From assembly GCA_018267545.1 (NCBI GenBank), contig JAFDYG010000224.1, positions 1-51,210 of the forward strand: a DNA stretch of 51,210 nucleotides, written 5' to 3'. This document shows positions 1-51,210 of this stretch, piece after piece. Origin of the DNA: Bacteroidota bacterium (GTDB lineage Bacteria; Bacteroidota; Bacteroidia; Chitinophagales; Chitinophagaceae). The notes beneath the pieces are model-generated. The model was not told the DNA's origin and searched no databases. It saw nothing but the letters and a program-made list of their open reading frames with translations. Position 1 is the first letter of the stretch. Every line of letters begins with the position of its first letter. Position numbers and translations under genes: made by a program.

Positions 1-1
1 C

Positions 2-778
2 CACTGTTGGAGAGGAGGGATGAGAAGCGGCGCCATGGCCTGGGCCCTGGACCTATACGGCTTCCAGGTTTATGTGATAGAAGGAGGATACAAACGCTAT
101 CGTCGCTGGGTGCTCGACCAGTTCGAAAAGACCTGGTTACTATCGGTGATAGGTGGAATGACCGGCAGCGGTAAGACGAACCTCCTGCATCACCTCCGCT
201 CCCTCAACGAACAGGTTATCGACCTCGAACACCTTGCCCAGCACCAGGGCTCATCCTATGGCTCACTCGGCCGTCTCGTACAACCTACCCAGGAACAATT
301 TGAAAACGACCTCGCCGCCCAGCTGCACAAAGCCAACCCGCAACAAAGGATCTGGATAGAAGACGAAAGCCTGAACATAGGAAAAAGAATGGTCCCCCGC
401 AGCTTCTGGAAAACCATGCAAAGCTCGACGCTCTTCGACTTACAAGTCCCTCTCGAAGCCCGCATAGCCTCCCTCACAAAAGAATACGGTTCGCTAAACC
501 CCGACTTCCTCGTCGAATGTACCGAACGCATCCGCAAAAGACTCGGCCCCGAACAATGTAAAAACGCCATAACAGCCATCCGCGAAAACCGAATGGAAGA
601 CTTCATCCGCCAGGTGCTCGTATATTATGACAAGACTTATCGAACCGCTCTTCAATCCCGCAGTCCCAACCTCACAATACCCGTACCCGCCCCGGACACC
701 AACGCCATAACCAACACCGAACTCGTTCTAAAAGCCTCCATCACATCAGAAAACCAAATCACATGCTCGACACGCTAG
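2..778 (+). CDS. mnmH: tRNA 2-selenouridine synthase, 5' end cut by the window edge
   Basis: MnmH (SelU) replaces sulfur by selenium at the wobble uridine of tRNA Lys, Glu and Gln, using selenophosphate. The first readable codons (from base 2) give H-C-W-R-G-G followed by MRSGAMAW, the end of the rhodanese domain. The Cys at bases 5-7 sits where the catalytic rhodanese cysteine lies, so the ATG at base 20 is internal and the real start is off the window. A P-loop ([10 protein letters not shown]) follows about 35 residues later and begins the C-terminal nucleotide-binding domain typical of this family. 258 residues are present; full proteins are around 350-370. The stop overlaps the start of selD by 16 nt, so the two are almost surely co-transcribed, and selD supplies the selenium donor. 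Confidence 0.93.
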
Positions 779-1845
779 ACATAAAGCTTACCCAATATTC
801 ACACGGAGCAGGCTGCGGCTGTAAGATCAGCCCCGCTATCCTCGATAAGATCTTACACAGCTCCACCACAGCCATACCCGATCCCCGCCTCCTCGTCGGC
901 AACGATAAACGCGACGACGCCGCCGTCCTCGACCTCGGCAACGACACCGCTCTCATCTCGACCACAGACTTCTTCATGCCGATCGTAGACGACGCCTTCG
1001 ACTTCGGCCGTATCGCTTCCGCCAATGCCATCAGCGACGTATACGCGATGGGAGGAAAGCCCGTCCTTGCAATCGCCATCCTCGGCTGGCCCATCGACAA
1101 GCTGCCTCCCGAAGTCGCCCAGCGCGTCCTCGAAGGCTCCCGCGCCATCTGCGCCGAAGCCGGCATCACCCTGGCAGGCGGACATAGCATCGACTGCCCC
1201 GAGCCAGTCTTCGGCCTCGCCGTCAACGGCCTCGTCGCCCTGTCCCACGTCAAACAAAACTCCACCGCCACCCCAGGCTGTAAACTATACCTGACTAAAC
1301 CCCTTGGCGTAGGCATCCTGTCCACCGCCCAAAAACGTGGCCTGCTCCAACCCGCCGACGCCGCCATCGCCCTCGAAAGCATGACCCGCCTCAACAAGCT
1401 AGGCGCCGCCTTCGGCGAGCTAAAAAGCGTAACCGCCATGACCGATGTCACCGGCTTCGGCCTCCTCGGCCACCTCTCCGAAATGTGTGAAGGCAGCAAC
1501 CTTTCCGCCGTCCTAGACTTCGACAAAGTCCCCACCATCCCTTCGATAACCCACTATCTCGAACAAGGCTGCATCCCCGGCGGAACCATCCGAAACTGGA
1601 AAAGCTACGGCCACAAAATTGCCGCCCTCACCCACACCACCACACAGCACCACCCTCTCACCGATCTCCAACGCCACATCCTCGCCGACCCCCAAACCAG
1701 CGGAGGCCTTCTCGTCGCCGTCGAAGCCGAACACACCCCAGCATTCGAAACCCTTCTTAAACAAAGCGGATTACCCCCCGCCTGCTGCCAGCCCATCGGC
1801 CGGCTGGAAGAACGGAGAGATAATCCGCTAATCACTATAAGTTAG
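763..1845 (+). CDS. selD: Selenide, water dikinase (selenophosphate synthase)
   Basis: SelD makes selenophosphate from selenide and ATP. The 360-residue protein has the family's length and signature order: the glycine-rich N-terminal loop with Cys18, Cys20 and Lys21 (matching E. coli Cys17, Cys19 and Lys20), DDAAV for metal binding, [39 protein letters not shown], and DPQTSGGLL near the C-terminus. The active-site position is a normal cysteine codon, not a UGA selenocysteine. It starts inside the end of mnmH with a 16-nt overlap, so translation is likely coupled. No selA or selB lies in the window, so selenium here is directed to tRNA modification as far as can be seen. The gene ends 11 nt from the convergent permease gene. 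Confidence 0.96.
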
Positions 1846-1856
1846 TCGCACGCAAA

Positions 1857-4244
1857 TCACTCATTCCTCAAACTCTCCACCGGATTCGCCACCGCAGCCC
1901 TGATCGCATGCCACCCCACCGTCACCAGCGCGATCAAGCACCCCACAACACCCGCCGCAGCCAGCATCCACCATTCCACCTCTATCCGATACGCAAAATC
2001 CCGCAGCCACCTATCCATGATAAAATATGAAATAGGCCCCGCAATCAGCATCGACACCCCCACCAGTATCACAAAATTCTTCGACAACATCGCCGCAATC
2101 CTTCCCGCACTCGCCCCCAGCACCTTCCGAATCCCGATCTCCTTCACCCGCTGCTGCGTAAACAACGCAATCAGCCCAAACAGCCCCATCGCCGCAATAA
2201 AAACCGTCAGAACCGCCACATAGCTCGTAGTCTTCAAAATCCCATCCAGCAACGTATACTGCCTGCTGATTCGATTGCTAACAAACTCATAGCTAAACGA
2301 CCTCCTCGACGGCATATCTTTAAAAGCCGCCTCCAGCTGCGATACAACCTCCTTAGTATGCTTCGGGTCCACCCGAACACTCAGATTCGAAAAACCCAGC
2401 TGCTGCTTCTCCGCATAATGATGCATCAACGGCTCGATATTTCTCGTCAGGTCCTGATAATGAAAATCCTCCATCACCCCGACCACCGTATATACCGCCC
2501 CCCCTTCACCCTTGGCTCGCAGCTGACGCCCGACCACCGGCCCCTTCCATCCCAGCATCTTTACCGCCTGCCGGTTGATGATAATCTCCCGCTGCCTCGA
2601 CGGATCCGAAGAATTGACAAAGTCCCGCCCTTCTATAATCGGAACCTTATAGGTCGACAATAACCCCGCATCTACATACGCATGACGGAAATACTGCTCC
2701 CTGCCCGACCCCGCATCTACATACCCATTATAATTGCTCGAATAAGCAGTAGGATAATCCTCGCTCGTCGAAACCCCATGTACATAAGGATTATTGCGAA
2801 GATCGTTCAGCAGCACGTCGAACCTCGCCGCCGCGGTCTTCGGATTACGATAGGCCAGGTCCATCCTCGCTACCAGCACATTCTCCTTCTCGAAACCAAG
2901 AGCAGCCCCCTTCATATACCCAAGCTGATTGCTCAATACGATAGTGACACCGATGAAGGTGATGGCCAGGACGAATTGAAGCGTGATAAAAACATTGCGC
3001 GTATACTGCTTGCTATGGCTCCGGCTCAGCTTCCCCTTGACCACATCCGTCAGCTTCAGCGTATTCAAATACCAGGCAGGATAGCTGCCCACGATGACCA
3101 CAATAATCAAACCTAAAAAAACAAACGCCAGCGCCAGCGGATAATCATGCCGCATATTTACCGCAATGCTCCCAAACCGGTCCCCGATCATAGTATTGAC
3201 AGCCGGCAGCAACAGCGATCGGAACAGCACATACGCCATTACGATCGACCCCACAATCAAAATTGCATTCTCTACACAAAACTGCATGATAATATGCCAT
3301 TTGCTGCCCCCCATCATCTTCTTCACGGCCACTTCTTTATTCCGGGAGAACAACGTAGCGGCATTCAGATTGACCAGGTTCGCAATCACGACTAATAGAA
3401 TGAAGACGATCATCCCGACAATCCCCTTGATCATCACCTGGACAAGGCTCCCCGACTCATTCTGGACATATTGGCTATAGGGAGTCACATGCATCGTCAT
3501 ACCCCTGCTCTCTTTGTTATAATGCGTCTTTACGACCTGGTTCATCTGCGCATTCAAAAGAGCAGTATCGGCACCCGGCTTCAGAAGCAGATAATTCTCG
3601 GCAAATCCATTATACCAATCGGCCGACCCGGCAAAATCCTTATTGTCTCTCAAAATAGCCACCGGCAGCAGCACCTGCGGCCGGAAAGTGGTATTGGTAG
3701 GCGTATGCTCCAACACACCCCGCACGGTCAACAACAACGTATCATCCATCACCACCGTCTTCCCAAGCGCATCCCCCTTCCCAAAAAACTTCTCCGCCAC
3801 CTCATGGCTCAGCACGATGCTGTTTTTCTCCTGGAAAGCCGTAGCCGCATTCCCCGCTTCCAGCGGATAAGAAAACACCTTGAAAAACCCGCTATCCACA
3901 AACATCGTAGACTCCTGGAATTCCTTATCACCCGCCTTCAGCCAGGGATAATACCAGCTTTGGATATGCGTACCCGCCTCGACCTGCGGCGAGCCCTTCA
4001 GCACCTCATAAAGAAAAGGAAAAGTAGTCTGCATCGACTCGCCGCCATCCTTCCCCCTCGACTTCACATAATACATCCGCGACTTGTTCGCAAATTGCCC
4101 GTTCGTTGTCAGAAACTGGTAAAGCATGACGGCCAGCGTCATGATCGAAGCAAGGCCCAGCGTGAGCCCAATCAGATTGATTACAGAAAAGCTCCGGTGC
4201 CGCAAGAGGTTGCGCAGCCCGGTCCGAAAGTAGATTTTAAGCAT
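1857..4244 (-). CDS. FtsX-like ABC transporter permease (MacB type), orphan
   Basis: A 795-residue inner-membrane protein of the large Bacteroidota permease family. The N-terminus (MLKIYFRTGLRNLLRHRSFS, then a hydrophobic segment) is the usual start, followed by a periplasmic MacB-type core region. A first FtsX domain holds three membrane segments around residues 280-400, a second periplasmic part follows, and a C-terminal FtsX domain carries the typical VKEIGIRKVLGAS stretch before the last helices. No ATPase partner is encoded nearby, which is common for these 800-residue permeases. It is downstream of the TPR lipoprotein gene, with a 154-nt gap that carries a hairpin, so separate transcription is possible. 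The substrate cannot be inferred. The family call is firm; a role in export or stress response is only family knowledge. Confidence 0.9.
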   Translation of the reverse strand: MLKIYFRTGLRNLLRHRSFSVINLIGLTLGLASIMTLAVMLYQFLTTNGQFANKSRMYYVKSRGKDGGESMQTTFPFLYEVLKGSPQVEAGTHIQSWYYPWLKAGDKEFQESTMFVDSGFFKVFSYPLEAGNAATAFQEKNSIVLSHEVAEKFFGKGDALGKTVVMDDTLLLTVRGVLEHTPTNTTFRPQVLLPVAILRDNKDFAGSADWYNGFAENYLLLKPGADTALLNAQMNQVVKTHYNKESRGMTMHVTPYSQYVQNESGSLVQVMIKGIVGMIVFILLVVIANLVNLNAATLFSRNKEVAVKKMMGGSKWHIIMQFCVENAILIVGSIVMAYVLFRSLLLPAVNTMIGDRFGSIAVNMRHDYPLALAFVFLGLIIVVIVGSYPAWYLNTLKLTDVVKGKLSRSHSKQYTRNVFITLQFVLAITFIGVTIVLSNQLGYMKGAALGFEKENVLVARMDLAYRNPKTAAARFDVLLNDLRNNPYVHGVSTSEDYPTAYSSNYNGYVDAGSGREQYFRHAYVDAGLLSTYKVPIIEGRDFVNSSDPSRQREIIINRQAVKMLGWKGPVVGRQLRAKGEGGAVYTVVGVMEDFHYQDLTRNIEPLMHHYAEKQQLGFSNLSVRVDPKHTKEVVSQLEAAFKDMPSRRSFSYEFVSNRISRQYTLLDGILKTTSYVAVLTVFIAAMGLFGLIALFTQQRVKEIGIRKVLGASAGRIAAMLSKNFVILVGVSMLIAGPISYFIMDRWLRDFAYRIEVEWWMLAAAGVVGCLIALVTVGWHAIRAAVANPVESLRNE

Positions 4245-4371
4245 GTGCGGTAGGTTAGGTCACAAACCTCCATCCAGCCCCATGCCAAACTCCCAATCCT
4301 ATACAAATCAAAAACTTACATCCAAAAGACCAAAATCATCTGTCCGCTTTTACAACCCCACTGTCCGTTTC

Positions 4372-4397
4372 GAAAGCCCTCTTAACCGAGGGCTTTC
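4372..4397 (-). terminator. Hairpin just after the TPR lipoprotein gene
   Basis: A perfect 10-bp inverted repeat (GAAAGCCCTC, 6-nt loop, GAGGGCTTTC) begins 1 nt after the TGA of the minus-strand TPR gene. The position fits a transcription terminator, but the minus strand has only TTTC inside the stem and no longer U-run after it, so it may instead be an mRNA 3'-end stabiliser. Confidence 0.5.
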
Positions 4398-4398
4398 A

Positions 4399-6087
4399 TC
4401 ATTTCCTCTTCCCCAAAAACTCCCTCGCCGAATTCAACTCCACCCTGCCAGATCCAGCAGCAGCAACCGCAACCAGCTGCCTATAATACAAACCCGCATT
4501 CGCCGTATCCCCCAGCAGCTCCGAAACCTTGCCCGCACCGTACAAACTATTGAACCGATTCGGACTCTTCTTCAACACCGCCTGATACTCCACAAAAGCC
4601 TCCTTCTCCCGGTGCACCGCGACCAATAGATCCGCGTACAGCTCCCTCGTCGGCAACACCTCCCCCGGCGTAACCGGATGCTTCGAAGTACTATCCTCCA
4701 AATCCGCCGCCCTCCTCATAAACGACAGAGCCTCCCCATCCACCCCCTTCGCATGCGCTATCCACGCCCGCCCCGCCGTCATCTGTATCTCCACCTGCCT
4801 CGCCTTATACGCATCATTCAATTTCATCAAGCTCGAATGCAACGTATCCATCCTCGCCAGCTCCTTCTCCGCTGCACCCACCTCTTTATTATGAACATCC
4901 CCCAGCAGCCTCCCAAAATGAACGATAGCCTCCTGCCACGGAAACTTCGCCCACGGAAACGAAGCCGGCTGAAGCGCCAGCCCACAAGCACCCGCCCAAT
5001 CCTTATTTTCAAGCACAAAACGACAAGGAGAAGCAGCAAACGTATAAGCCTCTTTAAAATTGACCGGAAATACATCCTGGATCGTCCCCAGATATTTCAG
5101 CTGCTCCCCCGCCGCCGCATTATCCCCCTTCTGCAGATACCCATACACAAGATAATCCAGCCCATGCAGCTCCTCATCCCAGTGCCCCTTTATACCCACC
5201 GACTGGGCGTAACATTTAGCAGCTTCAACCGACTGTAAATTCGACTGAATACACTCATCCCAAAGACCCAACCGGGTAAAAATATGTGAAGGCATATGCA
5301 GCGCATGCGCGGACGAAGGCGCCACCTTCGCATACCTCCGCGCCGCCGCCAGCCCAAGACCGGCAATCCCCGGATAATCGTAGGTATGAATGATATAGTG
5401 AATGATCCCCGGATGATTCGGGGCAGAACTATAAAGACTATCCAATATCCCGCCTGCCTTCTTCTGTTTTGCATACGTCTTATCCGTAGGCTCCGCGGCC
5501 GCATCCAGGGACAAAGCATAAAATATAGCCCCCTCCTTATCCTCAGGATACTTCCCATGCAATTCCTCCATCGCCTTCTCGAATCGCAGACTTCGCGTAT
5601 GCGGGTCCGTCTTGCTCCAATCCTTATAATAAGCCGCCACCGCACCCACAAACGCCGCCTCCCGCGGAGACCCCGGCTTTAAAGAACCAGCTATAGCAAC
5701 CGCCCTCGACCCCTTCTTCAAATCATTCTCCGTCGGCGGCTCCCACAAAGGATGAAAATTGCACATCGCCACCCCCCAATAAGCCATCTCTGTCCCCGGA
5801 GATTCGTCGATGATCTTTGCAAAAACCTTCTCCGCCTCGTCATACTCGAATGAATGCAACAGCTCCACCGCAGTATTGAAATCGGCCTTGACCTGCTTGC
5901 TCCCTGCAATATCGAAGTCGACAATCCCAAATTCCTTGTCCGGCGGCCCACAAAGCACCACCTGCCCCGTCTTCAATTTCAACGAATCGATCGCTTCCTT
6001 CGACGGAGCAGGAACCGCAGAGTCCCCGCCACACGAAACCAGCAGCATCACCGGAATCCCCAAAAACAGGTATTTAATCATCATCAT
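4399..6087 (-). CDS. TPR-repeat lipoprotein
   Basis: A secreted, lipid-anchored tetratricopeptide protein of about 562 residues. I place the start at the first of three consecutive ATG codons (6087), because this gives a clean signal peptide ending in a lipobox (LLVSC) followed by GGDS. The in-frame extension upstream is charged and unlikely. Mature residues contain a conserved block (FNTAVELLHSFEYDEAEKVF, then AYWGVAMCNFHPLW) known from a widespread family of uncharacterised TPR proteins, and further helical repeats run to the end, including a VEYQAVLKKSPNR repeat near the C-terminus. It lies 87 nt downstream of the LytTR regulator gene on the same strand, so it may be read through from that pair. 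TATATTTA ends 3 nt before the ATG, one base off a TAnnTTTG box. Function unknown. Confidence 0.85.
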   Translation of the reverse strand: MMMIKYLFLGIPVMLLVSCGGDSAVPAPSKEAIDSLKLKTGQVVLCGPPDKEFGIVDFDIAGSKQVKADFNTAVELLHSFEYDEAEKVFAKIIDESPGTEMAYWGVAMCNFHPLWEPPTENDLKKGSRAVAIAGSLKPGSPREAAFVGAVAAYYKDWSKTDPHTRSLRFEKAMEELHGKYPEDKEGAIFYALSLDAAAEPTDKTYAKQKKAGGILDSLYSSAPNHPGIIHYIIHTYDYPGIAGLGLAAARRYAKVAPSSAHALHMPSHIFTRLGLWDECIQSNLQSVEAAKCYAQSVGIKGHWDEELHGLDYLVYGYLQKGDNAAAGEQLKYLGTIQDVFPVNFKEAYTFAASPCRFVLENKDWAGACGLALQPASFPWAKFPWQEAIVHFGRLLGDVHNKEVGAAEKELARMDTLHSSLMKLNDAYKARQVEIQMTAGRAWIAHAKGVDGEALSFMRRAADLEDSTSKHPVTPGEVLPTRELYADLLVAVHREKEAFVEYQAVLKKSPNRFNSLYGAGKVSELLGDTANAGLYYRQLVAVAAAGSGRVELNSAREFLGKRK

Positions 6088-6174
6088 TCTTAAATATAGT
6101 AATTTGCCCGTAACATTTCTATCCCGGACTTCGTATAGCAACAGGAAAACCCAGGCAAAGGCAAATAAAAGCCA

Positions 6175-6888
6175 CTAATCAATCCCCAGCCTCGCCCGCA
6201 ATAAATCCCGATAAGTGCTGCTCACCGGTATCTTCTCATTATTTATAGTCACCTGGTACGCCTCGATCATAGAAATATGTTGAATCGCCACCACATACGA
6301 TTTATGAATCCTGATAAACTCCGCCTCCGGCACCAGTCCAAAAACATCACTCATATTTTCCCGGATAAGAATATTCCTGTCTTTGAGATGAGCAGTGATA
6401 TAATTACCATCCTTTTCCAGGTAAAGAATATCCCCCACCTTCACCTGATAGGTCTGCGGACCGCTCTTGATAAAAATCGTCGCATCCTGCCCAGCCCTTG
6501 ATAGCTCCGCCCCGCTCCGTACGCCAGCCCTCCCCGGCAAGGCCGCCATCGCCTTATTCACCGCAGCAAGAAACCGTTCAAAGGAAATAGGCTTCAACAA
6601 ATAATCGATCGCATTTACCGTATAGCTCTCCACGGCGTAATGGCTATAAGCAGTCGTAAAGACGATCATCGGCCTGGGCGACAAGGCCTGTACCATCTGC
6701 ATCCCGCTGAGCTCCTGCATATTGATATCCAGGAAAATCAAATCGACCTTCTCCCTGCCCAAGTACTCGATAGCCTTGACCGGCTCCCGAAACACGGCCT
6801 TCAGCTCCAAATGATCGCTCTTCGAGCAATACCGCTCGATTACTTCGAGCGCCATGGGTTCATCATCTACGGCTATACAAGTCATCAA
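6175..6888 (-). CDS. LytTR-family response regulator
   Basis: A 237-residue transcription regulator. The N-terminal receiver domain has the acidic pair D8-D9, the phospho-acceptor Asp54 (LIFLDINM), Thr in the VFTTAYS segment and Lys in LLKPIS. The C-terminal half is a LytTR DNA-binding domain (DGNYITAHLKDR, then FIRIHKSYVVA). It overlaps the end of the histidine kinase gene by 4 nt (ATGA), so the two form a translationally coupled pair of the LytS/LytR (YehU/YehT) type common in Bacteroidota. The likely targets are not shown by sequence; the TPR lipoprotein downstream and the GLPGLI/outer-membrane-barrel pair on the other side of the kinase are the nearest candidates. Confidence 0.93.
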   Translation of the reverse strand: MMTCIAVDDEPMALEVIERYCSKSDHLELKAVFREPVKAIEYLGREKVDLIFLDINMQELSGMQMVQALSPRPMIVFTTAYSHYAVESYTVNAIDYLLKPISFERFLAAVNKAMAALPGRAGVRSGAELSRAGQDATIFIKSGPQTYQVKVGDILYLEKDGNYITAHLKDRNILIRENMSDVFGLVPEAEFIRIHKSYVVAIQHISMIEAYQVTINNEKIPVSSTYRDLLRARLGID

Positions 6889-8024
6889 GCAAGTTCTATT
6901 TGAAGGTTTACGATATACTTCCCATCCCCCGGTCCCGCCATTAGCTCGTGCCTTCCCGGATAGATCAGCTCAAGCCGGCGCTTTACATTTTCAAGGCCAA
7001 TTCCGCCTTTATCCTCCTCCAGCCTTTTAACCGGGCCGTGGTCGGTATTCTCACAGCTAAAGATAAGTTTTTTCCCCTCGACGGAAATCCCAAGAGCAAT
7101 GACCGAGTGACGCCCGATCGCCACTCCATGCTTGAACGCATTCTCCAGGAAAGGCACGAACAGCATCGGCGCGACGAACACTCCCGACGCTACCGCCGAC
7201 ACAGGATGATCGAAACGAACCGCAACCTCCATCTCTGCATATCGAAGCTTGTTCAGCGCAACACAATCCTTCAGATAAGCAATCTCCCGTTGTAGAGAAA
7301 CGGTATCCGTATTGCTTTCATAAATCATATAACGCATCATATCCGATAGTTTGGAGATGCTATCGGCCAGCTCCTCATTCCCCTTCCGCTGGGCCATCGA
7401 GAACAGATTGTTCAACGTATTGAAAAAGAAATGCGGGTTTACCTGCGATCGCAAAAACCGGTTCTCGGTATCCAGCTGATGCGCCTCCGCCTGACTGCGC
7501 CGCAAGTCGTTCCTTATCCATTCCTTGATAAAGAAAAAGGCCACGGCAATCCCCAGCATCGAAAGGAAGATAGCCGCCATCACCCCCTGCAGCTCTATCC
7601 AATCATTCGCTGAATAAGGTGTCGGTGGCGGAGGTAAACCTGCCATAGCCCTGCTGCGCACCTGTTCCGCCGACGGAGCTACCCCAGGCGGAATCAGCAG
7701 ACGCACCGCACAATAATTCAGCACAAACAGCAACGATGTCCATCCAGTTACAGCCGCTATCCCCAGTCTCCTGCTTTTCATCTGTATTACCCTTGGAAGC
7801 AGCAAAAAAGTATTTCCATAAAACAGCAGCAGCAACACTCCGAGAACTACATGAGGATAAGGAAACAGCTGGTGTCCATTCAGGCTCATCGTGGGGCCAT
7901 TCCCATACCTGGTCACCATTTGAAAATTCGAAGCGGTCAGCGCCTTCAACGCAAAATATACCCCCGTCCAGCACAAGACGTGGATAATGACTTCGACAAG
8001 GGACCTGACCTTATTACGACGCAT
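6885..8024 (-). CDS. LytS/YehU-type sensor histidine kinase
   Basis: A membrane histidine kinase of 379 residues that would phosphorylate the adjacent LytTR regulator. Four hydrophobic segments lie in the first 200 residues. Then come the His_kinase region with the QVNPHFFFNTLNNL motif, whose His is the phospho-acceptor, and a C-terminal ATPase part with FVPFLENAFKHG as N-box and GGIGLENVKRRL as G-box. I start at ATG 8024 (MRRNKVRSL): a longer in-frame reading to 8099 would place the promoter element TATATTTG inside the gene, and its extra residues look unlike a membrane-protein N-terminus. TATATTTG ends 4 nt before this ATG, which points to a leaderless mRNA. It is transcribed divergently from the GLPGLI gene. 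Confidence 0.92.
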   Translation of the reverse strand: MRRNKVRSLVEVIIHVLCWTGVYFALKALTASNFQMVTRYGNGPTMSLNGHQLFPYPHVVLGVLLLLFYGNTFLLLPRVIQMKSRRLGIAAVTGWTSLLFVLNYCAVRLLIPPGVAPSAEQVRSRAMAGLPPPPTPYSANDWIELQGVMAAIFLSMLGIAVAFFFIKEWIRNDLRRSQAEAHQLDTENRFLRSQVNPHFFFNTLNNLFSMAQRKGNEELADSISKLSDMMRYMIYESNTDTVSLQREIAYLKDCVALNKLRYAEMEVAVRFDHPVSAVASGVFVAPMLFVPFLENAFKHGVAIGRHSVIALGISVEGKKLIFSCENTDHGPVKRLEEDKGGIGLENVKRRLELIYPGRHELMAGPGDGKYIVNLQIELA

Positions 8025-8028
8025 GGGA

Positions 8029-8036
8029 CAAATATA
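8029..8036 (-). promoter_or_regulatory. Bacteroidota -7 element of the LytS-type kinase gene
   Basis: Minus-strand TATATTTG matches TAnnTTTG exactly and ends 4 nt before ATG 8024. I do not find a TTG at the right -33 distance. The spacing would put the transcription start at or next to the A of the ATG. Confidence 0.55.
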
Positions 8037-8195
8037 ATAGATAACCCTTCGCCCCCGGCCAGACTGGGTCAAACAAGCGATTTTTGAGATCCCCCGCATC
8101 CCGCCGCCCTAAATAACAAATCCCACCGTTTCACATCAACCCTTTTTCCGGCCCCCAATCATTGCCTAGACTTGCCGGAAATAACAATTACAAAT

Positions 8196-8990
8196 ATGAA
8201 AAAGATTCTCCTCCTTGCCCTCGCTATAGCAGCGATAACGCACGCCTCCGCACAAGCACCCGACGAAGCCGTGCTGACAATCCACTACAAGTTTGCACAC
8301 ATCCGGGACACGAACAACAGGGACCATCCCTACACCGAAAACATGGTCCTGCTGGTCGGAAAACGATCCGGCGTCTACAAAAGCGCCGAGAACCGTGTGC
8401 AGGAACAGACCTCCACCAACCCCGACGGCACAACCCGAACGGACGTGCACCATTTCGGCACGGTCGCCGAATACTATCAATATCCCAATGAAAAGCGATT
8501 GTTAAGAAAAGACAAGATCCTATTCTCTGACTTTCTCATCACCGATGCCCTGCCCACAATCGACTGGCGTATCTCTAACGACACCGCTACCCTCGGCGGC
8601 CTGCACTGCCAGAAAGCAACCACACACTTCAAAGGCCGGGACTATATCGCCTGGTTCTGCCCCGAGCTGCCCCTGCATATCGGCCCCTGGAAACTGAACG
8701 GCCTGCCCGGTGTCATCGTCGAGGCGCATGATACAAAAAACGAAGTTCGTTTTACCTTCGACGGCATCGACAAGACAGCATCAGAACCCATCCTCCCCCC
8801 GGATAAAGGCGTCAAGACTACCGACAAGGAATATACCCGGCTCCAGGAAACCGCCCACAAAGACCCACAGGCCTTTCTAGACGGCATGACAAGCCACGAC
8901 GGCGGCCCCGCTAGAAAGATGAAGATCGACGTAAAACCCGGCCCCGGCCCCGTAATGAATAACCCGATCGAACTCCCCGAAACCAAATGA
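8196..8990 (+). CDS. GLPGLI family protein, exported
   Basis: A 264-residue secreted protein of the Bacteroidota GLPGLI (Porph_ging) family. The start at ATG 8196 gives a short signal peptide (MKKILLLALAIAAITHASAQ). An upstream TTG reading would add eight polar residues before it. The family hallmark is present as GPWKLNGLPGVIVEA, about 170 residues in, preceded by AWFCPELPLHI, a typical family stretch. The C-terminus is rich in Pro and charged residues. The function of the family is unknown; its genes usually sit next to outer-membrane barrels, as here, where the stop overlaps the next start by 4 nt (ATGA). The gene diverges from the LytS-type kinase gene. Confidence 0.88.
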   Translation: MKKILLLALAIAAITHASAQAPDEAVLTIHYKFAHIRDTNNRDHPYTENMVLLVGKRSGVYKSAENRVQEQTSTNPDGTTRTDVHHFGTVAEYYQYPNEKRLLRKDKILFSDFLITDALPTIDWRISNDTATLGGLHCQKATTHFKGRDYIAWFCPELPLHIGPWKLNGLPGVIVEAHDTKNEVRFTFDGIDKTASEPILPPDKGVKTTDKEYTRLQETAHKDPQAFLDGMTSHDGGPARKMKIDVKPGPGPVMNNPIELPETK

Positions 8991-11614
8991 AACGCATCCT
9001 CACAGGTCTCGCACTAATCATGGCCTCCCTCCCTGCCCTCGCCCAGATCATAACAGGCACGGTAAAAGACAGCACCGGCGCAGCGATCCCAAACGCCAGC
9101 ATAAATCTTAAAAGCAGGCTGCAGGACATTATCCTCGCCTATACCACAACCGACACCGGGGGCGCATATCGCTTGCGCCCCCCAGCCGGGATAGCACCCG
9201 CCGACCTCTACCTGGAAGTCCGCTGCATCGGCTATAAAGACCAAACAAAACCGCTCACCATCCTACCCTCGATCATAAACTTCAGTTTAGCCATCTCTCC
9301 CAGCGAGCTCCCATCCATCGTCGTCCACAACAACCGCCCAAGACTCCGCACCAGCGGCGACACCCTCAGCTACAAAGTATCCGACTTCACCAACCCCCAG
9401 GACCGGGTCATCGGAGACATAATCAAAAAACTTCCTGGCATATCCGTCGCCTCCGACGGAACCATCAGCTACAACAATAAACCTATCTCCCGCCTATACA
9501 TCAGCGGAGACAACCTTCTCGACGACAAGTATACCATCGCCACCAATTCGATTCCCCAGGACATCGTCGACCAGATCCAGGTCATCGACAACCATCAGCC
9601 GGTCAAAGTCCTGCAAAACAAAGTCACCAGCAACGACGTGGCGCTTAACCTGACCATAAAGAACAAAGCCAGGCTCCACCTACTGGGCCAGGAAAGCATC
9701 GGCGCAGGCTTGCCAGGCAACTACGACGTCACCCTCAACGCCATGCTCTTTAAAGACCGTTTCAAGGCCCTCGACTATATAAAGGGGAACAACACCGGAG
9801 ACGATCTTCAGCGAGAGCTGGTCTCGCACAACGCAGCCTCCACCAACCAGGAGCTTGGTAACGAGCCCCCCGCATCCTTGCTTTCCCTCGGCTCCGTAAA
9901 TACCCCCGCACTGGCACGAAACCGATACCTCTTCGATCGTTCGGGTATGATCGGCGCCAACAACCTGACTACCCTCAAAAATGACCTCCAGCTCCGCCTC
10001 AACGCCTGGTACCTGCACGACCGCCAGCAGCAGGACTATAGCCAGAAAACCACCACCTTCCTCCCCGGAGATACCATTCAGTACAGCGAGACACAGCACA
10101 ACCGGCTTGTCCCCGACCTTTTCCACACCCAGCTCACCCTCACATTAAATAAAGAAAAAGTCTATCTCAACGACGTCCTGCTGTTGGATGATAACCACCA
10201 GACCAATTACTCACACCTAAATACCAATCGCTCTCAAGCCGACCAAACATTCAGCGACAACACCCTCAGCTTCTCCAACGAATGGAACGGAATGCTCTCC
10301 ACTTCATCAAAAAACATCATCCAGCTCTATTCCTACATCAGTCATTTCTCCGAACCCGAAACCCGGACCATCGGCCCCAACTACAATCCTGAAATATTCA
10401 ACCACGGCCTCCCCTATCTTCAGCTCGTCCAAAATGCCAACGTCCCCACCTGGTTCACCTATAACTATATCTCCTACAAAATCCCCGGCGACCTGATAAC
10501 CAAAAGTTTCACCACCGGCCTCAGCTGGCAGCAGCAGCAGCTCACCTCCACCCTAACCCCTGCGTCTGATAGCTCTGCAAATAATCTTTCCTGGACCAAC
10601 CAAAAAGGATTTGCCGAAGCCGCACTCGACATGCCCGCCCCTGACGGACCACTTAAAGCTCACCTGAGCCTGCCGCTAACCATCCAACAGCTCAGCTATT
10701 CCGACCCCGGCTACTCCCTCAGCAAAAACATGACCCGCGTAAATTTCGACCCTCGATTAGCCTGCAAATACATGGTGGGCGTCGAGGACTTTATAACACT
10801 TCAATACAACTATCGAAACGGCATCGGCACCGTCGAAGACATTTACCAGGGAACCATCCTCAAAGACTATCGAACACTCTACGCTAACAGCTCCGACCTC
10901 ACCCTACGCCAGCTCCAGCGTGCAACACTAGGTTATAACTATAGAAAAGCGATCAAACTCCTTTTTGCCAGCATAAACCTCTCCTATGACCACACCAACG
11001 CCAACAATATCAGCGCAAGCAAAATCACCGACAACCTTCAGCAGCGCATCGTGCTCCCCTACCCCAACACCAGCAGCTCCTGGACCATCAACGCTTCCTT
11101 CAGCCAATACTCATTCAATGCACATACTACCTTTAGCAGCGATCTGCAATGGCAAAACAGCCGGTCGGTAGAGTTCCAGAACGGAGCCCTCCTACCCTTC
11201 AATACAACGACAATAACACTAAGCGGGGGAACAGAAACCAAACTAAACGATCACCTCAACTTCAGTTACCGGGTTACAGCCGCACAAACCCGAATCCAGG
11301 CGACAAATCACATCGATCAGCTTCAGCAGCTGGCATCCATCTACTACATACCAGTACCAGTGCTGCAGCTCAGTACCTCAGGAGAATACTATCTTACAAA
11401 CAGAAGCGGCAACCCCAGCCTCAAATATTTCTTTGCCGACGCTTCCGCCAAATATCACATTACAAAAAGAAACATAGACCTTCAACTGACAGCATCCAAT
11501 CTCTTTAACATAAAAACCTATAACGCCCTTTATCTTACGACCAATACACTCGTCGCCAATTCATATACCCTTCCGGGCAGGATCATCCTATTTAAAGTCT
11601 TATTTAACCTTTGA
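8987..11614 (+). CDS. TonB-dependent-receptor-like outer-membrane barrel
   Basis: An 875-residue outer-membrane protein. After a signal peptide (cut near LPALAQ) comes a carboxypeptidase-regulatory-like beta-sandwich (IITGTVKDSTGAAIPNASI, about residues 20-105). A plug-like region follows (GDTLSYKVSDF, DIIKKLPGI, YISGDNLLD), and then a long beta-barrel with alternating aromatic and polar residues to the C-terminus. The layout matches the outer membrane beta-barrel family found next to GLPGLI proteins, more than classical SusC. It is translationally coupled to the GLPGLI gene by an ATGA overlap. Its TGA abuts the TAG of the convergent methyltransferase gene with no base between them. A substrate cannot be named. 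Confidence 0.88.
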   Translation: MKRILTGLALIMASLPALAQIITGTVKDSTGAAIPNASINLKSRLQDIILAYTTTDTGGAYRLRPPAGIAPADLYLEVRCIGYKDQTKPLTILPSIINFSLAISPSELPSIVVHNNRPRLRTSGDTLSYKVSDFTNPQDRVIGDIIKKLPGISVASDGTISYNNKPISRLYISGDNLLDDKYTIATNSIPQDIVDQIQVIDNHQPVKVLQNKVTSNDVALNLTIKNKARLHLLGQESIGAGLPGNYDVTLNAMLFKDRFKALDYIKGNNTGDDLQRELVSHNAASTNQELGNEPPASLLSLGSVNTPALARNRYLFDRSGMIGANNLTTLKNDLQLRLNAWYLHDRQQQDYSQKTTTFLPGDTIQYSETQHNRLVPDLFHTQLTLTLNKEKVYLNDVLLLDDNHQTNYSHLNTNRSQADQTFSDNTLSFSNEWNGMLSTSSKNIIQLYSYISHFSEPETRTIGPNYNPEIFNHGLPYLQLVQNANVPTWFTYNYISYKIPGDLITKSFTTGLSWQQQQLTSTLTPASDSSANNLSWTNQKGFAEAALDMPAPDGPLKAHLSLPLTIQQLSYSDPGYSLSKNMTRVNFDPRLACKYMVGVEDFITLQYNYRNGIGTVEDIYQGTILKDYRTLYANSSDLTLRQLQRATLGYNYRKAIKLLFASINLSYDHTNANNISASKITDNLQQRIVLPYPNTSSSWTINASFSQYSFNAHTTFSSDLQWQNSRSVEFQNGALLPFNTTTITLSGGTETKLNDHLNFSYRVTAAQTRIQATNHIDQLQQLASIYYIPVPVLQLSTSGEYYLTNRSGNPSLKYFFADASAKYHITKRNIDLQLTASNLFNIKTYNALYLTTNTLVANSYTLPGRIILFKVLFNL

Positions 11615-12337
11615 CTATTTTATCGCCCCAAACGCCGCAAAACAAGAGTTCTTATGCAATACGTCTATCTTACTAAATCCAACCTTCGCCAACAAATCCA
11701 GCTGATAATTCAGCGAACGCGGCGTATCCTCATATCGGACATAATCTTCTACTTTCCGACGATATTCCGGTCCGCCCAGCGTCTCTAAATACTCCCCATA
11801 CTTATCCTCGAAAAGCTTCGTAATAACCTCCGAGCTATGCGTGATAAGATCCGATACCCAAAAGCTGCCCCCCGGCCTGAGCGTCTTATATATCTTGGCA
11901 AACATCCCCTCCCAGTCCTTATCATCCCGCAAATGATGCAAGGTAGCCGCCGCCAGGACAATGTCGAAACGACCATCCGGCAGGTCCAGATTCCGCATGT
12001 CATCCTGGATAACAGTAACCGTCCCCTTCGTACAAGATAAAACCCTTTCTCTCGCCTTCTCCAGCATAGGCAGACTCAAATCATTCAGCGTACAATTCAG
12101 TCCCGGAATCTTCCCCAGCATCTTCAACGTATAATTCCCCGCACCACAGCCGATGTCCAGCAGCTCCGTAGCATGCGGAGTCGCATACCTCGCCGCCTCC
12201 GTACACAGCTCCATGGTCAGCGGTGCATCGATAGTAGTCAGCTGCCCCGTCTCTAGATTGGAGAACCGTTCCACATCCTTATCGAATCTTTCCCCGATTT
12301 CCCTGTTCGTTGCATTCTTTGAATAATCCGTAGCCAT
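11615..12337 (-). CDS. Class I SAM-dependent methyltransferase
   Basis: A 240-residue soluble methyltransferase. Motif I is LLDIGCGAGNYTLKML (about residues 60-75), a following acidic position is in CTLNDLSLPML, motif II/III is DMRNLDLPDGRFDIVLA, and the post-motif LHHL is typical of small-molecule methyltransferases of the UbiE/Methyltransf_25 type. The N-terminus is short and polar. The gene starts 16 nt downstream of the second FtsX permease gene on the same strand and is probably in its operon. The substrate is not evident. Confidence 0.88.
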   Translation of the reverse strand: MATDYSKNATNREIGERFDKDVERFSNLETGQLTTIDAPLTMELCTEAARYATPHATELLDIGCGAGNYTLKMLGKIPGLNCTLNDLSLPMLEKARERVLSCTKGTVTVIQDDMRNLDLPDGRFDIVLAAATLHHLRDDKDWEGMFAKIYKTLRPGGSFWVSDLITHSSEVITKLFEDKYGEYLETLGGPEYRRKVEDYVRYEDTPRSLNYQLDLLAKVGFSKIDVLHKNSCFAAFGAIK

Positions 12338-12353
12338 AATTGATTTTATATTA

Positions 12354-14765
12354 CTATTCCATCCTCAAATGATGCGCAGGATTGCTCGTAGCCGCCTTCC
12401 ACGTCTGCGACACGATCGTCACCAATCCGACCAATAGCAAAAAGACAAAACACAATAGTATCGATACCACCCCAAAAGAAGCCCTATTGGCGAAATTCTG
12501 AAGAAACAAAAAGGACAGGAGATACCCCAGCGGACCCGCAATCACGCCGGAAACAAACAGAAGCTTGACAAATCCCTTCCCAACCAAAGCAAGCAGCTCG
12601 GGCACGCTCGCCCCAATCACCTTTCGTATGCTAAGCTCCTTTTGTCGGGTCTCCACCGTATAGATCACCAACCCCAAAAGCCCCAATGTGCCGATAGTGA
12701 TCGTAATCAGTCCCAGAAAGCCAAGCAACGAAAGCGTGCCGGTCTGTTTACCTCCATCTTCCATCCGCTGCTGATACCAATAATAATTGAACGACTTGGT
12801 AGGATATAGCTTCTTCCACGAAGCCCTTACCCGATCCAAGACATCCTCCCCCTGCTGGCTGACCTGTACATCCAGAAAAGCGTAGGCATTCTTCTTCATA
12901 CGCAGGAGCATCGGTCGTATAAAATTCCCCGTCCCCTGAAAGTAGAAATCCGCCACGACACCTTTGATCTGCACTTCCGTAGTATCATCGAGCCGTATAA
13001 GCTGGTTTATCGCATCTTTATTATCCTTGAACGACATGACCCTCGCCGCCCTTTCATTGATTAGCACATACGCTTCCTTCTCCGGGCGCTCACCCGCGGA
13101 AAAATTCTCCCCGGCAACAAATTTCAAATTCATCATCGGAGCGGTCTTCTCATCGACCATATAATAACTCATCTGGATCGGCTCCTTACCCTTCGCACCC
13201 AACGCTACCGGCGTGCTCCCCGCCCCATTATGGACGGAAAAATTACCCGATACCGCCGATACCCGCAGCACCCCATTGTTCTGCATAACCGCATTCCCAA
13301 GCAGATCGGGGTCCGCCCCGTCCAAACTAACAGAAAGAACATTCTTATAATTGAAACCCGGATCGATCTCCGCCAAATGCGAAAACTGTTTATAAAACGC
13401 CGACAGAAAGATCAAAACCAACAACGAAAGACTAAACTGAAAAACGATAAGCGTCTTCTGCAACGAAAGGTTCCCAAACAGCTTTTTCGTACGGATATTC
13501 TTCAACACCTCGACAGGTTTGAAAGAAGACAATATCCAGGCCGGCAACGCCCCCGCAAGCACCCCAGCAAAAACACTAAACACCAAAAAAATAAGGAAAG
13601 TCCATCGATCCAACGTCACATCCGGCATAAACTCATACCCGTCATTAAAAGGCTTATACTTCAAAATCGCCGACAGGATCAGCAGACTCAGCACAAGCGC
13701 CACCAGCGCAAACACGATCGACTCGATAATATACTGGATAAAGATCTGATACCTTCTCGCCCCATTTATCTTTCGAACTCCCACCTCCTTACTCCTCGTC
13801 AGTCCCCTGGCGATCGTCAGATTGGTGTAATTAAAACATCCCGCCAGCAAAATCAGCAACGCAATCCCACACTCCGCCCAGATCTTCGTCCATCCCGCTC
13901 CCCCGCCGATATCATTGTAAAGATCGAGGGACGAAGGAGTAATATCGCTCAACGCCTGAAGCTGAAACGCATAAGTAACATCCCCCGTCACCGTACCATT
14001 CCCTCCCGTCAAGCCCCCCGCACCTGCGCCTATCCTCGCAATCCTCTTCTCCTCCATATCCCTCGAAACACCCGGCTTCAGCTCCACATAAGTATAAACC
14101 GGCTGAAAAGTATTCCACGACGAAACCTGCAACCCCGTCTTTCCCCCCTTCTCCAAAAGCGGCAGCGAAGAAGACGACAAAAACACATCGAAATTCAAAT
14201 GCGTCTTCTCACTCTGCGGAGCAAGCACCCCCTTTACAATAAACGCACCCAGCTTATCCAAATTGACGATCTTCCCCATCGGCCTCTCACTCCCAAACAA
14301 ATTCGAAGCCGCCTCCGCACTAAGCACAATACTGCCTGGCTGGTCCAGCACATCCTGCTTACTCCCCTCCGCCAGCTGAAACCCAAACACCCGAAAAAAC
14401 GACGATTGCGTAAAAGCCCCCTGCATCGACAAAGCCTTATCCCCATAGCTGACATCCTGCCTCATCGCCGCCGATACATTAACCACCTCGGCCACCAGCG
14501 TCGAATCCTTCAGCAACGGCAGCAAAGGCATCGGAGTCGAAGCTACATACATCCCCTTCCGCTGCTTATTAGAAATGTTATTGATAATCCGATACGTCCT
14601 CTCGACCGCCGGATGAAACCGGTCATAGCTCAGCTCATTCTTGGCCCGCAAGATCACCATCATACACACTGACATGCTCAATGCAAGCCCGAAAATATTG
14701 ATAAACGAAAACACCCGGCTCCGCATCAAATTTCTCACCGCTATCTGTAAATAATTCTTAATCAT
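12354..14765 (-). CDS. FtsX-like ABC transporter permease (MacB type), orphan
   Basis: An 803-residue inner-membrane permease built like the one at 1857-4244 but clearly diverged from it. The N-terminus is MIKNYLQIAVRNLMRSRVFS, followed by a membrane helix and a MacB-type periplasmic region. The first FtsX domain carries RSKEVGVRKINGARR, and the C-terminal FtsX domain carries RQKELSIRKVIGASVPELL before the last three helices. No ATPase gene is near. A methyltransferase gene follows after 16 nt. The 116 nt upstream of its start hold no TAnnTTTG box that I can see. Confidence 0.9.
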   Translation of the reverse strand: MIKNYLQIAVRNLMRSRVFSFINIFGLALSMSVCMMVILRAKNELSYDRFHPAVERTYRIINNISNKQRKGMYVASTPMPLLPLLKDSTLVAEVVNVSAAMRQDVSYGDKALSMQGAFTQSSFFRVFGFQLAEGSKQDVLDQPGSIVLSAEAASNLFGSERPMGKIVNLDKLGAFIVKGVLAPQSEKTHLNFDVFLSSSSLPLLEKGGKTGLQVSSWNTFQPVYTYVELKPGVSRDMEEKRIARIGAGAGGLTGGNGTVTGDVTYAFQLQALSDITPSSLDLYNDIGGGAGWTKIWAECGIALLILLAGCFNYTNLTIARGLTRSKEVGVRKINGARRYQIFIQYIIESIVFALVALVLSLLILSAILKYKPFNDGYEFMPDVTLDRWTFLIFLVFSVFAGVLAGALPAWILSSFKPVEVLKNIRTKKLFGNLSLQKTLIVFQFSLSLLVLIFLSAFYKQFSHLAEIDPGFNYKNVLSVSLDGADPDLLGNAVMQNNGVLRVSAVSGNFSVHNGAGSTPVALGAKGKEPIQMSYYMVDEKTAPMMNLKFVAGENFSAGERPEKEAYVLINERAARVMSFKDNKDAINQLIRLDDTTEVQIKGVVADFYFQGTGNFIRPMLLRMKKNAYAFLDVQVSQQGEDVLDRVRASWKKLYPTKSFNYYWYQQRMEDGGKQTGTLSLLGFLGLITITIGTLGLLGLVIYTVETRQKELSIRKVIGASVPELLALVGKGFVKLLFVSGVIAGPLGYLLSFLFLQNFANRASFGVVSILLCFVFLLLVGLVTIVSQTWKAATSNPAHHLRME

Positions 14766-14881
14766 ATGTTACCCAGTGGCCAAAACCAATGCCATTTCCG
14801 CAAATCACTAACAATCAATAAAATAGGAAATAAAAGCCTCCAATAATTGTACGCTTTCGATCTCCCTCTGTCCGATAATGC

Positions 14882-15445
14882 TCAACCACCCAGCTGATAC
14901 TCGAGCACAAGCACCCCATTATCAAACGCCCGCGACTGTTTCAGCCCAAACTTCTTGAATTCCCGACCGTCATCAAAAAGCCTCAACCCGCCCCCGACAG
15001 TAACCGGAACCATCATCAGCCGCAGCTCATCGATAAGATCGTGATGAAGCAACGACTTGGCAAGCGTCGCACTCCCATAAATAAGAATATCCCCTCCATC
15101 ACTCTTCTTCAGCTCGGCAACCTCCGCCATATCGCGAAGGATCCGACTGTTATTCCACTCCGCCTTTTGCAGGCTGCTGGACACCACATATTTCGGCAGC
15201 TGGTTCATCCGATCGGCAAACGCATTTCCAGTCTGACCAGGCCAGTACCTGACAAACCCCTCATACGTGGTCTTACCCAACATCAAGGCCTCCACGCCGA
15301 AAAGCTCTTCCATCTTGTACGTCCCGCCCTCCGCAGACCTGTACTTTGTCTGCCAGCCGCCATGAGGATGAGGAGTTTCATCACCGCCCGGAGCCTCCAC
15401 AACTCCATCCAGTGTAATAAATTCAGTAACGATAATCTTTCGCAT
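14882..15445 (-). CDS. Dihydrofolate reductase family protein (RibD C-terminal type)
   Basis: A 187-residue protein of the RibD_C/DHFR-like superfamily, which often binds NADPH but whose members mostly have unknown substrates. Visible hallmarks are the N-terminal MRKIIVTEFITLDGVVEAPG, the central LMLGKTTYEGFVRYWP, then KYVVSSSL, GGDILIYGSATLAKSL (nucleotide-binding loop) and the C-terminal GGGLRLFDDG. Length is normal. It is followed at a 116-nt distance by the permease gene on the same strand and is divergent from the M28 peptidase. A second member of this family at 21686-22266 is frameshifted; this one is intact. Confidence 0.87.
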   Translation of the reverse strand: MRKIIVTEFITLDGVVEAPGGDETPHPHGGWQTKYRSAEGGTYKMEELFGVEALMLGKTTYEGFVRYWPGQTGNAFADRMNQLPKYVVSSSLQKAEWNNSRILRDMAEVAELKKSDGGDILIYGSATLAKSLLHHDLIDELRLMMVPVTVGGGLRLFDDGREFKKFGLKQSRAFDNGVLVLEYQLGG

Positions 15446-15565
15446 ACGCTTTTTTTATAAAGCTAGCAATCCCCGCCCGATAACCCGAGGGGTAAAAATG
15501 ACATTCAACAAGGGCAAATGCGTCGCAATTATACTATTTTAGAAGAAAAATAGCCCCTGGCCCGC

Positions 15566-16651
15566 ATGAAGCTTCGTTTACTTTTATCTTTTATTCTCGT
15601 CAGTCCCCTGTATTTGATAGCACAAAATAAAGACGTCGATCGCATTGCCCAAACGCTAACCGACGACCAGATTCTCTCACCCCTAAAATACCTCGCCTCC
15701 GATCAGTTAAGGGGACGTCATATCGGATTACCGGAAATCGATACCGCCGCTGTATATATTGCCGAACAGTTTCATAGCGCCGGCGCCAAACCCTTGCCGC
15801 AAGACAGCGGTTATTTCCAGCCATTCAATCATCACTTTACCCCACTCGAAAAGTTTCACATGGATCCGCAGGTCGCCTCAAACATTACCTATTCGCTGCG
15901 GCATCAACGTCCGCTAAAAAACATCATCGCCTTCATCCCCGGCACCGACCCAATCCTGCGCAAGCAATACATCATCCTCAGCTCTCACTATGACCACGCA
16001 GGAGTCGCCGACTCAGCTATAATGGAGGAAGGTAAGATGGATAGCATCTTCAATGGAGCAGGAGACAATGCGGCCGGCACCGCCGCCGTAATCGCCGCGG
16101 CAAAATACTTTGCCCGATACCCAACCAAACGCTCTATCCTGTTTATTTGCTTTACCGCAGAAGAAGAAGGCGAATTTGGAAGCAGGTACTACGTACAAAA
16201 CCCTGCTGTCCCCCTCGATCATACAGTCTACAACCTAAACATCGATAATGCCGGCAATAACACAACACACGCAATATGCCTGTTTGGTCTCGGCCGAACC
16301 AGCGCCGACTCCCTCGTCGAAAAGGCATGCACACAATACGGCTTGACAGTATTACCCGAACCCGCCGGCCAGGACCTGTTTAATCGCAGCGATAATGCTC
16401 AGCTAGCTCAAAAAGGTATTCCCGCGCCGTGCTTTAGCCTGGGGATGACGGCCTGGGACGAAAAAGTACTGGCCCGTTACCATCGCCTCAGCGACGAAGT
16501 CGGCAACATGGACCTTGACTACATCGCCAAATTTATCCGCGCATACATCCTCTCCGCTCAATACATCGCCAACACTCCCTCCCAACCCAAATGGGCCCCA
16601 GGTGACCCCTACGAAAGCGACTGGCAAACACTGTTTAAAAAACCGCAATAA
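15566..16651 (+). CDS. M28-family zinc aminopeptidase, exported
   Basis: A 361-residue secreted peptidase. A signal peptide (MKLRLLLSFILVSPLYLIAQ) is followed by the M28 fold with the full set of metal-ligand motifs: SHYDH (His), NGAGDNAAG (bridging Asp), TAEEEGEFGS (catalytic Glu and Glu ligand), NIDNAG (Asp) and, near the C-terminus, YHRLSDE (His). It likely removes N-terminal residues from peptides in the periplasm or outside. It stands alone between the divergent RibD-C-type gene and the convergent tRNA genes. Its TAA lies in the A-run of a hairpin that may terminate transcription from both sides. Confidence 0.92.
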   Translation: MKLRLLLSFILVSPLYLIAQNKDVDRIAQTLTDDQILSPLKYLASDQLRGRHIGLPEIDTAAVYIAEQFHSAGAKPLPQDSGYFQPFNHHFTPLEKFHMDPQVASNITYSLRHQRPLKNIIAFIPGTDPILRKQYIILSSHYDHAGVADSAIMEEGKMDSIFNGAGDNAAGTAAVIAAAKYFARYPTKRSILFICFTAEEEGEFGSRYYVQNPAVPLDHTVYNLNIDNAGNNTTHAICLFGLGRTSADSLVEKACTQYGLTVLPEPAGQDLFNRSDNAQLAQKGIPAPCFSLGMTAWDEKVLARYHRLSDEVGNMDLDYIAKFIRAYILSAQYIANTPSQPKWAPGDPYESDWQTLFKKPQ

Positions 16652-16680
16652 AAAAGGGCCATCTCATAAAAGATGACCCT
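16650..16680 (-). terminator. Terminator of the tRNA-Leu(UAA) gene
   Basis: On the minus strand a 10-bp stem with one mismatch (AGGGTCATCT, 6-nt loop, AGATGGCCCT) is followed by six Ts, 26 nt past the tRNA 3' end. The same hairpin lies just behind the M28 peptidase stop, so it may act in both directions, though the plus side lacks a T-run. Confidence 0.8.
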
Positions 16681-16705
16681 CCAAATTCGTGTCTTAAACT
16701 ATGTG

Positions 16706-16791
16706 TACCGGGGACGGGAATCGAACCCGTACTCGCATTGCTGCAAACAGGATTTTAAGTCCTGCGCGTCTACCTGTTCCGCCACCCCGGT
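16706..16791 (-). tRNA. tRNA-Leu(UAA)
   Basis: An 86-nt class II tRNA. The 7-bp acceptor stem (ACCGGGG with CCCCGGT) is complete, with discriminator A at 16706. The D arm, an anticodon stem of CAGGA/TCCTG around a 7-nt loop with UAA (16755-16757), a variable arm with the hairpin GCA-GCAA-TGC, and a TTCGATT T-loop are all present. CCA is not encoded. Confidence 0.96.
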
Positions 16792-16864
16792 ATTTCAAAA
16801 ATCAACCCGCCGCTCTCCAAAACAAATATCTCAATTCCTCCATCAATCAAGAGCGCCTTCCCAT

Positions 16865-16872
16865 CAAATATA
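16865..16872 (-). promoter_or_regulatory. Possible -7 element upstream of tRNA-Leu(UAA)
   Basis: Minus-strand TATATTTG matches TAnnTTTG and lies 73 nt before the tRNA, just past the tRNA-Gly terminator. A matching TTG at the -33 position is absent (GTG instead), so it is tentative. Confidence 0.35.
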
Positions 16873-16881
16873 CGCCTAAAC

Positions 16882-16913
16882 AAAAAATTCCACCGACCTG
16901 AAGATCGATGGAA
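16882..16913 (-). terminator. Terminator of the tRNA-Gly(GCC) gene
   Basis: On the minus strand TTCCATCGA, an 8-nt loop and TCGGTGGAA form a 9-bp stem with one G-T pair, followed by a T-run, starting 5 nt after the tRNA-Gly 3' end. It separates tRNA-Gly from tRNA-Leu. Confidence 0.8.
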
Positions 16914-16918
16914 TCTAG

Positions 16919-16991
16919 AGCGGAAGACGAGGCTCGAACCCGCGACCTCAACCTTGGCAAGGTTGCGCTCTACCAACTGAGCTACTTCCGC
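16919..16991 (-). tRNA. tRNA-Gly(GCC)
   Basis: A 73-nt tRNA with a perfect acceptor stem (GCGGAAG with CTTCCGC), discriminator T at 16919, the D arm AGCTCAGTTGGTAGAGC, anticodon stem CAACC/GGTTG around TTGCCAA (anticodon GCC at 16956-16958) and T-loop TTCGAGC. CCA is not encoded. Confidence 0.97.
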
Positions 16992-17061
16992 ATTTAAAAA
17001 ATTTATTCGAAAGAACTTTTCTTATAAACCCCTGATTCACTTACGTTTCTCATTGGGGTTG

Positions 17062-17090
17062 CAAAGATAACAAAAGTTTGATTCCAGCAA
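17062..17090 (-). promoter_or_regulatory. Bacteroidota promoter of the tRNA-Gly gene
   Basis: Minus-strand TTTTG (TTG at 17088-17090), an 18-nt spacer and TATCTTTG (17062-17069) match the TTG-N18/19-TAnnTTTG consensus. The predicted transcription start lies about 60 nt before tRNA-Gly. Confidence 0.75.
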
Positions 17091-17126
17091 AATTCTTTTC
17101 AAAAAAATGTGCAGGGCCTCCCAAAT

Positions 17127-17336
17127 TTACTTGTACTGAGGAGTGTACAAAGTGTTGCTAGGTACATTCACCTGCGGCTTGCCCTTGTAACGATGAGCCC
17201 ACAAACCATACGAGCCGCCTACAACCATGGCAATCACGCAAAATACCTGCAGATAAAACAAGAAAACAGAAGAATCTACCCAGCTATTGGCGATGTCCTT
17301 TAATTTCGGGTCTTTTATCTCTATTGGTTGATCCAT
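17127..17336 (-). CDS. Small single-span membrane protein, function unknown
   Basis: A 69-residue protein with a polar, acidic N-terminus (MDQPIEIKDPKLKDIANSW), one clear membrane helix (about residues 24-46, SSVFLFYLQVFCVIAMVVGG), and a basic C-terminal tail (AHRYKGKPQV). The positive charges after the helix predict the tail in the cytoplasm. I do not recognise the family. It stands alone between the tRNA-Gly promoter and the glycosyltransferase gene. An overlapping plus-strand reading frame is less protein-like, without a membrane segment. TATCTTCG, one base off TAnnTTTG, lies 24 nt before its ATG. Confidence 0.6.
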   Translation of the reverse strand: MDQPIEIKDPKLKDIANSWVDSSVFLFYLQVFCVIAMVVGGSYGLWAHRYKGKPQVNVPSNTLYTPQYK

Positions 17337-17426
17337 AACTATTTATTTACTTGAACGCGAAGATACGAGTTTTATGCAATCGTCATAAAAATTCAGGCAA
17401 TCAGCCATAAATTTCGGCCCAAAAAT

Positions 17427-18452
17427 CTACTTCCCCCCCTTCACAATTTCCCCAAAAGTCTTCCTCCCCTTCACAAAGTATTGCCACACAACACTCCCCG
17501 AGTACCACCCCAGCAATACCCCCTTCCTGCTCTTCGGAAACACACTCTCCTTCCTCTTAAAAACCACCCACTTCAAAAAAGCCAGGTGCGCCTCCAAAAT
17601 CGCCCAAAAATAAACCGCTTCCCCCGCCACCAACGACTTCCAGGCCGAAATCGAATCCAGCAGGAACCGAAACGGTATCTTCCACAACAGCTGACCCAGC
17701 GGCAGGTTCTTGGCCATCATGATCAGGTTATTCCGAAAATTCAAAAATACCTTCCGCTCATTCCCCTTCGGCAGCGTCCCCCCGCCAACATGAAACACGA
17801 CAGAAGCCGGACAGGAATACACCCTATAACCCGCCAGCTGCATCCTCCAGCACAAATCGATCTCCTCCTGATGGGCAAAAAAGTAGCCGTCCAATCCCCC
17901 CAATTCATGGTAAAGCCGCGCCCGTATAAACAAAGCCGCTCCTGTAGCCCAGAAAATCGGCTCCGCCACATCGAACTGCCCGTTATCCTTCTCACAAACA
18001 TCGAAAATCCGCCCCTTCGCAAACGGATAACCCAGATAATCCAGCCATCCCCCCGCCGCTCCGGCATACTCGAACAGCTCCTGATCCGCATACATCCTGA
18101 TCTTAGGCTGACAAGCCCCAATTGTCGCATCCCCTTCCAACAGGGAAAGCATCGGCTCAATCCACCCCGGAGTCACCTCCACATCCGAATTCAGCAGCAC
18201 ATAATAATCGGCATCCACCAGCTTCAACGCTTCATTGTAACCAGCCGCAAACCCCCAATTCCGGGACAGCCGAATCACCCTGATCGAAGGATAATGCTCA
18301 GTTAAAAAAGCGACAGAATCATCGGTTGAATTATTATCAGCAACGATCACCTCTACACCCGGGAAGGTGCTGGCCATCACAAAAGGTAGAAATTTTTCCA
18401 GATACTTACGTCCGTTCCAATTGAGGATAACGATTGCTGTTGTAGGCGTCAC
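17427..18452 (-). CDS. GT2-family glycosyltransferase
   Basis: A 341-residue family 2 glycosyltransferase, probably adding a sugar during cell-surface polysaccharide or glycolipid synthesis. The GT-A start is TAIVILNWNGRKYLE. NNSTDDS binds the nucleotide sugar, LLNSDVEV is the DXD-like metal motif, and HQEEIDLCWRMQLAGY plus FHVGGGT are the usual motifs of rhamnosyltransferase-like members (WbbL type). A C-terminal hydrophobic stretch could touch the membrane. The start codon is GTG at 18452; nothing further upstream is needed, because the NWNG motif is already at residue 13. TATTTTTG ends 4 nt before the GTG. The gene is divergent from the histidine kinase at 18526. Confidence 0.9.
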   Translation of the reverse strand: MTPTTAIVILNWNGRKYLEKFLPFVMASTFPGVEVIVADNNSTDDSVAFLTEHYPSIRVIRLSRNWGFAAGYNEALKLVDADYYVLLNSDVEVTPGWIEPMLSLLEGDATIGACQPKIRMYADQELFEYAGAAGGWLDYLGYPFAKGRIFDVCEKDNGQFDVAEPIFWATGAALFIRARLYHELGGLDGYFFAHQEEIDLCWRMQLAGYRVYSCPASVVFHVGGGTLPKGNERKVFLNFRNNLIMMAKNLPLGQLLWKIPFRFLLDSISAWKSLVAGEAVYFWAILEAHLAFLKWVVFKRKESVFPKSRKGVLLGWYSGSVVWQYFVKGRKTFGEIVKGGK

Positions 18453-18456
18453 TGCA

Positions 18457-18464
18457 CAAAAATA
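18457..18464 (-). promoter_or_regulatory. Bacteroidota -7 element of the GT2 gene
   Basis: Minus-strand TATTTTTG matches TAnnTTTG exactly and ends 4 nt before the GTG start. No good -33 TTG is visible. The spacing predicts a leaderless mRNA. Confidence 0.5.
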
Positions 18465-18525
18465 AGGGAATGACCGCGAATAAGGTAATAGACGCTAATA
18501 ACCGGAATAGGCATAAATTCGGCCT

Positions 18526-19794
18526 ATGATTCGGTCAATGCTAAACTGGAGGTCGCTGCTGGCCCTCGTCGCCATCGTCATCGTAAGCGCTACCATTTTC
18601 TATTCCCAATACCTCGCAGGGAAGATCGCCGCGGACGAACGTCAAAAGGTATCCCTCTGGGTCGCCGCCAGCAAAACCATGCTCAGCAACCCCGGCATGG
18701 ACATGACCCTTCCCAACCTCATCCGCAACGGCCAGCAAACCATCCCCATCATCGAAACCAACGAACAGGACAGCATCACCGGCTATATCAATATCGACTC
18801 CACACAAGCCTCCCGGGACAAAAACTACCTCTACCACAAGCTCAAAAAGTTCAAGGCCGAAAACCGCCCCCTCATCATGAAGCTCAGCGATACCCCCTAT
18901 ATCGCCAATCTATATTATTACGGTCACACCTCCCTGCTCGACGAAGTCCGCTATTACCCCCTCGTACAGCTCTTCATCGTAGCCATCTTCATCTTCTTCA
19001 CCCTCTATAGCATCACCATCCGAAACAAAGCAACGACGAATCAGCTCTGGGCAGGCATGGCCAAAGAAACGGCCCACCAGCTCGGCACCCCCGTCTCCTC
19101 CCTCGAAGGCTGGGTCGAAATGCTAAAAGAAAGCAACACCGACGCCCGCACCGTCCAGGAAATCCAAAAAGACGTCGACCGCCTCAAACTCGTCTCCGAC
19201 CGTTTCGGCAAAATCGGCAGCATACCCCAGCTCGAAGAAAAAGACCTCGTCGGGCAAATCCGTAACATGATGGAGTATATCCGCAAACGAGCCGCAGGCA
19301 AAGTCCAGTTCCACTTCCAGGCCCCCTCCCTCGGCCCCCTCCACTCAAACCCCCAATCCCCCACCAAACCAACCCTCCAATCCACCGACCTCTCCACCCC
19401 CTCCACTCGAACGCCCAATCCCCAGCTAAACCACCCTTTCAACTCCGAACCCGCCCCCCTCTACGCCAACATCTCCGGCCCCCTCTTCGACTGGGTCATC
19501 GAAAACCTCCTCAAAAACGCCCTCGACGCCATGGAAGGCAAAGGCTCCATCACCGTCGCCATCCAAAACCTCGAAAAAGAAATTTACATAGACGTCACCG
19601 ACACCGGCAAAGGGATTGCAGCCAAAAACCTCCAAAAAGTCTTCAAACCCGGCTTCACCACAAAAAAACGCGGCTGGGGCCTCGGCCTCTCCCTCTCCAA
19701 ACGCATCATCGAACAATACCACAAAGGCCAGCTCTTCGTCCGCCAGTCCGAAATCGGCAAAGGCACCACCTTCCGCATCATCCTAAAAAAATAA
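18526..19794 (+). CDS. Membrane sensor histidine kinase with a Pro/Thr/Ser-rich insert
   Basis: A 422-residue kinase. A membrane helix at about residues 8-28, an extracytoplasmic sensor region to about 145, and a second helix (VQLFIVAIFIFFTLYSITI) are followed by a HisKA domain with His184 in ETAHQLGTPVSSL. The ATPase domain has VIENLLKNALDAM (N-box), DTGKGIAAKNL (G1), and GWGLGLSLSKRII (G2). Between HisKA and ATPase, about residues 268-308 form a low-complexity insert rich in Pro, Thr, Ser and Asn that is not part of the normal fold and is encoded by a degenerate repeat. No response regulator is adjacent. The start could also be ATG 18538 (MLNWRS). The gene is divergent from the GT2 gene. 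Confidence 0.9.
   Translation: MIRSMLNWRSLLALVAIVIVSATIFYSQYLAGKIAADERQKVSLWVAASKTMLSNPGMDMTLPNLIRNGQQTIPIIETNEQDSITGYINIDSTQASRDKNYLYHKLKKFKAENRPLIMKLSDTPYIANLYYYGHTSLLDEVRYYPLVQLFIVAIFIFFTLYSITIRNKATTNQLWAGMAKETAHQLGTPVSSLEGWVEMLKESNTDARTVQEIQKDVDRLKLVSDRFGKIGSIPQLEEKDLVGQIRNMMEYIRKRAAGKVQFHFQAPSLGPLHSNPQSPTKPTLQSTDLSTPSTRTPNPQLNHPFNSEPAPLYANISGPLFDWVIENLLKNALDAMEGKGSITVAIQNLEKEIYIDVTDTGKGIAAKNLQKVFKPGFTTKKRGWGLGLSLSKRIIEQYHKGQLFVRQSEIGKGTTFRIILKK
19335..19423 (+). repeat. Degenerate direct repeat inside the kinase gene
   Basis: Two copies of a roughly 27-nt C-rich unit (beginning CCCCCTCCACTC and ending CCAATCCCC) start at 19335 and 19397. They are 62 nt apart, not a multiple of three, so they are read in different frames. 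They encode the low-complexity insert of the kinase. Confidence 0.7.
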
Positions 19795-19814
19795 CCCAAA
19801 ATCCCTCTGCCAAA

Positions 19815-19842
19815 CGCGCGAGTTCGAATCTCACCCCGCGCA
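19815..19842 (+). pseudogene. tRNA-Leu 3'-end fragment
   Basis: 28 nt match the 3' end (T arm, acceptor strand, discriminator A) of the intact tRNA-Leu(GAG) at 19986-20013, with 25 of 28 identical. The matching 5' part of a tRNA is absent, and one T-stem pair would be broken (C-A). It lies 21 nt after the kinase stop and is a relic, not a functional tRNA. Confidence 0.7.
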
Positions 19843-19875
19843 CACAAATTCCCCCGCAAAAAATCCCCTACTCTT

Positions 19876-19905
19876 TTGAAAATAAACCGAGAACCCGTAC
19901 ATTTG
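19876..19905 (+). promoter_or_regulatory. Textbook Bacteroidota promoter of tRNA-Leu(GAG)
   Basis: TTTTG (TTG at 19876-19878), a 19-nt spacer and TACATTTG (19898-19905) match the consensus exactly. The predicted start is near 19912, about 20 nt before the tRNA. Confidence 0.88.
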
Positions 19906-19931
19906 CACCCACTTCAAAAAAAGTGAAGGTT

Positions 19932-20013
19932 GCGTGGGTGGCGAAATTGGTAGACGCACTACTTTGAGGTGGTAGCGCCGCGAGGCGTGTGAGTTCGAAT
20001 CTCATCCCGCGCA
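19932..20013 (+). tRNA. tRNA-Leu(GAG)
   Basis: An 82-nt class II tRNA. The acceptor stem is GCGTGGG with CCCGCGC (one T-G pair), with discriminator A at 20013. The D arm is normal, the anticodon stem CTACT/GGTAG encloses TTGAGGT (GAG), a variable arm follows, and the T-loop is TTCGAAT. CCA is not encoded. A strong promoter and terminator flank it. Confidence 0.96.
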
Positions 20014-20018
20014 CTTAG

Positions 20019-20052
20019 AGCCTTGCAAATCAGCAGATTGCAAGGCTTTTTT
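20019..20052 (+). terminator. Rho-independent terminator of tRNA-Leu(GAG)
   Basis: A perfect 10-bp stem (AGCCTTGCAA, 9-nt loop, TTGCAAGGCT) runs into six Ts, 5 nt after the tRNA. Confidence 0.93.
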
Positions 20053-20079
20053 ATTACCCGTATATCATTCACGCAAACA

Positions 20080-20322
20080 ATGACCGACACAAAACAAAGC
20101 CATCCAAACGATCCCCTCCACGGCCTAACCCTGGAAAAAATCGTAACCCACCTCATGGAAAGCTACGGCTGGGAAGCCCTCGGCCAACACATCCGCATCA
20201 AATGCTTTACAACCAACCCCTCCGTCCAATCCAGTCTAAAGTTCCTTCGCAAAACCCCTTGGGCCAGAACAAAAGTCGAAGACTTTTATAAATATTCCCT
20301 TCGGCACAAAAAGCTGAAGTAA
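20080..20322 (+). CDS. VF530 family (DUF2132) small protein
   Basis: An 80-residue protein with the conserved VF530 core: [20 protein letters not shown], then [13 protein letters not shown] and [20 protein letters not shown]. The family has a known small helical fold and is annotated as DNA-binding, but its role is not established. ATG 20080 is chosen because the core begins a few residues later; a longer frame would start inside the tRNA terminator. It ends 3 nt from the convergent helicase gene. Confidence 0.87.
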
Positions 20323-20325
20323 CCC

Positions 20326-21657
20326 CTACTTCCTCTTAGCCCGCCTCGTCTTCGGCTTGCCATACTTCTGTTTCATCCTTTCCGCCTTACTCACCACCAC
20401 ATTCACCTTTTTATTCTTTTCCTTCTTCTCATGAAAAGCCCCCCCACCCTCTTCCGGCTTTGGCATTTTAAGAGGTATCGCCTTTACAAAAGGCTTTGGC
20501 TTTTCATCTTCCGTAAGAACCGTCGAAATTTCGACCCCCTCCGGCAATGAAACATTCAGAATCGAAAGGTTCATCAGCTTTTCTATCGCTTCCCGATACG
20601 GCCGTTCCTTTTCAGTGATGAAGCTGATAGCAATCCCTTTCCTGTCCACTCTTCCCGTTCTTCCAATCCGATGGATATAATTCTCCGCAGCATCAGGAAG
20701 ATCGAAATTTATGACGTGAGATACCTCCGCCACATCCAGTCCACGAGCTACGATATCAGTAGCAATGACCCAGTGATATTCGCCGCTTTTAAACTTATTG
20801 ATGGTATTGAACCGATAATTTTGATCTTTATTCGAATGGATAACACCCACAAGACCCGGAAAATTTTCGGCCAATCGCTCGAATAGCTCATCCGCCAGCT
20901 GCTTGGTCGCGACAAAGATCAAAACCTTTGTCATCTCCTTATCCATCCTGAAGAACCATTCCAGCAGGTTGACCTTGGTGTTGAAATTGGGCACTTCATA
21001 TGCCTTCTGATCTATAGTTTCTACAGGTGTGCCCGCCGGCGCCGCCTCGATCCTTTCCGGCCCATTGAAATAGGTACCCATCAAGGCCTCCACTTCTTCG
21101 GTAATAGTAGCGGAGAAAAGTAAGTTCTGCCTCTTCACCGGCAGCAGATCCAGGATATTGATTAGCTGTGTCCGAAATCCAAGATTGAGCATCTCATCTA
21201 CCTCATCGATCACCACCTTCTTGATCCCATTTAATCTCAATGAACCGCTCAGGACCAGGTCGTATAATCTTCCCGGCGTAGCGACAACAATATCCATCCC
21301 GTTTTCCACCTCCAGTCTTTGTGTATTGATATTCACACCGCCATAGACACCGACGGCCTGAAGAGTCAGATAGGGAGTGAGCTCTTTTATCGATTGTACG
21401 ACCTGCGCAACCAGCTCACGGGTGGGAACAAGGATCAGCAATTGCGGAGCCCGCGTCTTTGACCAGGTCAATTGCCGGAGACAGGGCAGCAAATACGCGT
21501 ACGTCTTCCCCGTACCCGTCTGAGCTATCCCACAAACGTCCCGGCCGGACATAATTACAGAAAATACCTTTTGCTGAATAGTGGTAGGAGTATGTAAACC
21601 CAGGTCATCTAAAGCTCTTAACAAGGGTTTGCTCAGATTTAACTCACTAAATGTCAT
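20326..21657 (-). CDS. DEAD-box RNA helicase (RhlE-like)
   Basis: A 443-residue ATP-dependent RNA helicase. All core motifs are present: Q motif (TPTTIQQKVF), I AQTGTGKT, Ia PTRELVAQ, Ib TPGRLYDL, II with DEVD in place of DEAD (VIDEVDEML), III SAT, V ATDIVARGLDV, and VI HRIGRTGR. The C-terminal tail is basic and Lys-rich (KKEKNKKVN, KTRRAKRK), typical of RNA-binding extensions in this family, and suits ribosome assembly or RNA turnover. The start at 21657 (MTFSELNLS) is the usual N-terminus; the in-frame upstream extension would run over the promoter element TATCTTTG. It overlaps nothing and is convergent with the VF530 gene. Confidence 0.94.
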   Translation of the reverse strand: MTFSELNLSKPLLRALDDLGLHTPTTIQQKVFSVIMSGRDVCGIAQTGTGKTYAYLLPCLRQLTWSKTRAPQLLILVPTRELVAQVVQSIKELTPYLTLQAVGVYGGVNINTQRLEVENGMDIVVATPGRLYDLVLSGSLRLNGIKKVVIDEVDEMLNLGFRTQLINILDLLPVKRQNLLFSATITEEVEALMGTYFNGPERIEAAPAGTPVETIDQKAYEVPNFNTKVNLLEWFFRMDKEMTKVLIFVATKQLADELFERLAENFPGLVGVIHSNKDQNYRFNTINKFKSGEYHWVIATDIVARGLDVAEVSHVINFDLPDAAENYIHRIGRTGRVDRKGIAISFITEKERPYREAIEKLMNLSILNVSLPEGVEISTVLTEDEKPKPFVKAIPLKMPKPEEGGGAFHEKKEKNKKVNVVVSKAERMKQKYGKPKTRRAKRK

Positions 21658-21675
21658 GTGGCGGCTATTAAGCGC

Positions 21676-21683
21676 CAAAGATA
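21676..21683 (-). promoter_or_regulatory. -7 element of the helicase gene
   Basis: Minus-strand TATCTTTG matches TAnnTTTG and ends 18 nt before ATG 21657. A -33 TTG at the proper spacing is not seen. Confidence 0.5.
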
Positions 21684-21685
21684 AT

Positions 21686-22266
21686 TCAATTACCAGACGA
21701 TTTCCGCCCATACCTCAATATCACCAACCCCGACTTCAACCCCTTCGAATCCTTCAACACCAACCTCCGACGCTCTAAACTACCAAACAACGCCTTCCCG
21801 CCACCCAGCAAAGTCGGATTCAACGCAAACCTATACTCATCCACCAAACTCAGCTTGATAAGACTAAAAGCAAACTCAGCCCCACCCCACGCAATTATAT
21901 TCTTTCCCTCCTCTCCTTTCAATCGCCCACCTCTCCCACAAGATCATGCGCTACCCTAGTATTCTTCCAATCCGGCTTGAAATCCCCCCTTGTAAAAACT
22001 ACGTGCTGCGAAGCATCGGCCAGCTTTGCAAACTTCAATTCATTCGGGTCACTATCCGGATTCCGCAGCACCGACTGCCAATAATACCTCGAATAATCCG
22101 GGTACATCTTCCTTCCCAATAAATAAGTATCCGCCGCTTCGATGTCTTTAAATAAATCCACCCACTCCTCATCGCTATTGATCAACCAGTCCATATCCTC
22201 ACCAGGACTGGCGACATATCCATCCAGGGTCACCTGCACGGAAAGAATAAGCTTTCTCTGACTCAT
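21686..22266 (-). pseudogene. Frameshifted dihydrofolate reductase family protein (RibD C-terminal type)
   Basis: Two adjacent reading frames together make one RibD_C/DHFR-like protein. The first (start 22266, MSQRKLILSVQVTLDGYVA, with TYLLGRKMYPDYSRYYW) runs into a TGA at 21919-21921 after VAHDLVGEVGD. The second, in another frame, continues with LKGEEGKNIIAWGGAEFAFS, the nucleotide-binding loop, and GGGKALFG, to 21686. Relatives read straight through this point. The break fits a one-base loss in the stretch around 21922-21928. A TTG at 21922 overlaps the TGA, so reinitiation is conceivable, but neither half would fold alone. It could also be an assembly error. An intact relative is at 14882-15445. 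Confidence 0.8.
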
Positions 22267-22312
22267 GGCTAACGTTTGAAAAGTAATAGTTAAAAGCCTC
22301 AATTCTTATGCC

Positions 22313-22320
22313 TACCTTTC
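22313..22320 (+). promoter_or_regulatory. Possible -7 element of the hydrolase gene
   Basis: TACCTTTC differs from TAnnTTTG only at the last base and ends 4 nt before ATG 22325, the same spacing as at three other genes here. No -33 TTG is seen. Confidence 0.3.
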
Positions 22321-22324
22321 TATT

Positions 22325-23158
22325 ATGAAAGCCCCCACCATCCTGATACTTATCCTTCTTAACCATCTCCCAACCCAATCCCAAACCCTCGACACCCTAA
22401 TCGACGTCGGCGGCTACAAGCTGCACTTCAACATAATAAAAGGAACCAGCACCATAAAAGGAAAAAACACCCCCATCCTCTTCGACGCCGGCGGCGGCGA
22501 AGACGCTACCACCTGGAAACAAATCCTCCAACCTATCGCCGATCGCACAGGAGCCACCCTGATAACCTATGACAGAACCGGCTTCGGCCAAAGTACCTTC
22601 GACACAACCCGCCACGGCATCCTAAACGGAATCATCGGCCTCGAAACCGCCTTGAAAAAACTAGGCTACACCGGCAGCATCCTACTCGTCGCCCACTCCC
22701 AAGGCGGCCTCTACGCCCAGCTATACGCCTCCCGGCATCCCCAAAAGGTCAAAGCCGCCGTACTCATCGACGTCACGACAACCTGCTTCTATAACCCAAC
22801 AAGACTCGCCGAAACACAACAAATGATCGACCGCCAAAGCACCCAAACCCTAAAAACGACAAAACCCGGCGTCTACTACCAGGGCGCCGACTTCAGCAGC
22901 AATATCGAACGAATGAGAAAATCCCCCTTTCCAACCACCATCCCCATAACAGACTTCGTCTCTGACCGCACCCCTTTCAAAGACAGCACCGAAGCGGGCG
23001 ACTGGAAACGCTGTCACCATGAATTCGCCGCAGCCTCCCCCAACCGGACCGGCATCCTCGCATCCAACTGCGGACACTTTATCTTCAACGACAACCCTCC
23101 CCTCGTAATCGACGCCATCGTCAAGGCCTACAAAACCCACATCTCCCCAACCCCATAA
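22325..23158 (+). CDS. Alpha/beta hydrolase, exported
   Basis: A 277-residue secreted hydrolase. A signal peptide (MKAPTILILILLNHLPTQSQ) is followed by the fold: PILFDAGGGEDA (oxyanion-loop region), YDRTGFGQST, and the nucleophile elbow VAHSQGGL with Ser125. The catalytic His is likely His251 in SNCGHFIFNDNP. The acid residue is not certain. The substrate is unknown; esterases and peptidases of this superfamily look alike. TACCTTTC, one base off TAnnTTTG, ends 4 nt before the ATG. The gene is divergent from the frameshifted RibD-C gene. Confidence 0.87.
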   Translation: MKAPTILILILLNHLPTQSQTLDTLIDVGGYKLHFNIIKGTSTIKGKNTPILFDAGGGEDATTWKQILQPIADRTGATLITYDRTGFGQSTFDTTRHGILNGIIGLETALKKLGYTGSILLVAHSQGGLYAQLYASRHPQKVKAAVLIDVTTTCFYNPTRLAETQQMIDRQSTQTLKTTKPGVYYQGADFSSNIERMRKSPFPTTIPITDFVSDRTPFKDSTEAGDWKRCHHEFAAASPNRTGILASNCGHFIFNDNPPLVIDAIVKAYKTHISPTP

Positions 23159-23174
23159 ACCCAGCCCACACCAA

Positions 23175-25130
23175 CTAATCACTCAACGGCTTCTTCCAAG
23201 CCTTCGAATAAATATTGAACAACGGTATATCCACCGACACAAATCCCCCAAACCTCAGCACCTGCTTTTCATCCAGACTCACACTACTACCCCCCGCCTG
23301 GTTATAGCTGATAGACCTAAGCTGCGGCCCCTTCTGAGCCCCCAGCCCAATCGATAACGGCGTATTCAATATCCTCCCCAGCACCACATACCCTCCCGGA
23401 GCCAATAGATTCTTCCAGGTGAAATCCGGCAGCGAGCTGCTCTGTACACTATCCGGCGTACTCAGTTTGAAACTTGCCACAGCCCCCAAATCGATAACCG
23501 AAACAAACAACGACGCAGCCCCGATCACCTTACTTCGAATCCCCCAATTAAAACCCACCCCCACAGGCAGGCTGACACCCAGCGTCGGCAATGAAAATTT
23601 TACGTGGGATGGATTCCCCGAATTATACCGCTCCGCATAGTACCCCGCCCCGATATAAGAATTTATCGAGATGCTGAACGAGCTATAATGCTTGATCGAG
23701 GAGCTACCGGTCGGCAGTATCGCAGCATCCAACGCGGCCGAAAGCTCATCCGTATTCTTTGCCTCCGATACCGCAGCCATAAACGAGCCATATTTCAACA
23801 ATTTCTGCATAAGAACACTCGCATCCCCCCTGGAGGAATCGATAGACAACAAATCCGTCGTCATAATCAGAAAGTTCATCACCGCCGAAGAATAATTGCT
23901 TTGAGAAATATTATTCGCCACCTGCAGCATCGACTGACAAGCCGCCAGCACCGACTGTAACCGCGCAACCTCGGTCGCATCCATCCGAACAAAACCGCTG
24001 ACATCCTTTAACACCGTTTGCAGCACCTTTATAGATACATCCCCGATATACTGAATATCGTCCACCGTAAGCGGCTTCCCTCCGTCAACTTTCGCCTTGA
24101 TCGCAGCAAGACCTCCCTGAACATTCTGATAAATATTCAGCAATCCCTTAAAAATAGCAACCACCCCCGCCTTATTATCCGGCGTCACCAACGTCCCGAT
24201 CGACTTTCCATTGATCGTCAGATTCTTTACACTCTCATACAAAAGCCCGAAGAATATATTTGACGTCACCGGGTCATTCAGCACGTCCCGCTGAAAATCG
24301 CTAAACGAAATCCAATCCTTCCCCGTACCCGCATCCCTCACCGACTCCGAAACCGTCGCAAACATAGCCATCGCGGTATAGACATTCTCGTTGAAACCCT
24401 TTATCGCCGGGTCAGGATAGAGATACCGTATCGAATTAGCCAGACCTTCTTTCTTTGAAATACCAGCGACTAGATTACCCACGGGAATCGCCAGATACAC
24501 AAATCTCAAATTCGGATGCCCATCGATATACGCCTTGATCCTATCCGAATAAAGAAACGGTTTGATCTGGGCATTCAGATTGGTGATATCCTGAACAAAC
24601 GCCTGCCGTAATGTATTTAGGAAACCCGCATATAAATAGGCGTCGATATGCTGTATAAAAGCCGCCGTCTGCGGAAACAACGTCGCCAGCTCCGGATTAT
24701 CCTTCAGCTCCTGCTTCATCTGCTGAAAAAAGGTAGCCGTCAGCTCCTCCTTCGCCCGCTTGATAATCACCTGCGTCAACGCCCCCGCAAGCGCCTGCGG
24801 ACTGAATGCATTGAAAGGCTGCGTACCCGAACCCTCCAACCGCTCCCTAAAAAGGGGATTGATCACAGCCTGCGGCAGGTAATCCCCCAGTCCAAAAGGA
24901 TTCCCCTTAAGAGCCGCCTGCAACGAGGTGAAGCTCGATACCGTATCCCCATAATATTTCTTGAAAATCGGCCCCCACTTCGCCGCGTCCCCAGCCCTGA
25001 ACACAACAGGCGGCCCCACATCGATAAATGTCTTTAGCTGCCTCGCATCCTCATAGATATTATTGAATGACTGCCCCCATGATGCATGACTGCAAATAAA
25101 AGCGATAAGGAGTAGATAGACGTGTTTCAT
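23175..25130 (-). CDS. Large exported protein, family not recognised
   Basis: A 651-residue protein with a clear signal peptide (MKHVYLLLIAFICSHASWGQ). Residues 25-480 appear mainly helical, with no motif I can name. It includes FNNIYEDARQLKTFIDVGPP near the N-terminus and a stretch around GKPLTVDDIQYIGDVSIKVL. The last 170 residues change character to alternating hydrophobic and polar stretches with many Gly, Ser and aromatics (GAGYYAERYNSG, LPVGVGFNWGI, LSIGLGAQKG), like an outer-membrane beta-barrel or beta-rich domain, ending in FGGFVSVDIPLFN. It is convergent with the hydrolase gene and stands alone. It is very likely a real gene; its function is unknown. Confidence 0.72.
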   Translation of the reverse strand: MKHVYLLLIAFICSHASWGQSFNNIYEDARQLKTFIDVGPPVVFRAGDAAKWGPIFKKYYGDTVSSFTSLQAALKGNPFGLGDYLPQAVINPLFRERLEGSGTQPFNAFSPQALAGALTQVIIKRAKEELTATFFQQMKQELKDNPELATLFPQTAAFIQHIDAYLYAGFLNTLRQAFVQDITNLNAQIKPFLYSDRIKAYIDGHPNLRFVYLAIPVGNLVAGISKKEGLANSIRYLYPDPAIKGFNENVYTAMAMFATVSESVRDAGTGKDWISFSDFQRDVLNDPVTSNIFFGLLYESVKNLTINGKSIGTLVTPDNKAGVVAIFKGLLNIYQNVQGGLAAIKAKVDGGKPLTVDDIQYIGDVSIKVLQTVLKDVSGFVRMDATEVARLQSVLAACQSMLQVANNISQSNYSSAVMNFLIMTTDLLSIDSSRGDASVLMQKLLKYGSFMAAVSEAKNTDELSAALDAAILPTGSSSIKHYSSFSISINSYIGAGYYAERYNSGNPSHVKFSLPTLGVSLPVGVGFNWGIRSKVIGAASLFVSVIDLGAVASFKLSTPDSVQSSSLPDFTWKNLLAPGGYVVLGRILNTPLSIGLGAQKGPQLRSISYNQAGGSSVSLDEKQVLRFGGFVSVDIPLFNIYSKAWKKPLSD

Positions 25131-25194
25131 AACACTAAATTTACCCCTCGCCGTTCGAACACGATACCGTAAAAAGCCCCTTTTTTCAAAAAAT

Positions 25195-26067
25195 CTACTT
25201 AATACCCAAATACCTCAGCAGATCGTTCAAGTCCTTACCCTCACCATTAGGCGATATCCCCAATTGCTCCGCAGGCGACTGCGCCCTATTCACCCAAAAA
25301 GTCGGATAGCCGAACTGCCTGGCCCCACACGCATCCCAACCCGCAAAAGCGACGAATAAAATTTCCTCCTTCGTCAACCCAATCGTATCGACTCCGATCT
25401 GATAAGCCCTCGGATCAGGCTTGAACCTCCTGATACGATCCACGCTCAAATAATGAGAAAAATAGGAGTCAATCCCGCAATTCCGGGCATTGACCCGCAG
25501 CATCTCGTCCGTGAAATTAGATAGGAACCCCAACACGTACCCCGCACCCGTCAGCTTCCGCAACGTATCCGACACTTCCGGCCAAGTCCTCAGCTCATAA
25601 AACTCCTTCACCATCGATCGATGCTCGACCTCGCTCATCGACACCCCCAGCTGAAGACAAGCAAAGGACAAGGCATCCGATGCGATATCGAAAAAGTTGA
25701 GATAGCTTCCCGAAATACTCCTCAGCCAGCTATACTCGAACAGCTTCGCACGCCAGACGCCAAACAGCTCTTTACCCCTGCCCGGAAACAATCGCTCCGC
25801 CGACTGAGCAATACCCCCCGCATCCCAAACAGGAAAAGCATCGAAAAGAATCACCTTCACACCCGCCCCTCCAACAACCCCGGAACCCGTCCCCTGCGCA
25901 ACAGACGCAACAGAATCCGCCCCGGAACCCGCCCCTTCATCCACAGAGCCCTCCTCCATCCCCTCCATTCCCCACCTATCGAGCGTCCCATCGAGCGCCC
26001 ACGTCCCCGCCAGTCCCCACGCCCCAGCGATAGACGCTCCTGCCGCAAAAAATCTCCTTCTGTTCAT
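25195..26067 (-). CDS. Haloacid-dehalogenase-like (type II) protein with a Tat-type signal
   Basis: A 290-residue HAD-superfamily protein. The N-terminus has three arginines followed by FF and a hydrophobic segment (MNRRRFFAAGASIAGAWGL), a Tat-type signal. A linker of Gly, Ser, Glu and Ala follows, then the HAD core: ILFDAF with the nucleophile Asp, WRAKLFEYSWLRS, LSNF, FKPDPRAYQ and GWDACGAR. This order is that of L-2-haloacid dehalogenases. Compared by memory with that family, Asp10, Arg41, Ser118, Lys151, Tyr157 and Asp180 positions are kept, but Thr14 is Val, and the Ser175 and Asn177 positions are Ala. It is divergent from a LysR gene and has a complete promoter ending 4 nt before the ATG. 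Confidence 0.83.
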   Translation of the reverse strand: MNRRRFFAAGASIAGAWGLAGTWALDGTLDRWGMEGMEEGSVDEGAGSGADSVASVAQGTGSGVVGGAGVKVILFDAFPVWDAGGIAQSAERLFPGRGKELFGVWRAKLFEYSWLRSISGSYLNFFDIASDALSFACLQLGVSMSEVEHRSMVKEFYELRTWPEVSDTLRKLTGAGYVLGFLSNFTDEMLRVNARNCGIDSYFSHYLSVDRIRRFKPDPRAYQIGVDTIGLTKEEILFVAFAGWDACGARQFGYPTFWVNRAQSPAEQLGISPNGEGKDLNDLLRYLGIK

Positions 26068-26071
26068 AAAC

Positions 26072-26100
26072 CAAAAGTACCCACAATAACACTTCATCAA
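26072..26100 (-). promoter_or_regulatory. Bacteroidota promoter of the HAD-like gene
   Basis: Minus-strand TTTTG (TTG at 26098-26100), an 18-nt spacer and TACTTTTG (26072-26079) match the consensus. The -7 element ends 4 nt before ATG 26067, so the transcript should start at or beside the ATG. Confidence 0.72.
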
Positions 26101-26106
26101 AATTCA

Positions 26107-26114
26107 TATATTTG
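26107..26114 (+). promoter_or_regulatory. -7 element of the LysR gene
   Basis: TATATTTG matches TAnnTTTG and lies 26 nt before ATG 26141. No -33 TTG is seen at the right distance, as is common for activator-dependent promoters. Confidence 0.45.
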
Positions 26115-26123
26115 ATACATCAA

Positions 26124-26138
26124 TTCAATTTTATTGAA
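26124..26138. promoter_or_regulatory. Palindromic LysR-type operator
   Basis: A perfect inverted repeat TTCAAT-TTT-ATTGAA contains the T-N11-A pattern of LysR-type sites. It lies between the LysR -7 element and ATG 26141 and about 24 nt upstream of the HAD promoter -33 element, so it could serve autorepression and control of the divergent gene. Confidence 0.55.
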
Positions 26139-26140
26139 CT

Positions 26141-26989
26141 ATGGAACACCTCGACCTCGACGTCCTTAGAACCTTCGTCTCCATCGTCGACCTGAACGGC
26201 TTCAACAAGGCCGCCGAACAGGTTCACCTCTCCCAATCCGCCATCAGCATGCAAATGAAACGGCTCGAGGACCAGACAGGTCACGCCCTATTCGAACGAA
26301 AAGGAAGACAGCACACCCTCACCCACCAGGGAGAAGTATTGCTCAGTTATGCAAGAAAAATGCTGGAATTAAATGACGAAGCACTCCTAAATCTCAAAGA
26401 AAGCAAGCTAAAGGGAAAGATAAAAATAGGCCTGCAGCTGGACCTTGCCCAATCTCATATCTCGAACGCCATCTACCGCTACGCCAGGCTCCACCCGGAA
26501 ATGACGATCGACTTGAAAGTCGACGCCAGCGATACCCTCCAGGAGCTCCTCACAAAACGCAAGCTCGACCTGATCTTCTACCTCTCCAGGGAAAAGAATC
26601 GCACCTTCGATTCAGTCCCGCTAAGCACCCACCCTTTAGAATGGATAGGCGCCCCCTCCTATTCCAACCAGTCGCCTATTCCACTTGTCACACTCGGCCC
26701 CAATTGCAAAATGCGACAGGCCATTTCGGCAGCCCTCACAAACGCCGGAATCCCCTGGCGTATCGCCTTCACAAGCTCCAGCCTCCCATCCGCCTGGGAC
26801 GCCGTATCCGCCGGAATCGGCATAACCGCCAGAACAAGAATCGGAATGCCCGCCTCTCTAACAGTACTCCCCAAATCCTTGGGTCTCCCTCCCCTGCCCG
26901 CCGTCCAGGCTTATCTATGCACCTCTCCCGGAGAAACTTCCCGCCTTGTCAATAAAATCAGGGAATTTTTTTCACACTTCCACTCCTGA
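26141..26989 (+). CDS. LysR-family transcriptional regulator
   Basis: A 282-residue regulator. The N-terminal winged helix-turn-helix is full (LRTFVSIVDLNGFNKAAEQV, then LSQSAISMQMKRLED and FERKGR). A substrate-binding domain follows from about residue 90 (KIKIGLQLDLAQSHIS to the end), with GIGITARTRIGMP as a typical late segment. The ligand is unknown. It is divergent from the HAD-like dehalogenase gene, with 73 nt between starts holding promoters for both and a palindromic operator, so the HAD gene is the likely target, as in many LysR/divergent-enzyme pairs. Confidence 0.93.
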   Translation: MEHLDLDVLRTFVSIVDLNGFNKAAEQVHLSQSAISMQMKRLEDQTGHALFERKGRQHTLTHQGEVLLSYARKMLELNDEALLNLKESKLKGKIKIGLQLDLAQSHISNAIYRYARLHPEMTIDLKVDASDTLQELLTKRKLDLIFYLSREKNRTFDSVPLSTHPLEWIGAPSYSNQSPIPLVTLGPNCKMRQAISAALTNAGIPWRIAFTSSSLPSAWDAVSAGIGITARTRIGMPASLTVLPKSLGLPPLPAVQAYLCTSPGETSRLVNKIREFFSHFHS

Positions 26990-27055
26990 AACCCAAAAAA
27001 CACGCCTTCACCACCCTGGTCTCATTATTGAATCCAACAACCAAAACAATCAATC

Positions 27056-27202
27056 ATGAGAAGCATACTTTATGTCATCGCCGTAATCTTAGTCATTGGC
27101 TGGGCCGTTGGTTTCCTGGGTTACCATGCCGGAGGCATCATCCACGTTCTTTTGGTAATAGCACTGATTTCTATATTACTGGGAGTTATCCGGCGCGCTT
27201 GA
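27056..27202 (+). CDS. lmo0937-family small membrane protein
   Basis: A 48-residue protein (ATG 27056, TGA at 27200-27202). It has two short hydrophobic helices (SILYVIAVILVIGWAVGFLG and HVLLVIALISILLGVI) separated by YHAGGII, and ends in RRA. This pattern is that of the small lmo0937 (DUF5670) family found across bacteria, of unknown function. It lies between the LysR gene and a DUF2157 gene on the same strand. No TAnnTTTG box is apparent upstream. Confidence 0.82.
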   Translation: MRSILYVIAVILVIGWAVGFLGYHAGGIIHVLLVIALISILLGVIRRA

Positions 27203-27281
27203 TAAAACACGCCTGCTCCCTCGCATGAGAAGACACTGGGAAAGATATATATCCTATATCTTTCCTATATTTATTGTATCC

Positions 27282-28271
27282 ATGCGAACCCAAACCTTTA
27301 AAAAGCTACACGCCGAAGGCCTCCTCAGCGACGCCGCCCTGCAACACATCGAAGCCTTCGAAGCCACCAGGCTCTTCTCCCTCTTCTGGGAACTTCGCCT
27401 ACTTCTATATTTAGGCATCATCCTCCTCACCGGCGGACTCGGCATCCTCGTATACAAAAACATCGACACCATCGGCCACCAGGCCATCCTGGCCTTTATA
27501 GCCATAGTCACCATCGGCAGCTTCTTATACTGCTTCCGAAAAAAAGCACCCTTCAGCTGGAACCAGGTCGAATCCCCTAATGCCTATTTCGACTACATCC
27601 TGCTGCTAGGCTGTCTCAGCCTCCTGATCTTTCTGAGCTACCTCCAATACGCCTACAACGTCTTCGGCGACAACTACGGCCTCGCCACCTTTATCCCGAT
27701 GGTCATCCTCTTCATAACGGCCTATTACTTCGATCACCTCGGCATACTAAGCCTTGCCATCACCAACCTGGCCGCCTGGGCAGGCATTGCCGTTACCCCC
27801 ATGACCATCCTGAAAGAAAACAATTTCGCTACTCCCCGGCTCATCTATACGGGTATCCTGCTCGGCTCAATCCTGCTGGCCATGGGTGTGCTCTCGAAAC
27901 AACGCCGGGCTAAACCCCACTTCGAAACTACCTATACTAACTTCGGTCTCCACCTGTTCTTCATTGCAGTGCTGGCCGGGTTCTTCTCCGAAGACAACCT
28001 CTACTTCCTTTGGTTCCTCGGTCTCGTCGCCGCCGGCTTCTATCTATATACCAAGGCCATGGCCCGCCGCAGCTTTTACTTTATTCTCATGATCATTCTC
28101 TATGTCTACATAGGACTAAGCGGCCTCATCACCCGCCTCCTGAGTCAAATGTCCTGGCGCGATGCCACCCCGCTTGCCCTTGGCTTCTTCTATTTCATCG
28201 GCTCCGCCATCGGCATTATCCTCCTGCTGATCCGCATAAACCACAAACTCAAAGCCCATGATAGCATATAA
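27282..28271 (+). CDS. DUF2157-type polytopic membrane protein
   Basis: A 329-residue inner-membrane protein. A short cytoplasmic N-terminus (MRTQTFKKLHAEGLLSDAAL) is followed by about nine hydrophobic helices (LLYLGIILLTGGLGILVYKN, LAFIAIVTIGSFLY and so on) and a basic C-terminus. The N-terminal part plus first helices match the DUF2157 pattern. The start at ATG 27282 gives this usual N-terminus; an upstream in-frame ATG (27225) adds residues that look unlike it. The stop overlaps the next gene by 14 nt, so the two are coupled. Function unknown. Confidence 0.78.
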   Translation: MRTQTFKKLHAEGLLSDAALQHIEAFEATRLFSLFWELRLLLYLGIILLTGGLGILVYKNIDTIGHQAILAFIAIVTIGSFLYCFRKKAPFSWNQVESPNAYFDYILLLGCLSLLIFLSYLQYAYNVFGDNYGLATFIPMVILFITAYYFDHLGILSLAITNLAAWAGIAVTPMTILKENNFATPRLIYTGILLGSILLAMGVLSKQRRAKPHFETTYTNFGLHLFFIAVLAGFFSEDNLYFLWFLGLVAAGFYLYTKAMARRSFYFILMIILYVYIGLSGLITRLLSQMSWRDATPLALGFFYFIGSAIGIILLLIRINHKLKAHDSI

Positions 28272-29406
28272 CCGCGAGTCCCTCGACAACCTGGACATTC
28301 AAGTCCAGGCCATGGAGGCCTTTGACAAAAAGCTCCTTCCCGCCGAAGAGTACGACCGCATCCGGGCCGCCCATCCCTACCACTTCTACCTACCTAACTT
28401 CTTTGTCCGCATAGGTCTCTTTATCCTCACCATGATAGCCGCCGCCTGCGGACTCGGACTATTATTACTGATGGGCGTTGGAAGCGGGGGCTTCGGGACC
28501 ATCGCGGTCATATACGCCGCCCTAGCCTACGGAGCCCTCGAGCTCTTCATCCACGGTCAGAAGATGTACGGATCAGGTGTTGACGACGCCTTATTATGGC
28601 TCGCATCCATCTGCTTCCTGAGTGGCATCGCAGCCGCCGACGACTTCGATCTTCATCCTGCCACACTCAGCCTGATCACACTGCTGGTAGCGTTCATATG
28701 CGTCTTACGATACGCCGACCGCCTGATGACACTAGTCGCCTATGGCGCCCTGCTCTGTCTCGTATTCTACACGGCCGCCGCTCTGGGCCCCATTGCCAGA
28801 GCCATCCTTCCCTTTCTGATCATGGCCCTGTCCATCGGTTTCTACCTGCTCTTCACCTCACTGGAAAACAAACATAGCCTCCGACACTACCGCTCCTGCA
28901 TCCTCCTTCTTCGCGTCGCCTCACTCCTCAGCCTATACGCAGCCGGAAACTACTTCGTCGTCCGCGAAGCAAACGAATACATCTCCCACCATCCCGGCCC
29001 CATCGCCCTCGGCTGGCTCTGGTGGCTATTCACCATCCTGATTCCCATCTTTTATATCGTAAAAGGAATTCAAAAGAAAGACGCCCTATTTCTATGGACA
29101 GGCATGGCCCTCGTAACCGCAACCGTCTTTACCGTTCGGTACTACTATCACATCATGCCGATGGAATCGATCATGATCATTGCCGGTTCCCTCCTCATCG
29201 CCGGCGTATACGCCGTCCATCGTTATCTACGCACCCCAAAACACGGCTTTACCTCGGCACAGCCAGACTACAAACATCCGCTCACCGACCTCCCGGCAGA
29301 AGCTATCATCCTCGCAGAAACTTTCAAAAACACCCCAACAACAACAACCGGCGTCCAATTCGGCGGCGGAACCACCGGCGGCGGCGGAGCCGGCGGTCAA
29401 TACTAA
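28258..29406 (+). CDS. Polytopic membrane protein, partner of the DUF2157 protein
   Basis: A 382-residue membrane protein beginning with a 55-residue soluble part (acidic, ending PYHFYLPNFF). About nine membrane helices follow, for example FILTMIAAACGLGLLLLMGV, with a pair of basic residues between several of them. The C-terminus is a glycine-rich tail (QFGGGTTGGGGAGGQY). The layout resembles the DUF4401/DUF2157 class, but I cannot name it with certainty. Its start is inside the end of the preceding gene, so it is expressed with it. It ends 3 nt before the convergent AraC gene. Function unknown. Confidence 0.75.
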   Translation: MIAYNRESLDNLDIQVQAMEAFDKKLLPAEEYDRIRAAHPYHFYLPNFFVRIGLFILTMIAAACGLGLLLLMGVGSGGFGTIAVIYAALAYGALELFIHGQKMYGSGVDDALLWLASICFLSGIAAADDFDLHPATLSLITLLVAFICVLRYADRLMTLVAYGALLCLVFYTAAALGPIARAILPFLIMALSIGFYLLFTSLENKHSLRHYRSCILLLRVASLLSLYAAGNYFVVREANEYISHHPGPIALGWLWWLFTILIPIFYIVKGIQKKDALFLWTGMALVTATVFTVRYYYHIMPMESIMIIAGSLLIAGVYAVHRYLRTPKHGFTSAQPDYKHPLTDLPAEAIILAETFKNTPTTTTGVQFGGGTTGGGGAGGQY

Positions 29407-29409
29407 AAC

Positions 29410-30237
29410 CTAATCCCGTTTTTTCTTATACATCTTAGGAGAAACCCCCTCCATGCGGACAAAAAACTTATAGAAATGACTGGAATCCGAAAAACCAAAT
29501 TCCTGGCTAATCTCCGTCAACGTCTTATTGCCGATCTCCATATGCTCCTTTATCAGCTGAATCTTTAATGACTGTATATAATCCGTCAAAGAAAGCCTCA
29601 TCTCCTTCTTGAAAGTAGCCCTCAAATGTGACCCCGATACACCAAAAGTCTTGCTTAAATAATCGACCGTTAACTTCTCGGGAGAATAAATATGCTTGTG
29701 TATGAAGTTTTGAATCCGCTCGACCATACCGATCCCATAATTCGACTCGATATCCCCCGCATTGCTCTTGAGAATTAAAAGCATGCTCCTTACCAAATGC
29801 ACATGCAGCTCCGTAACCTTCTGCTCATGCCCCTGCCACTCCGAAATAGCCACATCGACCAGCCCCTGCAAAGCATTCAAACTCCTGCTCGCATTCCACT
29901 GCTCATAATTCTCCTGCCGCTTTCTCAACAAACTCTCCAAAAGAGCATCCCAATACTCCATAGCGCCAGGAGTAAGATCACTCTTCAAAACAGCAGGCAG
30001 AAACAAAATCACACTGAATTGAGTCTCCTCCTTTATGACCAGGTCATGCTTATCATCCGGAGAAAGAAAAAAGACCGCCCTTCCACTATACACAGTCTCT
30101 ACACCATTCAACAAATGCACCCCAGCCCCGCTACGTATAAACATCAATTCATAATAGTTATGATTGTGCAGCGGAAACGGCCAATCCGACGTCGAGAAAT
30201 GCCGGATAAAGAGCGGCTCAAACTGAATTAGTCTCAT
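29410..30237 (-). CDS. AraC-family transcriptional regulator
   Basis: A 275-residue regulator. The N-terminal cupin-like part has FPLHNHNYYELMFIRSG and the AVFFLSPDDKHDL sheet; the C-terminal double helix-turn-helix has YLSKTFGVSGSHLRATFKKE and EISQEFGFSDSSHFYKFFVR. The start is taken at ATG 30237 (MRLIQFEPL), because upstream in-frame residues look non-coding and would contain the -7 element TACTTTTG. It is divergent from the metallophosphoesterase gene, with 65 nt between starts. The ligand is unknown. Confidence 0.9.
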   Translation of the reverse strand: MRLIQFEPLFIRHFSTSDWPFPLHNHNYYELMFIRSGAGVHLLNGVETVYSGRAVFFLSPDDKHDLVIKEETQFSVILFLPAVLKSDLTPGAMEYWDALLESLLRKRQENYEQWNASRSLNALQGLVDVAISEWQGHEQKVTELHVHLVRSMLLILKSNAGDIESNYGIGMVERIQNFIHKHIYSPEKLTVDYLSKTFGVSGSHLRATFKKEMRLSLTDYIQSLKIQLIKEHMEIGNKTLTEISQEFGFSDSSHFYKFFVRMEGVSPKMYKKKRD

Positions 30238-30254
30238 TTTACCAAAATAACAGC

Positions 30255-30262
30255 CAAAAGTA
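30255..30262 (-). promoter_or_regulatory. -7 element of the AraC gene
   Basis: Minus-strand TACTTTTG matches TAnnTTTG and ends 17 nt before ATG 30237. A CTG lies at the -33 position, one base off TTG, with an 18-nt spacer. Confidence 0.5.
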
Positions 30263-30286
30263 CAATTACAAGCCCAGTTCCAGCCA

Positions 30287-30294
30287 TAATTTTG
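30287..30294 (+). promoter_or_regulatory. -7 element of the metallophosphoesterase gene
   Basis: TAATTTTG matches TAnnTTTG and ends 8 nt before ATG 30303. TTA stands 18 nt upstream in the -33 position, one base off TTG. Confidence 0.5.
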
Positions 30295-30302
30295 CCCCAA
30301 CC

Positions 30303-31016
30303 ATGACACAAATAGCCATCTTCAGCGACATCCACGCCAACCTCCCCGCACTCGAAACCGTATTACAAGACATAAATCGCCGAAATATCCACCAATCCTA
30401 CTGCCTCGGCGACCTCGTAGACTTCGCCCCCTGGGGAAACGAAGTAATCGAACTATTCAAGACCACACACATCCCCTGCCTCATGGGCAACCACGACGAA
30501 CGAATCGCATTCGACCTCCCCATCACCCCCCTCGCCCATCACGACAGCAAAGAAACCCAAAACAGACTCCTCGCCATCAACCATTCCAAAGCCACCATAA
30601 CACCCGAAAACAAACGCTGGCTCTCCCAGCTACCCCAGCAAATAGAACTAATCTTCAAAACCCAAAAAATCCTATTGGTACACGGCAGCCCCGCAAGCAA
30701 CGACGAGTATATCTTCGAATCCCATCCCATCCCCAACCTCCTGCAACTCCTAAAAAACCGACACTCCAACGCCCTCATCATGGGCCACACACACCTATCC
30801 TACATCAGACATTCCAACACCCTGTTCGTCAACTGCGGCTCGGTAGGAAGAACCAAAGAAGCAGATCGAAAAGCCACCTACTGCATACTCACGATCACCG
30901 AAGAAGCCATAAACCCGGAAATAATAAAGCTCGACTATCCCATCGACTACGTAGCTCAAAACATCTATCAAAGTCCCATCCCCGACTTCTACGCCGACTT
31001 CCTGCTAAACAAGTAA
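30303..31016 (+). CDS. Metallophosphoesterase (YfcE-like)
   Basis: A 237-residue soluble calcineurin-like phosphoesterase. The metal-binding motifs are in order: FSDIHANLPAL (Asp, His), YCLGDLVDFAPWGNE (Asp), MGNHDERI (Asn, His), LLVHGSP (His), MGHTHLSYI (His-x-His), and VNCGSVGRT. This is the small phosphodiesterase type with a two-metal centre; the substrate could be a phosphodiester or phosphomonoester. It is divergent from the AraC gene. Its TAA at 31014-31016 is followed directly by another ATG, and the next gene, a deaminase, starts after a repeat array. Confidence 0.9.
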   Translation: MTQIAIFSDIHANLPALETVLQDINRRNIHQSYCLGDLVDFAPWGNEVIELFKTTHIPCLMGNHDERIAFDLPITPLAHHDSKETQNRLLAINHSKATITPENKRWLSQLPQQIELIFKTQKILLVHGSPASNDEYIFESHPIPNLLQLLKNRHSNALIMGHTHLSYIRHSNTLFVNCGSVGRTKEADRKATYCILTITEEAINPEIIKLDYPIDYVAQNIYQSPIPDFYADFLLNK

Positions 31017-31033
31017 ATGACTACTTTTACCGC

Positions 31034-31084
31034 CAATGATCACAACCCAGCAATGATCACACACCAACAATGAGCACACCCCAG
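31034..31084 (+). repeat. Three 17-nt tandem repeats containing the deaminase start
   Basis: Units of 17 nt begin at 31034, 31051 and 31068, each starting CAATGA and continuing with a CACA core (14/17 and 13/17 matches between neighbours). Each holds an ATG. The first two open 6-codon frames (MITTQQ and MITHQQ) whose TGA overlaps the next ATG as ATGA; the third ATG (31070) is the deaminase start. Confidence 0.8.
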
Positions 31085-31510
31085 AAATACATGGAAAGAT
31101 GCCTTGAGCTCGCCCAAAAAGCAGCAGCAGAAGGCGAAAGCCCCGTAGGCAGCATCCTCGTAAAAAACGGCACCATAATCGGAGAAGCATCCGAAATGAG
31201 CCGCCAGCTAAAAGACATCACCCGCCACGCCGAAATGCTCGCCATCCTCGACGCCATAAAAAACAACCACGACGTCGCCGGCTCGACCATCTATAGCAAC
31301 GTAGAGCCCTGTATCCTCTGCTCATACGCCATCCGGCACTATAAAATCGCAGAAGTCGTCTACTCCCGTCCAGCCGGCGAACTCGGTGGAACAAACCCTC
31401 CCTTCGATATCCTTACCGCCCACTTCAACTCATGGGCCGCACCACCCATCATCACCAACCTGCCTGCAGGCAATATTGATACCTTGCCAACTGGGCAATC
31501 TCCTACATAG
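31070..31510 (+). CDS. Nucleoside/guanine deaminase-like cytidine deaminase family protein
   Basis: A 146-residue zinc deaminase of the CDA/guanine-deaminase/TadA superfamily. The zinc site is TRHAEMLAI (His plus proton-shuttling Glu) and EPCILCSYAI (two Cys). The N-terminal ALAQKAAAEGESPVGSILV-like stretch is the standard first helix and strand. The C-terminus (GGTNPPFDIL, then WAAPPIIT) fits the nucleoside deaminase subgroup more than TadA. The start is the third ATG of the 17-nt repeat array. It follows the metallophosphoesterase after 53 nt and may be co-transcribed. Confidence 0.88.
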   Translation: MSTPQKYMERCLELAQKAAAEGESPVGSILVKNGTIIGEASEMSRQLKDITRHAEMLAILDAIKNNHDVAGSTIYSNVEPCILCSYAIRHYKIAEVVYSRPAGELGGTNPPFDILTAHFNSWAAPPIITNLPAGNIDTLPTGQSPT

Positions 31511-31578
31511 AAGTGTTTCGAAAATACCCTGTAGCCAGAGTCGTCCGCCTGAACACACCATAGTATGGTAATTGCACC

Positions 31579-31863
31579 ATGTCTTTTAAAAACGTTATGG
31601 AAAACACAGAAGGCGCAACTACAAAAGCAATCGAAGCACACACTTCCAAAATTCCCTCCGACATCTTTCTCTGGGCAGCGCTAGGTTCGATGGCAGCGTC
31701 CGCCACCTTGAAGGTTTGCGGACGTAAACACACCGCGTTATTCGTAGGACAATGGGCCGCCCCCTTCCTATTATTAGGGATTTACAACAAAATCGTAAAA
31801 GTCGCAGGTCACGACCAGCAGGACAATGGCCAGCAAGCGCCAGATAAACCTGATGACTACTAA
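31579..31863 (+). CDS. Small two-helix membrane protein, family not recognised
   Basis: A 94-residue protein: a polar N-terminus (MSFKNVMENTEGATT), a hydrophobic stretch around residues 28-45 (IFLWAALGSMAASATL), a basic turn (KVCGRKH), a second stretch around 50-68 (ALFVGQWAAPFLLLGIYNKI), and a polar C-terminus with many Gln, Asp and Pro. The composition suits a real small membrane protein. I cannot assign a function. It lies 68 nt after the deaminase gene on the same strand. Confidence 0.65.
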   Translation: MSFKNVMENTEGATTKAIEAHTSKIPSDIFLWAALGSMAASATLKVCGRKHTALFVGQWAAPFLLLGIYNKIVKVAGHDQQDNGQQAPDKPDDY

Positions 31864-31970
31864 ACACGGCTAAGTTCTAACTCCTTCCCTTTTCCATCGA
31901 CCGGTCCTCTTCCGGCAATCGACCCGAAAAAATTCATTTAACCTTAACCGCCCCCAACCCCCGATGCCCC

Positions 31971-31978
31971 TATATTTG
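31971..31978 (+). promoter_or_regulatory. -7 element of the GDPD gene
   Basis: TATATTTG matches TAnnTTTG and ends 16 nt before ATG 31995. No -33 TTG is seen. Confidence 0.5.
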
Positions 31979-31994
31979 CGGCTCAATCAAGTCT

Positions 31995-32843
31995 ATGTTT
32001 CATATTATCTGCCTGCTGCTGGCACTCTCGACAACACCCCCTTCCCCAAATAAAATCACCGTCGTCGCCCACCGCGGCGACTGGCGCAACGCCCCCGAAA
32101 ACTCCCTCCGCGCCTTCACCCTCGCCGCCGACATGGGCGTAGACATGGTCGAGCTGGATCTCAAGAAAACCAAAGACGGCGAAATCATCATCCTCCACGA
32201 CGAAACCCTCGACCGCACCACCAACACCAAAGGCAAACCCTCCGACTTCACCCTCGCCGAAATAAAAACCTTCCACCTCAGAAACGGCCTCGGCCGCGTC
32301 ACTAACAACACCATTCCCACCTTACGCGAAGTCATGACCGCCCTCAAAGGCAAAGTCATGGTCAACCTCGACAAATCCTACCCCTACTATCCCGAAGCCT
32401 TCGCCATCCTCAAAGAAACCGGCACCCTCCAGCAAGCCGTCTTCAAATCCGAAGTCCCCTACGCCGACCTAAAAGCAAAATACGGCTCCCTCATCGACAG
32501 CATCATCTACATGCCCGTCGTCGACCTCGACAAACCCACCGCCCGCCCCATCATCGAAGACTACCTGAAGAACATGCACCCGTACGCCTTCGAATTGAAC
32601 TTTAAAACCGACACCTCTTCCATCCTCAAAGACAACGCCTTCATCCGTAGCACAGGAACCAAAGTATGGATGAACTCCCTCTGGGCCTCCCTCAACGCCG
32701 GCCACGAAGACGACCGCGCCGTCGAAGAAGGTGACACCACCGGCAGCTGGGACTGGCTCATCTCCCACGGCGCCACCGTTATCCAAACCGACCGCCCCGC
32801 CCAGCTCCTCCAATACCTTCGCTCGAAAAAGTTACATAAATAA
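31995..32843 (+). CDS. Glycerophosphodiester phosphodiesterase, exported
   Basis: A 282-residue secreted GDPD that hydrolyses glycerophosphodiesters to an alcohol and glycerol-3-phosphate. A short signal peptide (MFHIICLLLALSTTPPSP) is followed by the TIM-barrel motifs AHRGDWRNAPENSLRAF (catalytic His and Arg), MVELDLKKTKDGEIIILHDETLDRTTN (metal Glu and Asp, catalytic His) and the C-terminal GATVIQTDRPAQLLQYL. The length is normal. It ends in a bidirectional terminator that it shares with the convergent sensor gene. Confidence 0.92.
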   Translation: MFHIICLLLALSTTPPSPNKITVVAHRGDWRNAPENSLRAFTLAADMGVDMVELDLKKTKDGEIIILHDETLDRTTNTKGKPSDFTLAEIKTFHLRNGLGRVTNNTIPTLREVMTALKGKVMVNLDKSYPYYPEAFAILKETGTLQQAVFKSEVPYADLKAKYGSLIDSIIYMPVVDLDKPTARPIIEDYLKNMHPYAFELNFKTDTSSILKDNAFIRSTGTKVWMNSLWASLNAGHEDDRAVEEGDTTGSWDWLISHGATVIQTDRPAQLLQYLRSKKLHK

Positions 32844-32866
32844 AAAAGGGGCCCTCAGGCCCCTTT
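32842..32866. terminator. Bidirectional terminator between GDPD and the hybrid sensor gene
   Basis: Stem GGGGCC, 4-nt loop, GGCCCC, flanked by six As on one side and TTT on the other. On the minus strand six Ts follow the stem and the TGA of the sensor gene lies within it; on the plus strand it lies 4 nt past the GDPD stop. Confidence 0.85.
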
Positions 32867-35629
32867 CCGCTTCTTTTCTCTGTACTCCGAAGGGGTAATC
32901 GAAAACTTCGACTTGAACACCGTCGAAAAATACGCCTGCGACGAATACCCCACCCTCGACGCTACTTCCGAAATACTATACTGCGGGTCCGCCAGCAAAA
33001 ACTTCGCCTTTTGCAATCGCACCGTCGAGATATAGTCGTTTACATTATACCCCATCAACGCCTTTACCTTTCGATACAGCTGCACCCTCGAAATCCCGAT
33101 CTCCCGGCAGATATCATCCACGGAAAAATCCTCATTCGGTATATTATTCTCGACAATCGCGATAAATTCATTTACAAACCTGCGCGTCACTTTACTCGTC
33201 GTATTCGGCCGCACCTCCACCGGAATCTCACTCGTATAATGCTCCCGCAAAACCGACCGGTTATTCAACAGATTCTTTATCGTCTCCTCCAAATACTCCA
33301 GATTGAACGGCTTAACGATAAAAGCATCAGCCCGCAGCTTAATCCCCTTGATCTGATCCTCTATCGCCCCCTTCGCCGTCAACAAAATGATCGGAATATG
33401 GGAGGTTCGCAAATCTTGCTTCAACATCTCCGTTACATGAAGACCATCCTCCCCGGGCAAAATAATATCCGATATAATAAGGTCCGGCACGACATCATAC
33501 GCCTTCGCAATCCCCGACGAAGCATCCTCCGCCTCATGCAGCTCATAATTGCCCCCCAGCCGCTTCTTCAAAAACACCCGCAAATCATCATTGTCCTCGA
33601 TCACCAATAAAGAATGCTCCTTCTGCCGCGAAGCCGCCGCCACCGTCTCATCCGCAAACGACATCGGCTGTATATCGGAAGTATAGATCTTGATATCCTC
33701 CATCGTCGGCAACAGCACCGGCAGCTCCGGCGCCACTTCCGTCTCACCCAGCTGCTCCCTCCGCACCGGCAGACTGATAGTAAATGTCGACCCCTTCCAC
33801 TTCGAGCTCTGCACATCGATCGTCCCATGATGCAGATGAATCATTTCTTTCGTCAACGAAAGCCCCAGCCCCGTTCCCTTGAAAGCCTTCTTATTCCCCT
33901 GGTAGAACAGGTCAAACGCATGTTCCAGCTCTTCCGGCGTCATCCCAACCCCCGAATCCTGAACCGTAATCACAACCTGCTCCCCCGAAACATTCCTATC
34001 GATACCCACACTGATGGTCCCATGCTCATTCGTAAACTTAAACGCATTCGACAATAAATTGAACAGCACCTTATCCAGAATATTCACGTCGAACCACATT
34101 CGCAGGTCACGAGCCCTGCTCGTAATCGTAAACGAAATCGACTTCCGCCGGGCAATCTCCTGAAACGAACCCGCAATCTCATTCACGAAATCCGTGATAT
34201 TATTTTCCGTCACCACGAGTCTCATCTTATTCTCCTCGATCTTCCGGAAATCCATCAGCTGATTGATCAGCCGCATCAATCGCAGCGCATTCTTCTGTAC
34301 CAGCTCCAAATTATGCTTGATGGTGAAATGCAGCTTGGGAGAGGACAGCACATCCTCCAACGGCCCCAATATCAACGTCAGCGGCGTCCTAAATTCATGC
34401 GAGATATTGGTAAAGAAATTGAACTTGGCCTCCGTCGCCTCCTTGGCCTTCGCCGTCATCTCGATCAGCTGATTCCGCTGTAACAAGATCTCCTCATTCT
34501 GCCCCGCCAGCCGCCGATTGATACGCCGGTTGTTCCGAAGCGCAAAAAACGCGATCCCACCCAATATCAGCGTAAGCCCCAACGCTATAACCGTCAGGTA
34601 CAGCAGCGTCCGCTGATTATGATAGATCCGCCGCTGCTCCTCCAGCAACGAATACTGCTTCTCGATATCCCTCGTCTGATCATTGATACGGTCCGTCTGC
34701 TGCTTCATCACCCGCACATTCGAAGAATCGATCACAACAGTCGGCATGATATATTCTTTATGGTAGGGCTGCTTCTCCAGGATCGAAAACGCCGTCTTTA
34801 TCGCCTCCTCTCCCCCCGTCGGCGTCAGAAACGTCGCCTGCAAAACCCCATCCGCCACCAGCTGAATCCCCCCATCCGGCCCCGGCAGCCCATCGATTCC
34901 AAAGAATCGCGCCGATCTTTCTATCCCCAAACTCTTATAAACCTCATAAGCCCCCACCGCCATCGGGTCATTCTGGGCAACTACCACATCCGTCGGCTCC
35001 AGCTGATCCTTTATTTTAAGAAAGGCCGCCGTCGACCGGTCCTGTAACCAGCTCCCATAAACCCGCGCCTTGATACGAATATTCGGACTCTGCCGGATCC
35101 GGTCCTCGAACCCCCGCTGCCGCTCCACGCTAGGCGTCGACCCCAATAAACCGATGGCCTCCACGATCTGAGCTGTATCATGTACATAATGCGCCACATA
35201 ATCACCCGCCATACGCCCCAGTTCATAATTATTGATCCCGATGAAACTCGTAAACAAGTCCGAACTCGTCTTCCGGTCGATAACTACCACCGGAATCCCC
35301 CGGTTATACGCCTCCTCGACCACCGACGTCAGCGGCTTGGCCTCATTCGGCGACACCAGCAAAATATCGATATTCTGATTCAACAGCTCCCGGATTTGCC
35401 GTACCTGCAGATCACTCTTGTCATTGGCGCTCCGCTAAATCAGCTGCGTCCCCGGATGAAACGAAAGCTCCCTGGCCATCGCCTCGCGCGTAGCCCTTTT
35501 CCAATTCTCGGTTCCCGTACACTGGGCAAACCCGATCCGGTAATGCTTTTCACTGGAAGAAGGAGAACAAGAGAAAAATAGAACACTTAACCCCAAAAGG
35601 CAGACAATAATAACACGTGTTCTCCACAT
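32855..35629 (-). pseudogene. Fructose-type hybrid two-component sensor-regulator (HTCS), interrupted by an in-frame amber codon
   Basis: The whole frame encodes 924 residues in Bacteroides HTCS order: signal with lipobox (LFFSC, Cys21), a LacI-type periplasmic sugar-binding domain (about 30-310), a membrane helix, HisKA with His411 (NISHEFRTPL), an ATPase domain (GTGLGLSL), a receiver with Asp721 (ISDIILP), and an AraC helix-turn-helix. Its place beside a fructan locus matches BT1754 of B. thetaiotaomicron, which senses fructose. At codon 65 (35435-35437 plus strand) a TAG stops the frame after HPGTQLI; the same frame then resumes (RSANDKSDLQ) and runs to 32855. The likely original codon is Tyr. 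As written it would yield a 64-residue fragment, and a TTG restart at 35383 would lack the signal. A sequence error cannot be excluded. Confidence 0.85.
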
Positions 35630-35938
35630 GGCAATTAGCAAGGCAATCATACGGATAAAATTGAGCGTTTTACCGAAAAAGACATTCTAAACCCGTATCA
35701 TTCTTTTTCAAAAGACCTAAAGCGTATAAAAAACACAGTGAACAATTCCTAAAAAACCTGTTCCAAAACTATAAAACAATACCCCGGCCTTCTTACAATT
35801 TACAAAAATAATCAGCTCAGTCCCACTCATTTGTACTAAAAAATCCATTTTGAACAAGATAGAAATGATTTCAAAAGGCAAGCCGCAGCCCCGCCCATAT
35901 CTTACCTCCCGAAAGCTATCGCCAAAAGCTACTGCCAT
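35630..35938. other. 309-nt intergenic region between the sensor and the MFS gene
   Basis: This is the divergent regulatory region of the fructan locus. It is AT-richer than its neighbours, with A-runs near 35700-35830. No exact TAnnTTTG box with a TTG at proper distance is seen in either direction, and no clear palindrome. A short minus-strand reading frame here is not convincing as a gene. HTCS-controlled promoters often lack recognisable boxes, so the operator is not identifiable by eye. Confidence 0.6.
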
Positions 35939-37258
35939 ATGGGAAGGAAAAACGTATTCATCTGGTCACTCGTCATCGCACTCGGAGGATTTCTATTCGG
36001 CTTCGACACCGCCGTCATCTCCGGGGCCGAACAATCTATTCAGTCTTACTGGAAACTAACCGCCCTTCAACACGGCCTCACCATCTCGATCGCCCTCATC
36101 GGCACCGTCGTAGGCGCCCTGACCGGCGCCATCCCAACCGATCGCTATGGCCGCAAAACAACCCTATATATCATTGCCATACTCTACCTGCTGTCCTCCA
36201 TCGGCACCGCCGCCTCCACCAACTGGTACGGATTTCTCCTATTCCGCTTCCTCGGAGGCTTCGGCGTAGGCGCATCCTCCGTCACCGCCCCCATCTATAT
36301 CTCTGAAATCTCACCGGCTAAAAGACGCGGAAAACTAGTCGGTCTCTTCCAGTTCAACGTCGTCTTCGGCATCGTAGCCTCCTATCTCTCCAATTACCTC
36401 ATCGGCCAGATCGCCGACAACTCCTGGCGCCTCATGCTCGGCATCCAGGCCATCCCCTCCGCCATTTTCCTCCTCCTCCTCCGCTGGATCCCCGAAAGCC
36501 CCCGCTGGCTCATCCTCCATAAAAACAAAATCGACGAAGCCCGCGACACCATCCGAATCATCGACCCACAACGCACCGAAGAAATCATCAACGAAATAAA
36601 AACATCGACAGACCCCACCGAACGCCCCGCACTCTTCTCCCGGCGCTACCGCACCCCCGTCGTCCTCGCCATCCTATTCGCCGTCTTCAACCAGGTCTCC
36701 GGTATCAACGCTATTATATATTATAGCCCCCGCATCTTCGAAATGACAGGCCTGGGCAAAAACTCCGCCCTCCTCTCCACAGCAGGCCTCGGCCTGGTCA
36801 ACTTCGCCTTTACCCTGCTTGCCATGAATTTTATCGACCGCATCGGCCGCCGTACCCTCATGCTCATCGGCTCCTTCGGCCTCATCTTCACCCTGGCCAT
36901 GGTAGCCTGGTCCTTCTACGGCGAACACTTCAACAGCTGGGCAGTCCCCTTATTCCTATTCATCTATATCGCCTTCTTCGCCTTCTCGCAAGGCGCCGTC
37001 ATCTGGGTCTTTATCTCCGAGATCTTCCCCAACTCCGTCCGGGCCAAGGGCCAGACCCTCGGAAGCGCAACCCACTGGATCATGGCCGCCATCATCGCCT
37101 TTTCATTCCCCTGGCTCGCCGAAAAGGCCGGAGGCGGCAACACCTTCCTCTTCTTCTGTATCATGATGTGCATGCAATTGCTCTTCGTCTGGAAACTGAT
37201 GCCCGAGACAAAAGGAAGGTCCTTGGAACAAATAGAATATACCCTGGTTGCTCACTAA
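35939..37258 (+). CDS. Sugar porter MFS transporter, probable fructose importer
   Basis: A 439-residue inner-membrane transporter with 12 hydrophobic helices. The family signatures are DRYGRKTT between helices 2 and 3, the RFLGGFGVGASSVTAPIYI segment, PESPRWL after helix 6, QVSGINAIIYYSP in helix 7, DRIGRRTL between helices 8 and 9, and PETKGRSLEQIE at the C-terminus. It resembles BT1758, the fructose importer of the B. thetaiotaomicron fructan locus. First gene of the fructan operon, 31 nt before fructokinase; fructose specificity is inferred from its neighbours. Confidence 0.93.
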   Translation: MGRKNVFIWSLVIALGGFLFGFDTAVISGAEQSIQSYWKLTALQHGLTISIALIGTVVGALTGAIPTDRYGRKTTLYIIAILYLLSSIGTAASTNWYGFLLFRFLGGFGVGASSVTAPIYISEISPAKRRGKLVGLFQFNVVFGIVASYLSNYLIGQIADNSWRLMLGIQAIPSAIFLLLLRWIPESPRWLILHKNKIDEARDTIRIIDPQRTEEIINEIKTSTDPTERPALFSRRYRTPVVLAILFAVFNQVSGINAIIYYSPRIFEMTGLGKNSALLSTAGLGLVNFAFTLLAMNFIDRIGRRTLMLIGSFGLIFTLAMVAWSFYGEHFNSWAVPLFLFIYIAFFAFSQGAVIWVFISEIFPNSVRAKGQTLGSATHWIMAAIIAFSFPWLAEKAGGGNTFLFFCIMMCMQLLFVWKLMPETKGRSLEQIEYTLVAH

Positions 37259-37289
37259 AGCACCCAGGCCATAATAACATCGATTGCCA

Positions 37290-38189
37290 ATGCCAAAAAC
37301 ACACCCCATCGTCTGTTTTGGAGAGATCCTCTGGGACATCCTCCCCAACGAGACCGTCCCCGGCGGCGCACCCATGAACGTCGCCTTCCACCTCAAGAAA
37401 CTCGGCCTCGAACCCGCCCTCATCACCCGCGTCGGCCTCGACAACTACGGCAAACGCCTCATCCAGCTCATGGAGAAAGAAGATATCACGACCGAATTCT
37501 TCCAGATGGACTTCGAGCTCGACACCGGCCGAGTCACCATGACACCCGGCGAAGGCGACGACATCCACTACGACATCATAAAGCCCGTAGCCTGGGACCA
37601 TGTACAGTGGGACCCCCAATTCCTCCCACTGCTCACCCAGTCCTCCTGGTTTATATACGGCAGCCTGGCCGCCCGCAGCGAAGCCAGCCGCAGCGTCCTC
37701 TACCGCCTCCTCGAAGCCGCCCCCCACAAGGTCCTCGACATCAACCTTCGCCCCCCGCACTATACTCGACCCGTACTCGAAAAGCTCCTCGAAAACGTAG
37801 ACATGCTAAAGCTGAACCTCGGCGAGCTCGAGCTCCTCACCGGCTGGTTCTCCAGCTACCGCTCCGACAACGACCGCATAAAAGCCATCCAGGACCGCTT
37901 CCATATCCCAACCATCATACTTACCAAGGGCAGCAAGGGCTCGACCATGAGCTACGAAGGCGAGTTCTATGAACACCCCGGCTTCACCGTCGACGTCGCA
38001 GACACCGTCGGCAGCGGTGACGCCTTTCTCGCCGGTCTCCTATACTCCCTCATACAGGGCGTAGGCCCGCCGGCAGCTATCGAATTCGCCAGCGCCATGG
38101 GGGCGCTGATCGCGAGCTACAGCGGCCCCTGCCCACAGTATGATATCCGGCAGGTACAAACGCTGATCAAAGGTAACCAACCCCACTAA
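37290..38189 (+). CDS. Fructokinase (PfkB-family carbohydrate kinase)
   Basis: A 299-residue kinase that phosphorylates fructose with ATP in the cytoplasm. The N-terminal signature is CFGEILWDILPNE, then PGGAPMNVAFHLKKLG (sugar binding). The C-terminal signature DTVGSGDAFLAGLL contains the catalytic base Asp244. ATG 37290 is preferred to a TTG 6 nt upstream. Its counterpart in the B. thetaiotaomicron fructan locus is BT1757. It sits 31 nt after the transporter and 41 nt before susC, in the same operon. Confidence 0.92.
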   Translation: MPKTHPIVCFGEILWDILPNETVPGGAPMNVAFHLKKLGLEPALITRVGLDNYGKRLIQLMEKEDITTEFFQMDFELDTGRVTMTPGEGDDIHYDIIKPVAWDHVQWDPQFLPLLTQSSWFIYGSLAARSEASRSVLYRLLEAAPHKVLDINLRPPHYTRPVLEKLLENVDMLKLNLGELELLTGWFSSYRSDNDRIKAIQDRFHIPTIILTKGSKGSTMSYEGEFYEHPGFTVDVADTVGSGDAFLAGLLYSLIQGVGPPAAIEFASAMGALIASYSGPCPQYDIRQVQTLIKGNQPH

Positions 38190-38230
38190 AAATTCAAGCA
38201 ACCTTCATGCATAACCAACAAACAACAATT

Positions 38231-41200
38231 ATGAGAAAAGTATGGATTTTATTGCCACTGCTATTGCTGGTCATCACCAGCTTTGCACAGCAAAAAATCA
38301 TCACCGGACAGGTGGTCAGAAATTCCACCAAAGAACCCTTGCAAGGGGTGACGGTTCTCTCTAAAACCAAGTCCGTAATGACCGACTCCGCCGGACGGTT
38401 TTCGATTTCCGCCGCACCCGGCGAGACCCTCACCCTCAGCTTCGTTGGAATGAACAGCCTGACCGTAAAAGTCGGCGCCTCCTCCAGCGAGCTCAGCCTC
38501 GCCATGATCGAAGGGATCAACGACCTCAACCAGGTCGTCGTCACCGGTTACAAATCGGAAAAGAAAGTCGACCTCACCGGCGCCGTATCCGTGGTGAACC
38601 TCGCAGCAGTCAAGGACATCCCGACCACAAGCCCCATGCTCGCCCTCCAGGGACAGGTACCCGGCCTCTACGTATCGGCCGACGGCTCCCCCACCGGCGG
38701 TAACGGCAACCCGCCCACTATCCTCGTCCGTGGCGTCAACACCCTCGGCAACACAAACCCCCTCTATATCATCGACGGGGTACCTACCACACGCTACGAA
38801 GACTTCTCCAATCTCAACTCCGCTTCCATCGCCTCCATTCAGGTGCTGAAGGACGCTTCCGCTTCCTCCATCTATGGCTCCCGCGCTTCCAACGGCGTCA
38901 TCATCGTCACCACTAAGGACGGCGGTGGTTCCGGCGAAAAGCTAAAGGTAAGTCTCAACTCCAGCCTCACCTGGCAGACCGAACGCCCCTGGCAGGAGAA
39001 AGTGCTGAACTCCGAACAGAGAGGACGCGCACTCTGGCAGGCTGCCGTAAACGACGGCACCGACCCAAATAACCTCGTCAATCAGATTTATACATTCGAC
39101 TGGAACAATGACTACACCAACCCCGTCCTCAACAAGGTCAATATCGCCCCCTTCGTAGGCGGCAGCCAGCTCGAACCCGTCGGCAATACCAACTGGCAGA
39201 ACGAGCTTTACAAAACTGCCCTGCTCACCACCAACGACATCGGCATCTCAGCAGGCAACGCCAGAAACGCGATCTCCCTCAACTTCGGCTATCTCGACAA
39301 CAGCGGCCTGCTCCAGTATACTACTTTCCGCCGGTACAACGCCCGCATCAACTCCCACGCCACCGGCTTCAACGGCCGCCTGCGAATCGGAGAGAACCTG
39401 CAGCTATCGAGAACTTCCCAGGTAGGCTCGGGCAAAGACCCCGGCGGAGCCTGGACTCCAACCCTGGCGCTCATCCTGGCCCCCACCATACCGCTTAGAA
39501 AAACCGACGGCACCTTCGGCGGCCCCATCGGCCCCGGCTACACCGATCGTAACAACCCCGTAGATATCCAATACCTCAACCGCTGGAACACGACCGCAAG
39601 ACTACAGGCTTACGGCAATATCTATGCGGAACTGGAAGTCATAAAAAAACTCGTCCTTCGCACCAGCTTCGGCTTCGACTACTCCGACGAGCCCTCCCGC
39701 TACATCACCCTCATCGGCGATGAAGGCCCGGTCAATTCGTTCAATAGCCTGACGATGACACAGGGCAAAGATTTCACCTTCACCTGGACAAATACCGCTA
39801 CCTATAATCTCGAAATCGGGCAGCACCGCCTGAACCTCCTGGGAGGCATCGAAGCCGTCCACAACGACTACTCCGTCATCAACGGCTCCGTCACCAACTT
39901 CGCCCTCCAGCAGCTCGACTACTTTCAGCTCGGAGCCGGCACCGGCACACAGACGACCAGCGGCAGCGCCACGGGTTATCGACTCTTATCTCAATTCGGT
40001 AAAGTGTTCTACGGCTACGGCGACCGCTACCTCGCCTCCTTTACCATCCGCCGCGACGGGTCCTCGAGATTCGGTACGAATAACCCCTACGGCGTATTCC
40101 CCGCATTTACCCTCGGCTGGCGTATCAACAACGAAGAGTTCTTCCGCAATATCCACTCCGTCTCCAACCTCAAGCTGCGCGGCGGCTATGGCGTCGTGGG
40201 CAACCAGGCCATCGGCAACCTCTCGGCCTATACGCTCTTCCAGCCCAACTACGGCACTTCCAGCGCCGCCTATCCCCAGTGGCTCAACACGGGTACCGCC
40301 TATGACCTCAACGGCATTAACACCGGCACCCTGCCCTCGGGATTCGTACAGGTACAGCTGGGCAACCCCAACCTGAAATGGGAACAAACAAAAGAAACCA
40401 ATATCGGCCTCGACTTCGGCTTTATGGACGAAAGCCTCACCGGTAGCTTCGACTGGTTCGACCGCAACACCAGCAATATCCTCATCCAGCCCCCCGTTGC
40501 AGCCGCCGTCGGTGAAGGCCAGCAACAATGGCTCAACGGCGCCAGCATCAACAACAAAGGATGGGAGCTGGTCGTAAGCTATCAGCACAAGACACCAAGT
40601 AACATCCACTATAGCATAACGGGTAACCTCAGCCATTTCTCGAACGTCATCACCAAGCTGCCAGAAAACGTTCGCTCCGCCTATCCCGGCGACCCGAACC
40701 ACTCTATCATCGGACATTCCCAGTATTCCGTCTTCGGCTACAAGGCCAGCGGAATCTTCCAAAGCCAGCAGGAGGTGACCGCACATGCCACACAGCCCGG
40801 CGCAGCGCCCGGACGCATCCGCTACGACGACCTCAACGGTGACGGTAAGGTCGACGTCCTCGACCAGGACTTCCTCGGCACCACGCTGCCGAAATATATT
40901 TATGGCCTCCGGCTATCGGTAGACTATAAGAATTTCGACATATCCATCTTCGGCTCCGGCGTCTTCTCCGTAACCAACTATGACCCCGCCAAAGGCTTCA
41001 ACACGACCATCGCACCCAATACCAACGCAGGCCCCGGTGTATTCAGCGCCTGGACGAAACAAAATACCGGCTCGTCCATACCCGCGCTCACCGTCCTCAA
41101 CCTGAACAACGAAGGCCGCACGTCTAATTATTATTTTGTAAACGGCGCCTTCTTCAAGCTCCGCAATGCAATGATCGGCTACACGCTGCCAAAACAGCTG

Positions 41201-41362
41201 GCATCGAGAGCGTTCATGCAAAGCCTCCGGCTGTATGCCTCGGGACAAAATCTCTTCGCCATCAAGTCCGGTAAGCTAACGTCCAAAGACCCCGAACGGA
41301 CCAATTTCAATTCCTGGCCCGTACCGACCTCCTTTACCGTCGGTATAAACGCCAATTTCTAA
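38231..41362 (+). CDS. SusC/RagA-family TonB-linked outer-membrane protein
   Basis: A 1043-residue outer-membrane oligosaccharide importer. A signal peptide (MRKVWILLPLLLLVITSFAQ) is followed by a carboxypeptidase-like beta-sandwich (TGQVVRNSTKEPLQGVTVLS), the TonB-box/plug (VVTGYKSEKKVDLTGAV, LQGQVPGLYV, RGVNTLGNTNPLYIIDGVPT, SIYGSRASNGVIIV), and then a 22-strand-type barrel to the C-terminus. It pairs with the SusD-like gene 17 nt downstream. Start ATG 38231 gives the signal peptide; a 24-nt upstream ATG would add eight polar residues. Its likely substrate is fructan (levan or inulin). Confidence 0.95.
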   Translation: MRKVWILLPLLLLVITSFAQQKIITGQVVRNSTKEPLQGVTVLSKTKSVMTDSAGRFSISAAPGETLTLSFVGMNSLTVKVGASSSELSLAMIEGINDLNQVVVTGYKSEKKVDLTGAVSVVNLAAVKDIPTTSPMLALQGQVPGLYVSADGSPTGGNGNPPTILVRGVNTLGNTNPLYIIDGVPTTRYEDFSNLNSASIASIQVLKDASASSIYGSRASNGVIIVTTKDGGGSGEKLKVSLNSSLTWQTERPWQEKVLNSEQRGRALWQAAVNDGTDPNNLVNQIYTFDWNNDYTNPVLNKVNIAPFVGGSQLEPVGNTNWQNELYKTALLTTNDIGISAGNARNAISLNFGYLDNSGLLQYTTFRRYNARINSHATGFNGRLRIGENLQLSRTSQVGSGKDPGGAWTPTLALILAPTIPLRKTDGTFGGPIGPGYTDRNNPVDIQYLNRWNTTARLQAYGNIYAELEVIKKLVLRTSFGFDYSDEPSRYITLIGDEGPVNSFNSLTMTQGKDFTFTWTNTATYNLEIGQHRLNLLGGIEAVHNDYSVINGSVTNFALQQLDYFQLGAGTGTQTTSGSATGYRLLSQFGKVFYGYGDRYLASFTIRRDGSSRFGTNNPYGVFPAFTLGWRINNEEFFRNIHSVSNLKLRGGYGVVGNQAIGNLSAYTLFQPNYGTSSAAYPQWLNTGTAYDLNGINTGTLPSGFVQVQLGNPNLKWEQTKETNIGLDFGFMDESLTGSFDWFDRNTSNILIQPPVAAAVGEGQQQWLNGASINNKGWELVVSYQHKTPSNIHYSITGNLSHFSNVITKLPENVRSAYPGDPNHSIIGHSQYSVFGYKASGIFQSQQEVTAHATQPGAAPGRIRYDDLNGDGKVDVLDQDFLGTTLPKYIYGLRLSVDYKNFDISIFGSGVFSVTNYDPAKGFNTTIAPNTNAGPGVFSAWTKQNTGSSIPALTVLNLNNEGRTSNYYFVNGAFFKLRNAMIGYTLPKQLASRAFMQSLRLYASGQNLFAIKSGKLTSKDPERTNFNSWPVPTSFTVGINANF

Positions 41363-41379
41363 ACATCAAAAAAAGTATT

Positions 41380-43134
41380 ATGAAAACCATATGGAGTTAC
41401 GGTCTTCTGTTAATAGTGCTACTGTCCAACATGGGCTGTAAAAAATATCTCGACTACAAACCCCAGGGCGCCCTTTCTGTCAGCGACCTGAACACCCCCG
41501 CTGCAGTCGACGGCCTGGCCACAGCCGCCTACGCCGGCATCGCCAACGACTGGTGGGACGCACCCATCACCAGCAACTGGGAATGGGGCAGCATCCGCTC
41601 CGACGACGCCTACAAAGGCGGCGGAGACATCGGCGACCAGGGGCAACTCGACCGCTATGAACAATTCTATCTCGTAGACGCCTCCAACAACGGCTTCGGC
41701 AGCTTCGGCTTCACCGGCGCCTGGGTCCGCGCCTACGCCGCGATCTCCCGCTGCAACGTCGCCCTCCGTGCCCTCAACCAGCTCACCGACGCGCAGTTCC
41801 CCAAACGGACCATCCGCATCGGCGAAATGCGCTTCCTCCGCGGTCACATGTATTTCTTGCTAAAGGTCCTGTTCCGCAACATCCCCTATATTGACGAAAA
41901 AGCAACCAACGACGACATCGTCAAGATCAATAACACCCTCAGCAACGACGATCTCTGGACCAAAATTGAAGCGGACTTCCAGGAAGCCATCAAAGACCTC
42001 CCCCAAAAACAACCCGGCGAACCCGGCCGCGCCAACCAGCTCTCGGCCAAGGCATACCTGGCAAAAGTGATGCTCTTCCACGCCTACAAACAGGATGACA
42101 ACTACGGCGTCACCACCATCGACCCCGCCCTGCTTACCCAGGTCGTCAGCCTCACCAACGACGTCATCAACTCGAAGGTCTATAGCCTCAATACCGACTT
42201 CGCGTATAATTTCCTCGATGGACACGATAATGGCCCCGAATCCATCTACGCCATTCAATACTCCATCAACGACGGTACGACGATCGGCGGCAGACTCAGC
42301 ATGTCGACCAGCCTCAACTATTTCGCAGGCGCCCCCCAATACGGCTGCTGCGCCTTCCATATCCCTTCACAAAACCTGGTCAACGCCTTCAAAACCGACG
42401 CCAATGGCCTTCCCCAGTTCGATCACTTCAACGACCCCGGCACCGAGGTAAAGGATAGCATCGACTTCTGGACCAACGGCATCGACCCCCGCATCGACCA
42501 TACCGTCGGCATCGACGGTCACCCCTACAAATATGACGCAACAGTTCCCTACCGGCACAGCTGGGAACGCCTCTCCGGCGTCTACGGCGGCTTCGGCAGC
42601 ATGAAGGAGCAGCAGCTCGCCACCTGCGCCTGCTTCAAAAAGCTCGGCCCCTTCTATGGCACTTCCGTCAATATGGACGTCATCCGCTACGACGACGTGC
42701 TGCTCATGCAGGCGGAAGCCCAGATTCAATTGAACAACCCGGCCCCTGCCCTCGACCTCATAAACCAGGTCCGCACAAGAGCAGCAGCCATCTCACCCCT
42801 GGTCAAAAGAACGGACGGCACCAATCCCTCCAATTACCGCATCAGCACCTACAAACCCGGTGTCAATATCCCCACCTGGGACAAGGCTACCGCCTTCAAA
42901 GCCCTCCAATGGGAACGAAGGCTCGAATTTGCCATGGAAGGCTACCGCTTCTTCGACCTCGTCCGCTGGGGTACCGCAGATGTCACATTAAATAATTACT
43001 TTACGATAGAAAAAGTAAGACATCCGTTCCTGGTCAACGCAAAATTCACAAAGGGTAAGCACGAATACTTCCCCATACCACAGGAACAAATCGTCTTTAC
43101 CAATGGTCTGTACAAACAAAATAAAGGATATTAA
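41380..43134 (+). CDS. SusD/RagB-family substrate-binding lipoprotein
   Basis: A 584-residue surface glycan-binding lipoprotein. The signal peptide ends in a lipobox (LLSNMGC, then KKYLDYKPQGALS). The SusD TPR-helical core and the C-terminal hallmark QWERRLEFAMEGYRFFDLVRWG are present, and the protein ends with YFPIPQEQI. It acts with the SusC protein encoded 17 nt upstream to bind and hand over oligosaccharide. The GH32 gene follows after 1 nt. Confidence 0.95.
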   Translation: MKTIWSYGLLLIVLLSNMGCKKYLDYKPQGALSVSDLNTPAAVDGLATAAYAGIANDWWDAPITSNWEWGSIRSDDAYKGGGDIGDQGQLDRYEQFYLVDASNNGFGSFGFTGAWVRAYAAISRCNVALRALNQLTDAQFPKRTIRIGEMRFLRGHMYFLLKVLFRNIPYIDEKATNDDIVKINNTLSNDDLWTKIEADFQEAIKDLPQKQPGEPGRANQLSAKAYLAKVMLFHAYKQDDNYGVTTIDPALLTQVVSLTNDVINSKVYSLNTDFAYNFLDGHDNGPESIYAIQYSINDGTTIGGRLSMSTSLNYFAGAPQYGCCAFHIPSQNLVNAFKTDANGLPQFDHFNDPGTEVKDSIDFWTNGIDPRIDHTVGIDGHPYKYDATVPYRHSWERLSGVYGGFGSMKEQQLATCACFKKLGPFYGTSVNMDVIRYDDVLLMQAEAQIQLNNPAPALDLINQVRTRAAAISPLVKRTDGTNPSNYRISTYKPGVNIPTWDKATAFKALQWERRLEFAMEGYRFFDLVRWGTADVTLNNYFTIEKVRHPFLVNAKFTKGKHEYFPIPQEQIVFTNGLYKQNKGY

Positions 43135-43135
43135 C

Positions 43136-44629
43136 ATGAAGCAAACGATGCTATGCATTGGCCTGACGCTCGCAGCCGGTCTCCTGCAACCGGCTGCAGC
43201 ACAAACGCCAACACCACAATGGCGCCCGGTCTACCATTTCACTCCAGCAAAAAACTGGACCAACGACCCCAATGGGCCCATCTACTACAAAGGAGAATAC
43301 CTGATCTATAACCAGCAAAATCCCTTCGAAAACAAATGGGGACACATGAGCTGGGGACACGCCACATCCAAAGACCTCCTGCACTGGAACCGCCTCCCTA
43401 TAGCCATCCCTGAGAAAATCGACAGAACCAAAAAGGACACCACCTGGATCTTCTCCGGCTCCGCCGTCTGGGACAAAGACAACACCAGCGGCTTCGGCAA
43501 AGCCGGCGGCCCCGGCCCCCTCGTCGCCATCTACACGGCCCACCAGCCCAATCTCAAAAAGGAATCGCAATACATCGCCTACAGCAACGACGGCGGCCAC
43601 ACTTATACCAACTACCCAGGCAACCCCGTCATCGACCTCAACAAGCACGACTTCCGTGACCCCAACGTCTTCTGGCACACGCCATCCAAACAATGGATCA
43701 TGACCGTCGTCCTGCCCGCCGAACACAAGGCCCACTTCTATGGCTCGCATGACCTCAAGAAATGGACCCTCCTCAGCGAATTCGGGCCGCAAGGTTATAC
43801 CTCCGCCTATTGGGAATGCCCATCGCTCATCGAGCTGCCCGTCAAAGATCAGCCCGGTAAAACCAAATGGCTGCTCATGGTCTCCGCAGCCGGCGGCCCC
43901 CGCGGCGTCTTTATGCAATACTTCATCGGAAGCTTCGACGGCAAGACCTTCACCAACGAAGCCCCCTCCGACAAGGTCCTCTCCGTCGACGACGGCGACT
44001 GCCTCTACGCAGCCATCCCCTGGAACAACATGCCCGACAATCAAAAAGTCCTCATCGGCTGGATGATCCCCGGCAAGCAACAAACCTATCCCTGGACAGG
44101 GCAGTTCAGTATCTCCCGCGACATGAGCGTCGAAAAGACACCCGACGGTTGGCGCCTCCTCCAGGAACCCGCAGCCATCGTCCGCAAAGCCCTGCCAATC
44201 GCCAGCCAGCGAAAAGGCATCATGCTCAGCTCCAAAGGAACACCAATAACCGAAGCCAAAAACAACGCCTACTGGCTCGACGCTTCCTTCGGCACAAAAA
44301 CAGCATCGACAATCGGCTTCAAAGTAGCACAAGGCCCCGGCGGCACAGAAACCATCATCGCCTACGACAAAGCCACCCACTCGGTCTACATCGCCCGCCC
44401 GGAAAAACCGAAAATCAAAGCAGAGTTACCCGCCGGCACAGAATTATCTAGCCTGCAAATCCTGCTCGACAAATCTTCCCTCGAAGTCTTCGTCAACCAC
44501 GGCGAAAAAGTATTGACCTGCTATATCTACCCCGACGAAAAATCAACCGGCGTCACAGCCTTCGCAGAAGGCGGCGACGCCCTAATCGCACATCTGAAAA
44601 TATGGAACTTGGGAACCGCATCGCACTAA
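43136..44629 (+). CDS. GH32 fructanase (levanase/inulinase type), exported
   Basis: A 497-residue glycoside hydrolase that cleaves beta-fructosyl links of levan, inulin or sucrose. A signal peptide (MKQTMLCIGLTLAAGLLQPAAAQ) precedes a five-blade propeller with the family triad: nucleophile Asp44 (WTNDPNG), stabiliser Asp175 (FRDPNVFW) and acid/base Glu227 (YWECPSL). A C-terminal beta-sandwich follows (SLEVFVNHGEKVLT). No lipobox is seen, so a periplasmic location is likely. Levan versus inulin preference cannot be told. It lies 1 nt after susD, and its last 28 nt overlap the thioredoxin-like gene. Confidence 0.94.
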   Translation: MKQTMLCIGLTLAAGLLQPAAAQTPTPQWRPVYHFTPAKNWTNDPNGPIYYKGEYLIYNQQNPFENKWGHMSWGHATSKDLLHWNRLPIAIPEKIDRTKKDTTWIFSGSAVWDKDNTSGFGKAGGPGPLVAIYTAHQPNLKKESQYIAYSNDGGHTYTNYPGNPVIDLNKHDFRDPNVFWHTPSKQWIMTVVLPAEHKAHFYGSHDLKKWTLLSEFGPQGYTSAYWECPSLIELPVKDQPGKTKWLLMVSAAGGPRGVFMQYFIGSFDGKTFTNEAPSDKVLSVDDGDCLYAAIPWNNMPDNQKVLIGWMIPGKQQTYPWTGQFSISRDMSVEKTPDGWRLLQEPAAIVRKALPIASQRKGIMLSSKGTPITEAKNNAYWLDASFGTKTASTIGFKVAQGPGGTETIIAYDKATHSVYIARPEKPKIKAELPAGTELSSLQILLDKSSLEVFVNHGEKVLTCYIYPDEKSTGVTAFAEGGDALIAHLKIWNLGTASH

Positions 44630-45090
44630 TCTGTCTCTTACTGACACAGACACCGGCGCAAACCCTGCCCGAACTTTCATTCATTAAGAGCCTGCCCCAA
44701 AACAGGCTCTTAACCTTTACCCTCGTCGACCCCGGCTGCGACCACTGCCAACACCTCGTAAGCAAAATGAACGACTCCTCCGCTACCCTCAACAAAACGG
44801 CCCTCTACATGGTATCGACCTCCACAGAAAACAAACTAAAAACTTTCGCCAAAAAATTCGGTCCCCGCCTAAAAGCAGAGTGGCTCACCGACCCCCAATC
44901 CGAGTTCATCGTAAAATTCAAACCCATCCGTTCCCCCGCCATCTACCTCTACTCGCCAGACAAAAAATTGCTTGATTATGAAGACAACCCGGAATCTCTT
45001 TTTCGCATTCTTCTTACTATACGCCTGTCACCCCTCTCCAAAGGAGAAGGTAATACTCCAAAGCCTGCCCGCCACTCAAACCCACATTGA
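44602..45090 (+). CDS. Exported thioredoxin-like protein
   Basis: A 162-residue protein with a short signal peptide (MELGNRIALICLLLTQTPAQ) and a thioredoxin-like region: TFTLVDPGCDHCQHLVSKM with Cys46-Asp-His-Cys49 as CxxC, then a KFKPIRSPAIYLYSP stretch with Pro near the usual cis-Pro position. The fold looks complete by about residue 137; the last 25 residues (LTIRLSPLSKGEG and on) have no thioredoxin character and coincide with the signal-peptide region of the next gene in another frame. The start overlaps the GH32 gene by 28 nt, so it belongs to the fructan operon. Its redox partner is unknown. Confidence 0.72.
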   Translation: MELGNRIALICLLLTQTPAQTLPELSFIKSLPQNRLLTFTLVDPGCDHCQHLVSKMNDSSATLNKTALYMVSTSTENKLKTFAKKFGPRLKAEWLTDPQSEFIVKFKPIRSPAIYLYSPDKKLLDYEDNPESLFRILLTIRLSPLSKGEGNTPKPARHSNPH

Positions 45091-48000
45091 CTTCACCAAC
45101 ACCCTCCCCGACCGTCCCGGCCTCGGCATCCTCAGCTATATCTATTACTACAACGGAGCCGGCGTCTCCATCGGCGACATCAACAACGACGGCCTCCCCG
45201 ACATCTACTTCGCCGCCAATTCCAAAGGACACAACCGCCTCTACCTCAATAAAGGCAACCTCACCTTCGAAGACATTACCACAACGGCCGGCGTCTCCGG
45301 CTCCTCCGACTGGTGCACAGGTGTCACCATGGCCGACGTTAACGGTGACGGCCGCCTCGACATCTACGTCTGCTCCATTGCCAATATGCAAGGCTTCCGG
45401 GGTCACAACGAATTATACATCAACAACGGCAACAACACCTTCACCGAAAGCGCAAAGGCATACGGCCTCGACTACTCCGGCTTCGCCACCCAATCCGTCT
45501 TCTTCGACTACGATCACGACGGCGACCTCGACTGCTTCATCCTCAGCCAATCCCAACACCCCAATCAAAACATCTCCGACACCAGCAAACGCCGCGAATA
45601 TGACCCCAACGCCGGCAACCGCCTCTACCGCAACGACACCCCGCCCACAACCCCAAACACACCCCACTTCACCGACGTCAGCGCCACCACCGGCCTATAC
45701 CGCAGCGCCCTTTGCTATGGCCTCGGCATCGCCGTAGGCGACCTCGACAACGACGGCTGGGAAGACATCTACATCGGCAACGACTTCCACGAAAACGACT
45801 TCTACTACCACAACAACCGCAACGGCACCTTCACCGAATCCGGAGTCCAACACTTCCGCCACTACAGCCGCTACAGCATGGGCAACGACATCGCCGATTT
45901 CGACAACGACGGTCAGCTCGACCTCATCACCGTCGACATGCTGCCCGAAGACGAATCCACCCTAAAAACCTATGGCAACGGCGAACACCTCGATATCTAC
46001 GAACAAAAGATCACCCACAACGGCTACCAAAACCAATACTCCCGAAACTGCCTCCAGCATAACAACGGCAACGGCGCCAGCTTCAGCGACCTCGGACTCA
46101 TCGCTGGCGTCTCCGCCACCGACTGGAGCTGGAGCCCTCTCTTTGCCGACCTCGACAACGATGGTAACAAAGACCTCTTTATCTCCAACGGCATCGTCAA
46201 ACGCCCCCTCGACCTCGACTTCGTTCTGTTTTTCTCCAACCTCAAAAACCCAGCCCAATACGGCAGCCCCGAAGAGCTGCAACGCGCCATGCTCGACAAG
46301 ATGCCCGACGGAGCCTGCCACCCTTATCTTTTCAAAGGAGACGGCCAGCTCACATTCAAAGACCTCAGCAACGAATGGGGCACGTCCAGTCTCAAAGGCT
46401 ATTTCAACGGCGCCGCCTACGCCGACCTCGACAACGACGGAGATCTCGACCTCGTCATCAACTCCATCAACAGCCCCGCCCTCCTGCTTCAAAACAACAC
46501 CCCCAAACAACACTATCTCACCCTCTCCCTAAAAAGCCCATCGCTCAACACGTCAGGCATCGGCGCCAAAGCCTACGTCTTCACCAACGACAAAACCCAA
46601 TACCAACAGCTCATGCTCACCCGCGGTTTCGAATCCTCCTCCGAACCCCGCCTCCACTTCGGCCTTGGAGCAAATCCCTACGCCGACAGCATCCTCATCA
46701 TCTGGCCCGACCTGTCCACCCAAACCCTCCGCCACATAACCGCCGACACCAACCTGACCATCGCCCAAAACACAGCCACAAAACAACCCACGCCCCCAAG
46801 CCTCTCCCAACCGCCCGCCACCATCACACTTAACTGGCAACACCACGAAAACACCTACAACGACTTTAAAGAACAATATCTCATTCCCCACATGCAATCC
46901 ACCCGCGGACCCAAACTCGCCATCGCCGACGTCAACAACGACGGCCTCGACGACCTCTTCGCCTGCGGCGCCCACGGCCAACCCTCCAATTTGTATATAC
47001 AAATTCAAAAAAATCGTTTTACACCTATAGACACCCCCCTCTTCAACAAAAACAAACCCTCCGAAGCAGTCGACGCCCTCTTCTTCGACGCCAACGGCGA
47101 CGGACACCCAGACCTCTACGTCGTCAGCGGCGGCAACCAGCTCCCCGACGGCGACAGCGCCCTAAACGACCACTTCTATCTAAACGACGGCCACGGCCAC
47201 TTCACCGAACCCAAAAACGCCATCCCCTCCATCCCCCTCAACAAATCCTGCATCGCCACCGCAGACATCAACAAAGACGGCCATCCCGACCTCTTCATCG
47301 GCGGCTCCACCTCGGCCAAAAGATACGGTCTCACCAACCAACCCTCCTACCTCCTCATAAACGACGGCCACGGCCATTTCCAAAAAACCACCCTCTTCTC
47401 CGAACCCGGCATCCTCACCTCCGCCGCCTTCGACGACTTCAATAAGGACGGCTGGCCCGACCTCATCGTAGCCGGAGAATGGATGAGCCCAAAAATCTTC
47501 TATAACCACAACGGCTCCCTCACTACATCCACCCTCTCCCTCCCCTCTGGCTTGTGGCAAACCATCATCACCACAGACATCAACGATGATGGCTACCCCG
47601 ACATCCTCGCCGGCAACTGGGGCCTCAACACAAAACTCTCCGCCGGCAAAGACGGCCCCCTGCATCTCTACATAAAAGACCTCGACAACAACGGTACCAT
47701 CGAGCAGCTCATGACCTATTCCATCCACAACGAAGAATACCCCTTCCTCGGCAAAGACCAGCTCGAGCTGGCCCTCCCAGCCCTCAAACGCAGCCACCTC
47801 CGCTACGACGAAGTCGCCGGCAAAACCATCCAATACCTCTTCGGCAACCAGCTCGACAGCTGCAAACGCCTCCAGGCCGAGACCCTCTCCTCAGCCTGCT
47901 TCATCAACAATAAAAAAGGTGGATTTATAAAAATAGACTTACCCGCCCAGCTCCAGCTTGCCCCCATTTCCAGCTTCCTCCCAACAACCAACCATCAATA

Positions 48001-48268
48001 TCTCGCACTCGGCAACTTCTACGGCGTCCAACCCTACGAAGGCCGCTACGACGCCATGAACCCCACATTCTTCAACTACGACACCGCATTTCATATCCAA
48101 ACCATCCTTCCCCAACCCGCCGGCGAATGGCGCGACGCAAAACCCATCACCGTCAACGGCAAACCTCTCCTTATCCTCGCTCGCAACAACGACAGCCTGA
48201 TCTGGCTACCCAATCCAAATACCCCTACCCCTCCACGAAATGCCAGCACACCCCCGCAATATCGATAA
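44978..48268 (+). CDS. FG-GAP/VCBS repeat lipoprotein with a central ASPIC/UnbV domain
   Basis: A 1096-residue surface lipoprotein. The signal has the lipobox LLYAC (MKTTRNLFFAFFLLYAC). Repeats of the form D-x-[DN]-x-D-G (DINNDGLPDIYF, DVNGDGRLDIYV, DLDNDGWEDIYIG and others) are calcium-binding FG-GAP propeller blades, in two blocks of about residues 40-500 and 640-900. The central stretch (SGIGAKAYVFTN, then RGFESSSEPRLHFGLG and IIWPDLSTQTL) is an ASPIC/UnbV domain. Such proteins often lie beside SusCD and may bind glycans or scaffold, but their role is unproven. ATG 44978 is chosen for the lipobox; it overlaps the thioredoxin-like frame by 113 nt. Confidence 0.88.
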   Translation: MKTTRNLFFAFFLLYACHPSPKEKVILQSLPATQTHIDFTNTLPDRPGLGILSYIYYYNGAGVSIGDINNDGLPDIYFAANSKGHNRLYLNKGNLTFEDITTTAGVSGSSDWCTGVTMADVNGDGRLDIYVCSIANMQGFRGHNELYINNGNNTFTESAKAYGLDYSGFATQSVFFDYDHDGDLDCFILSQSQHPNQNISDTSKRREYDPNAGNRLYRNDTPPTTPNTPHFTDVSATTGLYRSALCYGLGIAVGDLDNDGWEDIYIGNDFHENDFYYHNNRNGTFTESGVQHFRHYSRYSMGNDIADFDNDGQLDLITVDMLPEDESTLKTYGNGEHLDIYEQKITHNGYQNQYSRNCLQHNNGNGASFSDLGLIAGVSATDWSWSPLFADLDNDGNKDLFISNGIVKRPLDLDFVLFFSNLKNPAQYGSPEELQRAMLDKMPDGACHPYLFKGDGQLTFKDLSNEWGTSSLKGYFNGAAYADLDNDGDLDLVINSINSPALLLQNNTPKQHYLTLSLKSPSLNTSGIGAKAYVFTNDKTQYQQLMLTRGFESSSEPRLHFGLGANPYADSILIIWPDLSTQTLRHITADTNLTIAQNTATKQPTPPSLSQPPATITLNWQHHENTYNDFKEQYLIPHMQSTRGPKLAIADVNNDGLDDLFACGAHGQPSNLYIQIQKNRFTPIDTPLFNKNKPSEAVDALFFDANGDGHPDLYVVSGGNQLPDGDSALNDHFYLNDGHGHFTEPKNAIPSIPLNKSCIATADINKDGHPDLFIGGSTSAKRYGLTNQPSYLLINDGHGHFQKTTLFSEPGILTSAAFDDFNKDGWPDLIVAGEWMSPKIFYNHNGSLTTSTLSLPSGLWQTIITTDINDDGYPDILAGNWGLNTKLSAGKDGPLHLYIKDLDNNGTIEQLMTYSIHNEEYPFLGKDQLELALPALKRSHLRYDEVAGKTIQYLFGNQLDSCKRLQAETLSSACFINNKKGGFIKIDLPAQLQLAPISSFLPTTNHQYLALGNFYGVQPYEGRYDAMNPTFFNYDTAFHIQTILPQPAGEWRDAKPITVNGKPLLILARNNDSLIWLPNPNTPTPPRNASTPPQYR

Positions 48269-48434
48269 TATTAACCTCCTTCCCATAAGGCTCCTGCGTC
48301 ACCTGCCCAATCCGTATCCCATACTTCTCCGGCAGCCCCTTCTCCAGCACCATCTGCCGGAACTCCTCCGCATTATCCACCGCCACCGACACCATAAAAT
48401 TCTGCGCAAACGGAACATTATCGAAATGCTGCAA
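48225..48434 (-). pseudogene. VOC (glyoxalase/bleomycin-resistance) C-terminal half, remnant
   Basis: 69 residues matching the second half of a VOC module: NFMVSVAVDNAEEFRQMV, then KYGIRIGQVTQEPYGKEVNI and IDIAGVCWHF, the usual final motif. Full VOC proteins are near 120-130 residues, and no first half is found upstream. Its frame is the same as the ankyrin gene, whose TAA lies 3 nt before this stretch; a TTG is the only early start. The last 44 nt overlap the convergent FG-GAP gene. It is probably a deletion remnant. Confidence 0.6.
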
Positions 48435-48437
48435 AAT

Positions 48438-49409
48438 TTAATAGTACTTCTCCAAAATCTTAACCACCTCCACATGCCCCTTGCTCCTCGCCCACGCGAT
48501 CGGCAGCGACCACTCCGCCCCCGAAACAAAGGGATCTGCCCCCCGCTCCAACAAAAACTTCACCATCTCCACTTGTCCCCACCTCGCCGCCAAACCCAGC
48601 GGAGTCGATTGAAACGCATCATCCACCGGATCGATCTCCGCCCCATCCCGCCACAATAACTCCGCCTTATCGATCGCACCCTTCTGCGCCATATCGTGCA
48701 GCAGCCGCACCCGCTGCCAGTTCATCACATTGGGATTCATCCCCCTCTCCATGATAAATACAGCATTCTCGTACGTCTCGAAGTAATAAAATTGCGCCCA
48801 TTTCAAAATATCCGGCACCGTTGCCCCATAACGCAGCAACAGCTCGGCCATTTCAAAATAACCATCCTTCACCGGCATCGTCAGAATACCCTCACTCCAG
48901 AAATACGTATTGTCAAGCGCAAACTCAGGATGGTCGTTCAAAATACTCCTCGCCTCTTCAATCCAGTTCTGATCGACGGCCTTCTCGAATGCCGTCTGCA
49001 CCGCCGTCCGCCCATAATCGATCCTCCCATTATCTTTACGAAAACGAACCCTCCCGCAACGCGCATACTCATCCAGCAAACTCTCGATTTCCTCGAATCC
49101 TCGGTCCCCCGCTACCGTCTGCAAACTATCCAAAAAGGGATAAATCCGGTAGTCCGGATCATGCGCCCCTTCCTTTAATAAATACTTTACCAGCTCGACA
49201 TGTCCCTGCCTTACCGCAAAATGAATCGGCGGGGCATAATTATACTGGGCATACAACAGCCCCTGGCATTCGGCCCCCAAAGACTTAACCTCCTCCAGAT
49301 CTCCGCGATAAGCAGCACGCAGCACCCTCCACACCTGCGTCGTAGTAGCCACCTGGTCACCCCCAACGGTCATGGGTAGATATAATTTCAGCTCCGGAGG
49401 TTGTATCAT
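48438..49409 (-). CDS. Ankyrin-repeat protein
   Basis: A 323-residue soluble protein with ankyrin repeats. Clear ones are APPIHFAVRQGHVELVKYLLKEG (about residues 60-82), TPLGLAARWGQVEMVKFLLERGADP (about 268-292), and LPIAWARSKGHVEVVKILEKYY at the end. Weaker repeats lie between. It has no signal peptide. A target partner cannot be inferred. Its ATG overlaps the TAA of the DUF1624-GNAT gene by one base (TAATG), so it is translated in coupling with it. Confidence 0.85.
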   Translation of the reverse strand: MIQPPELKLYLPMTVGGDQVATTTQVWRVLRAAYRGDLEEVKSLGAECQGLLYAQYNYAPPIHFAVRQGHVELVKYLLKEGAHDPDYRIYPFLDSLQTVAGDRGFEEIESLLDEYARCGRVRFRKDNGRIDYGRTAVQTAFEKAVDQNWIEEARSILNDHPEFALDNTYFWSEGILTMPVKDGYFEMAELLLRYGATVPDILKWAQFYYFETYENAVFIMERGMNPNVMNWQRVRLLHDMAQKGAIDKAELLWRDGAEIDPVDDAFQSTPLGLAARWGQVEMVKFLLERGADPFVSGAEWSLPIAWARSKGHVEVVKILEKYY

Positions 49410-51073
49410 TATAATAAAACTTTTAGATCATTCCAGCCATACCCGCCATGAAACTCGCCATTTGTCGCATAAATCCTCTTCCCACCCATCGCCTCATAAA
49501 ACCCACCCGACGGATTCTGCGGAACCCCAAAAAGAACCATGTTATCGATGCCCATCTCCACCAGCCTCTTCGCCGCCTCATTCATCAACATCCGGCCGAT
49601 TCCCATCCGTTGATAATCCCGCAGCACATACAGCTTATTCAGTTCCCCCCGGTACTCCGGCAAATCCTCATGCCCATATCGCTGCGCCTTTACAAAACCC
49701 ACCGCCTCCCCACGCTCATCCTCCGCCAGCAAACAAAACCAGTCGTCCCCCTTCCCCTGGAACATACACCCCCATTGCCACATCCTCTTCTCCACACTTG
49801 GCCCCCTCGCCACCACTCCATACGTCTCATTCCAGCTCCTCACATGCAGCTCCGCCAATCGAGGCGCGTCCTCCGCAGTAGCCTCCCGGATCTGAAAATG
49901 ACAGCTGAGCCCCCTGGCCTCCAGCTTTCGCTTATTCAGACGGGCCGAAGGCCTAAATAACCCCCTAAACCTACGAATAACCGTATTCAAATTATTTTTC
50001 AATAACACCTTATTCCCCCAATACCACCTGCATAAAAAATACAAAACAACCTCCACTAAGATAAACACCAAATACAGTAACGGCAAGCCCCACCGCAACC
50101 CCTCCGGCAATCCCGAAAACGGTGCAGTCAAATAGCGCCCCTGCAGGGTCTCCCCAACCCTCAGCCAGTTCACCAGCAACGCAGCCGAATGAATCAATAA
50201 AATATGCAGGATGTAATAAAAAAGCGGTACCCGCCCATACACGATAAACACACGCGCAAGCCACCCCTTCGCCCGCTCTGCATACGGCACCAGCACGATC
50301 AGCGGCCCAAGCGTCATCAGCAGATACAGCTGCGACGCCGGGTACTTTTGTTGTCCCAGCAACCTGTACAGAAACGGCTGAGGTCCCGGCCTCTCCAAAG
50401 CCAAAATACTTCCTACCACCAAAAACAGCCCGATAGCCGACCACCCAATCCACCTGCACCACCGATCCCTGAGCGGCGCAGGCTGCTGCAATAAAGCGCC
50501 AAACCCATAGCCCGCCATCATCACCCCAATCCAGGGTACGATTACGTATAACACGCTGATACCACCCGGCGCATCCTCGCTGATCGTATAGATGAAATTC
50601 CACCAATCCCAGTTGCCCGGCGCCAGCTTAAATACCTGCTGCAAAGCCACCAGCGCAAGCCCCAATATCCAAACTACACGCAACGGCAGCCAGATAAACG
50701 CCGCGATCAATACCATACACCAGCCCAGCATCCAGATGACACCGGCCAGCTTGAATTCCATAAGATGTACATTGAAAGACCAGAAGAACCGGAGCAGCGT
50801 CATTTCCAGCAACACCAGCCATAAACCACGGAACAGCAAATACCGCGACAAAGCCGCCTTCCCATTTAGCCGCTGGCCGTATAAAAACGCAGAAGCGCCG
50901 GCAAAAAAGGCAAATCCCGATACGCAAAAATGTGTCACCCAACGGGTGAAGAACACCGCCGGGTCCGGTCCTCCCGCAGGTATCCCCGAATAAACCCGGA
51001 CGTGATCGATAGCCATCAAGACCATAATCACCCCCCTGAGCAGATCGATAGAAGACAGACGCTTGGTCAACAT
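49409..51073 (-). CDS. DUF1624-like membrane protein fused to a GNAT acetyltransferase
   Basis: A 554-residue protein. Residues 1 to about 375 form a polytopic membrane domain with a DUF1624 (heparan-alpha-glucosaminide N-acetyltransferase-like) N-terminus: SSIDLLRGVIMVLMAIDHVR is the hallmark with the conserved Asp-His. Nine or so helices end near YFLCRWYWGNKVLL. A basic linker (RPSARLNKRKLEAR) follows. From about residue 400 a complete GNAT N-acetyltransferase is present: IREATAEDAPRLAELHV, then RMGIGRMLMNEAAKRLVE (acetyl-CoA loop) and VPQNPSGGFYEAMG. The frame is open throughout. Start ATG 51073 is favoured, as residues before it are Gly/Arg-rich. The substrates are unknown. Confidence 0.83.
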   Translation of the reverse strand: MLTKRLSSIDLLRGVIMVLMAIDHVRVYSGIPAGGPDPAVFFTRWVTHFCVSGFAFFAGASAFLYGQRLNGKAALSRYLLFRGLWLVLLEMTLLRFFWSFNVHLMEFKLAGVIWMLGWCMVLIAAFIWLPLRVVWILGLALVALQQVFKLAPGNWDWWNFIYTISEDAPGGISVLYVIVPWIGVMMAGYGFGALLQQPAPLRDRWCRWIGWSAIGLFLVVGSILALERPGPQPFLYRLLGQQKYPASQLYLLMTLGPLIVLVPYAERAKGWLARVFIVYGRVPLFYYILHILLIHSAALLVNWLRVGETLQGRYLTAPFSGLPEGLRWGLPLLYLVFILVEVVLYFLCRWYWGNKVLLKNNLNTVIRRFRGLFRPSARLNKRKLEARGLSCHFQIREATAEDAPRLAELHVRSWNETYGVVARGPSVEKRMWQWGCMFQGKGDDWFCLLAEDERGEAVGFVKAQRYGHEDLPEYRGELNKLYVLRDYQRMGIGRMLMNEAAKRLVEMGIDNMVLFGVPQNPSGGFYEAMGGKRIYATNGEFHGGYGWNDLKVLL

Positions 51074-51210
51074 AATGACCAAATTACCCCTGCCTCCCCG
51101 GCCCAAAAAAGATTTTTGACAACCGTCCTGCCCTCCGGGTCATCTGGAATAAATTCCGTGATATTCCGGCCCACATCCCCCCCCTCCACCCCCCCTCCCC
51201 CCCCCCCCCC
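51074..51210. other. C-rich window edge
   Basis: 137 nt with no gene. The final 34 nt are almost pure C, broken by a few T and A, ending in a run of 14 Cs at 51197-51210. It could be the low-quality end of a contig or a real homopolymer. Confidence 0.6.

What the first reader, a model, noticed from the sequence alone, without database searches (positions are those of the whole stretch)
35435..35437. Fructan-locus sensor stopped by one in-frame amber codon
The minus-strand frame of the hybrid sensor runs from a lipobox signal at 35629 to its stop at 32855 with one TAG at codon 65 and no shift of frame; both sides align as one protein. The sensor should control the adjacent SusC/SusD/GH32 operon. 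The rest (kinase, receiver, AraC) is intact, so any loss is recent, or the stop is read through, or it is a sequencing error.
Basis: partly seen in the sequence, partly recalled or inferred. Interest (0 to 1): 0.7.

Follow-up and report, generated by a model that had tools for sequence, protein, structure and literature searches.

The report
Fructan sensor gene with private stop
A sugar-sensing regulator gene beside a set of fructan-use genes in a Chitinophagaceae-like bacterium carries one stop codon that none of the compared relatives has; this looks like an ordinary recent loss, or an error in a draft genome, not a special decoding trick.

Summary
The minus-strand hybrid two-component sensor is one frame from ATG 35650 to 32855, broken only by TAG at 35437-35435 (codon 72 from the start that relatives share, not 65). 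Both sides align as one protein with 23 distinct relatives covering the site; none has a stop there, 15 of 23 have Tyr. No decay shows elsewhere in the gene, so the change is young or an error. The neighbouring MFS-PfkB-SusC-SusD-GH32 genes are open.

Read-through or recoding is not supported: TAG ends 340 of 1,403 long ORFs in a third of this genome; none of 40 called tRNAs reads UAG. RF1 is missing from the assembly, probably in a gap. Four more genes in the parts examined have one in-frame stop, three TAG and one TAA, an excess of TAG that codon usage explains. The window also holds a frameshifted RibD_C gene. Best reading: a private nonsense allele; without reads, a base-call error cannot be excluded.

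The parts
35438..35650 (-). N-terminal piece of the HTCS gene: ATG 35650, signal/lipobox-like segment (LFFSC) and the first part of the periplasmic sugar-binding domain (71 codons)
   Evidence: the closest relatives begin at the equivalent of ATG 35650
35435..35437 (-). in-frame TAG (codon 72 from ATG 35650; codon 65 from ATG 35629)
   Evidence: no stop in 23 of 23 distinct relatives covering the site
32855..35434 (-). remainder of the HTCS gene, 859 open codons then TGA: rest of Peripla_BP_4, HisKA, HATPase_c, Response_reg, HTH_18
35939..37258 (+). MFS sugar transporter (Sugar_tr), divergent from the HTCS
   Evidence: a match within 3 kb of the HTCS in 20 of 20 relatives' loci compared, on the opposite strand upstream in 19
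37284..38189 (+). PfkB-family sugar kinase
   Evidence: matched in 12 of 20 loci
38207..41362 (+). SusC-like TonB-dependent receptor, open frame
   Evidence: matched in 19 of 20 loci
41380..43134 (+). SusD-like protein, open frame
   Evidence: matched in 18 of 20 loci
43103..44629 (+). GH32 glycoside hydrolase (the family holds fructan-degrading enzymes; recalled), open frame
   Evidence: matched in 13 of 20 loci, some of the held stretches ending within the operon

Best explanation
The gene encodes a BT1754-type hybrid two-component sensor beside a fructan-type locus. In this one genome it has acquired a single nonsense codon (TAG) in the periplasmic sugar-binding domain. Inferred mechanism: translation ends after 71 residues, leaving only the signal segment and the first part of the sensor; a restart downstream (first in-frame start TTG 35383, first ATG 35212) would give a protein without its export signal and without the N-terminal part of the sensor, so sugar-dependent induction of the divergent MFS-PfkB-SusC-SusD-GH32 operon should be lost or strongly reduced. 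The change is young because nothing else in the gene has decayed. Shown: the stop, the homology across it, the absence of a stop in the relatives compared, the open remainder and operon. Inferred: that the base is real, that the protein is not made, and the effect on the operon.
For:: one protein, one stop, none in 23 relatives covering the site; at 467 columns invariant in six outgroups the window alone differs at 10, sister G022 alone at 20, both at 15, so no excess change in the window; dN to G022 is about 0.09 with synonymous sites saturated; no second copy with this sensor domain among the listed matches (list cut at its weak end); every other listed own-genome match begins at residue 226 or later of the 859-residue piece. 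TAG is a working terminator (11 of the 35 window ORFs I took as genes; 340 of 1,403 long ORFs); other singly interrupted genes occur (SusC C184 TAG, SusC C519 TAG, metallo-hydrolase C450 TAG, C396 TAA); the best solved match of the sensor domain is 2x7x, listed only as 'sensor protein'; that it is BT1754 is recalled. PMC3404733 (passages): BT1754 has a periplasmic fructose-sensing domain, and its deletion is described as preventing or strongly delaying growth on fructose.
Against: No read data: a wrong base call at 35435-35437 would look the same. The preservation of the rest is also what an error predicts. The other interrupted genes in the assembly fit errors as well as mutations.
Confidence: 0.6

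Rival explanations
1. The TAG is a base-call or consensus error in a fragmented draft assembly; the living cell has an intact sensor.
For: 553 contigs, 94.7% complete; no decay elsewhere in the gene; operon frames open; other isolated single-stop interruptions and a frameshifted RibD_C gene in the same assembly.
Against: Such interruptions look rare: in 2.43 Mb with 1,403 long ORFs I recognised two in-frame-stop genes by coding signal, this one included, and one more by homology (C396); the scans are not fully sensitive. Nothing specific marks this base as doubtful.
Confidence: 0.32
2. The amber codon is read through, by a suppressor tRNA or weakened release-factor-1 termination, so a full-length sensor is made.
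For: RF1 was not found in the assembly while 29 of 33 genomes searched in the genus (own included among the 33) have it over the cut-off. Four of the five singly interrupted genes recognised have TAG. The tRNA set is incomplete (no His or Ile among 40 called), so a missing suppressor cannot be excluded.
Against: TAG ends 340 of 1,403 long ORFs. RF1's likely place is a contig break: C437 (4,022 bases) carries the block seen next to RF1 in relatives and ends before RF1's expected place, and the gene on RF1's other side was not found either (the empty answer has no positive control). None of 40 called tRNAs has anticodon CUA. Codon usage predicts 51-54% of new stops to be TAG, so 4 of 5 is unremarkable. 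None of 23 relatives has a stop at this site, and residues at the interrupted sites differ: mostly Tyr here, mostly Pro at C519, Ala and Gly in the two matches at C184.
Confidence: 0.05
3. The locus is switching to life without the sensor: its loss is adaptive, with the operon constitutive or under another regulator.
For: Operon genes are open while the only sensor of this type found is broken.
Against: A single young stop gives no sign of selection; no compensating change was looked for.
Confidence: 0.03

Closest known systems
BT1754, fructose-sensing hybrid two-component system of Bacteroides thetaiotaomicron (PMC3404733, passages; PDB 2x7x is its sensor domain by recall)
   Same: Sensor domain homologous over residues 6-301 of the intact relative's 324-residue stretch (2x7x, E 1.6e-72); kinase, receiver and AraC regions follow; next to a SusC/SusD/GH32 locus.
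   Different: Here interrupted by TAG; 2x7x has Ile at the aligned position, so the Tyr itself is not a required residue. Ligand untested here.
Intact orthologues in named Chitinophagaceae (e.g. Puia dinghuensis L067, Flavitalea sp. BT771 L065, Terrimonas pollutisoli L070; family for the first and third)
   Same: Same sensor, same divergent MFS-PfkB-SusC-SusD neighbourhood.
   Different: No stop in the sensor.
Amber recoding with a suppressor tRNA (as in some crAss-like phages; recalled, PMC12386605 seen only as a search listing with the start of its abstract)
   Same: An in-frame TAG inside an otherwise conserved gene.
   Different: TAG remains a common terminator, no CUA tRNA was found, no conservation of the site.

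Membership tests
BT1754-type hybrid two-component system (HTCS) | Periplasmic Peripla_BP_4-type sensor homologous to 2x7x | tested here: met
   with the intact relative's domain
BT1754-type hybrid two-component system (HTCS) | HisKA + HATPase_c + receiver + AraC-type HTH in one chain | tested here: met
   (domains present in one frame after the stop)
BT1754-type hybrid two-component system (HTCS) | Adjacent to a SusC/SusD polysaccharide locus | tested here: met
BT1754-type hybrid two-component system (HTCS) | Uninterrupted reading frame | tested here: not met
   TAG at 35437-35435; a member by descent, presumably a non-functional allele if the base is real
BT1754-type hybrid two-component system (HTCS) | Senses fructose and induces the neighbouring operon | not testable with these tools
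   needs bench work
Amber recoding or suppression | tRNA with anticodon CUA | tested here: inconclusive
   none among 40 called tRNAs; tRNA set incomplete
Amber recoding or suppression | Loss or weakening of RF1 | tested here: inconclusive
   not in the assembly, but its neighbourhood seems to fall in a gap
Amber recoding or suppression | TAG avoided as terminator | tested here: not met
   ends 11 of 35 window ORFs taken as genes; 340 of 1,403 long ORFs
Amber recoding or suppression | Stop conserved in relatives | tested here: not met
   0 of 23 distinct relatives covering the site

The most novel reading that the evidence does not exclude
This lineage tolerates internal amber codons: a UAG suppressor tRNA or weakened RF1, both hidden in gaps of the assembly, lets the sensor and the three other TAG-interrupted genes (two SusC, one metallo-hydrolase) be made at reduced level.
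Probability: 0.03. Interest if true: 0.7.

Novelty: new member of a known kind. Interest (0 to 1): 0.12.

Why it matters
If the base is real, the strain is a natural loss-of-sensor mutant of a conserved fructan-type locus, useful as a comparison strain but not a new principle. If it is an error, it is a caution about single stops in draft genomes. The sensor-MFS-SusC arrangement seen in 19 of the 20 loci compared suggests that the Bacteroides fructose-sensor model extends to other families of Bacteroidota.

Tried and rejected
Recoding through loss of RF1: raised seriously when prfA failed to appear (I read the hit as prfB from its sequence and its frameshift-like 5' end, motif recalled), then set aside on terminator usage and on the assembly gap. 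Single-codon coding scores could not detect interrupted genes (this stop was not in the 45 rows printed); a two-codon model ranked the two cases then known 5th and 11th of 528 and was used. That scan has limited sensitivity, and its 68 selected candidates of 5,255 pairs tested were judged by eye from the flanking residues: I read nearly all as gene junctions or shadow frames, and a few (such as C485 at 82668) stay unresolved. In the homology scan seven sites were printed, 3 TAG, 3 TAA and 1 TGA; I set aside three: two (C363 8305 TAA, C406 107166 TGA) whose only query was a frame opposite the window's MacB gene, and one (C406 134957 TAA) that I read as a SusC-SusD junction. If those three were true breaks the TAG excess would be smaller still. 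TAG share was tested against codon usage and is not significant (one search gives 0.13-0.16 for 3 of 3; my own binomial estimate for at least 4 of 5 is 0.20-0.24). A dN/dS ratio against the nearest relative was not possible because synonymous sites are saturated. The 27-base search of genome contigs found nothing, but that collection may leave out this genome, so it tests little. Paper searches for interrupted PUL sensors (0 papers hold all three terms) and amber recoding in Bacteroidetes (17 papers hold 3 of 4 terms, 10 listings seen) gave nothing closer. The orthologues' residues at the C450 and C184 sites were not read: the loci could not be cut out.

Full report
The observation. The minus strand has one TAG at 35437-35435 in an otherwise open frame ending at TGA 32857-32855. 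The first-stage reader started the protein at ATG 35629. The closest relatives share a start like MIALL upstream, matching ATG 35650 in the window, so the stop is codon 72 of a 931-residue frame. Read with X at the stop, one Peripla_BP_4 domain spans the site and is followed by HisKA, HATPase_c, Response_reg and HTH_18: a hybrid two-component system. Its best match among solved structures is the sensor domain 2x7x, which the tool lists only as 'sensor protein' and which I recall to be BT1754 of Bacteroides thetaiotaomicron.

Relatives. A search of 33 genomes listed for the genus (own included) gave 12 orthologues from other genomes, none with a stop inside the match. A scan of named genomes gave 30 loci, of which I used 20 for alignment and synteny; I dropped the 10 others, which match only part of the protein or are distant. 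One (L073) is cut before the site, so 23 cover it: 15 Tyr, 2 Leu, 2 Phe, 1 each Ala, Val, Ile, Lys, and no stop. 2x7x has Ile there. The position lies in a conserved stretch but its side chain varies.

The locus. In the window an MFS transporter, PfkB kinase, SusC, SusD and GH32 gene run divergently from the sensor, all open. Of 20 relatives' loci an MFS match lies within 3 kb in 20 (on the opposite strand upstream in 19), SusC is matched in 19, SusD in 18, GH32 in 13 and PfkB in 12; some held stretches end within the operon. No second sensor of this type was among the listed matches in the genome (its list is cut at the weak end).

Age of the stop. Against the nearest relative (G022, 87% identical over the compared piece) synonymous sites are saturated and dN is about 0.09, similar before and after the stop. 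At 467 columns invariant in six outgroups the window alone differs at 10, G022 alone at 20, both at 15. The gene has thus not decayed, so the stop is recent or an error. No tool here can separate the two.

Is TAG read? Eleven of the 35 window ORFs that I took as genes and 340 of 1,403 long coding ORFs in 2.43 Mb of this genome end in TAG. Of 42 tRNA matches, ARAGORN called 40, none with anticodon CUA; the other two are weak (30.2 bits) and uncalled, and His and Ile tRNAs are missing, so the set is incomplete. RF1 was not found, while 29 of the 33 genomes pass the cut-off. In two relatives (L141, L142) RF1 lies between a gene that I read as an amidohydrolase and a block that I read as anti-sigma, peptidyl-prolyl isomerase and serS; the contig of the nearest relative ends at RF1 itself (these names are read from sequence, no family search was run). 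In this genome that block sits on a 4,022-base contig that ends before RF1's expected place, and the amidohydrolase query found nothing (no positive control in this genome). A gap is the simplest reading.

Background of interrupted genes. Of 139 Plug-domain matches in this genome, I inspected fifteen with short or edge-placed frames and judged the other 124 only by frame length. Two SusC genes are split by one in-frame TAG: C184 (274 + 791 residues) and C519 (630 + at least 325). A coding-signal scan of 2.43 Mb gave 68 candidates, nearly all gene junctions or shadow frames by eye; besides the window gene one looked broken, a metallo-hydrolase on C450 with one TAG, and relatives align across it without a stop (3 of 3 other genomes matched at E <= 1e-60). 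A homology scan printed seven sites: the HTCS, C184 and C519 again, one TAA case on C396, and three that I set aside as shadow frames or a junction. Four of these five genes have TAG, where codon usage predicts 51-54%. Residues at the sites differ: mostly Tyr here, mostly Pro at C519 (40 of 48 matches), Ala and Gly in the two matches at C184. There is thus no evidence that TAG stands for one amino acid. The window itself holds another broken gene, a RibD_C protein split between two frames at 21919-21943.

Conclusion. The finding is real as sequence but ordinary in kind: a private single-stop interruption in a conserved fructan-type sensor, either a recent loss or an assembly error, with recoding unlikely.

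Noticed in passing
window 21686-22305, minus strand: A RibD_C-family protein is split between two overlapping frames (128 and 85 residues matching profile 1-79 and 126-196), i.e. a second broken gene in the window.
   Followed up: yes
L168:3266-3268 (G000 C184): SusC gene split by a single in-frame TAG, with a SusD-like frame after it; five matches at 83-88% identity in other genomes have no stop.
   Followed up: partly
L175:978-980 (G000 C519), minus strand: Another SusC gene split by a single in-frame TAG; 40 of 48 aligned homologues have Pro there.
   Followed up: partly
L217:13338-13340 (G000 C450:53338-53340), minus strand: Metallo-beta-lactamase-fold protein with one in-frame TAG; relatives align across it without a stop.
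   Followed up: partly
G000 C396:42892, minus strand: A gene interrupted by in-frame TAA, with 57% and 47% identity on the two sides to an own-genome homologue.
   Followed up: no
G000 C185:15201-17177 (L134): Cluster of tRNA-Phe, Ser and Tyr genes with two weak tRNA-like matches nearby; might be part of a mobile element.
   Followed up: no
window 35567-35581, minus strand, and relatives: The sensor has a lipobox-like Cys at the end of its signal segment; a Cys stands there in 21 of 23 distinct relatives covering the region (L068 and L074 lack it), so this sensor might be lipid-anchored at its N-terminus.
   Followed up: no
window 49409-51106, minus strand: One frame carries an HGSNAT_cat domain followed by a GNAT acetyltransferase domain, which struck me as an unusual combination.
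   Followed up: no
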